Shown: positions 1 through 64,000 of the stretch, in pieces
Layout: every line of letters starts with the position of its first letter
How positions within the stretch are numbered: the stretch's first letter is position 1
From: Albula goreensis
Taxonomy: Eukaryota; Chordata; Actinopteri; Albuliformes; Albulidae
Assembly (NCBI GenBank): GCA_022829145.1
Contig: CM040742.1
Span: 10,169,131 to 10,233,130, forward strand
Direction of reading: 5' to 3'
Length of the DNA: 64,000 nt
The notes under the pieces: generated by a model
Told to the model about the DNA's origin: nothing
Seen by the model: the letters and a program-made list of their open reading frames with translations, nothing else
Databases searched by the model: none
Program-made: the position numbers and the translations under genes

Positions 1-2228
1 AAAATTCCCTCAGTGTTAAGCCTGGCTGGAGCTGTCATGTGAAGGTCCTTGTTTGATCTGATATGAGCAGGACTTTCAGGAAATTGGCATGGCACAAACA
101 TCTGACAAACTTTGAGGGAAAAAAAAAGGGTCAAATGAAGGGCAAGCTGAACATACCATTTCCATCTTCAGCCCGCACAAACACTGACACAGTGCGGGCG
201 AGGTGTGCTGAAACAGTGGAGTCAAACTCCGCATGACACAGAGCTGTGTGTGTGTGCTGGGCTTCATTCCAGCCAATTACGGCCACCCCAATCTGCTCCA
301 GTCCTCATTCAGCCATATGCATTACAGCACAAATGATCATTATTTTTAAAAAAATGTATAACAGCATAAATGGTCACTATTTCAAAAATATAAATACCCC
401 ACTTTAACTTTACTTTATATGCTCTGTTTGCAAACCAATGGGACAAGCAATTTTACAATTATATTTACAAATATATTTTACAATATAAAGTGGAGTCAAG
501 AGTAGCAACGGATAGTGAAAGGGCTTCAATTACCACTGCACAGAGACATGCACTCCACACTAGTGACATTGGAGCCACCTGAGATCAGAATGTTTTCTTT
601 TTATCAATGTCCTTTTTCTCATTTTAGGTTGACCCATGCCAGGCCACAGGCTGAAAGGAAAATGGAACAGGTTATCGATCGTTCCCTGAATATTCTGAGA
701 ATTTAATGCCTCGACCCTTCATCTTAGGGGAGAAATAAACAAGACAGAAATGCCCTCCTCAGCTCCATAAAACCACTCCAAACCCAGGAGTGACAAATTG
801 TACACATTCCTGTATTGCCCATAAAACACAAATTAATACCCATGGCCTCTTGTCAAATGGTGCTTTTCAAATTAAATCACCAAGGGCCAGTAATATAATG
901 TGGAGACTTTCATAGTTAAAATGAGCTGGCAGAAACTGGAACGTGTCCTTCTGAACTGTATGTATACTTTTTGCTCCTGTCCTTCCTGTTGGCAGTGTAA
1001 GACCCATTTGAATGAGAGTTTGGATCTACCACTCAAAATCTAATATTCATATACTATTGGCTAAAATAGTATACAACATAAATGTGGTTACCAAACCAAT
1101 CCCATTCATGTCACCCCTTTTTGCTGTAGTTTGCGACGATGTCAACATAATTACTATTTGGGTCAAGTTCTGGCCCTGGAACTACAGGACATCAAATCGC
1201 ACTCTGTAAAATGGCTATGCTCAGAAAAGGTTACAGAAGCAAATATTCCAGTATTATTTTGTGGGGTAGTAACTACTGACAGCAAACTAACAGAGCATAA
1301 CAATGTTAATGTCAGTGAGCTCAACTCATGCCTAACTTTGCCAGCAAGGACAGCTGGGTACAACCATTGAAAATCAAGAAAGTCGTTCAAAGAAAAATAA
1401 AAACAAACGTCTTTTCCCATATTGACACATTCCGCAGTTGGAATAATTGGAAGCCCACTGCAACATAAACCTGGGAAAAATTATGACATTAATCTCGCAT
1501 TTGTAAAGATGTCTAGCAGGCTAGCAAGCAGCATGTATGGTTACCTAGATACCAAAGGTATAACTACTGTATGTAATTGCAACCCAGCCAGATAGCTAAC
1601 TCCAAGTGCAACTGTAGCTATCGGATTGCCAAGTTAACCACGTATCATTGTTAGAAACGAAAGCACTGAAAGCTGTTTTTTTTTTTGCAATTTACAACAT
1701 AGTACCTAAATATTACTTGCCTAGCAAGTTCAACATCATAGTCTGACGTAGAACATAGGACTACTCAGCAACGTTGAATCAGTTGTACAAAAAATAGTGA
1801 GCAAGTGCCATATCAATTGACATAGCTAATAGCAAACACTAACAAGCCAACCAACTAGGTCAGCGTTATCAGCTCAAGTTTTGAACAGTTAAAACTAGTT
1901 AACACCAAGCTAGCCACTTATTTAACTCTTGGGTAGATTACGAGAAAGGTTACTGTCTATATCTAAATTATAATTACAGTAATGTAGCATGCACGTTAGC
2001 TAGCTACTGTATTTGCACGTGAAAACAAAAGACTGACCAAAGACAAAGCATCGTATCAGTCTAATGTTGGACAGATTGAAAGTCTGCAAACTACCCGCAA
2101 AAATATTAACGCTGTAGCTAAGTGTAAAACGATTTCACTTAACCTGGCCTCGTAAAGTTGCATGAGGTGACGACACTTACTGAAATTTCAAATGTACACA
2201 TTGATTTAAATGTGAAACGTCTCTTACC
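1..2228. other. Left-edge region, mostly non-coding, probable intron(s) of a minus-strand gene
   Basis: This AT-rich stretch has only short unconvincing open frames on either strand. Because a strong minus-strand splice donor sits at 2227-2228 and a possible small minus-strand exon at 157-207, it is best read as intron sequence of a gene running leftwards out of the window. No recognisable protein family is visible. A plus-strand acceptor/donor pair around 626-672 encloses a short stretch with no supporting coding signal. Confidence 0.4.
157..207 (-). CDS. Possible small internal coding exon of an unidentified gene
   Basis: On the minus strand a 51-nt segment lies between a good acceptor (pyrimidines then TTTCAG, just above 207) and a good donor (GTATGT, just below 157). 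Two of its three frames are open. One reads HLARTVSVFVRAEDGN with split codons at both ends, which looks protein-like but matches no family I can name. It would belong to the same leftward gene as the exon ending at 2229. The exon is short, so chance is a real possibility. Confidence 0.25.
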
Positions 2229-2300
2229 GTTTAAAGCGTTGATTGCGGCTTCACTGTCTCGGCAACTTTTACTTGCAGCAGCGCTGAATCAAAGTTAAAG
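2229..2300 (-). other. Probable 5' (first) exon of a leftward gene; promoter upstream
   Basis: On the minus strand the sequence immediately below 2229 is GGTAAGAG, a near-consensus splice donor. It is preceded by a CpG-containing segment with no obvious coding frame, so this may be a non-coding first exon. The exact transcription start cannot be seen; 2300 is only a nominal right limit. The moderately GC-rich 2480-2570 stretch could be the promoter. The gene is not identifiable within the window. Confidence 0.35.
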
Positions 2301-2795
2301 TTGCTTTTTATAAAGATGTAAACTGCTTTCTCGTATGATATCTACCTTGAATGCGCACTCTGGCGTTTGCAAAATAATAAATCAGCTAACTGCTCTAATG
2401 ACCTACTATAGTTCCATTGCTGGGATTCCTAAACGGGGTGATTGTGTTTTCCATCCACCTTTGAGCAGGTTCTTTGTGTTTACAGCTCTCCCATTCCCAC
2501 ACACTGAAGCATACATAGAGGGGCTGGCTGCGGCTGGGAGGGGCCGGAGCCGAAGAAGCAATCAAGTCATGCAGTAATTCGCATGTACATCCACTTGAAA
2601 AATAGCTGTGACCAGTAATCCTAACGTTGATGACGAAAAAAAAAAACACATATTTGGTCAATCGTGCGCTCGCATTGTATTATCCACATTGACAGAATAT
2701 TACGTATTCAAAACCTCTCAACATCCCACTAGCTACAAATATGGCAAATAAAACACTACATCACTGATGGTATAAGTGGTGTATGTGCAGTAGTA
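2301..2795. other. Intergenic stretch, possible promoter of the leftward gene
   Basis: No gene is visible here. The stretch separates the putative first exon ending at 2229 from the Tc1-like transposon. A GC-richer patch at 2515-2570 may be promoter sequence. A TA dinucleotide at 2794-2795 is the left target-site duplication of the transposon. Confidence 0.4.
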
Positions 2796-4359
2796 CACTG
2801 CTCAAAAAAAATAAAGAGAACACTTAAACAACACAATGTAACTCCAAGTCAATCACACTTCTGTAAAATCAAACTGTCCACTTAGGAAGCAACACTGATT
2901 GACAATCAATTTCACATGCTGTTGTGCAAATGGAATAGACAACAGTTGGAAATTTAGGCAATTAGCAAGACACCCCCAATAAAGGAGTGGTTCTGGAGGT
3001 GGTGACCACAGGCCACTTCTCAGTTCCTATGCTTTCTGGCTGATGTTTTGGTCACTTTTGAATGTTGGCAGTGCTTTCACTCTAGTGGTAGCATGAGGCA
3101 AAGTGTACAACCCACACAAGTGGCTCAGGTAGTGCAGCTCATCCAGGATGGCACATCAATGCAAGCTGTGGCAAGAAGGTTTGCTGTGTCTGTCAGCGTA
3201 GTGTCCAGAGCATGGAGGTGCTACCAGGAGACAAGCCAGTACATCAGGAGACGTGGAGGAGGCCGTAGGAGGGCAACAACCCAGCAGCAGGACCGCTACC
3301 TCCGCTTTTGTGCGAGGAGGAACAGGAGGAGCACTGCCAGAGCCCTGCAAAATGACCTCCAGCAGGCCACAAATGTGAATGTCTGCTCAAACGGTCAGAA
3401 ACAGACTCCATGAGGGTGGTATGAGGGCCTGATGTCCACAGGTGGGGGTTGTGCTTACAGCCCAACACCGTGCAGGACCTTTGGCATTTGCCAGAAAACA
3501 CTAAGATTGGCAATTCACCATTGGCGCCCTGTGCTCTTCACAGATGAAAGCAAGTTCACACTGAGCACATGTGACCGACGTGACCGAGTCTGGAGACGCC
3601 ATGGAGAACGTTCTGCTGCCTGCAACATCCTCCAGCATGACCGGTTTGGCAGTGGGTCAGTAATGGTGTGGGGTGGCATTTCTTTGGGGGGCCGCACTGC
3701 CCTCCATGTTCTCGCCAGAGGTAGCCTGACTGCCATTAGGTACCGAGATGAGATCCTCAGACCCCTTGTGAGACCATATGCTGGTGCGGTTGGCCCTGGG
3801 TTCCTCCTAATGCAAGAAAATGCTAGACCTTATGTGGCTGCAGTGTGTCAGCAGTTCCTGCAAGACGAAAGCATTGATGCTATGGACTGGCCCACCCGTT
3901 CCCCAGACCTGAGTCCAATTGAGCACATCTGGGACATCATGTCTCGTTCCATCCACCAACGCCACGTTGCACCACAGACTGTCCAGGAGTTGGTGGATGC
4001 TTTGGTCCAGGTCTGGGAGGAGATCCCTCAGGAGACCATCCGCCACCTCATCAGGAGCATGCCCATGCGTTGTAGGGAGGTCATACAGGCACATGGAGGC
4101 CACACATACTACTGAGCCTCATTTTGACTTGTTTTAAGGACATTACATCAAAGTTGGATCAGCCTGTAGTGTGTTTTTCCACTTTAATTTCCAAGTCCAG
4201 ACTCCATGGGTTAATAAATTTGATTTACATTGATAATTTTTGTGTGATTTTGTTTTCAGCACATTCACCTATGTAAAGAACAACGTATTTAATAACATTT
4301 CATTCATTCAGATCTAGGATGTGTTATTTCAGTGTTCCCTTTATTTTTTTTGAGCAGTG
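2796..4359 (+). mobile_element. Tc1/mariner-type DNA transposon, near full length, inactivated
   Basis: The element is 1564 bp. Its ends are inverted repeats beginning CACTGCTC followed by eight A and then TAAAG; left and right ends differ at only a few positions over about 35 bp. TA dinucleotides flank both ends (2794-2795 and 4360-4361), the hallmark of Tc1/mariner insertion. Inside is a decayed transposase on the plus strand. The family resembles a Tc1-like element repeatedly found in teleost genomes. Intact ends mean the copy could in principle be moved by a transposase supplied from elsewhere. Confidence 0.95.
3048..4115 (+). pseudogene. Tc1-like transposase, broken by indels, stops and a catalytic change
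   Basis: Two open segments in different frames make up one transposase. The N-terminal part (3048-3413) carries the helix-turn-helix DNA-binding region. The C-terminal part (3432-4115) carries the DDE nuclease, with LFTDESKF for the first Asp, SVMVWGGI and SPDLSPIEHIWD for the third acidic residue. Damage includes a small deletion near 3380 that shifts the frame, in-frame stops near 3430 and 3507 when the family frame is followed, and a further one-base loss near 3510. The second catalytic position reads MQENARP, where this family normally has Asp-Asn, so Glu replaces Asp. Some changes are C-to-T at former CpG sites, as expected for an ageing methylated copy. Confidence 0.93.
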
Positions 4360-4364
4360 TACAT

Positions 4365-4425
4365 TAGAGTGGGATTTGAACCTATAACATTCTGGATCAC
4401 CCAACCATTTATGACTAGGCCATAC
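4365..4425 (-). repeat. tRNA-like SINE head fragment
   Basis: On the minus strand this segment contains TGGCCTAGTC, resembling an A box, and GGTTCAAATCC, a near-perfect B box, at tRNA-like spacing. It does not fold as an intact tRNA and has no clear anticodon arm, so it is read as a fragment of a tRNA-derived SINE immediately beside the Tc1-like insertion. Confidence 0.4.
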
Positions 4426-4824
4426 TGGAACCTTCAATGAGAAACAATTTGTGTGTACTTGACTCACTGCTTAGAGATTAATACTTCTACACACAAAAAT
4501 GTAAAACAATAGAAATGCAGGAATGTACACCCAAACTAATTAAGTGCAGATTGAAAGACACTGTATAAAAATCAAAAGGACAGTTACACACTCTCAACAG
4601 TAGTTTATACTTATTACAACATGAAAATCACCAAGGTTTCAGACACTGCTGTCATTGGGGAGAAATATATATGATGTAACAAAACACTGGGTGATTTTTT
4701 TTTTTAATGGGTTTGCCTACAAGATGGTGCTCCTGGACAAACAGAACCCCCATGTCCAATCCAAGGTTATGCTTCAGATCGTATCAGAATGAGACACTAG
4801 CAGCTAAGACAATTTGTAGGCCAC

Positions 4825-4846
4825 TTTATTCACCAAAACATTTATT
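4825..4846 (-). terminator. Paired poly(A) signals, candidate distal end of spag7 mRNA
   Basis: Two AATAAA hexamers lie on the minus strand at 4841-4846 and 4825-4830, about 1.5 kb downstream of the spag7 stop codon. If used, spag7 would have a long 3' UTR. The alternative proximal signal is at 6164-6169. Confidence 0.4.
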
Positions 4847-6163
4847 ACAACACACAGGCAGAAAACAAAACTCCATAACATGACAATAAGTTACTGTTCA
4901 GGTAAAAGAAAAGCACAATACAGTAAAACGTTGAAAATCACCATGTCATTTCTAGGCAGGGAGGAGAAAAAAAAAACCCTGTTGATTAAAAACAATTAGT
5001 GCAGCAGAGCCAAAATGCCTCTGAGGAAACAGAGCCCCAATGGCTGCACCTGTGCCTATTTTAAAACAGAACGCAAAGTACTTAACAATCGCCTCTCGGT
5101 AAACAGGTTTCGCGGTCCTCTCCTTTATGAGTCTACAGGGGATAGTTTACCCAATCACTCCTGAATTCTCTGAACATTCATTTCCACTAATGTGACATGA
5201 ATGATAATTTATTAATCTCTTCACTGGAAATGAATGAAATTACTCATCATACACAGCTCTTCAATAATATGACATATTAACCTGCTTGGGAAAGCAGTTT
5301 AATAGAAGAACAAAAGTCAGTAATCCCCATTACACACACACACACACACACACAGGACAGAAACAAACAAACAGCCATCCAAGCACAACAGCAGTCCAGC
5401 GGAATCTCCTGGCAGCTGAGTCCACAGCAAAGCTTCACTATGTGGGGGACACCCTATTAACAACCATAAAAAAGTCCCTGCCAGTACTTCCATTTAAAAC
5501 TGTACCCTACTATCGCTGGCCATGCACCAAGACAAATACCCAACATAAAACAAAGCAATGAGACTCAACCTGATTGGGCCCAACATTGTAGTGAATATGC
5601 GGGAGGATCTGAATGCAAGTAGAAACAGTTTTACGTTAGTTCTGACTGTTCCTGTGCTGCAGCAACCTGCCACTAGAGGTCGACATAATAAAACAGATAG
5701 CTAAAAAAGAACTACTGTACTCACAGAGAACCAACCAAAAACACTCAAAACTATAAGAAAAACCATATGAAAGCCCCTGGGACAGAAGAAATGCTTATAT
5801 GTGTCAGGATTTTCCTTTGTCTCCATCACTATAGTATGTCAGTGGTTAAGACGTGTGTTCTAATAAAGGGACAGACTGATGAATACTGATGTAACGAGGA
5901 GGGGAATAGCCAAAATAGCCTAACCACAAAGCAGAGAACAAAGACAAACCTCTGGGACGAGAGCGGAACGACCCATTACCATGACAATGGTGGAGGGGTT
6001 TAGGCAGATGGGGCATCATATTCTCGCAGTGTGAGTTCCTTGCATGTAGAACATGTATACACTTGCAATACAATGACAAATAAATGTTGACTTTCATAGA
6101 TACCTGGGCATATTAACATGGTTTAATACAGTCTAGGGATTTAAAAACTCTAAAATCATCCGT

Positions 6164-6169
6164 TTTATT
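6164..6169 (-). terminator. Proximal poly(A) signal candidate for spag7
   Basis: An AATAAA hexamer on the minus strand lies about 145 nt past the spag7 stop codon. Using it would leave the (CA)n microsatellite at 6206-6275 inside the 3' UTR. Confidence 0.4.
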
Positions 6170-6186
6170 GATTTCCCCTAGCAATT

Positions 6187-6198
6187 TCTCTCTCTCTT

Positions 6199-6275
<77 letters not shown>
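6187..6275. repeat. (CT)n/(CA)n microsatellite in spag7 3' UTR
   Basis: A short CT run passes into about 70 bp of uninterrupted CA. It begins only 37 bp past the spag7 stop codon (6312, minus strand), so it is very probably transcribed as (UG)n in the spag7 mRNA. Confidence 0.9.
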
Positions 6276-6278
<3 letters not shown>

Positions 6279-6311
6279 GCGCGCACACACACACTCTTGC
6301 ACAAACACGGC

Positions 6312-9300
6312 TCAGGAGCTGCCGGAGCCAGTGGCTCCTCCCTCCTCCTCTCCTTTCTTCAGTCGTTTCTTTGCTCGGATCTCATTCATGGCCTCCTCGA
6401 TGGAGCGAGTGTCCCTCTTGTTGGCAACCGGCACTGAGGAACACAGAGGGAATTCTGGGAGTTAGATGGACTAGAGAGAAAAGAAGGGAATGGATTCTGG
6501 GACAGGTATTGGGGAGGACAGAGAATTGTAGCTGCTAGGGAGAGAGGGAGGGGGAGGGAGAAGTCTCTTTTTCAAATCCCTACTTCACTACGACCGCACA
6601 AAAAAAAAAAAACAGACAGACAAGATTTTACAGACATAGAGTTAAGATGTACACACGACGCAGTCAGTCAGTCACTTTCTCAGTCTCACACACAAGCAGA
6701 GAAACTGGGGCGACGATCCCTCTCTGGCTCACTCACCACATCCATATGCGCGATTGGCCTGCAGGGTGTGGGCTGCATCCTTGGCGGCCGAGGTGCCAAT
6801 TAGGTGACTGTATTTGTCGCGGTAGTTGGAGCTGGGTGATGCTGTCTGTGTCTCCTCCTGATTGGCTGCCTGGGCATCCAATGCTGCCTGCTCCTGGGGA
6901 CGGGGGTCAATGAGCTCATGATAGCCTGTCTGATCACCTAGAGCATGGCTACACAGCAGGTTACAATATTTAACTTGTGTGAATGTCAATGTAAAACTAT
7001 AAGCACATGCGTGCATTTGTGTGAGCGTGTGTGCAGTGTATACGGTTTAATGTGTGTTAGGGTGTAAGTAAATGTGAACCTCATGCATGTATACCACAGA
7101 TCACATGTAAACAGTTTACAAATTGTTTTGTGTATAGTATGTGTGTGACTTTTATATCATGTGTATATGTTCATGGCTTATAAAATGTGTGTGTACTGTA
7201 TATAGTGTGTGCATTGTCTTGTTGTGTACTGTACATATTGACTGTAGTGTAATTATGTGCAGGGTACATAGTGTGCTCTGTATATGGAGTGTGTAGTGTG
7301 CAGAGACTCACCCTCAGTTTCCTTCGCTCTTCTGCTTTCTGTGGGTCCCACTCCTCACCCTTGCGGTATGCCTCCAACTCCTCATCTGAGGGAGCAAACT
7401 CCTATGCGCACACGCGCACGCAAACATTTAATGTATAAATGCAAGATGTAAACATTAATCATAGACAACTTAAATTGTACCTTGTTCCTTCATGGTTTTA
7501 GTTTTAACATTGTTAGGAACTTTCTGCCAATTTTTAATTCCAAATGTTTTGGGTTTTCCCCCAGTGTGGATTCACTAAGCTTCGCAATGGGTGGGCAGCA
7601 GGAACAGCGAATTAAGGGACACACTGGTGTTGCGTGACTGACCTTCTTAAAGATCATGACATATCTGCTCTCCTCGTCTTCGCCGAACGAGAACGACGTC
7701 AGCCCTGCTACTTCTGCAACGTCGTGACTGGGGAGAGGTGAGGGGGAGCAGAAGAGAGGAGAGAGAAAGTGTGATTGCGAGGTGGAGAGGGAGATAAAGT
7801 GAGAATTTCAGGAGCATAGCGCAGTGCTGGGCAGGTTTGTGTGTTGTTTATAGTGTACCCTTACAGGTTTACTGCTGACTATTTGGTGTATGTAGTGTAT
7901 ATACTGTATAAAATGTGTGTTGTGTATCTGTGTGCAATGTACATATTGTGTGTGTTTGGTGTGTGGATTTAGTCTCTTACAGGATGCTCCTCTCGATCTT
8001 GCCCATGGGGTCATACTTCCTCTTCTGCAAGGCGCTGTCTTGGATGAAATCGGACACCTCCTTCTCCATCTGAGTCCCACACACACACATACACATACGC
8101 ACGCACACACACACAGACTGATCAGTGCTGAAATGTTACTACATTGATTTGATAGTTGATCGTTTATTTAATCTGATTCAGTATTGGTTCGGTTCAGTAA
8201 CCATTTACTCCATTTTTGCTATAGACTATAAGGCAGAGAGATGGATATGAAGAGAGATGAATGGATGGACAGAGAAAAGGACGCTCAGATCAGGAGCAAG
8301 ATGGAAACATGACTGTACCCTTTTCCTGAACTCTGCCTTCTTCTTCTTTTCATCCTCCTGCATTTTCTTCATACGAGCTGCCTGCTCTGTGGGAGCGAGA
8401 GGGAAACATCGTGTACACCGGTCTGAAGAGGACACTCTTCATCACTTTTACACTTAGCAGATTATCTGACTCAGAGAAATTTACAGGGCTTTCTCATGCT
8501 GCCACGTCTTTGTTCAAAAACTGTTTTTTTTCCCCCGCAAATGAGATGCTCTCTACATCTGCTTGTCGACATAGAATACCATAGTTTGGGTTACACAAAA
8601 TGCCCTTTATTTTCTTGTATTATGTGGAACCAAGTTACATGTTTAAAGGAAAGGTATTATCAGATACACATTATTGTTAAAACAGAGCGGTAGGTGACAA
8701 TAATACCAGTGGACATTTTGTTTCTGGAATACCAAAGAGCCTCAAATAGAGCCCAGGTTTAACATCTGAAAGAGAGCACCTTCCACATCTCAGTGTCTGT
8801 CCCCTGTCACTGATCTAGTGAGTTACACTTAGTCTAGAGAGGGTGAGAGCCCCCTGTTGGCCCAACAAGATGTCCTCCAGCAACAGCTTCATTTTCTGTG
8901 GAGGTGTCCCATCCAGGGACTAGCCACGCTCAACTCCTCAGCTTCAATAGCTTGATATGGGAAGAATGACATGATTTCCATCATTTGTAGAGTAACCAAA
9001 CAGGGAGATTTGAAATCAAACTTTCATCTACGCAGCACCACTCATTTATCGACTACTTCTGTTCGTCCACACTTTAGCTGCGTCAGATTGACATTCACAG
9101 TGAAAAACTATTGAAAATATCAAGAATGACGTTTCTGTTAGGGAATAAAATGTAATTTGTCCACTGTCGGACATCGCTTAACTCTAAACAACCGTATTGC
9201 TTTACACAAAGTCAGTAAGGTCGCTGGTCAGATGAGCAAGCTAGCAGCTAGCTAATAGGCAAACGCCGGATGGGCTAATGCATACTGCAGATTAAGTAGC

Positions 9301-9921
9301 ACAGAAGTGTCAGGAAAACACAATATTATGACAAATATATGGCTACTCCGTAGAGTCCAAACGACTCCAAACACTGATAAGGACAAATGAACAATGCTGT
9401 ACGACCAAATTTTGATCTCTCGTAAACTACAACTGAAGTCCCGCCTACAGACTCATTGAAGTGAATGCTGACACTGGGACTTCAGTGGCACCAATAGGTT
9501 TACGAAGCAGGCTGCGCCATGAACCAACCAATCCCCAGCGGGGGCAGGAATTTTTCAAACTACAACAAAATTGACGACAGGATTGGCCAGTCGATGAGAG
9601 AGACGGACTGGCGCATTGTCCAATGGAGGGAAAGAAGAGCCGCGAGGAGACCCAACTGAAATGTGCGTCAGTAGCCTGTTAGCTAAATAGTTCTTCGTGA
9701 AGATCTAACTGGGAAGACAAGGAGGATGGAGCAGTTTTCAGTCGTCACATTCCTATATTTTTGCTTTTCTCACTTGAAATTGCTCATAGTATGCCAGGCA
9801 CAATCGGATAATAGTGAAGGTCGGTGGAGTGCGTACCTCTGGCCTTCCGTCGGCTCTCCTGATCGCCGACTGTAGGAGGTTTTTCCATCGAGCTCAAGAT
9901 CGAGCCCAGGAGGTCCGCCAT
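6312..9921 (-). CDS. spag7: Sperm-associated antigen 7, seven coding exons, 231 aa
   Basis: Coding exons in transcript order are 9837-9921, 8319-8386, 7981-8069, 7643-7727, 7312-7401, 6737-6893 and 6312-6433. They sum to 696 nt (231 codons plus TGA) with consistent phases and GT-AG introns. The start [16 protein letters not shown] and the segments [20 protein letters not shown] and [15 protein letters not shown] identify SPAG7; human SPAG7 is about 227 aa. The family has a small R3H-type nucleic-acid-binding domain near residues 45-110, here including [20 protein letters not shown]. The C-terminus is lysine/arginine-rich ([14 protein letters not shown]), consistent with nuclear location. Molecular function in the family is poorly defined. 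The least conserved part is the alanine/glutamine-rich linker encoded at the start of exon 6. The gene appears intact. Confidence 0.97.
8749..8960 (+). repeat. Degenerate copy of a fish-dispersed retroposon tail, in spag7 intron 1
   Basis: Blocks recur here in the same order as in the better-preserved copy at 34260-34620: a phrase like 'tttaacatctgaaagagagc', then 'cttagtctagag', 'gccccctgttggccc' and a downstream 'cagcttcaatagcttgatat'. The shared order shows common descent. It looks like a non-autonomous or truncated LINE/SINE-type repeat, but the family name is uncertain. Confidence 0.55.
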
Positions 9922-10020
9922 CTTGGACTGAATGACCAACACCGGAAGCAGGGGGCTTAAAGGGATCCTTTTTCGAATTCTAAAAGGGGAAGTTGACGCA
10001 GTCGCACTCTGGGGGTGCAT
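9922..10020 (-). promoter_or_regulatory. spag7 5' UTR / core promoter region
   Basis: This lies directly upstream of the spag7 start codon. It has no TATA box at a convincing distance. The transcription start is not visible and the limits are nominal. Confidence 0.35.
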
Positions 10021-11572
10021 CGGAATTTCAGTCCGACCAAAGAAATACTGACTTCCCAATTACTCTCAATTTACTTAGAATTTTTCAGGCTAATACGAAC
10101 CAGAGTATCTATTTTAGATTTGAAACACATATTTCAGGGACCGCACAAAAACCCACAGCAGGTGGTGGGATCATCTCTGTTGAATCTGTTTCCCTCAAAG
10201 TGACAATATTTTCCCGACCTCCAATGAAGTAGTACTTGTAGCCAACTGCAGTTATTTGTCTAGTTAGTTAGTAGGTCTATCACATTGCTATGTTATTAAT
10301 TTTACAAATTCCATTGTATATGTAATGGCAACATTGTGCATGAAAAGACAATGCCCTCTGTTTATGGAAAATCAAAAAAGTACACCGAACTTCCAAATGA
10401 AATCTTACAACTAGCACAAATTTAGAAAGGCAAATGTGTCAAGTCTCACTGTTTTAGCCCAGACAGTGTATTTTTATGATAATGGAATTATTTGCTAAAT
10501 GCCAGTCAGCATTGCTATCCTCCAGATTAAAGCACGTTAAGGTGGAAATAACTGGTGACGCTGATGTCAGCCATGACTGCTGGGTAGTTTTCAGTCTGAA
10601 TCCACATTTATGTGATCTGATGCCAAACGTTAAGATGCTACCCCAGCAAAAGACAAGTTGATGAAAACACTGTTCATTTTCAGGAAGCAACACTACTCAC
10701 CCAGGAAATATTTGGAATTTCTGTTAGATATTGGAATATGCATCATGCAATTACGCTATTATCACTGTTGATGTATTTTATGTCTTGGTTTGGGTATTAA
10801 ATGTTTTGTGGAGGATTCAATGGAATATTTTACCATAAATTTCTGTTCAGATTACATAGCTGTGGCTTCACTCAGTTTGATGTGGAGCTGCATCAGATAG
10901 CAAAAAAGGCCCATCTCCAGCAAGATTCTGTCCTTAATGAGCATCTGGTGTCTGTGTTTGTTCAAGCGGATACATGCCTGGATTATAATGGGATGTTTGA
11001 CAGTAATGGTACATTAACTCACAATAGCAGTGTCTGTGCTAGTTAGTTACAGTGACTAGAGTGCCAAAAGTAACTATTAAAAAACATACATGAATACAGT
11101 TTTCAAATGAAAATTCAGGGAGGCCAAAGCAAATACAGTTTTAATCCATTTTTTTATTTATTACTACACAATTTTGGTTCTTTTTAACAATACTTCATTT
11201 GAGTCTTTCAACATTTTCTTTTGCTCAATAATTTAATAAAACCGAACAGCTAATGTTCAGACACTGAATGAAAAAGAAAAATCTAGAACACTGTAAATGA
11301 AATGACTGCAGTTCTGGTTGCTTTTAAATTTTTATTATTATTTTGTTTTACAAGGAAAATTGAAAATACTGTCTGAGACTTGTGTAAGTAGCAGACAAGG
11401 TTTAAGCCAGAACATAATAGACCTGTCACGTGATGCAAGAGAGCTGAAATCACCCATAAACCACCCCCTCCTCCCCACCAACAAAAAAAAAAAGACAGGA
11501 AAAAACTGCCACATAATTTTAAACACTGCTCCTGAACACACAGCACTACTTAAATCACTCTCTCTGTCTAAA

Positions 11573-11605
<33 letters not shown>

Positions 11606-11996
11606 TATTATGTTCAAGATTGAAAGACAGAAATTACTTATCAACAGATTAGAAACCTAGAGTGTGGCATGGAAAAAGACCGGCACAGCCAGATGTGCTG
11701 CTACTACAGTATTTACTAAAAGCCAAAAGTTTGAATGGCTGACACACATCACCTGTATTTCTGTGTTTTTGGTCAAAGGATAATTTAGCTACACGCTTCC
11801 TATGAGCCCATTCCATGACTACCCAACTGCTTTCTGCTCATAAAATTTAACCCCGGATCAGAAAACCACACACATGGTCTAGCTACAGCAACTGTGTGTG
11901 TGTGTGCATTTGTATGGGCAGATGAGGAGTTAAACTGACCAAGAACCAGTGGCCAAATCTGATGCCCAACTCTATATCGCATTCTGTTGAAGCAGG

Positions 11997-12032
<36 letters not shown>

Positions 12033-12750
12033 TGCACAGGGTGTCTGTTCATCACCGTGGACAGGAAAGACTGGGTTAGTTTGAAGACAGATTAGTGATC
12101 AGAGACAGGAAACTGAGGTTTCATTAAACAACAAAATGAGTGGCGCTACCATAAGCTATCAACATCACATAGATGTGAACCAATCACTGAGCTTTTCTGT
12201 GGAAAGCACAAGGAGTAACTTTTAACACTTGTTTTTCCAGCCATGGTAGTGACCAGTGGTCAGGCTACAGATGGAGGGAGAGGAGGATGAAAGAGGGAGA
12301 GAGAGATTGGTGAAAGAAATAGAGGCAGAGAAAGCGAGGGTGAAGGAGTAAGACTACCACACACGTGTGTGTTCTTTCTCTAAGAGGATTGTATGATCGG
12401 ACAGAGTTGTGCTTGTATGTGTGTGTGCATGTGTGTGTTCCTGCTTTTGGGTTTTGTGTAGACAGATAAATGGAGGTTAGTACTGTTACAGTGCACCCAG
12501 GGATTCTCTTGAAGGGGTAACGTTTTAAAAGAAACATTACCAAACAAACAAAAAGGAGTGTTCTGGCTGAGTCAGTGTTGCCTAGATTTAATGTGTGTGT
12601 GTGTGTGTTTGTGTATGAGTGTGTAAGGGGCATATTTAGTGTGTGTGTGTGTGTTTGTGTGTGTGTATGTGTGTGTGTAAGGGACATACTAAGAATATAT
12701 GTGAGTGTAATAGGGGTCTCAGAATGTCCATGGGATGAAGGATCAGTCCT
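10021..12750. other. spag7-slc25a11 interval, includes slc25a11 3' UTR
   Basis: No coding gene is supported. Candidate minus-strand AATAAA poly(A) signals for slc25a11 lie at 11331-11336 and around 11153-11160, roughly 1.4-1.6 kb past its stop. The stretch also has a poly(T) run at about 11574-11602 and short CA/TG tracts near 12001-12028 and 12590-12680. Some of the short open frames are microsatellite artefacts. Confidence 0.5.
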
Positions 12751-13160
12751 CTAAGAGTCCAGGAAGTAGATCTTGTAGAACTTGTTCATCTGCTCCAGGA
12801 AGATGAAGGTGAGCACGGTGTGGGGGCCCAGCCGGGCGTAGTACGGAGTGAAGCCTTCCACAGGCTGAAGAAACCCTCATTCCTGATCACCTTCAACAGC
12901 ACATCCTACAGGAGAGAGGGAGAGAGAGAGGGAGACAGGAAGAAGATGACAGAGACTCGGGTAGGTGCCTCATATTGGTAGAGGCTGAGGGGAGTTATGG
13001 AAAATAATATCATTATATGGACAGACAGACAGACAGACAGACAGACTCACCAGCCCGTTCTTGTACTCTGGTTTGCCATCAATCATCCTCATGTTCTGGA
13101 TCCTGTACAGGAGAGACAGACACACGGACAGGTCAAACCCACTGCAGGACAAAGCACTAT

Positions 13161-13193
<33 letters not shown>

Positions 13194-14125
13194 CAGACAG
13201 AGAGAGATAAACCTCCTTGTGTTATTTGGGGCAGAGGTTAAAGAGGAACAAGGTAACTTCTCACTATCACAGAGCAAGCCAAAAAAGAGCAAAACTGCCT
13301 TTTAAATACCATCCAATTGATAACAACAGATGGACACAGAGGAAAGAGACATCTGAGAAAGAGAGGGACAGGGAGAAAAGAAGAGAGAGGGAGAGAGAGG
13401 AAGAGCAATACCCTCACCTACATGAGTGACAGATGGACAGAGAAGGAGGGACAGACAGAGAGACGCACCTTGTCTTCACAATGTCCACTGGCATGGACGC
13501 TGCGGTGGTGACCAGTCCACTGATCATGCTGGCACAGAAGTGGCACAGAATGTCATCTCCGAAATAACCTGAGAGAAAACGCAACATCGTTATTGAAATA
13601 CAGAACGCCATCACAGAAATGCAGAATATCTGGGAAAAAGGACATTATAACAGAAAAACCTTGAGGGTGAATCGGTGAAATTCAGAATTTTACCACCAAT
13701 ATATGGAAGATTACAAATGAGAACCTAAATAACCATTATTAAAAATGGACTCATAATTCTGAGAATACCCTGAGAGAAAAGACATTTAAACATAACTGAA
13801 TTTCATTGAAAGCGAGAAGCAAGTGGGTGGGTATTACAGAGAACAAATGGGCAAGGCTCCAAGTTTGCAACGGCAGGGTTGTGAAGAAGAGAGGGCAGGG
13901 TTAAGGCAGATGAGAGGGCGGGGTTAAGGCAGATGTGGTTGGGCATTGGCTGGGGACTGGCAGGATGGTTGTGGAGTCTTACCTGTGTCTAGAAGGGCCT
14001 GTTTAGACTGGGAGTAGGATGCCAGCTGGGCAGCGTTCACTACCACAGCCCGAGCCATGGTGGGGATGCAGCCCTGATACACACAGATAAACACAGTCAT
14101 ACACACATATACACAAATACGCACA

Positions 14126-14203
<78 letters not shown>

Positions 14204-17200
14204 CACACATACAACAGCACTGAAACACAGTCATATACACACATATACACAAATACACACACACACACATATATATATATACAGATAAACACAGTCATAC
14301 ACACACATACACAAATGCACACAAATATATATACAACAGCCCTGAAACACACAGATAAACACACTCATACACACATATATACATGCGCACACACAGATAA
14401 CAAATTTGAGAAAGAGAGAGAGAGTGAGAGAGAGAGCTTGCTCACCCTCCAGAGTGTGGGGATGCCCTCCTCACGGGTGATCCTGATCAGGGCATTAAAC
14501 ACATTACTGTACCCCCTCCTCTGATCCGGGGGCAGGCTGGGGGAGAGAGGGAGGGGTTACTCAAACACCAAACCAATCAGCACCTTCTGATTCATTGAAT
14601 AAATTTACCTCATAATTAAAGTACAACACAATCACTGGTAGAACTAAAAACTCACACTCTATTTCAAATTCTGTATGAAATTTATGTCCATCCCTAAACT
14701 AAAACTCAATCTTGCATCAACAAGCTTTAAGTACACAGTGTTCTGAAAACATATATATGTCATAGAGTCACAAGACATTCACTGGACAAAAATTCAAGCT
14801 TTCTAATCATCAATTTCTATTTGTCGGACTCAGAAGTGTCCAAAAAGGACACATGATGGATATTTTATAATGCTGAATGTGTAAAGCTGATCTGAGTTCA
14901 GTGGTCCCTCCCCCTCACCGGCCATCGGCGGTCATTCGGATGAGGGCCACCTCTGCGGGGGTCCCCACAAAAGCGCCAGTGGCCCCCGCGGTCATGCCGA
15001 TCAGTGCCTTCATGAAGAAGTTTGGGGGTGTCCCGTCAGCCTTGGTCATGCGCTCAAACAGCACGGTGTAGATCCCCAGCCGAGTGGTGGTGTAGGTGGC
15101 CTGTCTCAGTAGCCCTGCGGAAAGGCTGGGTGGCCCGGGGGGGGAGAGTAAATGGGGTTATTTCACCGTGAAGCAGTGTGATTCATCCACCATAACGGTG
15201 TTAGATATGTGGTTTATACTTGTCAGATGGTCAGGTTTTGTGACTTACCTGCTGTAAATGCAGTTGTGTAATGGTAAAATGCAGGTTGTTTTATGCTTAA
15301 CTGAAGCTTTTAGGTAGGCATGGCGTTTTATGTGGGGTAGAAAAGGTTGCTTTATGGTTAAGTGGTTTACTCACTCTAGATGCTGTTGTTTTACAGTAAA
15401 GCTCACAGCAGTTTATCCAGTGCACATTTGATTAAGGTATAGCACTGTGGTTGTTTTGAGTTTAAAGGGAGTTGTTTACCTGGTGTAAATATGGTTGTTT
15501 TATGGTAAAATGCAGCTGTTTACCAGGTTTGAACTTTACGGTAAATAACTCTGGAGTGGTTTAGTGCTTAAACATGGTTACTCGGTTACTCACCCGGTGT
15601 AGATGCCGCCGACTCCCTCGTTGCGCAGGATGCTGGCTAGCGCATGCAGGCTGGTCTTGTACTCACGTGCCTTCGAACCCTGACCGCTCAGCTGCATGCG
15701 GTTCTTCACCAGGTCCAGAGGCTGCACAAACACCGTCGCCCCCATCCTGCACAGACAAGACAAAAAGATGGAGAGCTTATAATACTGCAGGTTAATGACG
15801 GGTAATTATTAAGTATCAGGACCCCAAACATTTGTGAAGCTGCAATCAGCTGTCTGTCACCTCTTTCAACCAATCAAAAAGTGTTGTTATTTACATCATC
15901 TCAATCAGTTAGGTTGCTAATTGTAGCTCTGTAGCAGCGTGGTACTCTATTTTACTTAAAATTGCTTAAGTGTAACGTTACAAAAACTGACCTAGTAAAC
16001 AGGACCCTTTGTCAGCCAGATCTGATCACAGTCAATTCACAAATCTCTACAAACATAGCAACAATTGCATCAAGTTTTGCTCCAGTTACTACAGTTACTC
16101 ATGGCAGCCAAACCCTCATACTCAGTCACTTGTGCTTACTGAAGGGCTACAGATGCTGGTGCACCACACATACACATCCAGCTCAGCAAACAGCTAGGCT
16201 AGGGAACAAAGACAGATACATAAAACTCAACAAGAAACTAGGCCAGGTTACAAAGGAACACTTTAGGCTTGGGCTGGCAAACCCTGATACTGGAGAACTA
16301 CAGGGTGAGATTGGTTTTTGTTTTGACCTTAAAAGGAACAACTAATTCAGACTCAAAAATGAGCTGAGGTGAGTTAAACTGTATAACTGATCAACTAACT
16401 ACTGTGTAAAAGGAAAAACCTTGAAGCTCCGCAAGCCCTGTAGCTCTCCTGGTCCAGGGCTGAAGTAGTCAGTGTTATCCAGTCAGCAGAGGAAATGAAC
16501 TGAAATTCAATTTCAATTTTTTCAATTTGAAAAAACTACCCACAATGCTTTATGGGCATATGCCGCAGTTACTGATTGAATAGGATTTAAACTCATTTTC
16601 AGAGGTGTTTCAATAAATATATAGGGGCACCAACCCTGAGGATGGCCGCTGATGGGTGACGATGCTGAGGATCATGGGATGTGTAAAATGTCTAAGGTTC
16701 AAGGTTCTCTATACAAAACACAGTAAAGTACAGATACAAAGTCAAACATGCAGGGAAATAAAGGGGATGCTCAGATGCTGTGTGAGAATATAAGATAAAA
16801 GGAGTAAAAATTTCAAAAGTAAAAAATGCCATTGATGAGGCTGTCGGTGTGCTTCGACCGTAGTGTGTACTGTGATGAGGTGGTTCTGTATTTATGGAAT
16901 ATTACCTTTATAAAGCCATAAACGCTGCCTCTACCCTTACACTAAGACACTGAGACATAGGAAGTGGGAGGACAAACACATTTCAGGGGACAAAGGAATG
17001 AGTTATGGGAAGTATAAATATATACACATAATGATGTATACAAATACATACAAAAACCTTCAACAAACATGCACGTTCATACACACAAGCACCTGCCAAA
17101 CACATATCCACACATACGGGCATTATGCGTCTGTCACACACACAAAAGCAAATACTCACACCCACACATGCACATACAGACTGTAGAAAGGTGAGGTGCA

Positions 17201-18657
17201 AAGGGAGTGTTGACAGTACTCCTTATCAAAGTGAGCAGCGTCAGACCAAAAGGTGAAAGAGCATGGATAAACATCAGCTGGATCAGCTCCCACCCCTGCC
17301 CTGGCCCCGCCCCCAGGCGCACATCAAACCGCTCATTCTGAGGCTTCACTTCCACCAAACCTGTGCCTAAACCAATGTGCCCATCCCCAGCCAGCCCCAC
17401 TCCCCAGGTTGGCCCTTTGCAGCGTACATTTTACACTTAAATGCCTTTCTGCATATACACTGAGAAATTCATCACCTGCTTTTTGTGATGCCAGGTTGTC
17501 ACTTTTACTGTTTCTCACATACATACTGACACTCACATGAATAAGACTGTTATGCTTTCCTTCAAAGAGAATTTGGCGAGTTGATTTTCACGATTGCGTT
17601 GGTGAAGGTGAAAATGAACGTTTTGATTTAATTTTATGTTAAGGAGAAATGTTGACTGATTCCTGGCTACAGTTATTTCTAGTGCACTACAGCAAGAGCA
17701 GTAGTAAGTGTGGAAATGAATGTTCTGAATGCAGTGGCACTAGTAGTAGCTACGTCGAGTTACTTCCATACATAATTTGCCAAGAGACATTTAGAGGCAG
17801 GCCAGAAGATACAGTTACAAAGGGGGCTGGGTGGTGGGGGTTAAAGCCGAATGAAGTACCGCCCCCGCCCAAGAACAGGGTTCTTCAAATCGAAATCTCT
17901 GCAAGAATGTCAGGAGGGCGGTCTAAACGCTGGCAGATTAAACTGCAGTTTGTCGCGCAGGAGTTTAGCTACGTGACATGTGTAGCTAAATCACCTTAAA
18001 CCTCAAACGTTTATGTTTGACCAAGTATTGGACGTATTAGTATGGCTGCAGTACAGGACAGGCAGTTTTACATACATACACACATACGTAATTACATAAC
18101 AACATGACATTGACACATACACAAACAGAACTCGGAAGTTCAGCCACAGTACCACGACTTCATGGCCATTGTGCCAAGATGTATTTGGCCGTGATACGTT
18201 TTTTTATTTTTCAGCACACAGAAGAACTAGTCAATTTAAATAATGAGGTTACAACTGTCAGGTAGCTGGCAAACCATTTGACGTTGAATGAAACGCATCT
18301 TAGCTTTAGCTGGCTAGATCCATTGTAAGCAGTTGACAGACCATCAAACATCAGCGATGTCACTACCAGGCACATGTGAGCTCATACGCTAGCTAATAAA
18401 CTAGCTCGTTTCATTCAGGTTTATATCTCAGGGTATTGCATGACTGACCAGCTAAATGCATGCGATCTTTCTGGATTTACAGGACATCAACCTGGTTAGA
18501 CAGCATTCGACTAGTGACCCTCACAACATCCTCGCGTTTCCGAGAGGACTAGGTTCATGTCAAATAGATGAATCGATGCTTACCCGGCCAGCCCCCCAAA
18601 GAGGAACTTAATAGACTTGGGAGAGGTCTTCGGTTTTGGGTTGGCCGCGGCTGCCAT
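12751..18657 (-). CDS. slc25a11: Mitochondrial 2-oxoglutarate/malate carrier, eight exons, frameshifted last exon
   Basis: Exons in transcript order are 18584-18657, 15594-15746, 14919-15125, 14446-14536, 13983-14073, 13469-13568, 13051-13102 and 12751-12905. The product exchanges 2-oxoglutarate for malate across the inner mitochondrial membrane (malate-aspartate shuttle). The start KTSPKSIKFLFGGLAG and the three carrier-repeat signatures PLDLVKNR (about residue 34), PAEVALIR (132) and PVDIVKTR (232) identify SLC25A11. Six transmembrane helices are expected from the family. The exons total 923 nt, one short of a multiple of three. In the last exon a base is missing after SLWK (about 12854), so the literal frame adds 22 unrelated residues and stops, losing the final 34. 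Conservation resumes immediately as FTPYYARLGPHTVL in the next frame. Allowing for that base the product is 307 aa (human 314). All splice sites look sound. Confidence 0.96.
12854..12855 (-). other. slc25a11: Single-base deletion (frameshift) in slc25a11 exon 8
   Basis: On the minus strand the sequence reads TGGAAGGCTTCACT where the invariant family residues Trp-Lys-Gly-Phe-Thr need one more G. Conserved coding sequence continues in the shifted frame to a natural stop at 12751-12753. The seven other exons are undamaged, so a sequencing or assembly error in a G run is more likely than a pseudogene. Confidence 0.9.
13019..13046. repeat. (ACAG)n microsatellite in slc25a11 intron 7
   Basis: About seven tandem copies of a tetranucleotide end only a few bases from the splice donor of exon 7 (13049-13050 on the plus strand), so length variation occurs right next to the splice site. 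Confidence 0.85.
14126..14202. repeat. (CA)n followed by (TA)n in slc25a11 intron 4
   Basis: About 64 bp of CA is followed by about 12 bp of TA, then interrupted CA-rich sequence to about 14395. Open frames spanning it are artefacts apart from the real exon at 13983-14073. Confidence 0.9.
15747..18583 (-). other. slc25a11 intron 1 (2.8 kb)
   Basis: This is the largest slc25a11 intron. It contains no supported gene, an imperfect foldback at about 16263-16467 and a CA-rich stretch at 17030-17190. Confidence 0.8.
16263..16467. repeat. Imperfect inverted-repeat (MITE-like) element
   Basis: The left arm contains AACCCTGATACTGGAGAAC...TACAGGGT. The right arm, reverse-complemented, contains GCCCTGGACCAGGAGAGC...TACAGGGC. 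Together they form a degenerate palindrome with a loop of about 120 bp. Target duplications are not clear. Confidence 0.4.
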
Positions 18658-19139
18658 GGTTGTGCAGTTAGTCCCTGGAAACTGTAGCTAACCCAAACCC
18701 TTAGGGCCCCCTCTGAACTGGTCCACCACTGTGTCTGAGGCAAGGTGACACTCGGGGGCCGAGTACGCAAAAAGATGCTGGCTGCTCCAATCAGAGGGGA
18801 GAATAGAGTATACGAAGGCGGGCGCGTAAAAATGACGCAAGAAATGCGCGCAGTGATTATCTTAAAGGGGTATTCAGAGGATTTATTATAGTTAACACAC
18901 AAGACAACACAAACAGGTTAGAAAGCCTACAGGACAGAAATAGTTTAAAGCTTATTGAAGCTAACTTTTCTGTCCTTTTGATAGAATGTATCTTTTTGTA
19001 AGTGACTCTTTGGTGGAATTTTTCTGTTATTTCAAGTCCATAACAAATTAAATTAAATTCTAATGAATTCAACTACAACCTAGTTTGTATTACAACTCTG
19101 TGGAACCCGTTAACCAAATGAACCCTTTATAGATTAATT

Positions 19140-19345
19140 TTGGACTACTGGGAAGGGCGGTCTATCCTATGGTGCACATAAACCCCAATGCCCCAGTGCA
19201 GGGATTAGGACACTGCACAGCAGAACATGCCATTTTATAGATTAGATGATAACCAATGGTCCTGAATCACAGCAGTCATTAAAGATCCTAAGTCTCTTAT
19301 TGTAAAGAGTAGAGGGTTCCCAGCTATCCTGCAGAATCCTCCACT
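19140..19345 (+). repeat. Degenerate fish retroposon tail
   Basis: The phrase order 'gtcctgaatcacagcagtc', 'attaaagatccta' and 'gtaaagagtagagggttcc' matches a dispersed teleost repeat. It appears to belong to the same broad family as the segments at 8749-8960 and 34260-34620. It is strongly diverged, so it is an old insertion. Confidence 0.4.
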
Positions 19346-20349
19346 TTCCAAACTGCCACCTATTCTTATTTTAGTTTTAATGGTACAATAAATCCCTCTT
19401 CTGTCTTTGCAATAAGTGCCAAGGTATTTATAATGGTCAACTTAAGTCAGAACCTTGGTTTATTTTATGCTCGGAAAGATGATTCAGTACATCACTCTAC
19501 TGTGGTATTGGGTTTATGTTTGGTCCAGTAGGACCATTCCCTTCTACCACTATGCTTCAAACTGTGCAATTCATTCACTCTAACAGGAGTGCCCTTGTTT
19601 TTTTCTTATTAAGAGTTTTTACATGCTGTAATACAGCAGATATTGTTTGAATTAACATACAATTTAGGCCTCCCAGTGTTATTAATTCTAAATGGTATGA
19701 CACATAGATGATGGCGTAAGGTTAAAAGTTGAATTGAAAGATTAATTATTTAATGCTAAAAAATGTCATAGAAGCATTCTGCAGCAGAGACTGTATTTTA
19801 TGTTGCCCTTGAGATACTATTCATGGACTTCACATTTTGCTTGAGTGTTGAGTCAGAATTTTACTGCAGTGACCTGTTTTGATCTCTGTCCACCAGATGG
19901 CAATATTGTGTACATTGAATGTTTGGGCCCCAAACCTCTTCTGTAGAGAATATTGCATTACTAATTTGAGGAGGCAGCAAATCAGGCACCAAGTACACAG
20001 ACAGACAGACAGATAGACAGACAGTTCATAATAAAGCAAACCCCTCTGTCAGTGCCTCCAGTTTTGCATTTGCCATATTGCCCTGTTGTGTGAGTCTTGT
20101 TTAGCCCTGTTTCTATGTGTCAGTTTTTATGTTTGTATTTAATATAATTTTTACATTGCAAAGAATAGAGACTGTCGATATGCTATCCTAGGTGATGGAG
20201 TAATACATTCTGTCATATGTAACATTGTGGTGGGTGACTTGCAGGAGGTGTGTGGTTATTCTGTGGATAAAGACAGCATGCCAGGCAGTGTAAGCTACTT
20301 CAGGAGGACTTTTCTGAGCATCTTCAGTGTTACACTGCAGGAGTCATTT

Positions 20350-20519
<170 letters not shown>

Positions 20520-21694
20520 ACATGCCTCCCCCCAGACACACACACACAAAATTGCATACCTTCACCCACACTAACACACCCACATACACCCACACACCTG
20601 CACACTCAATCACATCACATGCACACACATACACATGTTTACACAAACACACTCTCTCACACACACCAACTCACCCACATCACACATTCACACATTTATA
20701 CAAATACACACGTACCCACTGACCAACACCACATAGTCACACACGAACTTGGATCATTTAGTCTTATTCATGCTCTGTTTACATTCTCAGAAGAACTCAT
20801 TCACATAATCTTTCACACATCCTCTCTCTCTTTCTCTCTCTCTCACACATTCACTGCATCCACGCATCCATTCTCACTGTGTCACCGGAGACCTAAGCAG
20901 ACAGATGTACTCACACTTTGGTTATTATGTGCCAAGCGCTGCATCTGGCTCTCATAACTGCCCTGATCAATCTGGCTTTGACAGGTCAGCCCAGTGTTTG
21001 CCTGTGTGTCTCAGCACTTTCGGTGCACTCAGACATGGCCTGTTATCGTAGCCATCACGGCAGTGGTGACAGGTATACTCTACATTTTAAAATCGGGGTT
21101 CCCACCCACAGTCCTGGGGGACTCCTTTGTATGCTTTTTTCTCAGCCATTATCCTGACTATGTAAGGTTGTTGAATTCATATTTCAGGTCAATAATTTTG
21201 AATGTTCAACCTCACAAATTTTAACATAACTCAGGTTTGGCTTGTTGCCCTTTTCTTTGACCTTTTGTTTCCAAAACAGATTTAGTTTCAATGGCTCATT
21301 GAGTTCAGCTGTATGTCTGTCAGTGAAACCTTTATAAAATGTGCCACCTTTAAGAGTGTTGCATTATGGACATGCTGATCCATTCCCCCAAAAGAGCACG
21401 CTCTCTTATGGACAACAGACTAGACACACTATACATTTAAAAAACACTTCAGTTTCTTCAGGGTATACGCATCTCAATAAAAACTGACTTCAGTCACTTT
21501 AAGGGCATATGCAGTTCAATAAAAATGACTGTAATCTCTTTAAGAACACAAGCTTTTCTATTTTAAAATGAAAAGACCATATCCAGGAGTATGTTTGCTT
21601 TTATCCAATAAAACAGAACATGCCACAAATCATGTTGTAATATAGGCTGTGTAGTTAATACGCATATCAAGTACGGAAATTAACAGTCACCAGA

Positions 21695-22545
21695 ACAAGT
21701 GTGTCCCAAACTCAAGTATGCGTCCAAGCAAGTACGCACAGAATTCACCTGAAGTTTTCTTCATGTACTTGGGAGGACTGAAAAACGTATGCATCAGAAC
21801 ATACACTATTCCTTCCCAGTGGTCATTGAGTTCTCAGAACTGACAGTGAAGAAGAATTTAAAATTTATAAATAAAACTATACCATTAACCATTCACAAAA
21901 AATATGTAGTGAACAACATTTTTTTCTGGAACAACATCGCTAGTTAGTGGTCAACATCAATTTCAGTTGCTGCTACAAGTCTAAACATTACCAAATTAAT
22001 TTCTTGCAAATGTCAGAAGAGATATGACGTGTTAATAGAAGTACTGCTGTGTCCCAGAAGAGCACTATGCCCTATTTCTAGCCGGTTTTTTAGTGCATAG
22101 TGCATGGTGTGGTTAATTTTTTTTTACACACTATGCACTAGATAGTACAAGTATATGCGCTAACAATGGTGGCAATCCGAAGTGTGGTTCGAATGGACAG
22201 TGTCGTCCCAAAATGCAATGCGAAGGAGGAAATGGGAAGGGAGGCACCTCCTGCAACCAAAAATTAAAAAAAAAAATAGCGGATGCTTTTCCGGATCATA
22301 AAGTACCATCAAGTGTGTTCACTCTTGTACACTAACTAGTGAAAACATGCACTTTCTAGAATGGTAAACAGTATATACTCAACAGTGTAGAGTACATAGT
22401 GCGCTTTTGGGACATGGGGGAATTTATCCATTCTTTGTACTTGCATACTAAATAGTCATACTATTTAGCATACTTGGATGTATGTACTAACAAGAACACA
22501 AGTATGCAAGTATGCAAATACACAGTTTGGGACACAGCCATAGTG
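21695..22545. mobile_element. Nested non-autonomous DNA transposon pair (MITE-like)
   Basis: The outer ends share TGTGTCCCAAACT as an inverted repeat (left near 21700; right near 22525 as AGTTTGGGACACA). Inside, a second segment from about 22046 to 22421 has ends CTGTGTCCCAGAAGAGCACTATG and, inverted, CATGTCCCAAAAGCGCACTATG. No transposase is encoded. 'GTGTCCCAAA' ends are common among small teleost DNA elements; I do not assign a superfamily because target duplications are unclear. Confidence 0.6.
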
Positions 22546-24565
22546 TCTGCCCTGATTGAATTGCCTGTACCCTGACAGAGACTGAGTGCGTTTGATTGAA
22601 TTCAGCCCCGTGTCCTCACCTGAACCTCTGCCAGGCACCCTGGAACTGGATGTGTGGAGTTACGGCCGTCGCATGTGAGTAAATCATGAACAGATCACAC
22701 ATTTTCCCAACAGACCATAACTCTGGCACGGTTACTTTGACAGCACACATCATAATTCTGCCAAGTCACACTAATGCTGTGTGAAAAGATCTGAAATACT
22801 GTTACAAACATATCTTTTAAAACACCATTTTTAACAGTACATTTTATATTTCCATTTCAATTGACCTAGTTTTAAAATATTTCTTTCTAAATTATTGGGA
22901 AGTTTGGACTGGGGACATTGTGTTTTCATGTGTTCCTGTGTGTGTGTGTGTGTGTGTGTGTGTTGGGGTTCAGACTTATTTCACAGCGTTCAGATAATTG
23001 AAGCGGCATATAGTGTGTGGTCATAAATCAAATGGCTTTTCCACTCAGGGTTTGATTTTGGTGCTTGAATTAGGCCAATAATTCCCTTGATTTTGAGTAT
23101 GAGTGTGTGTGTATCTCTTTCTCTGTACAGCTGGTTACACATTCACTTCCCCAAAATACAAATCCCCTTCTGCCTCCCTCTGAGGGGAGAGAGAGGAAGA
23201 GGGGAGAGATCTGGCAGAGGAGAGAACAGAAGGATGAAAACAGATGGAAAAGCAGGGGGATCCCGGATGAAAGAGTCGCACTTCATGTCTTAAAATACAA
23301 AGCAAAATATAAGGAATATGTCTTCAGACTCTTGTCGGAACATACAACATAAAAAAAACATCAGTTACTTCCATTTTCAAACGGGCATTTAAATAGTTAC
23401 GATGAAGATCATATTTTAAATAGGAAGTAAAAGTATACACTATTATTGCACTTAATTTAGGAAATGTGTTATTCATGCATCAAATATTAATTTAATATAG
23501 CATGTTAAGTTACTATGAAATGTATGCATACAATTATAAATATGTAACAATTCATATGCTCTGAAAATATATATTTCAACATAAACCAAAAAAAAAACAT
23601 ACAGCATAAATATTTCTTATATTTTGTATTTGACCGTTCCAAGTCCTCAAACTGTTCTGGGGGAAAGGAGGAAGAGGTGAAAACAGGAATGAGAGAAGGA
23701 GAGATGCTACAGAGTACTGGAGTATTTTGCTCAGTCTTTTGTGTTTCCTATTCAATTGAGTTGTTATTTTTCTACAGATATCTACCTAAAGACACAGGGA
23801 TTACATTATGAAAGTAGAGATTTTTTCTGATATTTTTTAAAGGCAGGCAAGATACATTCAATACAGGGCTGCTTTTTTTGCAGGACAGTAACATATGGGA
23901 CAGTTACACAGGCAAAGGTACAGTATCTGGGAGTGTAGTATGAGTTTATATACAAAGGCCAACTGATCGTCACTGGTGGTCCTGTAATTAGCATAGCATT
24001 AGCATGTTCCAAAGTTACTCTTTCATTGGAGGTTCCTATGTTATCTAGGTGCATTCGTAAATCTAATTTGACACTCCATCCCAAATCAGAGAGCACGCTG
24101 GGTTGAGGTGATTTTATAATATATGGCATGCAAATAATTCATTGCTATAGTCCCAATATCTACAAAAATAGTATAATATAGATATTAGTGAATGAAGAAA
24201 GGTTAGGCTGAGAACAAACTTCACCCTGAACACAGCAGCCTGCTCCCGTCGATGCTGGAGGAGGAGTCCATGACATGTGACTCCTTCTAGAGTGGAGTGC
24301 TCTGAAAAAATAAACTTACATTCTCGTAGTGTTCTGGATTTACAAACGGCCAATGGGAAACCAGAGTATGACTGAACACATGGAGTGACAGTTTATCAAC
24401 GCACCCACAATAACTACACAAAGCTTTCATAAAAACAGCATTACACTATTGTATGCCCTCCTATACACTCATAAGCACTTATTACAACTGTTATAGAGTG
24501 TTATGTTATCCCCAATGTCATAAGTAATGTTATCATGAAATTCTGAACTGGAACCTTTTATATAT

Positions 24566-24630
24566 ATTACAAGGTTGAGCTGTTGCGTCCTTATATGTGG
24601 CACACACATACACACACAATATTATATGTG

Positions 24631-24719
<89 letters not shown>

Positions 24720-24759
24720 CCACATATAAGGACGTGTCACACAGCTCAACTTTGTAATA
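24566..24759. repeat. Foldback with (TA)n core
   Basis: The left arm (about 24566-24604) contains ATTACAAGGTTGAGCTGT and CGTCCTTATATGTGGCAC. The right arm (about 24716-24759) carries the same blocks inverted. Between them lie a CA-rich spacer and about 80 bp of alternating TA (24635-24716). The whole could extrude as a cruciform. It is either a MITE expanded at its centre or a palindromic repeat. Confidence 0.75.
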
Positions 24760-27406
24760 GTGTTATGTCCTGATTATGAAGTCTTAATGTAGTTATTTCT
24801 AGGACCTACCATGGAAAGTGTTTCCACATCTTTAAAACTGAAAGAACACCATGTGAAATCTGAATGTCTATGTTTCCCAGTCTTTTCGCAAGACAAATAA
24901 CTCAATTCATTGATACTTTTTTTAGAGCTAATGGAAGTATGTGACTACCAGAGGCCAAGCTGATATTAACTCACTGTTTTAAATCAATGTCCTTGGACAG
25001 GAAAGTTGTGAGTTTGAGTCCCAGATGAAAAGGGTATGGCAGTGCGTTTCAGACCTTTTCCTAGGTCAGATTTTTTTTTTGGCAGGGATTAGCGGTGTGC
25101 TCACAGATAAAAGCCTGGCCCATACTCTCCTGGTGATGGTTTTTAAAGGGATGGGAGGGGAAGAGTGAGCAGTTCGGCCAATGTGAGCTTCATTCAGTCC
25201 AATGAGACAGCAGTGGGTGATGTCATTTTACACAGACAGGAACTGACCTCCCCTTTACAAGTCAAAGAAAGTAGGCCCTATTCAGTCGTCCACTTTCAAG
25301 CCATGAGCTCCATTCCATCAAATTCAATTACATGCTTATTCATATCCTGTAACATTTCTATTTCAATTTGATTTTCTCCTGAACAAAAACACTTTCTTAA
25401 TTTCATTGTCATTTCATTCATAAAACCATTTTAGGAGTCCATTTTAGGAGTTCTTGCTTATATTATTATAATGCTACACAACCAATTGAGACAGTTCTTT
25501 CATACTGATGGTTTATAAGCAGAGTTACTCAGTGGCATCACAGCAGTATCTCTGTGATGTCACAAAAGTCTCCAGGTGAAGTCCGAATAATAACTCTGTT
25601 ATGTCACAACTGTGATGTAAGATAACATAGTTAAAGCAAAAAATGCTGAAGCCCCTCAATAACAGCCTTCTATTCAATGAAAACATATTTGTCAACTTAA
25701 AGTCAAACCATAATAAAATAAATAGACAGTGTTTTAGGAGAGCGCTACATTTTTGTGTTTGGGTGTTTATACGTATCCGCAGACCTACAGAACATATGAA
25801 AACAAGTTCAATTTTCAGGTTTTCACACCCAAAACCGAAGAATCAATGAGAGGCCGGGAATGTAAAATAACACATGAGGTGAGAGTGTAAATGAAAATAA
25901 AAACAAAACATAAAATTTCACTATGACTAATGCTATTATTTGCTGTAACACATGTATTAGTCTCCAGGGCAGTGCTGGTGACCCCATTCCACTCTACACA
26001 TGCTGCAGTGGGGGTACTTCCACAGCTGGCCCCGAGAGAACTAGGTCCCCCTACTGGTGTGGTTGAACCTGGTATCCTCTTTGTGGGTGAACAGGGACCT
26101 GGAGGGGGATTTTGTGAAGATCTGTCCTGGAAAGATACCCCTCCCCACCTCCTCCATCCTCTTCTGCTGCTGCCAAACAGATGGACCTCCCTCACCAAAG
26201 CTCTTAAGAGTTCCGTTCTCAGGGTTTGGTGGGATTGGAAGGTCTTCTTTCTAATACAGCATCTTTGTCCACAGTGCCCCTAGTGGAGCCCTCCGAGATA
26301 AGAGGGTTTTCTTAGGGGTAACCATTCCAACTTCTCTGACAACAAGCCACCTGTTCCTCTCAGAGCAGTCCAGACATGCACTCTCATTCTTCTAAAAACA
26401 AACAGGCCACTCTTGTTTTCTGTCTCTCGACTGACTAAAAATGACTTTCTTAAAGGGAAATGTGCAGATTTTATGCACAAAGAGCAAGGTGCCACCAGGG
26501 GTCTGGGGGAGTCCAAGAGCGGCTTCATTCATTCAAGAGGGATGCGGAAAGCTCTCTGAGTATACTTCAATCAATTACACTGATGAAATTGAACTACAAC
26601 TGTTCAGGATAAAAACTACAAATAAAATGGCAGTGACCCAACCTGGCAGTGAACCTGCAAACTATTGCTTAGAAGTTCTCCTGCTCCTAAATCAGAAATC
26701 ACCAATGCGATCATGCTTCTGTAAAAATGGCTGCCGCCTTGTCCTCGTTGCGGCCTCCTGGCTGCAGAATGAGATTGAGGGTTGGAGCGGCTCCATGATG
26801 ACATATTTGTGGTGCGGTTATTTTCTTGAATGAAGTCTCATGATCCACACAAATCTCTCATGTCAGCTGTGGGCTGCCCAAGCCTACAGCCAGTCTCCTG
26901 TACTTCCTGTTTCCTGTTTACACAGGAAGTAGAGTGAGACCCCATGGAGTTTGCTGAGAAGCTATGTCCATCAGTCCCCCCAAAGACTACCCAACCATTC
27001 CAACAGTTTCTTCTCCTTTATCAAGTCTTTCTACTGCAGAAACCTCTCCTACCTTGTTTGAACATTTTGAACGCTTCACTCTCTTTGTGTGTGAACGGAA
27101 ATGATTGTCAGGTACCAGTTTCATTCACACAACCGTCCTGTGCTTTTTGCTGTTTCTCATTAAAAATGATCTTTCTTCTCTAATGTATGAGGTTAAGATA
27201 AGTATCTATTTTTCATTCATTTTTTGTAAAAGGTATAATTGGATGTGCGATAAACACTGGAAGCGCAATGTTGAAGAGGCATGCGAGCAGTAGGTTAAAT
27301 ACGAGGGTGGAGTATAGAGGGTGCAATCCTGTCCTCTTCTCCTCTCCTCTCTCTTTTCTTTTCTCTCTGTGATGGCAGCTGTCTCTTGGCCCCTCCCTCC
27401 TCACGC

Positions 27407-30400
27407 TCATGCGCGGGACTCTTTCTTAGAGTGCGGCTTGTTTCCCAGAAGGGAGTCTATCTCACTCACAGTCTGAGGAGTCATTTGGGAAAGGATCTGA
27501 AAAAGAGAAAACAGAACAGAGAAGACAGCATCAAGCACTGTTCAGCCTCTCCATCAGTAAACCAGCCAGATTGCTTTGCTTTTAAAAAGTCCACCCATGG
27601 ACAAGCCTTGGAAATTAGAATACGCTATAAATGTTTTGTTGAATCTCATTTGATCTGTTGTTTACTAGCAATCTATTTTTGTATGTCTGTACCTAGCAAA
27701 ACAACATGAAATAAAATAGATATTGTACTGATGTCTCATGCGACGTTAAAAATGAGCTCTTTGCTGAAGTTTGTGCAGAGCCTTAATCTGTTATAACCCT
27801 CTGAAAAGAGGCTTCAACAGAGCCAGGAACCGCTGGACAAATACTGTTCGAACTGGGCCCTGCCAAAAAAAAAAGAAAAAAAATACTCTTCTGTTAGGGG
27901 TAGATACCACCTATAAATTCAAACACTGATATACACATAAAACTACATACAAGCAGAAGTACACAGTTCAGGCAAATGCGCAGAGGAAAAGCAGGTAGAC
28001 ACTAGCAAATATGTGGGCCTATGTGGGATTGATTATTGCACTGAATTTTACCCTCAGGGCTCCCAGATTTTCCACCAGCTGATCAGTGTTGGACACACCC
28101 AGAAGGACAGAGCTCACACCTTCACTGCGCAGACACCAAGCTGAGAGAAAGAGAGAGAGAGGGAGGGGGGCCAGGAGGGGTGAAGGAGAGAGAGACAAAA
28201 AGATGGAAAATGGAATGGAGGGAGAATGATTGAGAGAAAAGAGGAGTAAAGAACAAGAGGAAAACAGACAGGAAGGAGGCAGATGAAGGAGAGGACAGGA
28301 GAGGAGGTAAAGGGAGAAAGAGGGGGATGGGGAAGTCAGTAATTCTGCAGAGGGGTATTTTATATCTATTACCTCTCCTGTAAACAGAACCTGTGACCTG
28401 TAGACCAGGGCTTGCACCCGAGGGATTGCAGGTTCAAATAAAAATCGGATGTCGTGTCCTTGATCAAGGTCCTGAGTTATGCCTGTGCAAATCCCACTCC
28501 ACAAACAGATAACACATATGCTTGCATGATTCTCTTGCTTATTTATGAGATCCCCCTTTCCTTTAATTAGGTCAACAAATAATAAATAGATGAACCTGAC
28601 TGATTGGATGAGGCTGCTGAGACTAGCTGGGCTAGAGCACGGTCACGCAGACAGACTGCTCTGCAAGTGAAGGCCTCTGTTGATGGAGGTGTAGGTCAAT
28701 ACTCAGGTCAAAGGATGTAAACGTGCAAAAGCCAAGGACTGCTCCATAATTTAAACACATAAACACATGCACAGACACACACACACACACACACACTGTC
28801 CATACCAATAGCCAGCTGTGCAGCAGTGCAGCCCATCCGGTCAGCCAGCAGGTGGAGCTCTTTGACTTTGGCCAACTGTCTCCGCCCCTCCTCACTGTTC
28901 ACACGCTCCTTCAACCAATGGTAGCCCTGGAAAGGGGTGGACGGACACACTGTAACTGTGACTGACAGCCTGCTATTGACCAGAGTGGTTATTGGTTAAT
29001 GAACGTTTGGGGGTATTTCTTCAGCAGGCGGTTGCTAGGAGCCTGACCTTCATGGCAGCTCGGGAGCACTCAGGAACACCGTCATTGTACTTCCCTGTGA
29101 TCAGCCCGCATGCCAAAGGAGACCAGGTCATTGCTCCCACACCTGCAGACAGACAGACAGGTATGAGGCACAGGGAGACAGACAGACATTCAAGTATGAA
29201 GACAGACACAGTTACGGGAGGTTGGGGGGGCAGGATTTGGGTTTTAAATGCAGAATACTACTGGACATGTAGCAGCCATCTAATAAATAACTGGCATTTT
29301 TTCATTTTTGGTGCTGTAGCCAATCACATCATAGAATGAAGTTATGAGAATGCTGTACTAACCAATCTTGTGGTAAAGTTCTGGAAGCTGCACCTCCACT
29401 TTGTCCCTCTGGAAGTAGTGGTACTCAGCCTGCTCACAGACGGGCGGGATCAGGTTGAACTGACGTGCTACAGAGTACGCCTCCTGGTGGCCGGAGGACA
29501 GAACAGCAACATTAATCAAAAGTCAGCCCAGCTCCATAACCATTATACCACATTTTCATGTATGATATGTTAATTATTCATATAAGGGGGATGGAATGAA
29601 AAATAATTTAACGGGCTTGGGAATGACTCATCCAGCTCAGGCAAGACCTTGGGGTCCAGTGCGTGGATGAGCCCCACTGTTTGTAATTAAATCTCGGGCC
29701 GTACCAGTGCCACTGCAGCCAGCAATGCTTTGGAGAACAACCAGAAAGTTTTTTTTCATTTACTGCCGAAACTGTACAGTTTTTACCATCCAATCTTGAG
29801 GTACCCCCTTGGGGCTTCCATTGAGTTTATTTTTCTCTCAATTCGCTATGATTTGCTGTGTGGCACAACGTTCTGGAGCTGTGTGTCTGAGAAAGAGAGA
29901 GAGGATAGTGCACAGATATTATTTTTTTTGCAAGCTGCTGAAGATGGGGAGTTTTGCAGAAATTTACCGGCAATTGGAGCTGCAGTTTTCCCCGCATATC
30001 TTCTATGTATAGAATATTAAATAACTGGAGGGGGAGAAAAAGGTTTTATACCACACACATCTGTGCCCTCTCAGTTGCTGCATTGGTTTTGCACTGCTGT
30101 GAAAATTATGTGTCATTCCATAGCAAATTAAAGGTTTATCCACGGGAGGGAAGCTGCCCCAGCTGAGGACATGAGCTAGAACACCCATAAAAACCACTTC
30201 TGCTTGCATATGGTGGGACATATAGTCGGTTCTTACAGCACGGCTGTTACATGGGACCCCATCTCCCTTAAATATGGTGCATTCACTTCAGCTGCCAAGC
30301 AGGCCACTCTTCAGCTATGCCTCGTATAGCCAGTGAGCCTGCAGCCGAATGCCCGTAAGCACTGTGCGTACGGTTAGGGCTTGAGGTTTCTTTCCGTTTT

Positions 30401-31854
30401 TAAATCTTAACTATACCTGTATGAAACTGAGCTCAAAAAAGATTAGTGATGGCTGGCAAGCAATGATCATTAGCGACATGTTCTGAAATCTGACACATGA
30501 CTGGTTGGAGTATATCCAAGCATATGTGCCGGGAAAAAAACTACATTTAACACAACTTTAGCATATCTCACAGCTTCGATTCAAAGAAATCCAATTATGT
30601 TAGCGACAGCATTAGCATTGTTTCATGCGTACCATGAAATCAATTGTTGAATGCTAAATTAACCACAAGCACTGTTCTGTTAATATGTGTCATAATGTTC
30701 ATTAATAAATGCATTATGATGCTGTTATGAAATTTGCCATTAACGGTGAGACAGATTCATGACAGGGTATGACAGATCCTATTTTGTGCTTATAATAATG
30801 TTATGTATAGGGCTGCACGATATGGGAAAAAAATGCAATATGTGATTCATTTATGGATTATTGCGATGGCGATAAGCAATGCCATAAACCAAAGATTAAT
30901 GTATTTAATCACTTAAAATTGTTTTTCAGTATATTTAGAACCCGAAACAATGACATGTTTCCTGTTCTTCCAGTGTAAAGAAACGTCACTCCCAACTTCT
31001 CAGTGACCAGTAAATCTTTACTGCATATCATTTCTGATTGAGCGTGGTCGTCACGTGTTTAACCGAAATACTGCCACACAACTGAGGTGCTCCTTTGTTT
31101 AGGAATCAGATCACCTTCTGCAACTGCAGCCGCTGCTTTGCCCTCAGTCCGACTCATTTCCATGACTAGTGCGCTAAGAGTCCCTAAGCTTCACACTGCT
31201 CCCTGCTCATCTTGCACATGACATCATTGGTGTGCATGCCCCCGCATCAGAGCCAATGGTGCGAGCACAACTATCCTCTGCTCTCAACATTTCCATACAG
31301 TTGCCAGCTAATTAAATTATTGCATTGCGATATGCTTATTGTGATAAATTTATTTGCGATATTTTAAAAAATGTGCTATATTTTGCAGCCCATGCATAAG
31401 TCAAGTGTTACTGTTAAATGTGTAATTGGAAAGGGTTTGCCAGGGCATAGGTTATAGCTTTCATTGGGAGTGATGTTAATTTGGGAAAACAGATCAGAGG
31501 AGAGCAAGACTTTGATTAATTGTTTTTTTTTTTGCATATTGAGTAATGAAGAATGTAATTAGTTGCTGACTAAAAGCCTGATGGGAAAAGAATTGATTGA
31601 TGAGATCATGAAGTGTCTCTGTCCTGTTATCACATGACTGTGTTACAGATACAGTTTAAAAATTCTACTGCCTGTTTATACTCCAATGGGGTGCTGGCTG
31701 GCATAAAGGGGAAGTGATGTAATGAGGGGGTGTGGCTCACCATGATCTCCATAGCACTCCAACGGGAGGTGCCCCAGTACATTGCCAGGCCCTGGTTAAT
31801 CACAAAGGTCATGGCCCGTACCACCTCTGCAACACAGTTACACCAACATCAGAA

Positions 31855-31892
<38 letters not shown>

Positions 31893-34800
31893 ACAGCATG
31901 CTCATTATTCTTCAATGACTGGCTAACTGACAGGCAGATTGACTGACTGACTCCCCCACTGACTGACTGGCTCATCCCCACACTGACTGACTCTCACAGT
32001 ATGCTGCGCTGACCTTCCATGGGGCTGTTGACATCAGTGCGGTTGGCAAAGACGATATCCACATAATCCAGCTGCAGTCTGGACAGAGAGCCTCTCAGGC
32101 CTGTGTAGGGAAAACCATTATCAGTAACATCACCATTAACACTACCCTCAGTTAGACTTAGGCCTTTTACATCATCGGTGACATCCTTGTTAACTCTGTG
32201 TTATACCTGGGCAACATCATCACTGACATCACTATTAACATTATGCTCCATTATACCTGGTCCAATAAGTACATCATCAGTGAAATCATTATTATCATTG
32301 TTGTGAGACCCCAGGTCATGGTCCGATATGACATGACATCACAAATGACATAATCCACATTTACCAAGATCAAAAGAAGGCTTTTAGTCCTGTGTTGGAA
32401 GACTACAGGGTACAGAAGAGGAGGAGGATGGGGTGGAGGAGGAGAGTGAGGGAGAGGAGGACCACTGTACCTTCAATAATGTGCTTCCTGGACAGGCCCC
32501 GCTCTGTCTCCGCCCTGCAGGAGGACAGGGGTATTGTCAAAGAACAGGATGCTATTCAAAACACTCAAGTTGCCAAAAAACATTTGCAGCCACCCTAACC
32601 CTTGAGTTTTTTTAATTTGTATAATTATGAACACATTTCAGGTATTAAGGATGTTTTTTACCCACTATCCATTTTTGAATATATCATATATGGATTCAAT
32701 TGAAGCACCTGGCTCAAGAGTATGGCAGCTCAGCTTCAACTGGGACTCAAACCAGCAACCTCTGAGACTTACAAACAGATCCCTAATAAACTTTATAAAG
32801 TGTAATGATCTTGCCATTTTCTAACCTAACATGCAAAGACACATATAAGGAATATCTTGTAACTCTTGCACACATAAGTTCTGTATACTTGATATATCAG
32901 GCCTGTGTATTTCTGGGTTACTATTGGCCTTGGATGAGCAGCAGGGGGTTCTGGTCTTCTTCCTTATTCAGCACTTAATGATTCATTAAAGCAGCTGATT
33001 ACCCATTGAGTTCATGGGCCTCCTCTGGTCTATTTGTGGTTGATTTTAAGTTGAAAACAAAAACCAGCCTCCCAGAGGCTCTCCACTAGTGAGAGTGAAA
33101 TATACAGCCCTACCTTAGGTAAGACAGCTTTTAATTACTATGTTGGAAAAGGAAAACTTTAAAGGATAAAACTGTTCCTACTCCATGATGTTTTATCACA
33201 CCAAAAAAGGGTGGAGCAATTATCTGTCATTAATTGACTTGTTTCAACCAATCAAAATGTTTTCCTCTTTACAGCAAAATACAAGGAATGGTTCAGTTCA
33301 TTGTATTTTTTGTAACACATGGTAGCTCCACCCATTTTGATGTCATAATGCCAAGTTTACCCATCATTACTCTGAACAAAGTCACTCACTGTCCTCCCCA
33401 GTAAATCTTGGTGGTCACCACAAAACTGGAGCGCCTGAAAAAGCAAAAAACAAAACACAAAGAGTCCAAACAAATCAAGTTCTACGTCACCAACCTGTGA
33501 TGTTAAATTAGTAAGACAAGTAAGAAAAGTAAAGCACGCGCTGCTTTCATCCAACATGGCGACCATACTCCACGCATGTTTCCATGGCAACAGAGCTCAC
33601 TACAGGAAGTTTGCGCAGGAGAGTCAGAATGCTCTTTAAAAAAGCATCGGAACAACATCTCACCTCCATCCTTTCTTTTTGATTATGTTCCCCAGAGTGA
33701 TTTCAGCCCTAAAGAATAAAAAATGAAAAAGAGAGTGAGAAAAGAGTAATAGACAGAATGAGAGATGTGTGTTTGCTCAGCATTTGTACAGTATGTGGGT
33801 TCACATACATGTTAACAGAGACAGGCAGTCACTAGGATCACACGACCTGTGGGCCAGGGAGTGGCTCACCTGCCAGAAGCGTACACCTCTGCCGTGTCGA
33901 ACAGGTTGATGCCATTCTCATACGCGATGGTCATCAGGCTCTCTGCCATCTGGGAGACGGACAGACAACATATGGAAGGATGGACAGACAGACACACACA
34001 CATCTGATATCGTATCTAACTGCTTCACCATGTCCAACCAAAGACACAAAGCTCAACTCAGCCTCAGTTTAATTTTCATTTATTTTGTCCTGAATTTAAG
34101 CTGGTAGATCAACTGAAAAGAACATGCTGGTGTTTGTGATGAGCCAGGGAATGAAAGTGGGCAGGGATTACGCAGTCACACGGATGCAGGGGGATGATTG
34201 GATGACCAGATGTCCACATTCAGTTTTTTTGGGAATTTGAGCCGAAACAGCACAGTTAACATCTCTACAGTCTGTAAAAGCACCATAGGATATATAATGA
34301 CCTCAGTGAGTCAGGACCTCCATTTAGCATCTCATCTGAAGGACAGCACCTCCTACAGCACAGTGTCCCCATCACTGTGCTGGAGCACTGGAGTTCTGCT
34401 TAGTCTAAAGTAAAGAGTGCCCCCTACTGGCCCATCACCAACCCAACAACAACTTGGTTTTCATATCTAACTCAGACCACACCTGATTAGCTTTCGCAGT
34501 TTAACAGGAGAAGAGTACACAGGTTTATGGCTGCCTAGCTTCAGCAGTGTGATGTGAGATCTGTACAGGGTGATATGGGCCCTGGCTGATAGGTTAATGA
34601 GACCAGGAGAGGGACAGACAGTGTTGGTGGATATATATGGTATAGCTGGATGCAAGATGGACCCACCTCGTCTGAGATCTGTGATCCGAAGGTCACCCAG
34701 GTACCTAGACACAGGGAGAGAGAAAGAGACTGCAATTCAGTCAATGGGCTTTGGCAATATGTATTAAAATGTGTCATGGCACCAAGCATACACATGAAGC

Positions 34801-35210
34801 ATTTAAATGGAGAAATAATGACAAAAGGAGTGCAGAGAGAATGAGAAGGAGATAGTGATATGCAGTTGGAAAGAGAAAAAGTGGTAGATTTAGGAGAGAT
34901 TGAGCAAAATGTAGGATAGACGAAGAGAGGGTAGGGCAGAATATGAAACATAGAAACAAAGCAATTGTGTGAGGGAGTGAAAGATGGAAAGAGAAAAGGA
35001 GAGAGACAGTGATAAAAAGAGGGACAAGGAGAGTTGGAGTGAGGTAGACTGCATACACAGTCAGCATGACTCATTAAATTGCGCTGTCTGGTTCAAAGCA
35101 AAAACGCATTTTAATAGTAATGGAAACAGAATGCACACATCAGAAAGCCTGTAAATCAGGGGAGAATGCCAGCAGTAAGCAGTGACTCACCTGTGATAAC
35201 AGCAGCTGCT

Positions 35211-35249
<39 letters not shown>

Positions 35250-38200
35250 CTAACTGTCCTTGCAAACACACACACACGCACACATAGGCTGTAGAATGAA
35301 GTTAACTGCTGTAATGACCCAAAGGAGAGTTCATTTCCACCAACTCTGCTATAATCCCCCCATAAGCCGGTCTGTGGCCCTCCACACCTAACATGCCTAT
35401 AATCTCTCATTCTACTGTTCCTCTCTCCTCTCCTCTGTCCGTAATCTCTGTGTTAACATCCCTGTCTCCTCTCTTCCATCTGTAATCTCTGTGGTAAAAT
35501 CTCCCTCTCTCCTGTTCGGTGCATAATCTCTGCTTTAGGAGCCCTCTCTCACCGTTTGAGTCACGCTCGGCTAAAAGCTAAAGCTCATGCTTTCAGGTGG
35601 CTCTTGGCATTAAAGCACATGCTAGCACAGCTGTGGGACCCCTTTCTGGGCGTCTGAGTGATGGGTGGGGGGCAGCTAAGGGGCGTGGCTTAGCAGGGTG
35701 TGTGAGTCTGTGATCAGCCGTACTTACCCAGACCAAGGCAGGACACACGCAGCCCTGATTTACCCAAGTTCCTGAAACGCACACAGAAACACAGTGATTA
35801 AACACACACACTAACACACACACACGCACATGCACACACACAGGTTACTGAAACACACACACACACATACACAGATTGCTAGCACACTCTCACAAACGCA
35901 TACACACACAGATATTTCTGATACATAAACATACAAAGACTACTGAAATACACACATGTTCATCCACATATAAAGGCAACTGAAACACACAAACACAGAT
36001 TACAGAAACACCATTAAGTCCCATTCTAACTGAGAGTGAAGCATGTAAACCACACTGAGATAGAGTGAAAGAGAGAGAGTGCGCCGCTGTGGATTAACAC
36101 TGGAAACTAATGCAGCTGGTCCACAATGCAGCCCAGCCAACAAACATGACCTTTGACAGGCCAGCTATAATCTGGACCACCTTCAGAGGTAATTTGTTAC
36201 ATCACATTATTCTCTCCATTATGACACACACACAGTCACACACTAACCAGCAGCTAAACCCACAGAGCAATGACAACACCAGAGCACAATGAGGCAGGCT
36301 CGCGGGGCACTAGAACACGCCAGATGCCACTGTGTTTTCACTCAGATGCGCTCCAAAGTATTTGCACGCTGCGTCTTTGTGAGAAGACAATTCCCTCAAC
36401 AGATTGTGGCGTTGTCTTTCATTGTCTCCTCTGCCAAGCCTCTGACACCAGGGGCTCGACCACACGTTTGCAACACGTTCCTCAACTCATAAGGGCATGT
36501 TTGATTTTTACACGTGCTTTATTTTAATAGTAGAGTCCCATTGAGATAAATATCTCTTCTGCAAGGGTGTCCTGTCTAAAATGCACCATACAGTACAGTT
36601 GTTTCAATGACAACGCAATTAAATTGTATTAAAAAAAGCATGGCTCGTACCTGTATCCTTCAGCCTGTAACGGGTCCACTGCATCACAAAGGGAGTGTGA
36701 CACTAGGTAAGAGGTGCACAGACTTATAAGTGAGGCAGGACACATGTCTGTAGGTGATATTGAAGGTAAGGGGTCTTCATGCTAGGATTACAGACACTGC
36801 TTGAACTCTTTAATGAAGCTCATTTAGGGCCGTACCCTCAGCACTGTTGAGACTTCCTGCATCATTCAAAAGTACTTCCCCCTCAAGGACACTGCTGTAT
36901 TGCAAAAAGTGTCAGGTATTTTCCCATGGTGCAATGCAATCTTTGGTGTGTGTTTTTTTTTTGATAAATAAACAGAAAAATTATGTGATTCAAAACAGCA
37001 TCCTATCTGGATAACTGTGAGCTGGTCTGTCAGTTCTCAGTAGCCAAACGATTCGCTCTCAAGTGCCGGATTGAGAGGTAATGCGAGAAACAGCGGTAAC
37101 GTAGCAGAGTGGGGGGTGAACACCGGCCCTGCCTCTAAAAACCAGGGAAGCATCATCTCACACCGCACCCCCCTTCCCAATTAGAGCGACAGAGCGGTGA
37201 GTCGAGGGGGGGAGGCAGCAGCTGGGGAGCGAAATCAGCGCAACTGCGGCGGGATTCTGCGCCACGTTCGCCTTTCATCTCCGCCGAGTCGCCCTGCTGC
37301 CACTACTGCCCGTGTGCTATCACCAGAAATAGCCCAGCAGAGAGCAGAGAGAGAGAGAGAGAGAGAGAGAAAGGGAATGAGAAAAAGGGGAAAATGGAGA
37401 GAAAGTGTTCGTGGGAGTGTTTATTTTCAGGCAGACAAGCCTTTATTTATTCCATCGGTTTACATCTATCTGCCTGGCTGATGCTATTTTTGGAAGCGTG
37501 GTTTTGTGTGTGTGTGTGCGTGCGTGTGTGCTTTACATGTTCACATGCGGTCGTCACGCTCAGCACCTTCAATATGGCACTCTGTGCAAGCTGATGTATA
37601 TGCTTAACACATACAGAGAGGGAGAGGGAGAGGGAGAGAGAGAGAGAGCAGTAAGACAAAGAGAGATTGTTTTTAAATCCTATGAAATCCTCAAACGCAC
37701 CAGAGCTGATCGAAAAATTAAAAATGAAAAAAAAAAAAAACAGAACCTGTGAGCCTTCCTCAGTGTTGGAAAAAAAATACTGTGGAGACAAAAATATAAT
37801 TCCTGTAAAGATTACAGATCTCCTGAAAATCTTCCATTTTCACACACAAATGCAGGCATATGCGCGGACACACAGACATGCACGCACACACATTGGTGTG
37901 GTAGGATCGCACACCTATGGATACTAACGCACAGCAGACTTGAGTAATCACTCTGCTGTGGCTGTTCACATGCTCCTGACCTGGGCTACATACATGGTTT
38001 CAGACCATGGGTATTTTCAGACTGGAATGTATGAAAGCTGTGTGACACAGGTACAGCCCAACAGAGTCAGAGTGCTGTAACACAGGTACAGCCCAACAGA
38101 GTCAGAGTGCTGTAACACAGGTACAGCCCAACAGAGTCAGAGTGCTGTAACACAGGTACAGGACAGTCCTGATAGAGCAGCATATCACACATGTGAAGCT

Positions 38201-39352
38201 GTGCTCCTTTTATGCAGCTCCAGCTACCTCCATCCTCACCCCCCATAAAACAAAGCAGTCTGTACCAGCAGCCCCTGCTTTAAAGTCTCTGCATGCTGAG
38301 AGATTCAGGGACTGTCCATAACAAACCACACCCAGCCACACCCACAACTCCCTGACCACTCCCATTCCCAGTCACACCCATGACTCACTAACCACTCCCA
38401 TTCCCCGCCACACCCACAGCTCACTGACCACTCCCATTCCCCACCACACCCACAACTCACTGACCACTCCCATTCCCAGCCACACCCATAACTCACTGAC
38501 CACTCCCATTCCCCGCCCACCCACAACTCACTGACCACTCCCATTCCCAGCCACACCCATAACTCACTGACCACTCCCATTCCCAGCCACACCCACGACT
38601 GCCTGACCACTCCCACTCCCTGCCAAACCCATGACTCCCTGACCACTCCCATTTTTAATCACTATTCCAAATGCAGAACACACTATAATGCTCACACACT
38701 TGCATGCAAGTGCACAAATACCCACACATTTACACACAAACACGTGTGCACAAACACATGTACACATTCATATACACGCTCACAAACACACATGATCACA
38801 CACACACGCAAGCACACGCACACATGCACACATATATAAAGAAAGTGCACACTTACACACACACACGCCCATGCACACAAGCACTCAAACACACACACTC
38901 TCACACACACTGTTACCTCCACAGTGGGGGCTACAGAGAAAGGAGTGCTGCAATGCAGTGCAACAGTGTTTACAGACGAGGAGAGAGAGAGCGAGGGAGG
39001 GGGGAGAGGGAGAGAGAGAGAGAGACACATGGGGAGACAGACAAGGGAGAGAGAGAGAAGCAATAGAGAGAGTGAGAGGAGAGAGATGGAGGGAAAAAGG
39101 GGTAAGGACTCAGTGATATCAGAGAAATGTCTGAGTGCTGATTGATGCTGCGTCTAATTAGTTTGCGTGGGCAATTAAGAAACATGCAGAGAGAGTGGGA
39201 GGGACACGCCCCTCTGCCCAAGATGAATGACCTCCTCTATAGCACCCTGCATCCTGCAGAGTGGGAAGCACGGAAAACACAGGGCTGTTTCAGCACCGAA
39301 CGTACCACACACACACACACACACAGACACACACACAACCAAACACGGATAC

Positions 39353-39425
<73 letters not shown>

Positions 39426-39429
39426 TCTC

Positions 39430-39470
<41 letters not shown>

Positions 39471-39527
39471 ACACACACACACAACCAAACACGGATACAA
39501 CACACACACACACACACACACACACTC

Positions 39528-39578
<51 letters not shown>

Positions 39579-39658
39579 CCAAACACGGATACAACACACA
39601 CACACGCAAATACGCATATACGTATAACACACACTCACACACACACAACCAAACACGG

Positions 39659-39720
<62 letters not shown>

Positions 39721-39806
39721 CCAAACACGGATACAACACACACACACACAACCAAACACGGATACAACACACACACACACACACACACGCAAATGCGCAT
39801 ATATAT

Positions 39807-39846
<40 letters not shown>

Positions 39847-42800
39847 TATGCATATACATATACACACACAAACACAAATACGCATATACATATAACACAC
39901 ACACACACACACACAAATACGCATATACATTTAACACACACACATACACACACACACACGCAAATACGCATATACATACAACACACACACACACACACAT
40001 ACACACACGCAAATACACATACACATATGACACACACACGTACACACATACGTTCACACATGCATACACATACACTCACATATACACACACAGATACAAA
40101 TGCACAAAGGTACACTCACACACACACACACACACACACACACATTTTAAACTGTGCAGTAAAATGATAATCATCTTCATCATTATCACAATCAGAATGA
40201 AAGTAATGATTGTAATAATCATAATAATCTTCAGAATCATTCAGTCATCAGAACGCTGCAATTTTCCATAAACACTCTGATTACAATGACAGCGACGATT
40301 ACCATGACAACAGTGATCGCCACAACAGTGGTGATCATCATGATCCTCTGTGTTTACCACCTCCGCCAGTGATGATGATGATGATACTTCATTATGATGA
40401 TTATTAATATGATGATATAAAATCAGGGCGGAGTAGTGTAGAGCATGTCCTTCATTTGGGCTCAAGGAGATTTCTACATTTGCTAGCTAAATAAGTTTGT
40501 ACATTAGCATATAGCGGCAAAATGACACTATAATTCCTTATTGGGTGGCAAGTCCCTGTGTTTTATTAATGACTAATGTCTACATTAATATTCCCTCCTC
40601 TGTGCAATTACAGTAAAGTCATTCAGCCAAGGCCCTCATCCAGCAAACATTAACAACTGGAGAGCCCACACAAGTGCATCCTCTCAGGATTAATATGAGC
40701 ATTCATATTTCCTCATCTGTAAAATCACTAATATTTTCCCCTTATGTGAAAAATCACTAATATTTCCTCTGCTGCGAGGCACTTTTCAGTCAGGAGGCCG
40801 GCTTCCTCTCTGCTCATAATCCCTGCACAATGTGTGCGCTGACGTATCCGACGGGAAGCTGCTAAACCTGGGGATTACGGCGCTGCCTCTCTCAGCTGGG
40901 GCAGCGCACAGAACTGCAAGGGGCGGGGGGAGGGAGGGGAGGAGGGAGGGAGTGACTGGGAGAGAGAGAGAGGCAGAGGTAGAGGGAGGGAGAGCACACT
41001 CATCCCAGGTATATCTGAAATATAATGGGCTGTTATTGGCCTGTTACTACAGAAGGATATGCATTGAGGGTCAGTGACATTTTAATGTCTGAATGAAATA
41101 TTTTCCAACATGAAGAATTCATACATATGCAACTACTCTCTCTCTCTCTCTCTCTCTCTCCCTGTCTTATCGAGTTCGGAAAGAGTTTATGGTGATGAAA
41201 AATGAAAAATGAAAAATCTGGCATTGCGGGTGTTCTAAAGGGCAAAAAAGCACTTTGTTGTCGCAATCCAAAGGCTCACATGTTAACAATGTATACAAAA
41301 TTGTAGCAAAATTATCAGCTATTTTGGCATGATTGTGCAAGAGTCTGTTACATGAGGCGTGAAAATGTATGTAGAGAGGTTTTCTTTCAATTATTTGGCA
41401 CAGAGAAATTGAATGCCCAAGATCCCATGACAGCTAATGTTCACCTGTACAGCAGAGCACCTGATCAGCACCTGATCAGCACCTGATCAGCACCTGATCA
41501 GCACATGATCAGCACCTGATCAGCACCTGATCAGCACATGATCAGCACCTGATCAGCACCTGATTAGCTTGTCTATAGGTTGGATGTTTAGGCCACAACA
41601 CAGTTAAACACTCAAAGCAAGGAGTGGCCAGCCTGTGAGCCTTTCTCCTCTGCCATGTGGCCCAACAATGAAAAATGAACATACATTAAAAATTTAACAT
41701 TTTGAATGTTTTAAAGTCATATTGTTAATCATTCTTCGTTATTTAAGCAGCATTTATTATAATTTATTCTGCCAGCTTCTTGGAAACAGATTAAGCCTAG
41801 TAGACTGTAGACTGAAAGAACATTTCAATGACAATCCCCGCAGAAAGAAGTTTTCAGTTTAAAACTAGGCTTAATCCATGTCTGGGAAACCGGCCCATTA
41901 AGTAAAAATATTGTTACCTTCAGAAACTAAAACTAAAAAGAGGTGGCAGCAAGATCAGAACGTGTGTTCCTGCCAGGGTGTGATTTTCTACTGCGCAGCC
42001 CACAGGGCATGTGACCCATTTGAGCCGCAGAGGTTAAGAGCATGTTCATTACTCCTTGCTGACCTATATATATGCACAGCAGTATGATGCACAGCTATGG
42101 AGTAGTTCCAGCAAAAGTGTCTTCATCCAGATCAATGTGCAAACCTGTCCAACGTTTTTAAAAGGTTTCCCCACCTGACAGAGGCATAGGAGCAGCACGA
42201 ATGAAACACTGTATACAGCATGTACACACAGCACTTTCCACAAATGAAGTCATTTATTTACACACCTTCTGGCACCTGAAAACACATTGGCATGATTACA
42301 GTAGCACACCAAGAGAGAACAAATGCCAGGGTGGAAAGATTAGCTTTGGAAACCTCTACCCTCTCAGCAGGTTGGGTCACATGACTGATGGTGAAGTCTT
42401 GATCTTGTGGGGAAAACAATTTGGAACAAGTCTGATCTGTTCTGCTCTCCTTAGCTCTACTGTGGAGACACAGACAGCGATTATAACCCCCACACTGGCT
42501 CTCTGTGATAACCTACTGCTGCAGCAAGCACTTTGAAGCCCTACTGTTGAGAAACACACTATGATATCACACTGCACTGAACATACTATAATATCATACT
42601 GTATTGAATATACGGATATCATCCTGCACAGAACACACTGTGATGTCACAATGTCCAGAACACACTGTGATGTCACAATGTCCAGAATGCACTACCATAT
42701 TGTACTGCGCAGAGCAGATGGTGATATCATTGTGTACCAAACATGCACTGATATCATACTGAATAAAACACAGTGATTTCACAGTGTACAGAATGCACTT

Positions 42801-44158
42801 TACTTTGTTATTTTATTTAACAGAGTTAGCACCCAAGCTAATATTCATCAGTGGTCCCTGGACATACTGTACAGAACACACAGTGATGTCATATTTTTTT
42901 TCTGAACATGCTCTGATGTCATACTGTACAGAAGTAATTCACCCACACACACAACCTTCCTCATTAACACACACATGCACAAACACAATCACACACACTT
43001 CCTCCCTCACATATACACACACTTGAATCCACACACACACCTCTCCTGAACCCAGAGGGAAATGACCACATGCTATAGGGGCCCAGAGGGGGGCGCTGAA
43101 GAGCAGTCAGCACTAGAACCATTTAGCACTGAGGGAAAGTTGCAAAGGGACTGCTGTCATTCATCAACATGATCCATTATTTAGAGAGGATCTCAATGAT
43201 GTCCAAAGAGCAATCAACCCAGAACAGACTCAGACCACGCACACACACACATGCACACGCACTCACGCATGCATGCGCGCACACACACACACACACACGC
43301 ACACACACACCCACCCACACACACAGACACACACACACACACACATATGCAGCGCACTGCCTCGGAACAGCCCCCACCCCCAGGCACTGCTCCTGGCACA
43401 AACATCAGCTCCAGATTCCTCACATCCACAAATTACAAATTCAGTGGGCAGGCAAGGCGCTAACACTGAACTGTGTGAGAGAACCAGAGCATCTCACTAC
43501 TGGGGTTTTATACACCTCTGTGAGTTTTCTAGGGTGCTCATAGGACACAAAATAAAACATTTGCTAAACCCCAAACACAGAGTGTCACAAAAACATCTTG
43601 TTGCTGGGGTGGCGGCTGGGCCTGGAGGCGGTAACATTAATGCGCGTGGGAGAACTGGAGTGTCTCACTGCGGGGTTTCTTCTCTGTGAGTTTTCCAGTT
43701 TCACACATATAGAATGTGTGATCATAACTACAGCCGTGTGTGTAAGCTAGCTACCTCAGCTAACCATAGCTTACCAGCTAGCTTAGTTAGGAGCTATCAA
43801 TGCTGTGATGTCCAAACTCATGGTATTCATTTTTCCATTGCAGCCAAAGAAACAGAATAGAATCATTCCTTTCCCCAGCTCCTCCCACACCTATCTGCAT
43901 GCCCCACCTGTCAGCTCACCTGTACTTCATACTGCTGTGTCTCCCAATGGCCTCCTTCATGTGGGCGTGTCCTTGGGTGGGGGCTCGCGAGGCCTCCCTG
44001 GCCTTGGCCAATACCAACGGCCCATTCCCGCCCTGGCTGCTGCCTCCTCCCCCTCCTCCAGCCCCGCCTCCAGGTGGGGGGGCAGTCCGGAGGCCGCAGA
44101 GTCTGTCCTCACTCCGGCTTTTCAGGTTGTGCTCTGTGCAGGCAAATGACACCTGCAT
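27407..44158 (-). CDS. kcnab3: Voltage-gated K+ channel beta-3 subunit (aldo-keto reductase fold), 14 exons, 407 aa
   Basis: Exons in transcript order: 43920-44158, 35728-35771, 34667-34704, 33870-33949, 33664-33708, 33390-33434, 32471-32514, 32014-32100, 31741-31826, 29363-29483, 29048-29142, 28806-28926, 28052-28140, 27407-27496. They sum to 1224 nt with every phase matching. The protein is a cytosolic Kv1 channel partner with an NADPH-binding aldo-keto-reductase barrel. The tetrad residues are visible as D125 and Y130 ([10 protein letters not shown]), K158 (TTKIYWGG) and N198 (VFANRTD). The N-terminus [20 protein letters not shown], with Cys7, is the Kv-beta1.1/beta3 inactivation-ball type, followed by a Gly-rich linker. 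Kcnab3 is preferred over kcnab1 or kcnab2 because of that linker, TFGSQISDE and the C-terminus [20 protein letters not shown]. Human KCNAB3 is 404 aa. An upstream alternative first exon lies at 54491-54783. Confidence 0.97.
30810..31391. mobile_element. Non-autonomous hAT-like element in kcnab3 intron
   Basis: The left end reads GGGCTGCACGATATGG and the right end inverts to GGGCTGCAAAATATAG. The interior has 'attgcgatggcgataagc' and 'ttgcgatattttaaaa' typical of dispersed hAT-like MITEs in fish. Near-identical flanks atgtata (30803-30809) and atgcata (31392-31398) are probable target duplications. It lies between the exons at 29363-29483 and 31741-31826. Confidence 0.6.
34260..34620 (+). repeat. 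Dispersed teleost retroposon tail in kcnab3 intron
   Basis: It contains 'tcagtgagtcaggacctcc', 'tagcatctcatctgaagg', 'tctaaagtaaagagtgcccc' and a downstream 'ggcccatcaccaacccaac' block, the same order as in the diverged copy at 8749-8960. It ends just before the kcnab3 exon at 34667-34704. No protein is encoded. Confidence 0.55.
36651..36745 (-). CDS. kcnab3: Candidate internal alternative first exon of kcnab3
   Basis: On the minus strand an ATG at 36745 opens 31 codons plus AG, ending at a GT donor (GTACGA). The reading begins [10 protein letters not shown] and ends LQAEGYR once the split Arg codon is completed by the common second exon. Splice phase and terminal Tyr-Arg are identical to the canonical first exon (MKYR) and the distal exon (MLYR). 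An in-frame TAG lies 13 codons upstream. A GC-rich patch at 37080-37330 could be its promoter. Against it: a 31-codon open frame is not rare by chance, the donor is not ideal, and I recognise no homologue. Confidence 0.3.
37080..37340 (-). promoter_or_regulatory. GC/CpG-rich patch inside kcnab3 intron 1
   Basis: This segment is much richer in G, C and CpG than its surroundings and lies about 350-600 bp upstream (minus sense) of the candidate exon at 36651-36745. It could be an internal promoter. The evidence is composition and position only. Confidence 0.3.
38046..38161. repeat. 35-bp minisatellite, about 3.3 copies
   Basis: A 35-bp unit containing 'caggtacagcccaacagag' and 'tcagagtgctgtaa' repeats almost without change, so it is young. 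It lies in kcnab3 intron 1. Confidence 0.9.
38330..38650. repeat. About 36-bp minisatellite, about 9 copies
   Basis: The unit contains 'tgaccactcccattccc' then 'gccacacccacaact' and is tandemly repeated with small differences. On the minus strand it gives a 115-codon Trp/Gly/Val-rich open frame that is a repeat artefact. Confidence 0.93.
39308..40142. repeat. Compound CA-rich satellite with a 19-bp interspersed unit
   Basis: Long (CA)n tracts are separated by recurring 'aaccaaacacggatacaac' (at least six copies) and, further right, by 'caaatacgcatatacatat' variants. This higher-order structure shows that blocks of microsatellite plus spacer have been duplicated together. Long open frames in all frames through it are artefacts. 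Confidence 0.92.
40820..41000. promoter_or_regulatory. GC-rich patch with Sp1-like motif in kcnab3 intron 1
   Basis: A CpG-containing stretch around 40840-40930 includes GGGGCGGGG, an Sp1/GC-box type motif, followed by a G/A-rich run. A regulatory element or cryptic promoter is possible; nothing downstream supports a separate gene. Confidence 0.25.
41455..41567. repeat. 11-bp tandem array carrying CACCTG E-boxes
   Basis: About ten copies of 'agcacctgatc' (some cacatg) lie head to tail in kcnab3 intron 1. Every unit has an E-box-type CANNTG core and, at each junction, the palindrome TGATCA. Confidence 0.95.
42548..42930. repeat. Degenerate approximately 28-bp tandem repeat
   Basis: Diverged units contain 'acactgtgatgtcac' and 'atgtccagaa' or 'ctgtacagaa'. 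Two adjacent units near 42630-42687 are nearly identical. Most others are diverged, indicating an old array in kcnab3 intron 1. Confidence 0.75.
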
Positions 44159-45720
44159 GGTGACCCCTCTCTCAGTGACGAGGTCACTAGATGATACTGA
44201 CTGCAGACACCCCCTCTTTTCCCCAATAATGCGCCCCCTGCTGTTGATCCCAGTCTACCGGTCAACTGCTCCAGTCAAGTGTTTCCAAAATGTCCAAATG
44301 AAGGGGGCCAGGAAGGACAGCTGGGTTTCTCTCGAGAGACAGCTACAGACAGAGACACACAGAGAGAGGAGGGACTATAGTTACAGTTGGACGCGCTGGC
44401 TGGGCTCCAGGCTGTAACCTGCGACACGCTTGCTGCCGCGCCGCCGAAGCTGTCTCTGCATACAGCTCAGCAGGCAACAAGTCCACCTCCGCCCGTCTCC
44501 CGCGGTTACAGGCCAAACCGCCGTCTGTAAGCAGGCGTCGTCATAATCTCCATGAAGGCAAGTTTTTCCCGCTCCCAAGCCTCGTCTTTTCCTTTCCTTA
44601 GAACCGCAGTGGTTTTTCCGCTCTGAGGCGTGGGATTTTTCTATCCTTTCGGAGTGTAAGGGAGCCTCAAGGTCCGGGAGACTCCAGGATGCTCTGACTT
44701 TCACGAGTGGACTGAAACATTCACATCACACACACTCATCGCAAACACACTCCCCCAAATCACACACACACACACCGGTCCCTTCCCCCACGACAATAAA
44801 AGCACGTCCGCGTGCCCTACTGGCAGACTGACACACTAATTCGCAGACGGACGCGCTGACACGACGCTTTCTGCAGCACCGGTCTTCCCGCCGCAGCGGG
44901 AGTGCCCGCGGGGTTACTGGCTCCACAGAAGGCCGGTTGGACTGCCCCGACGCACGCAGCATCGGTAACACCGCCGGACCCAGCGGTGTTCCTGGCTATG
45001 CTATCTACCACAGGGACTGTGGAACTTAACGACTGCTCGGGCATACACACATGCACACACACTTTCACTCTCTTACACTCCCTCACACACACACAGACAC
45101 TCACGCACGCAGTCAGTATAGGGCTTTTGCTTGCACTCCCGCGAATAAAGCCGTGCACACACACATACACACACACTGAAGAGACGCTACCTGAAACGCC
45201 GCTCGGTCACACATATAACTGAACTGTTGCAACAAACAGCTGCCGCAGTGGTTCCAATGCTCGCGGTGTTTTCGTTATTAACAGTAACTGCCATTATTCT
45301 TAAAGTCATCCGGCGTTAGAATCAGGATCTTGTGAGTTCATCTCCCTGCAGAGCCGCCTGTCTCGTTCCTTCGGGCAGTGTGCCATCTACAATTATCGTT
45401 GTATATGCAAATAATACCGATTGTGGCTGAAAAATATCAGTTTGCTTGTAAAACGATTGAGAAACGCGCAACCCGAATTTCCTTGTTGTTGCAATTCATC
45501 TGTTGGTCACCGTTTATTCCTCAGTCTTTCAAACGTTTGCCGATGTCCCCCCGGAAACAAAGCAGCTGATGTCCAACTCCTATTTTAGTAAACAGGCACA
45601 AACACGAACATACGAAATATGTGATGTCGAAAACCGCGAAGAGCACCTGCGCGCTCTCTCGCTCACTCCCTCTCTTCTCTCTCTATCTCCCTCTCTCTCA
45701 CGCACACACCGGTCTTAACA
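44159..45720 (-). promoter_or_regulatory. kcnab3 proximal promoter / 5' UTR region, CpG-rich
   Basis: The sequence directly upstream of the ball-domain ATG is GC- and CpG-rich, especially 44400-44580 and 44810-45010, in contrast to its AT-richer surroundings. No dominant TATA box was identified. A CpG-island promoter is the likely reading. Short open frames here lack coding support. Confidence 0.5.
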
Positions 45721-46919
45721 CACTCAGTTTCAATGAATTGATTAGATTCAAAACTACAATTTCGGCGCAAATAACACGAATCCAAGATGCTTAATCCCCT
45801 ATTCCAGAGACACATGCACACACCACATGCGGTTTCCCTCACACTTTATAATCATTTGGGGCAGAGAAAGGGGGGTCCTCAATTCATCAGCTGTTTTGTT
45901 CATTTATTTATTTATTTTCTAAACGTAATGATTGAACAGGCAAATATTGACTTCTCTAGTCTGTTCACTAGCAGTAGGTACTTGGGGGAAATTAAGAAAA
46001 TCTCAAAGATGACCACTCCCGCCTTGCCACTATCTCTCCTCTGCTCCTTCTTTCTTCACCCCCACCCCCGTTTTTTCCTCATGTTCCTTCCTCCCCCACT
46101 CTTCTCTTCTCCTCCCAGTTCTCCAGAGCCACCACCCCCCCAGCTAACCCACACTTGTAACCATGGGGAATGACAGAAAAAGTGGAGAGAGGTTTCATCA
46201 GGGGAGTGTGTGAGTGTGTGTGTTGTGAGGGTATTTGTGACACCTCTATCCTCCCTGCGATTAAAAAGCTGGCAGTCCAAATGCATAGTTCTAAAACCAT
46301 TCCGCTCCATCGGGTCATGTCTGTTTTCTCCCCGGCCAACAGAGACCCACACAGCCGCACTCTGACTGGTGATCTCACCATGGCCTCCGCGCACACCTTT
46401 TCAGTCATATCACATAAAAAACAACTAACCAAGGCACCTTGCCGTGTGTTTGTCAGACACGCAGATTGTACCATTGCATTCCATTGACAAAACCATGCTG
46501 CTCCTGATTGGCTAGGAGGGCACAAACAAGCAAACGCATCTAAAAATAAAGCATGAAATGGCCCGAGGCTTATCTCGGGGGTCTGGAGGCCCTGTCAATC
46601 ACAAACCCCTGGGGCGTATAAATTATGGAGCAGCCTAGCGCCCTGTAGGACAGGATGATACTGCTTATGGCGTTGCCAGCATGGTAACGCCGTCCCCATT
46701 CAGTGTTGTTTCCCACTGAGTGGACAGGATGGGGGAGTGTCCTCACACCTCAGACGCTCATCATGTGACTGAAAGGGAAAGCAAGGTTTGGACCTACAGG
46801 TGGCACCTCCACCTCCATGCTGCTTGTGAGGCTGCTTCTCACACCCTGCCCACACTGGAGGGAGAAGAGTCCCTCGGGCCAAATGAAATTAACATACAGC
46901 ATATACATGGCCGTAGAAA

Positions 46920-47035
<116 letters not shown>

Positions 47036-48141
47036 CACCCACATGCACATAGGGATCACATATGCACATGCTTACACACACCCTCGAGTAGTCACACACA
47101 TGCACACGCACAGAAACAAAAATGACAAAAACACACATATAGTGTGCACGCACCCACATGCACACATACAGAATGTACACTCGCACAAACACACATGGCC
47201 AAGAGCCCTCAACATCAAACACCAGCACTGACCCCACAGTGCATGTAAACCTCAGGAGCCGAATGTGAGCCAATCAGAGAGCATGAGTACTGTGGAACCA
47301 GCCAATCAGTGAGAAACACCTTGGTGCAGAGACAGGCCCTTGAGGGAATGCAGTCAGAGGTCTATGTCATTGAGAAGCAGAGATCAGGTCAGCCTGACAC
47401 AAGCTTTGAGAAAAAAAATCAGGAAAGACATGGAAAGAAAAACAACGAGACATGTGTTTGGTCTCTTGATAAGATATTTATCAATTCATATTTGAATCAG
47501 CTAGATAATCCCTCCCCTCCAAATTGCGTGTAGCAGGTGTCGTGGCTCAAAATGGCTGCCATCTTTCAGAGGTCAATGGTGGTGATTGAGGTGGACCTTC
47601 ATCCGCTTCTCCCTCAGTCAAACAGTCCTGGAGATGTTGGTACACTCTTCTCCCACAATCAATGCTTGACCGGGAATATAAACTTGATCTATGTGTAAAG
47701 CGAGGGTGTGTTCTGTGTATGTGTGTGTATGTTTGTGAGTGTGTGTCTGTTCATGTTTGTGCAGTGAGTGTGTGTGTGCACTATACTGCAGTATTAGAGT
47801 ATGTGTGTGTGTGTGTGTGTGTGTACAGAATGTGTGATGCACCGTGTGTGTGTGTGTGTGTGTGTGTGCATATGACTGTGTGCGTGTGCATGTATGCGTA
47901 TCCATGTGGCTGCTACAACGCTGATGGCTAGGAAAGGGTCCATTAACACTCACTACTGTATCTCCCTCTGTTTCTTTCCATCTTTTACTGCCTCCTCCTC
48001 TCCTCCCCTCTGTCCTTTTTCCATCCTCCCTATCCATCCCTCCCCCTCACCCTCCATCTCCCTCGCTCGCTCTCTCTCAGGGATATTTGTCTCTCACTAC
48101 AGTTTATCTTTCTGCATGTCCACACTGAGTCAGCATTACTG

Positions 48142-48176
<35 letters not shown>

Positions 48177-48957
48177 CAGAATGTGATGGCTCTGGCATAT
48201 TTGCAGTTCAGAAGCAGATTATGGACAGATGGTAAAGAAAGAAATGCTGTCATTTCTCCCTCCCCTTCTCTCTCTCGCTCACTCCTCTTCTTTCTCTTGC
48301 TTTCTGTTTTTCATCTTTCTCTGTTCCATTGAAATGCGTGCACACACACAGACATTCATACACAGAGCACATACTGTAAATAGATGCACACATGCAAGCA
48401 TACAAACACGCACATACACACTCATATACTACACATAAGAACAAGCATTCTTGTCTATTTTATATAAAGCTTCCCATTATTGAATAGAAATTTCATGCTG
48501 AATGGTCTGCTTCACGGACGTGCCAGGGGCACTATGGTGTAACCATTAGAGTAACCAGATCAGGTGTCAACCCTGTACACAATTAGCCAATCAACAGCAG
48601 GCGTGCTCCCTAATGGACAGTCATTGCAGCACTCAGTTTCACTTTATACAGCTTCTTGCAACCTATGCTGTCATACCCTCATCCTCATACAGGTGACATT
48701 GCTTTGATTCATATTTATCATAATAACTCTGTAATAATGTCACCTCAGGGGGGTAGTGGTCATTGGAAACGACCCTCATCAAGCGTTTGACATGATAGTA
48801 ATGTTGGCCTCTGAGTCTGTGTTCAAAACGTGAAGTCAGATTATAGCCCACTGGGAATTTATTTGACATGCTCTGAGATTTCATGAATAGTGAAGCACAG
48901 TCAGTCTACTTGTGTTTGACAGCAATTAATGACGTTATTCAGTGCAGCAGGGTAACG

Positions 48958-48960
<3 letters not shown>

Positions 48961-49018
<58 letters not shown>
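48961..49018. repeat. (TA)n microsatellite, about 58 bp
   Basis: Uninterrupted alternating TA. Unlike the tract at 24635-24716, it has no obvious inverted-repeat arms. Confidence 0.95.
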
Positions 49019-49021
<3 letters not shown>

Positions 49022-49679
49022 ATTTATTTATTCAAGAGATGTATTTGTCACATGCATAATTGTACATCAGCAGTGAATGTGGTTGCAGCAACTCCAGTAA
49101 CTGTGCAAATAGCAAACGTAATAAATATAAATTCATCTATATATAAATATATGCATACACATTTTTTGTCAAATCTGACTTATTGATTCATTTGCATTTT
49201 GAATCATTTCTGGGCCACCTAGACATTACTAATCATTATTAAAATAAATAATATGACTCATTAAGTCTGTGGGCAAAATAGCTGACTTGTGACAAGGTGG
49301 GTTCCCAGTCAAAACAGAGCATGGTTTGGTCTGAGTATTTCTGTAGTTTATCGCACACAGAGACTCCACCATGGCTGGCTGGCACTCTCACAGCACTGCT
49401 TCCTGTCTGGCCCTGGTAACAGGCAGGGGGAGCGTTGGCAGGGTATTATCTCACACCTAGGGTGTGAATTTAGGGTGGGGAGACCAGGAGCTACCCTTCC
49501 TCCCCAACAGAGTGACACATGAGCTCCTCGAAAAGCATCAAATATGAAAAAAATCAAATATGAAATTCTGTTTACAACATGAATTTCAGGTTCTCAGTAG
49601 TGATTCACACCACATACATGAAAGAAGAGCATATAAAATAACAACCCCTTTTTTGGGGGGGTAAGGTGGGGGGGGGGAC

Positions 49680-49930
49680 CCTCCCAAATGATATAACCCT
49701 CCAGTTATATAATTCTCACACAGATCACACCCAGAGCCAGCTGGAGGTGGATAGGCTCCCCCTACTGTCGGCAGGTCCGATCAATTGCTCCTCCCCTCTA
49801 CCAGGAGAGTTTTCCCTGCCACTCTCACCCTATGGTTCACTGTTGATTTAAATTGGGGTGTGCTGCAAAGCATATTGGGAAAGATGAATTGTGAAATGGG
49901 CTGTACAAATACATCATGAAAGGGTCAAGG
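49680..49930 (+). repeat. 3' tail of a LINE/SINE-type retroposon
   Basis: The sequence runs through 'tgccactctcaccctatgg' to 'gtgaaatgggctgtacaaat', closely resembling the 3' ends shared by several fish LINEs and SINEs. It is 5'-truncated or non-autonomous; no reverse transcriptase is present. Confidence 0.5.
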
Positions 49931-51459
49931 GTGTGGTCCCCAAATATCTTTAAATGGCACCATGCATTTCAGTTATTCAGCAGCTTCCATTTATTTAGTC
50001 ATTCCATTCGCTGAGCTTCAGGATGTCAAATCAAGTTCCATAGAAAAGTCCGGAGCATAGACACAAATTAAAGTTACATAATTTCCCCATGAAATGTATT
50101 GCTGCAGATTGCAGGCATGAGTACAGTAAAATATGTGTTTGAACCCTTTGTTTTTGACAAACGTTTTCCTTTCAGTAAAAATGTGCCCTCTCTTTTACCA
50201 GTGAGGGCCTTAATGATTTCAACCACCAGTCAGTAAGTGAATCGATAGAAGAAGGTTATTGATTTCTGAAGGAATCATTTGTCATGCAGCTCATTACAGA
50301 AAATCAAAACAGCTTATCTGACTGATCTGTAGTCTCGGGATATAAATATGATATTTATTGTTTCTTTTTCAGTAGATATTTATTCTCTATGGCTTGCATG
50401 GCTATTTATGACATAACACTGCACACCACAGTAAAACCATATTCCAAATCAACAGACATTAAAAGTATCTAATTAACAGAAATTAATAGCTTTTTACGAT
50501 TCAGCCACTGCAGTGAGGTAGGAGAGATAACCAGGATAAGTAGTGGGTCCCTGAGACCGAGTTTGGAAAGCAGTGAACTGAACTTGTTTGCATTGTTTTG
50601 AGAAAATGTATTTTTAAAAGATATATTTAGTCCCATTTAGTGTGCATGGCTGGGTTATAGGTTTATATGTGAAAGAAGCAGGAATCAAAGCACCCATAAT
50701 ATAGAGTTGGTGTCCCTATTCTATCGCACCATCAGCTGCCATGGTAACAACAACCGGAAACTGTTCAATCAAGCACGATCTCAATTTATAAAACAGCAGA
50801 ATAAAACTGAAGGCAGCGTGTGTTCATGAAGACAGGGTGAAGGCAAGGGGCGTCGGCTGCGCTAGTGAATCGTCGGAAAACAAATGTATTGCTGAAAGAG
50901 TCCAGCAATTAGCACAAAATTCAATTAGCAAATAATGATAATCTGTTGATTACTCTGACACTGCCACCCGTCGAATCCGAAATACACCAGACCACTGATG
51001 CCTGTAGTATAATTAGGGAGAAACCTGCAGCGTGCGTGCATGCACCAGCCGTTTACAAGTCACGGAACTGTCGCTTTAAATGGCCGGTAAAAAACAGATA
51101 TTTTTACTTCTAACAAATCTTTAAAAAGGGATAACAGAGGATTTATGCTATATCTGGATTTGCAGTGGTAAGAGTGAGTCGTCCATATGTCGCTGGGTTT
51201 TCCCTCTCTTGCCTCAGACCCTCGCAGTGGCACCAACAGGCAAACGCAGGGACCAGCGCTCAGACTGCGAGAGAGATGCACTGTGCCTGTGAGATGGTGC
51301 ACAAATCTCCCCCATTAGAGGCCCTGCAGTGCTCTAAATGTGTGACGCATTAGTGCCCTTTGGTAATTTAAACAAATTTTTTGAGGTTAATTGCTGTAAA
51401 TCCCACCCTCGCCGTCTCAGTTAATGTGCAGCGATCTGGCTTTCTGATGTGCCCTGGAT

Positions 51460-51617
51460 CCAGGGGTGCAGCACCAGGGGGAAAAAGGGTACTAATTCTA
51501 AAGGGCCCAAGGCTTTGAAGGGGCCCACGAAAATCTGGGAATTTTTTTTAATAAAGAGTGGAGGGGCCCTCAGAACCTGCCTATGTACAGGGCCCAGAAT
51601 TTCTAGCTATGCCCCTG
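51460..51617. mobile_element. Small terminal-inverted-repeat element (MITE-like)
   Basis: The left end CAGGGGTGCAGCACCAGGGG and the right end, inverted, CAGGGGCATAGCTAG share the CAGGGG terminus common in hAT-like MITEs. The interior has repeated 'agggcccaaggc' type blocks. Target duplications are not clear. Confidence 0.45.
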
Positions 51618-51939
51618 CCTGTGGCACCAAGTCACTGAGATAAAGGGGGGTGCGTGTGAATGTGAAACATTTTTGCAGCCTCGAAAAGCATGAATGCACA
51701 TACAGAAGGCAGTATGTCAGTGGTCTGTGTTCCTGGTCCCAGAGGGCCAATGGGACTGTTGGTCTTTGGGGAAGATTAAACAGATAATTAACCTCACCAG
51801 AAGTCTTGGGTCGGGTTGTGAAGATGATCAAATAGAATATACTATTAGACAAGGGAAACCCACAGCAGCATAAATCATAGTTTTTGCATCATTATTTCAT
51901 TCACTAATGAGAGGTAGTCACCAATTACCAATATTGCCC

Positions 51940-53236
51940 CAGTGAAAAAGTAATTGCCCCCCTTAAACTCAAGATGTAGTTGGACTACCCTTAGGGGCAA
52001 TAAGTGCAATAAATGTTTCCTATAACTGCTCTTTTCAGGTCCTGCCACAGCACCTCTATTGGGTTCAGGTCAGGACTTTGACTAGGCCACCAAAACACTT
52101 TCCTTTAGCTGTACAGCCATTCAGATGTGGATTTGCTTGCAGCTGCATCAGCCAGTTATCACCCAGCTTCAGCTCACACACAGATGGTCCAACATTCTCC
52201 TTAACTATCTGATAGCACACATCAGAATTCATGCTTCTGTAATGATTACAAGCCGTCCAGGGCCGGAGGCAGCAAAACATCCCCATACCATCACACTGCC
52301 GCTGCCATGTTCCAGTGCAGCCATGATGTTCTTACTGCAGAAAGCTGGATTTACTTTATGCCAGACAAAGGAGGACGTGTACACTGTAAAAAGTTCCACC
52401 TTTGACTCTTCTATCCATAGAATTTCATCCCAAAAGACTTGAGCATCATCCAGGTGCTTTTTGGCAAATGTGACACAAACTTCATCTTCATCACAAATAA
52501 GACATCTTTCTTATTGTAGAGTCATGGGCACTGAACTTAGCTGATGCTAGAGAGACCTGCAGTTCTTTGGAAGTTCTTCTGGGGGCTTCAGATACTTCCC
52601 AGATAAGGTGCTGGCACATTTTAGCAGAAATCTCAGCAGGTTGACCACTTCCAGGAAGGTTCACCATTGTTCCAGGTCTTCTCCATTTTGAGATAATGGC
52701 ATGCACTGTGGTTTGCTGGAGTCCAAGAGCCTTAGAAGTGGCTTTGTGACCCTTTCCAGACTGATGTATCTCCACAACTTTTTTCCTTAGTTGTTCTGGG
52801 AGCTCCTTTGATCGTGGCATTGTGTGTCTGGAGAAACTTTGAGGTGAATACTTCTTTCTGATAGTAAGATTCAATATATATGCTTTCTAAACTCAATGGG
52901 GCTGGTTGCAGTCAAGTCAGGCTGTGTTCAATCACCGCAATCTAATTCTCAATGAAGAGTATGTTGATCTTTTTTTGTTTCAGAACTAAAGGGCCAATTA
53001 CTTTTTGACAGGGCTTTATGAGTAATTGGTTACTTTCTTGACTGAATCAATGAAATAATGATGTAAAAACTATGCTTATAATAATGATGTAAAACTATAA
53101 GAACTTTGTTTTATGTTTGCTTGGGTTTCCCTTGTCAAACACAATATTTTATATGATTATCGGAAACCATTCAATGACAGAAATATGCAATAAATTAAGA
53201 GTTTAAGAAGGGGGAAGAAACTTTTTCACAGCACTG
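51940..53236 (-). mobile_element. Decayed Tc1-like transposon
   Basis: Degenerate inverted ends are visible: CAGTGAAAAAGTAATTGCCC on the left and, inverted, CAGTGCTGTGAAAAAG on the right. Transposase remnants lie on the minus strand. It belongs to a different Tc1-like family from the element at 2796-4359 and is older, with interior sequence missing. Confidence 0.85.
52065..52820 (-). pseudogene. Tc1-like transposase remnants
   Basis: An N-terminal helix-turn-helix part (52491-52820) starts MPRSKELPEQLRKKVVEIHQ and includes KATSKALGLQQTTVHAIISK. Downstream, a shifted frame contains KKHLDDAQVFWDE, NIMAALEHGSGSVMVWG and, further on, DVCYQIVKENVGPS. The middle of the nuclease domain is missing and several stops or shifts interrupt it, so it is non-functional. 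Confidence 0.9.
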
Positions 53237-54490
53237 TTGGTCAAAACGAAGGGGTTGTTAGGGAACTTGAATCTGTGTTAAATAACTTGGATGCATTTCT
53301 GATGATATCTCATGATTTTCATGATTGTACCTGTGTACTGAATGAACCACTCACCTCACTTCTTATTACTGTGACATCATAAGTATGAGCCTGACAACTA
53401 CTGTCTCCTTTATGACATCATTCCACTGAACTTCACGGATGTCCTTTGCTAAAAAAAAAAGGTCTGTTATGACCTCTGACTAATCATGATCTTCTGTAGG
53501 CAGAACTCCAATTTGCCGTGACTATTTAAAGTCAGAAACTGCTCTCACTAATCAAATCCAAGACCCTCTGAGGGCCAATTAGGCAGTCCTTGCCAAAAGA
53601 ATCAATACATTGACTTTTGTCTCTCACTCTTTGAGCATCTGGACTGGAGTTCAGACTACTCATTTAGCAGTGGATTCATTTATCATTTGACTGTGTGAAA
53701 CAAGTTTTATAAGCTAAAAACTAATCTCCCATCACTCTGTTGTCTCTCTCTTTTTCTGTCATAGCATCCTCAACTCCTTCCTTCATTCCTTTATGCCTTC
53801 CTGAAATGACTGAAGTAGTGGATGATTGACTAGGTGAGATACTATTTTAAAAATATTTCTTTGTGTAATTTTAAAATGTTTTTATATTTTTATTGTATTT
53901 GTATGGTATTGTTTTCACCTGTCTATAACCTGAAGCAACAGTCCTTGATAGCCAAATTAAACAGCTGAGGCAGTCGATTATGCAGTTAACTCACTTCATC
54001 TGGTTTTTTGCATCTGAACTGTAGCAGAATTCATGGTAAAACCAAGAACCAGCATGGCCTGTGACCCAAACCAAGAACCAGCATGGCCTGTGGCCCTCCA
54101 GAACCAGTACTGGGGACCACATCAGGTTAGAGAAAGACGGAAATAAAAACAAATGTTTGGGTACAGATTCTGTATCTTCATGCCTCCTTCCTTCAATCCC
54201 TTTCTCCCTCTTTCTTGCTCTCCTCCCTCTCTGTTTCTCTCTTATTCACTCTCCCTCCCCCCTTCTCCCCTCTTTCTCTTTCTCTCTCTCACACACTTTT
54301 TCACACACTTCTCTCCCTCCCTCCTCCCTGCACACTTACTTTGGAAAAGTCTAGGAAAACCCTGGGAAGTTTAAGCATTGGAGGGCTCACCTGTGGGGTT
54401 TCACTTTGTCTCTTCCCCTCTCCTTCCATTCCCAACCCCAACTTCACCTTTCTCTCTCTCACACAGAGTGTCCCTCACCTGCGCACTCAC

Positions 54491-54783
54491 CTGTACAGCA
54501 TAGCGGTCCGGTCGGCGGTGCAGTCCGTTAGCGTCAGGCCGCACTCGCGAAGGTAGCGCTCCAGCCTGCGGCGCTCCATCAGTTGCCGGGCCGCCTCCAG
54601 GATCTGCGAGGCCAGCACCTCCGACTCATCCCTGGGTCCTTCACTGCGGGATCCCCGCGCTCCGCTACGCGCCACAGTGCCCCCTCCTGACGAGGATGCC
54701 TTGGGCTTCTTACTGATCCCGTACAGGTCCTCCACCGAAAACTTTCCCCCTTTCCCCCCACCACCGCCTCGGCCAGAGAACAT
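54491..54783 (-). CDS. kcnab3: Distal alternative first coding exon of kcnab3
   Basis: The minus-strand ATG at 54783 opens 97 codons plus AG and ends at a consensus donor (GTGAGT). It starts MFSGRGGGGGKGGKF, continues through a Ser/Gly/Arg-rich linker, then a predicted helix (ASQILEAARQLMERRRLERY) and ends CTADRTAMLYR with the split Arg completed by the common exon at 35728-35771. Phase and Tyr-Arg junction equal those of the canonical exon. The ERYLRECGLTL segment resembles, from memory, the pre-junction region of the alternative KCNAB1 N-termini. The resulting isoform would be 425 aa and lack the Cys7 ball. GTG codons further upstream are not convincing starts. The alternative, a first exon of an unrelated gene, is less likely because no following exon fits. 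Confidence 0.75.
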
Positions 54784-56044
54784 TGTGCCTAACTGCAGTC
54801 TCACTTGGAGAAGTCCAGGAGAACCTCTAGAGACAGGAAGCTAGAAAGCTGGAGGGGCACGCCTGTGGGTCCTCTTCCTCCCCACAACCGATCAGGAAAA
54901 AGTCTCTCCTAAAATCCCTGATATTTACAAACACGTTGGATGGTGAAAATAAATCTCGTGATATTACAGTCCAGGAGTCAGGCCTATGAAGTTTTAAGTA
55001 CTTACATCAACATAAAAACAAGAACAAAAAAATAATATTAAGGACAGCGCTAAAAATAAAATGCGCCCAAAACTGATTCCCAGAGGAATTAGAAGACAGG
55101 AGACAGTCCTTCCCATCAGGACAAAATTCTCCTTCTTTCACGGCCCTGTGAGATCAGCTTTACCATCTCTTCAGCAGCAAACAGCACTGAAAGACACCTT
55201 TTCAAATCATGAAGTAACAGCAGCCAAAACAAGACCTGAAGTGGCGATCATTTGCATTTAACAAGCAGCCCTGGGGTCGCTCTTGGTTCGGGATGGGTGG
55301 TGTTGCAGTTGATGTGAGCGGTCAGGTCACCATGCTGTGTTAAGATCTCCAGCTGCGGACAGACGCTGGAGGGCAGGAAAGTTTGCCGCTCGGAGGTTGG
55401 GCGGAGAGAGCCCCCGCATGCAGCCTCAGAAAGGACATCTGCTATCCCACAGCTCCTCTGGGTTCCATCCACAAGAGCGCAGGACAGTCTCAGCCCTCCC
55501 GCTTCATCCTGGGCTCTCTCTTCCTCTTTGCCCTCTCTCTCTGTGGTACAGATGGCCAGCTCTGATCCAGAAACAGCAGTCACAAGTCCAGTGGCTGTTT
55601 CTGGGACTGGACGAGTTGGCTGTCAGCTTCAGTGCTTGCCTATGACTGTGGACTCATTTCTCTCCTCCTGCTCCTCCTGTCTCTCTCTCTCTATCTCACT
55701 CTCTCACTTCTCTCTCTCATTCTATGGTCTACATCCAGTCTGTGTTACAGTAGATTAGAGATATGTCCAGGAGAAGTCCACATTTACAGACAGACTTTTT
55801 ATGAAAAGAGATGATTTAGAAGAAGCCCTTCTCAACCTGTCACCCATTCATGAAAGAAGACAACCTCTCTTTCTATACCTCCCGGTGTTTCTCCATCTCT
55901 CTCTCTGTCTTTCTCTCTCTCTCTTTCCCTCAAATAAACGACAGAGGGGGATTTACAAAGATGCCCTTTAGAGGAAAAAAAAAGCTGGTTAATGCCCCTG
56001 CTGCCTGCGTCCGGCCGGCTTAGCCACAGCCAGGAATGGAACAG

Positions 56045-56560
56045 GAAGTTTGAGTTCAGCATGAGGGAGGAGGGAAGAGCTTTGAGTTCAGTAGGAGACA
56101 CAGGAGGGAACAGTGTAGTGTTCAGTAAGAGGGAAGAGCTTTGAGTTCAGTAGGAGACACAGGAGGGAACACAGTAGTGTTCAGTAAGAGGGAAGAGCTT
56201 TGAGTTCAGTAGAGAGGAGAGGGAAGAGCTTTGAGTTCAGTAGGAGACACAGGAGGGAACATCGTAGTGTTCAGTAAGAGGGAAGAGCTTTGAGTTCAGT
56301 AGGAGACACAGGAGGGAACACAGTAGTGTTCAGTAAGAGGGAAGAGCTTTGAGTTCAGTAGGAGACACAGGAGGGAACATCGTAGTGTTCAGTAAGAGGG
56401 AAGAGCACTGAGTTCAGTAAGAAATACAGGAGGGAACAGCATGGTGTTCAGTAAGAGGGAAGAGCTTTGAGTTCAGTAAGAGACACAGGAGGGAACAGCC
56501 TAGTGTTCAGTAAGAGGGAAGAGCTTTGAATTCAGTGGTAGCTGTAGGAAATCATTTTGT
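56045..56560. repeat. 59-bp minisatellite, about 8-9 copies
   Basis: The unit reads 'agggaagagctttgagttc', 'agtaggagacacaggaggg', 'aacatcgtagtgttcagtaag'. Copies near 56220-56400 are almost identical, whereas one copy near 56190-56220 is truncated and the outer copies have diverged, showing an array growing from its middle. Confidence 0.93.
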
Positions 56561-57471
56561 GCTCAGTAAAATTTGGTGTTTAGTAAAAGGGAAAAGCTTA
56601 GTGTGCATTAAGACAGGACAGCTTTGCATTCAGTGTTATTCATAATATGAATTACAATATTATATACTATATTATCGCTATAATTTTTTCTCTGATTTTT
56701 TTAGTGGTGATCCCTCTCATATCCATGTTAGGATTACCATGATTGCAACACTTATTTTTTTTATTGTTCTTGTTATATTTATTGTTCTTTTTATTTTTTA
56801 TACTAATAACCATAAATTTTAGAACAGTAAGAACAATTTATGATATAATAATATGTTCTTAGTTTAGGAGCATGGCCATGTCTATCTCTGGCAAGTTTAT
56901 TGCCCATAAACCCATTCACTTTCACCTACTAAGCTGAGTGACCTGGCAGGATTCCCTTATCCAACTAAAGCCCCTAAAAACTAGGAAAATCTGAATTTCT
57001 GGAACATTGAAGAACATTGTGATCACAAACACTCACATAAAATGCCTGTAAATGACCTCTAACACAGGGCGTGCAAGGGGAGATTTTGCTTTGTGGAAGA
57101 GAGGAAAACTTTCAGATATACTCTATGTGGAAATGGTCCCGGAGTCCTTTCATTTGATATGCCTCTGATTTGCTGAAAAATACAGATCATTTAGATGGCT
57201 TTATCTGCAGCTTTGGCACCACAACCTGACAAATATAAAATCCAGTTTTAACTTTCAGGCATATATTATTGTTAGATTCCTCTGGATGACAGACATGGTC
57301 ATTCCTAAGATGGATCTTGGCTCCATGGCAGGTTTTCCGGATTGCCAGGGTCCGTGGGGGCTAAGCCGGGCCTTATCCTGTGTGAGACCCTTCTGAATGA
57401 AGTCTTATCTGTACTGTCAGATCTGTAATTCCCTGTTGCTCCTGCAGACCCCAGTCCGTAAACCATGTCCC

Positions 57472-57598
<127 letters not shown>

Positions 57599-59203
57599 TC
57601 TCCCCACTGATTGGTTGGCCTGTGCATCCCTGTCCTAGCATCTATTTTTAGCCCATATCGGTTGGGGCATGGTGAGAGTTGTATGAATGAGAGAAAAAAG
57701 AAAAGGTGGGAGATAGGAGAGGGGAAAATGGGGGAGAGAGTGAGGGGGAAGAGAAAGACAGAGGGGACAGAAAGAGGGATAGATGGGGAAAGGGTTGGAC
57801 TGAAAAGGGGTGATGCAGAGAGGGAGAAAGAAAGAGGGAGAGAGGAGAGAGAACCATAAAAAAGAGACATAGAGAGATGGGGGAAACAGTGAGACAGAGA
57901 GGGAGGGAGAAGTGGAGGGACTGAAAGAGGGGGATAGAGGTGGAAGAGAAGTGAGGAATCAGAGGGACAAAGATAGAGGGATTGAAAGAAAGGGAGAAAA
58001 TGTGGAAGAGAAATGGGGAAACAGACTGGGACAGAGAGAGGGATAGAGAGAAAGGGAGACAGTGTGCAGATGCTGCCCTTAAGATCCTTCTTCATCCCGG
58101 CTTAAGCTCCTCATCCCGCCCCTCCCCTCTCTGTATGCCTTTAATTGACCACAATCCAGAAACCAAAACCCAAACCAGCTCCAAACCTCACCTCTACCCC
58201 TGCAGGCTGTAGAACAGCTGGCCAGGGGGTGTGGGGGGTGTGGGGGTAGTTGTCCAATCGAACTCTGATCTGAGTGTCCCAGCTGCCCCGTCTGAGCCTA
58301 TTCAACCTGATCCTCTGTTCTGATCTGCGCGCCTCATCAGAGACCGACCCCACAGCACAGAGCACAGCCCCAACCGCTCACCGTCTAATCCCGCACACTT
58401 CCCTCACAAACACGTTTTGTGAGGAAGAATATGGAAAGTTTGTCTCCGATGTCCTGTGTGCAGCTGTATGGTTGAAAACCAGAGCAGTCGCTCAGTTTAC
58501 TTTGTCTGCTTTGGCCGTGTTATCACAGAACATGCGGGCTGACATTATATAATTGTCTATGAGTGGATAAACAGATTTACAAACAATGATGCAAGATCAG
58601 TTGTTTTATTGAATTAGATCATCCCAAACCATTTGCCTAATTCACATTTTTACACATTATCCATTTACACAGCTGAATAGTTACTATTGCAACTCCTAAT
58701 GGGTAAAACAGCAGTGCCCTACCAGGAAATGAACATGTAACCTTTGGCTCAGCTCCCCAACCATTACACTGCACTGTAACATCTAAAGTAAAAGCTCAGC
58801 TACATAACCATTATACTTTACATTGACTGAGTGAAGGGCTGTTTGACTGACTAACTGAATGAAAGGGAGATTGACTGACTGACAGAACATCTGTGTCAAC
58901 AATCATCATTACTCTTGAGGCTTTGTCCTGCAGTAAAGATGAGTGGCCACTCAAGCTTACAGTCATTCAGTTGTGCCCATTTGTTGTGTAACTGTGAGTG
59001 AATGCTTGAGTTTAAATGCGTATTTTAGCACTGTGTGGGTATTTAGCAGGAATGGTCTGTCCCCAAAGGGGAAAGTACATTTTTTACATGAGATTGAGAA
59101 GAGGAGCACAGGGATCAGGCAGTCTGGATAATCTGGATAGTTGTATAATGGACTCTGTATGTCGGGAGTGCCCAAGCCAGCAGGCCTGGTTTCACTTATA
59201 TAT

Positions 59204-59311
<108 letters not shown>

Positions 59312-60715
59312 ATATGCTCAAGTATATATGCTCTGTATAATGTGCAGAGGCCTTTGCCAGCAGTTATGGATTCTAAACTGCTCAGCCCAGGAGACTAAGA
59401 TTAGTCCAGGAGCATGCTGTGGACTACAGATGTGAGCTAACATGTGTGTGTATGTGTGTGACCAGTCTAACTGGGTCAGACTGGTAACATTGTAATTGGC
59501 TGTGGGGCTCTCTGTCACAGTAGAGTGCTCTCCTAATCAAAACTCCATCGATTGGCTGACTGCCTGACTGACAGGCTGCTGGACAGTGAGAGCCTCAGGG
59601 CTGAGCTGCAGGAACTACTACACTTCCTCCCTACACAGGAAGTGCAGCACTTCGCCCTTCCTTTCTACACAGGAAGTGTCCGTGGATTTTGCTGTAGTGC
59701 AGTGTGTTCGGTAGATCACTTAAGTTTGTGTGTGTTGATTGTAGTGTGTTTATTGGTGTGTATGTGTGTGTTGTCTGTACCATGTTTGTTGGTGTGTCCT
59801 TGGTATAGCATGCTATTGGTGTGTGTGTTGAGTGTGGTATTCTCAGTGCTAGCTACTCGCTGCTGGCTGTGCAGTGTGTTCAGGGCTTGGTACTCGCTGT
59901 GATGTCTGTAGTAGAGACTGACCCATAGTGAATTAGCAGAAGCTGTGTTGGTTGGTTCTGGTGGCTGTCAGCTGTGGTTTTTAGTCTCTGTGAGGTAACA
60001 GCCATGTTTTGTGCCTTTAACACCCACTTTGGACCCACCTGGTACATATTTATTAATCTCTCTGCACTGCCACAGGATTGTTAAAGGCCAATTCCCCCAA
60101 ACTCCCCCCCTGATTTCACTCACATAGATACTGATAAAACAGTAGCAGACAGTGGTGACATATCAGTTCATGGGAATTGTTGGGAAAGAGAACAGGTAAG
60201 CCATGTTTCTTCTGTACTCCATGCCAGACTGTACATCATGACACGTAAGAAACCATTTTTGTAGGAACTTTGATTCAAAATAGTCATACTTTCAATTAAA
60301 TTTTCCTAATATGTATCATATTCCAAACCCCATTTCAAAGCAATATACAGCACTGATATAATATCTGTAGGAGGGATGTGGGGTCTTAATAAAGACAGAC
60401 TGCAATGTTGGGTGATTAAGAGGCTGCTGACATAACAAGCATATGACCCCCCAGGAGTTCTGTAAATAGGCAAGATATAAGCTATAAAAGTGCATATGCC
60501 CAGCAATAAATCACAATATTAATAACAATAATAACAGAGCAAGAGGAAGAATACATATCTTGTATACTCTACTGTGAAGGGGTTTTAGTATTATTTACTA
60601 AACAGTATTATTGTTTAGTCTGAAGCACAATGTAAACAGACTGCAGTAGACAAGGGACCTGCTCAATGCAAACCCAAGAATGGGTGCGTGAAGAAACAGG
60701 TATTTTACATTTGTA

Positions 60716-60717
<2 letters not shown>

Positions 60718-60802
<85 letters not shown>
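60718..60802. repeat. (CA)n microsatellite, about 85 bp
   Basis: An uninterrupted CA tract about 0.85 kb upstream of psmb6. Confidence 0.97.
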
Positions 60803-60804
<2 letters not shown>

Positions 60805-61499
60805 AATCACGTGAGATGTGCCAAAAACGACACCTGGTTCTCGTAAGCAGTCGTCCATGCAGTGATGAGCACATGAGCTCGATTTTCAAAATAATGGTTT
60901 CAAGCAGAGCTATTCCAGGATTATTCTGACTAAATGGAGCACAAACAGACCGAAACAATAACAGGCCATATTGCTATGCTTATCAATGCCGTTAACTGTA
61001 AAAAATAAAGATAAAAAGGACTTACACACGCGTAAAAAAAACTACCCAAGGAGTGTGTCGAAATATGCTCCTCTAATTCTACAAATTAATTTGCAATAAC
61101 ATTACAGCGCCACTACTACTGCCAGAGATCGAAAGATGGAAACAGGACAGTGTTCCAAAAATAAAGGACGCCAGTAGTTCATTCATGGACTAAAGCGCAT
61201 TTCCTGGAATGTTTTCGGTGCAGCCGTTCTAATGCATTTTTAAGGCAAGGGCGAAGGCAATTGTTCCTTGGTGTTAATACGTGAACATCTCACCTCGTTA
61301 ACGCATTTCATTCATGTTGAGAGTTGTTGCCTGTCAAAATGATAATTTACCCGTTCAAAGAGCCTTTGTCGCCAAAATGCAATACATTTATTTGAATATG
61401 ACACATATCACCAAATATGACGCTGTAGATATAAAGATCTGAATTCCGTAACATGATTACTGGAGTCCTGTTATTTTCTTTTCGCACGAGAAGTGAATA

Positions 61500-61641
61500 T
61501 AACACTCCCCTGGATAATTGACTCGATTTCGCACTGCGGTGTCCTCATACACCCTCCCAGGCTATAGATGGCACTGGTAAGTCGTTACATTGGCGGAATT
61601 ACCACGAAACAAAGAAGAAGAAGCGGCGCAGGACTGACAAG
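61500..61641 (+). promoter_or_regulatory. psmb6 core promoter / 5' UTR
   Basis: This is the sequence immediately upstream of the psmb6 ATG. The start context AAGATGG is a strong vertebrate initiation context. No clear TATA box is present at the expected distance. The limits are nominal. Confidence 0.4.
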
Positions 61642-63164
61642 ATGGCGACGTCCATGATCTCGAACCCGGCGCTAAATTTTTACAATCCTGAAGATTTAGT
61701 AGGAGGCTGGACGGGCCAGGAAGTTAGCACTGGGGTGAGTTCATTTCAGCGCGATTATGTTTTGTACATCCTTGTAAATATTTGTTCCTCTTTGTAGTCT
61801 CAGTCCATAATGTGGCAAGCTAAGGAATGAGACAGCACATCTAGCTAGGTAGTGCTTAGACTAAAGTCTTACACACGATGTCAATATTGTCCACATTAAC
61901 ATTGATAGTTATTTTAGTCAATATTTTCCAATTTACACAACGAATGCCTGCATTGTGACTGACCCAGGATAAACATATTTCTGGGCCGTAACCTACTTTT
62001 TCCGAATTAATGGCTATCTTGGGGTTTTCTCGTATGCTGATCTGGGCTAAGTTTTGGGAAGTGGTTGCAAAACACCTGCAGATACGGCTTTAGATCTTAG
62101 TTGCAAAACTGTAATAGCTAGCTTGCCGACATTGTGAGTAAACTAGCTTTGTTTTTTTTTATCATGTTTTTATGGCAGACAACGATTATGGCCGTGGAGT
62201 ATGACGGAGGTGTTGTGATCGGTGCAGACTCCAGAACCACCACTGGGTAAGGAGACCAAGGAACGTCCTGATTAGTGTTGTCATAAGGGGGTTTCATGAA
62301 ACGAGAAATGGGAATTGTCAGAAGTACCCGCCGGAGTTTATCCAATCAACTTGTTCTGCTGTGAAAAGCAGAACTTTTTGATTGGTTCAGGGAAGCCACT
62401 GTTCAGTAGCTCATTGTAGCTCCACCCATTATGGGGTTCTTCAGACCTTATTCAGCCATCAAGAGTCTTGGCTCTATTGGAAGGAGATACATTTTAAATA
62501 AAATCTCAATGCTGAAAACCCGGATCTGGTATGGATTTTAATTATGTTTGTGAAATGGGGTGAAGATTAAGTGAACAAAGTGGCATAAATGATTCTCTCA
62601 GAGCTGTCTAGCTGTCCCATTGCAATTAGAATTGTAGCTACATCTTTTTGTTGGTGTATCTTTTCAAAAGTAATACTAGCATGTGCATTTTTCGGCTCAC
62701 ACTTTCTCCCTCTCTCTCTCTCTCCAGTGCGTACATCGCTAACCGAGTGACAGACAAGCTCACCCCGATCCATGAACGCATCTTCTGCTGCAGGTCCGGC
62801 TCTGCGGCTGACACACAGGCTGTCGCTGATGCAGTCACCTACCAGCTGGGCTTCCATAGGTGAGGCCACGCCCTGCACACCAGTTCAGCCATGCACACTG
62901 TGAATCTACACCTGGTCTACTCACCTGTACTGTTAAATACAGTGTTGGTGTTTGTTCACGTGTGTGTTATTTTTGAATGAGTGAAAATGTGTGAGTATTT
63001 ACATCTATGTGTGTCTTCCTGCATGTGCTTGTGTGTGTCACTGTGCGTGCGTGCGTGCATACAGAAAGTGTCTATGCATGTGTGTATGTGTGAGTGAGCT
63101 TCTGTATGTATGTATGTGCCAGTGAGTGAAAGTGTCTAGGTATGTCTATTATGTGTGACTGAAT

Positions 63165-63195
<31 letters not shown>

Positions 63196-63764
63196 CACAT
63201 GTGAGTGTGTATCTGTATCTCTCACTCTGAACCCCCCTTCCCCCAATGTGTGTCTGAGCAGTATTGAGCTGGATGAGCCCCCTCTGGTGCAGACAGCGGC
63301 TAACCTGTTCAAGGAGATGTGCTACAGGTACAGGGAGGAGCTGATGGCAGGAATCATTGTAGCAGGATGGGACAAGAGGAGGGGCGGACAGGTGATCCCC
63401 AAAAGCATCTTTCTCTTTCGATCTGCCTCTCTCTCGTCTGTCTTTCTGTCTCTTCCCATGTACCCCTCAATTTGATCAATTTTCAGAAAACTTCTGCACA
63501 CTCTCAGTGTTCACAACACTGGCATTAAAAACCAACCTCTCTCACCCCTTCTCTCCCCCTTCTCTCCCTCCCTTCTCCTCCGCCTCCTCCGCCTCTCCTT
63601 TCCTCCCCCCATCCCCCAGGTGTACACGGTCCCTATGGGTGGGATGCTGGTGAGGCAGCCCGTATCTGTGGGTGGGTCTGGCAGCTCCTACATCTACGGC
63701 TTCATGGACTCTAACTACAAACCGGGCATGAGCAAAGAGGAGTGCCTGCGTTTCACTGCAGAGG
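61642..63764 (+). CDS. psmb6: 20S proteasome beta-1 subunit (caspase-like site), exons 1-5, 3' end beyond window
   Basis: Exons are 61642-61734, 62179-62246, 62728-62859, 63262-63391 and 63620-63764, with consistent phases and GT-AG introns. They give 189 codons plus one base; the last exon is outside the window. The product is the threonine protease subunit that cleaves after acidic residues in the 20S core. A 31-residue propeptide ends EVSTG, and the mature chain begins [11 protein letters not shown], so Thr32 becomes catalytic Thr1. Asp48 (mature 17), Lys64 (mature 33) and Arg76 (mature 45) are present. Arg45 indicates the constitutive beta-1 rather than the immunoproteasome paralogue psmb9. 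[20 protein letters not shown] is the conserved late-core segment. Human PSMB6 has a 34-residue propeptide. Confidence 0.97.
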
Positions 63765-64000
63765 GTGAGAGGTGGTGGGGGTGGGATTGGGGGAGGGGGA
63801 GGGGGGGAGAGAGGAGTAACAGTTCCTCACTATGACTGTGTGAAAGCAGATTCATACTTCCTACTTTCAGAGCTTTAGGGAGTTTGTGTTTACTGCTCTG
63901 TGTCACGTGTAGTTACACTCCAGAGCAGCAGGTGGCGATTTACACCAGTTATCAACTATTTGGGGTTAAGTGAAGATGTAGAATGATAAATTTTGCTTTC
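63765..64000 (+). other. psmb6 intron 5 (partial)
   Basis: This follows the exon 5 donor (GTGAGA at 63765). It starts with a G-rich run and has no coding signal. The final exon must begin in phase 1 to the right of the window. Confidence 0.85.

Follow-up and report, generated by a model that had tools for sequence, protein, structure and literature searches.

Kvβ1.1, Kvβ1.2 and Kvβ1.3 are all made from KCNAB1 by means of alternative N-termini. A 2026 review lists these three forms and Kvβ2.1 and Kvβ2.2, but a single form of Kvβ3, Kvβ3.1 (PMC13031570). No second Kvβ3 isoform was named in the open-access literature, among the matches listed and in the portions of text available, and RefSeq or Ensembl gene models may already predict an exon of the kind described here. 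The locus analysed in this work raises the question of whether kcnab3, too, has a second way to begin. It lies in a stretch of 64,000 nucleotides of the Albula goreensis genome (the window), in which an open, ATG-started exon is found upstream of the kcnab3 exon that encodes the inactivation ball. In all likelihood this is an alternative first exon for kcnab3 and a sister of the distal first exons in KCNAB1. If kcnab3 indeed has a conserved second N-terminus, switching Kv1 inactivation through the N-terminus would be ancestral to the family and not peculiar to KCNAB1. The finding would matter, too, for tissues in which Kvβ3 is expressed, such as the electroreceptors of non-teleosts, where Kcnab3 is reported together with Kcna5 in paddlefish, as confirmed in sterlet (PMC5429088, PMC13069148).

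Structure of the kcnab3 locus

All the kcnab3 exons lie on the minus strand of the window. The alternative first exon (54783-54491) has a length of 293 nt, comprising 97 codons from the ATG and 2 further nucleotides. It reads MFSGRGGGGGKGGKFSVEDLYGISKKPK at its start and LERYLRECGLTLTDCTADRTAMLY at its end, followed by a split arginine codon; an in-frame stop is present upstream of the ATG, and the donor is gtgagt (gtgagtgc follows the exon). The canonical first exon, encoding the ball with Cys7, is located at 43920-44158, on the same strand and 10,332 nt downstream of the alternative exon. The two first exons have very similar 3′ ends (...TAC AG/gtgagt in the alternative and ...TAC AG/gtgagc in the ball exon), and both join at 35771 to G AAC TTG GGT (NLG...), producing Tyr-Arg-Asn at the junction.

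Shared exon 2 (35728-35771), which has the acceptor tttcag, is in phase with both first exons. The spliced reading then runs through shared exons 3 (34667-34704), 4 (33870-33949), 5 (33664-33708), 6 (33390-33434), 7 (32471-32514), 8 (32014-32100), 9 (31741-31826), 10 (29363-29483), 11 (29048-29142), 12 (28806-28926) and 13 (28052-28140) to exon 14 (27380-27496), the last coding exon, which carries the stop and whose low end is arbitrary. GT-AG ends are present at 12/12 introns between these 13 shared exons. Spliced in silico to them, the alternative exon gives an open reading of 425 aa, and the canonical ball exon one of 407 aa. What the first-pass annotation had described (a 97-codon ATG exon with a GTGAGT donor, the phase and Tyr-Arg junction of the canonical exon, and a distance of 10.3 kb) is exact on every point in the coordinates and in the spliced reading.

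We take the gene to be kcnab3 from the agreement of its ball exon (SEDRLCG and a Gly-rich segment) and its C-terminus with human KCNAB3. Identity of the core alone does not discriminate kcnab3 from kcnab1, as it is 78.6% to KCNAB1 and KCNAB3 alike. In the same genome, kcnab1 loci exist separately from the kcnab3 locus of the window. A search of Pfam with the alternative exon returned 0 families, and its three matches to PDB sequences (E 0.11-2.1) were taken as chance.

A second kcnab3 locus

Conservation of the exon was assessed between two kcnab3 copies within one genome, through a whole-genome search of the 932 Mb of Albula goreensis. The alternative exon yielded five matches at E 10 or better, including the exon itself; three of these (E 0.8-4.3) were taken as noise. 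The remaining match, on contig C6 (C6:28427171-28427470), is full length and open, with an E value of 1.5e-30 and 71% protein identity. It belongs to a complete second kcnab3 locus (C6:28427171-28458830), in which the alternative exon is followed, 11.9 kb downstream, by a ball exon and then by the core exons in order. The copy keeps the ATG, the phase and a GT donor (GTGAGA); it differs in length from the window exon by 6 nt, with the same frame open in both. The cores of the two loci are identical at 310/324 residues. The conservation that the first-pass annotation asked for, of both frame and donor, is thus seen, with purifying selection (see below), in a second kcnab3 gene of the same genome.

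Upstream of kcnab3, the window contains exons of what is presumably a psmb6-like proteasome subunit (61642-63763, plus strand). None of four exon queries derived from these (0/4) matched in 70 kb surrounding the copy on C6. Therefore psmb6 gives no synteny support for duplicate loci, and the duplicate status of the two kcnab3 loci rests on their common gene structure.

The presence of the exon at the same place in the C6 locus, on another contig, bears on whether it belongs to kcnab3 at all. It could be the first exon of an unrelated minus-strand gene upstream of kcnab3, given the 10.3 kb that separate it from the ball exon. Besides its position at C6, however, the phase and residues of its junction are those of kcnab1 first exons, and only transposase-like remnants were recognised between it and the ball exon: a by-eye, non-exhaustive inspection of stop-to-stop frames there turned up nothing that looked like an exon from a different cellular gene. 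We regard an unrelated gene as a very improbable origin of the exon.

Selection on the alternative exon

Between the window and C6 copies of the alternative exon, dN/dS is 0.193 over 95 codons (dN 0.214, dS 1.11), with a bootstrap range of 0.09-0.34 (995/1000 resamples usable) and with dS, at about 1.1, near saturation. The corresponding ratios are 0.074 for the ball exon and 0.026 for the core (seven of its 13 exons, 231 codons); of the two first exons, the alternative one is the faster to evolve. In its last 47 codons, 9, 6 and 18 differences fall at codon positions 1, 2 and 3, respectively. The ratio over these codons is 2.19 and 2.05 in the other two sense frames; the antisense frames of the exon give 1.21, 0.39 and 2.11, one of which (0.39) is also low. 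When 4 kb around each copy were compared with the filter off, the strongest block of similarity extended from 20-29 nt past the ATG to 5 nt past the end of the exon. The weaker matches mostly stack on the same few C6 stretches and resemble simple repeats.

The rate of evolution, faster than that of the ball exon, would be compatible with a relic, conserved but non-productive or rarely used, and kept through overlap with a regulatory element. This we consider very unlikely, given that the codon-pattern constraint tracks the proposed frame, that the strongest conservation ends with the exon, and that the flanking matches are mostly repeat-like pile-ups. Constraint in the frame and conservation that stops at the exon boundary fit a protein better than a DNA element, and purifying selection on an encoded peptide is the best explanation for the conservation of the alternative exon.

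Relationship to the first exons of kcnab1

A genome search with the kcnab core located further kcnab loci on contigs C24, C11, C14 and C12. The loci on C11 and C24 are kcnab1, and their first exons were assigned to types by means of human N-termini. A region of 100 kb was compared at each of the two loci, each region including a 5,000-base run of N. The C11 locus has, in order, a β1.3-type exon, a β1.2-type exon, the β1.1 ball exon and the core; the C24 locus has a β1.2-type exon and the ball exon ahead of the core; in its 100 kb, which include the 5,000-base N run, no β1.3-type exon was found. The order of distal exon, ball exon and core is therefore common to both kcnab3 and both kcnab1 loci.

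Searched against these 200 kb of kcnab1 sequence, both kcnab3 alternative exons found as their best matches the β1.2-type exons of C11 and C24 (E 0.002-0.027); the β1.3-type exon of C11 came next, with E values of 0.025 (window exon) and 0.23 (C6 copy). The alignments run flush to the splice junction. The region around ERYLRECGLTL, for which a comparison with the alternative N-termini of KCNAB1 had been suggested, thus aligns with the β1.2-type exons of both kcnab1 loci and with the β1.3-type exon of one. In a profile comparison with hhalign, the two kcnab3 alternative exons matched the three kcnab1 distal exons in the final 32 columns, at a probability of 94.9 (E 4.7e-8), while their probability with the four ball exons was 1.0. 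Of the 98 residues, the final 24-33 carry all of the homology, and no alignment is possible over roughly the first 65.

How specific this likeness is was gauged by scoring the last 24 residues, anchored at the junction. For the alternative exons this score is 39-59 with the kcnab1 distal exons of the fish and 30-50 with human ones; with ball exons it is 20-27 (kcnab1) and 10-14 (kcnab3). A null set was assembled from every AG/GTRAG site on both strands of 334 kb of the genome that had 30 or more open codons of the correct phase before it (n=35). When the three kcnab1 distal exons are the reference, the highest of these 35 candidates are the window exon (50) and its C6 copy (51), followed by the kcnab3 ball exons (6.0 and 5.3), with the best of the remainder at -3.7. 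Scored against the two kcnab1 ball exons, they are headed by the kcnab3 ball exons (40 and 29), with the alternative exons third and fourth (27.5 and 26.5) and the rest at -2 or below. When the residues of the alternative exons were shuffled with the final Tyr-Arg fixed, 0/100,000 shuffles reached the distal score for either copy.

The kcnab3 exon therefore has much in common with the Kvβ1.2 and Kvβ1.3 first exons of KCNAB1, which are likewise long, lie upstream of the ball exon and enter the core in the same phase, and whose ends are homologous to its own (YLxxxGL[ST]LxDxTxxxTxMxYR-like). It differs from them in an N-terminus that is rich in Gly and Lys and that does not have the N-terminal Cys8 of Kvβ1.2. 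Some of its final, pre-junction residues are also found in the Kvβ1.1 ball exon of KCNAB1 (the score of 20-27 above), but it contains no ball sequence, and the profile comparison with ball exons was negative.

A short junction-proximal motif, [IL]SLxES/TxxxTGMxYR-like, is common to the Kvβ first exons, which suggests that the alternative ones derive from one another through old duplications. The date of that event for the kcnab3 exon is a separate matter. Within kcnab1, distal and ball exons also score 37-52 with each other, about as much as the distal exons do with the kcnab3 alternative exons; an independent duplication inside kcnab3, after the KCNAB1/KCNAB3 split, has therefore to be weighed, the distal likeness being then mainly the common junction motif. 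In a tree of ten sequences over 33 sites, the alternative exon stood beside one β1.2 exon and the distal exons did not separate from the ball exons, as such a duplication would allow. A copy made within kcnab3 is nevertheless hard to reconcile with scores of 39-59 against kcnab1 distal exons and 10-14 against the ball exons of kcnab3 itself, with the contrast between the two profile probabilities, and with an exon order that agrees with that of kcnab1. We judge the duplication within kcnab3 to be unlikely, though with a small real chance.

We favour, with good confidence, the reading in which the exon is truly an alternative first exon of kcnab3 and the counterpart of the β1.2/β1.3 exons of KCNAB1, and in which it would descend from alternative first exons that existed as a set before the KCNAB1/KCNAB3 split. 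The first-pass annotation had proposed that N-terminal promoter choice predates this split. Homology and exon order speak for that proposal; the homologous region is short and the 33-site tree lacks the distal-versus-ball split, and the early origin is thus supported, not proved. We infer transcription of the alternative exon, its splicing, promoter, time of origin and function from its sequence.

The N-terminal tail and its possible function

The alternative exon would have its own promoter, presumably upstream of it, and its transcript would be spliced in phase to shared exon 2, replacing the ball exon to give a Kvβ3 of 425 aa. In both copies, the first 80 residues of the encoded tail contain neither Cys nor His. 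An AlphaFold2 model, for which five first exons served as the alignment, features a helix at residues 53-80 (block pLDDT 79-91) and a short helix at 85-93, the remainder being of low confidence (mean pLDDT 64.8). Kvβ3.1, the ball isoform, comes from the same gene and the same 13 downstream exons; it begins with the ball MQVSxACTEHNL, with Cys7, where the alternative form has instead 80 residues free of Cys and His and a predicted helix of 28 residues.

The human start of Kvβ1.3, MLAAR, bears a short resemblance to the MF[S/A]GR of the kcnab3 tail. The likeness is suggestive only; the fish β1.3 exon reads MLAASR, with the arginine at position 6. Arg5 of Kvβ1.3 is reported as a PIP2 site in a review (PMC3456799), which also quotes another study finding Kv1.5/Kvβ1.3 insensitive to PIP2.

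An isoform without the Cys7 inactivation ball had been predicted for this gene. The absence of Cys7 holds, but the tail need not be non-inactivating, since human Kvβ1.3, which has no N-terminal Cys, still inactivates Kv1.5, according to two sources (PMC7239824, PMC13031570). In the first of these, Kvβ1.3, which is without N-terminal Cys and His, is haem-insensitive, while Kvβ1.1, Kvβ1.2 and Kvβ3.1 are sensitive (PMC7239824). By analogy, the lack of Cys and His in the first 80 residues of the tail leads us to propose a redox- and haem-insensitive form of Kvβ3. The predicted helix 53-80 may stand beside the core as a stalk, from which the flexible, Gly/Lys-rich N-terminus (MF[S/A]GR...) might reach the Kv1 pore or the membrane. 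A channel with this long Kvβ3 would then be without the redox and haem sensitivity of Kvβ3.1, as Kvβ1.3 stands beside Kvβ1.1. The mechanism as a whole is put forward tentatively, with somewhat more doubt than confidence.

A ball-type exon at kcnab2 and a possible ancestral set of first exons

The loci on C12 and C14 are presumably kcnab2, the latter to judge from the kcnab2 signature GGQITDE; the core on C14 reads GTWVTFGGQITDE. In the 10 kb examined upstream of this core there is a ball-type exon resembling that of Kvβ1.1 (MQVSFVCTDH...TGMKYR; C14:10190333-10190542, plus strand). It lies 8.1 kb upstream of the equivalent of shared exon 2 and has an in-phase GT donor. Mammalian Kvβ2 is not known to have a ball exon, nor mammalian Kvβ3 a distal exon. 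Kvβ2.1 is described as having no inactivation peptide (PMC7239824).

If the kcnab2 ball-type exon is real, the three paralogues would each have retained a portion of the first exons that their ancestor had. An ancestral vertebrate Kvβ gene may then have had both distal, Cys-poor first exons and ball first exons, of which its descendants keep different subsets (in this fish, the distal exon in kcnab3 and the ball exon in kcnab2), and promoter choice in kcnab3 would toggle between redox/haem-sensitive and insensitive inactivation. This wider scheme, taken as a whole, we put at somewhat less than an even chance.

Other features of the window

Stretches similar to what we take to be a mitochondrial carrier of the SLC25A11 type are present at 13418-15700 on the minus strand. 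Two remnants, presumably of Tc1/mariner-like transposases, are found at 3006-4115 (plus strand) and 52229-52886 (minus strand). The latter begins approximately 1.6 kb downstream of the donor of the alternative exon.
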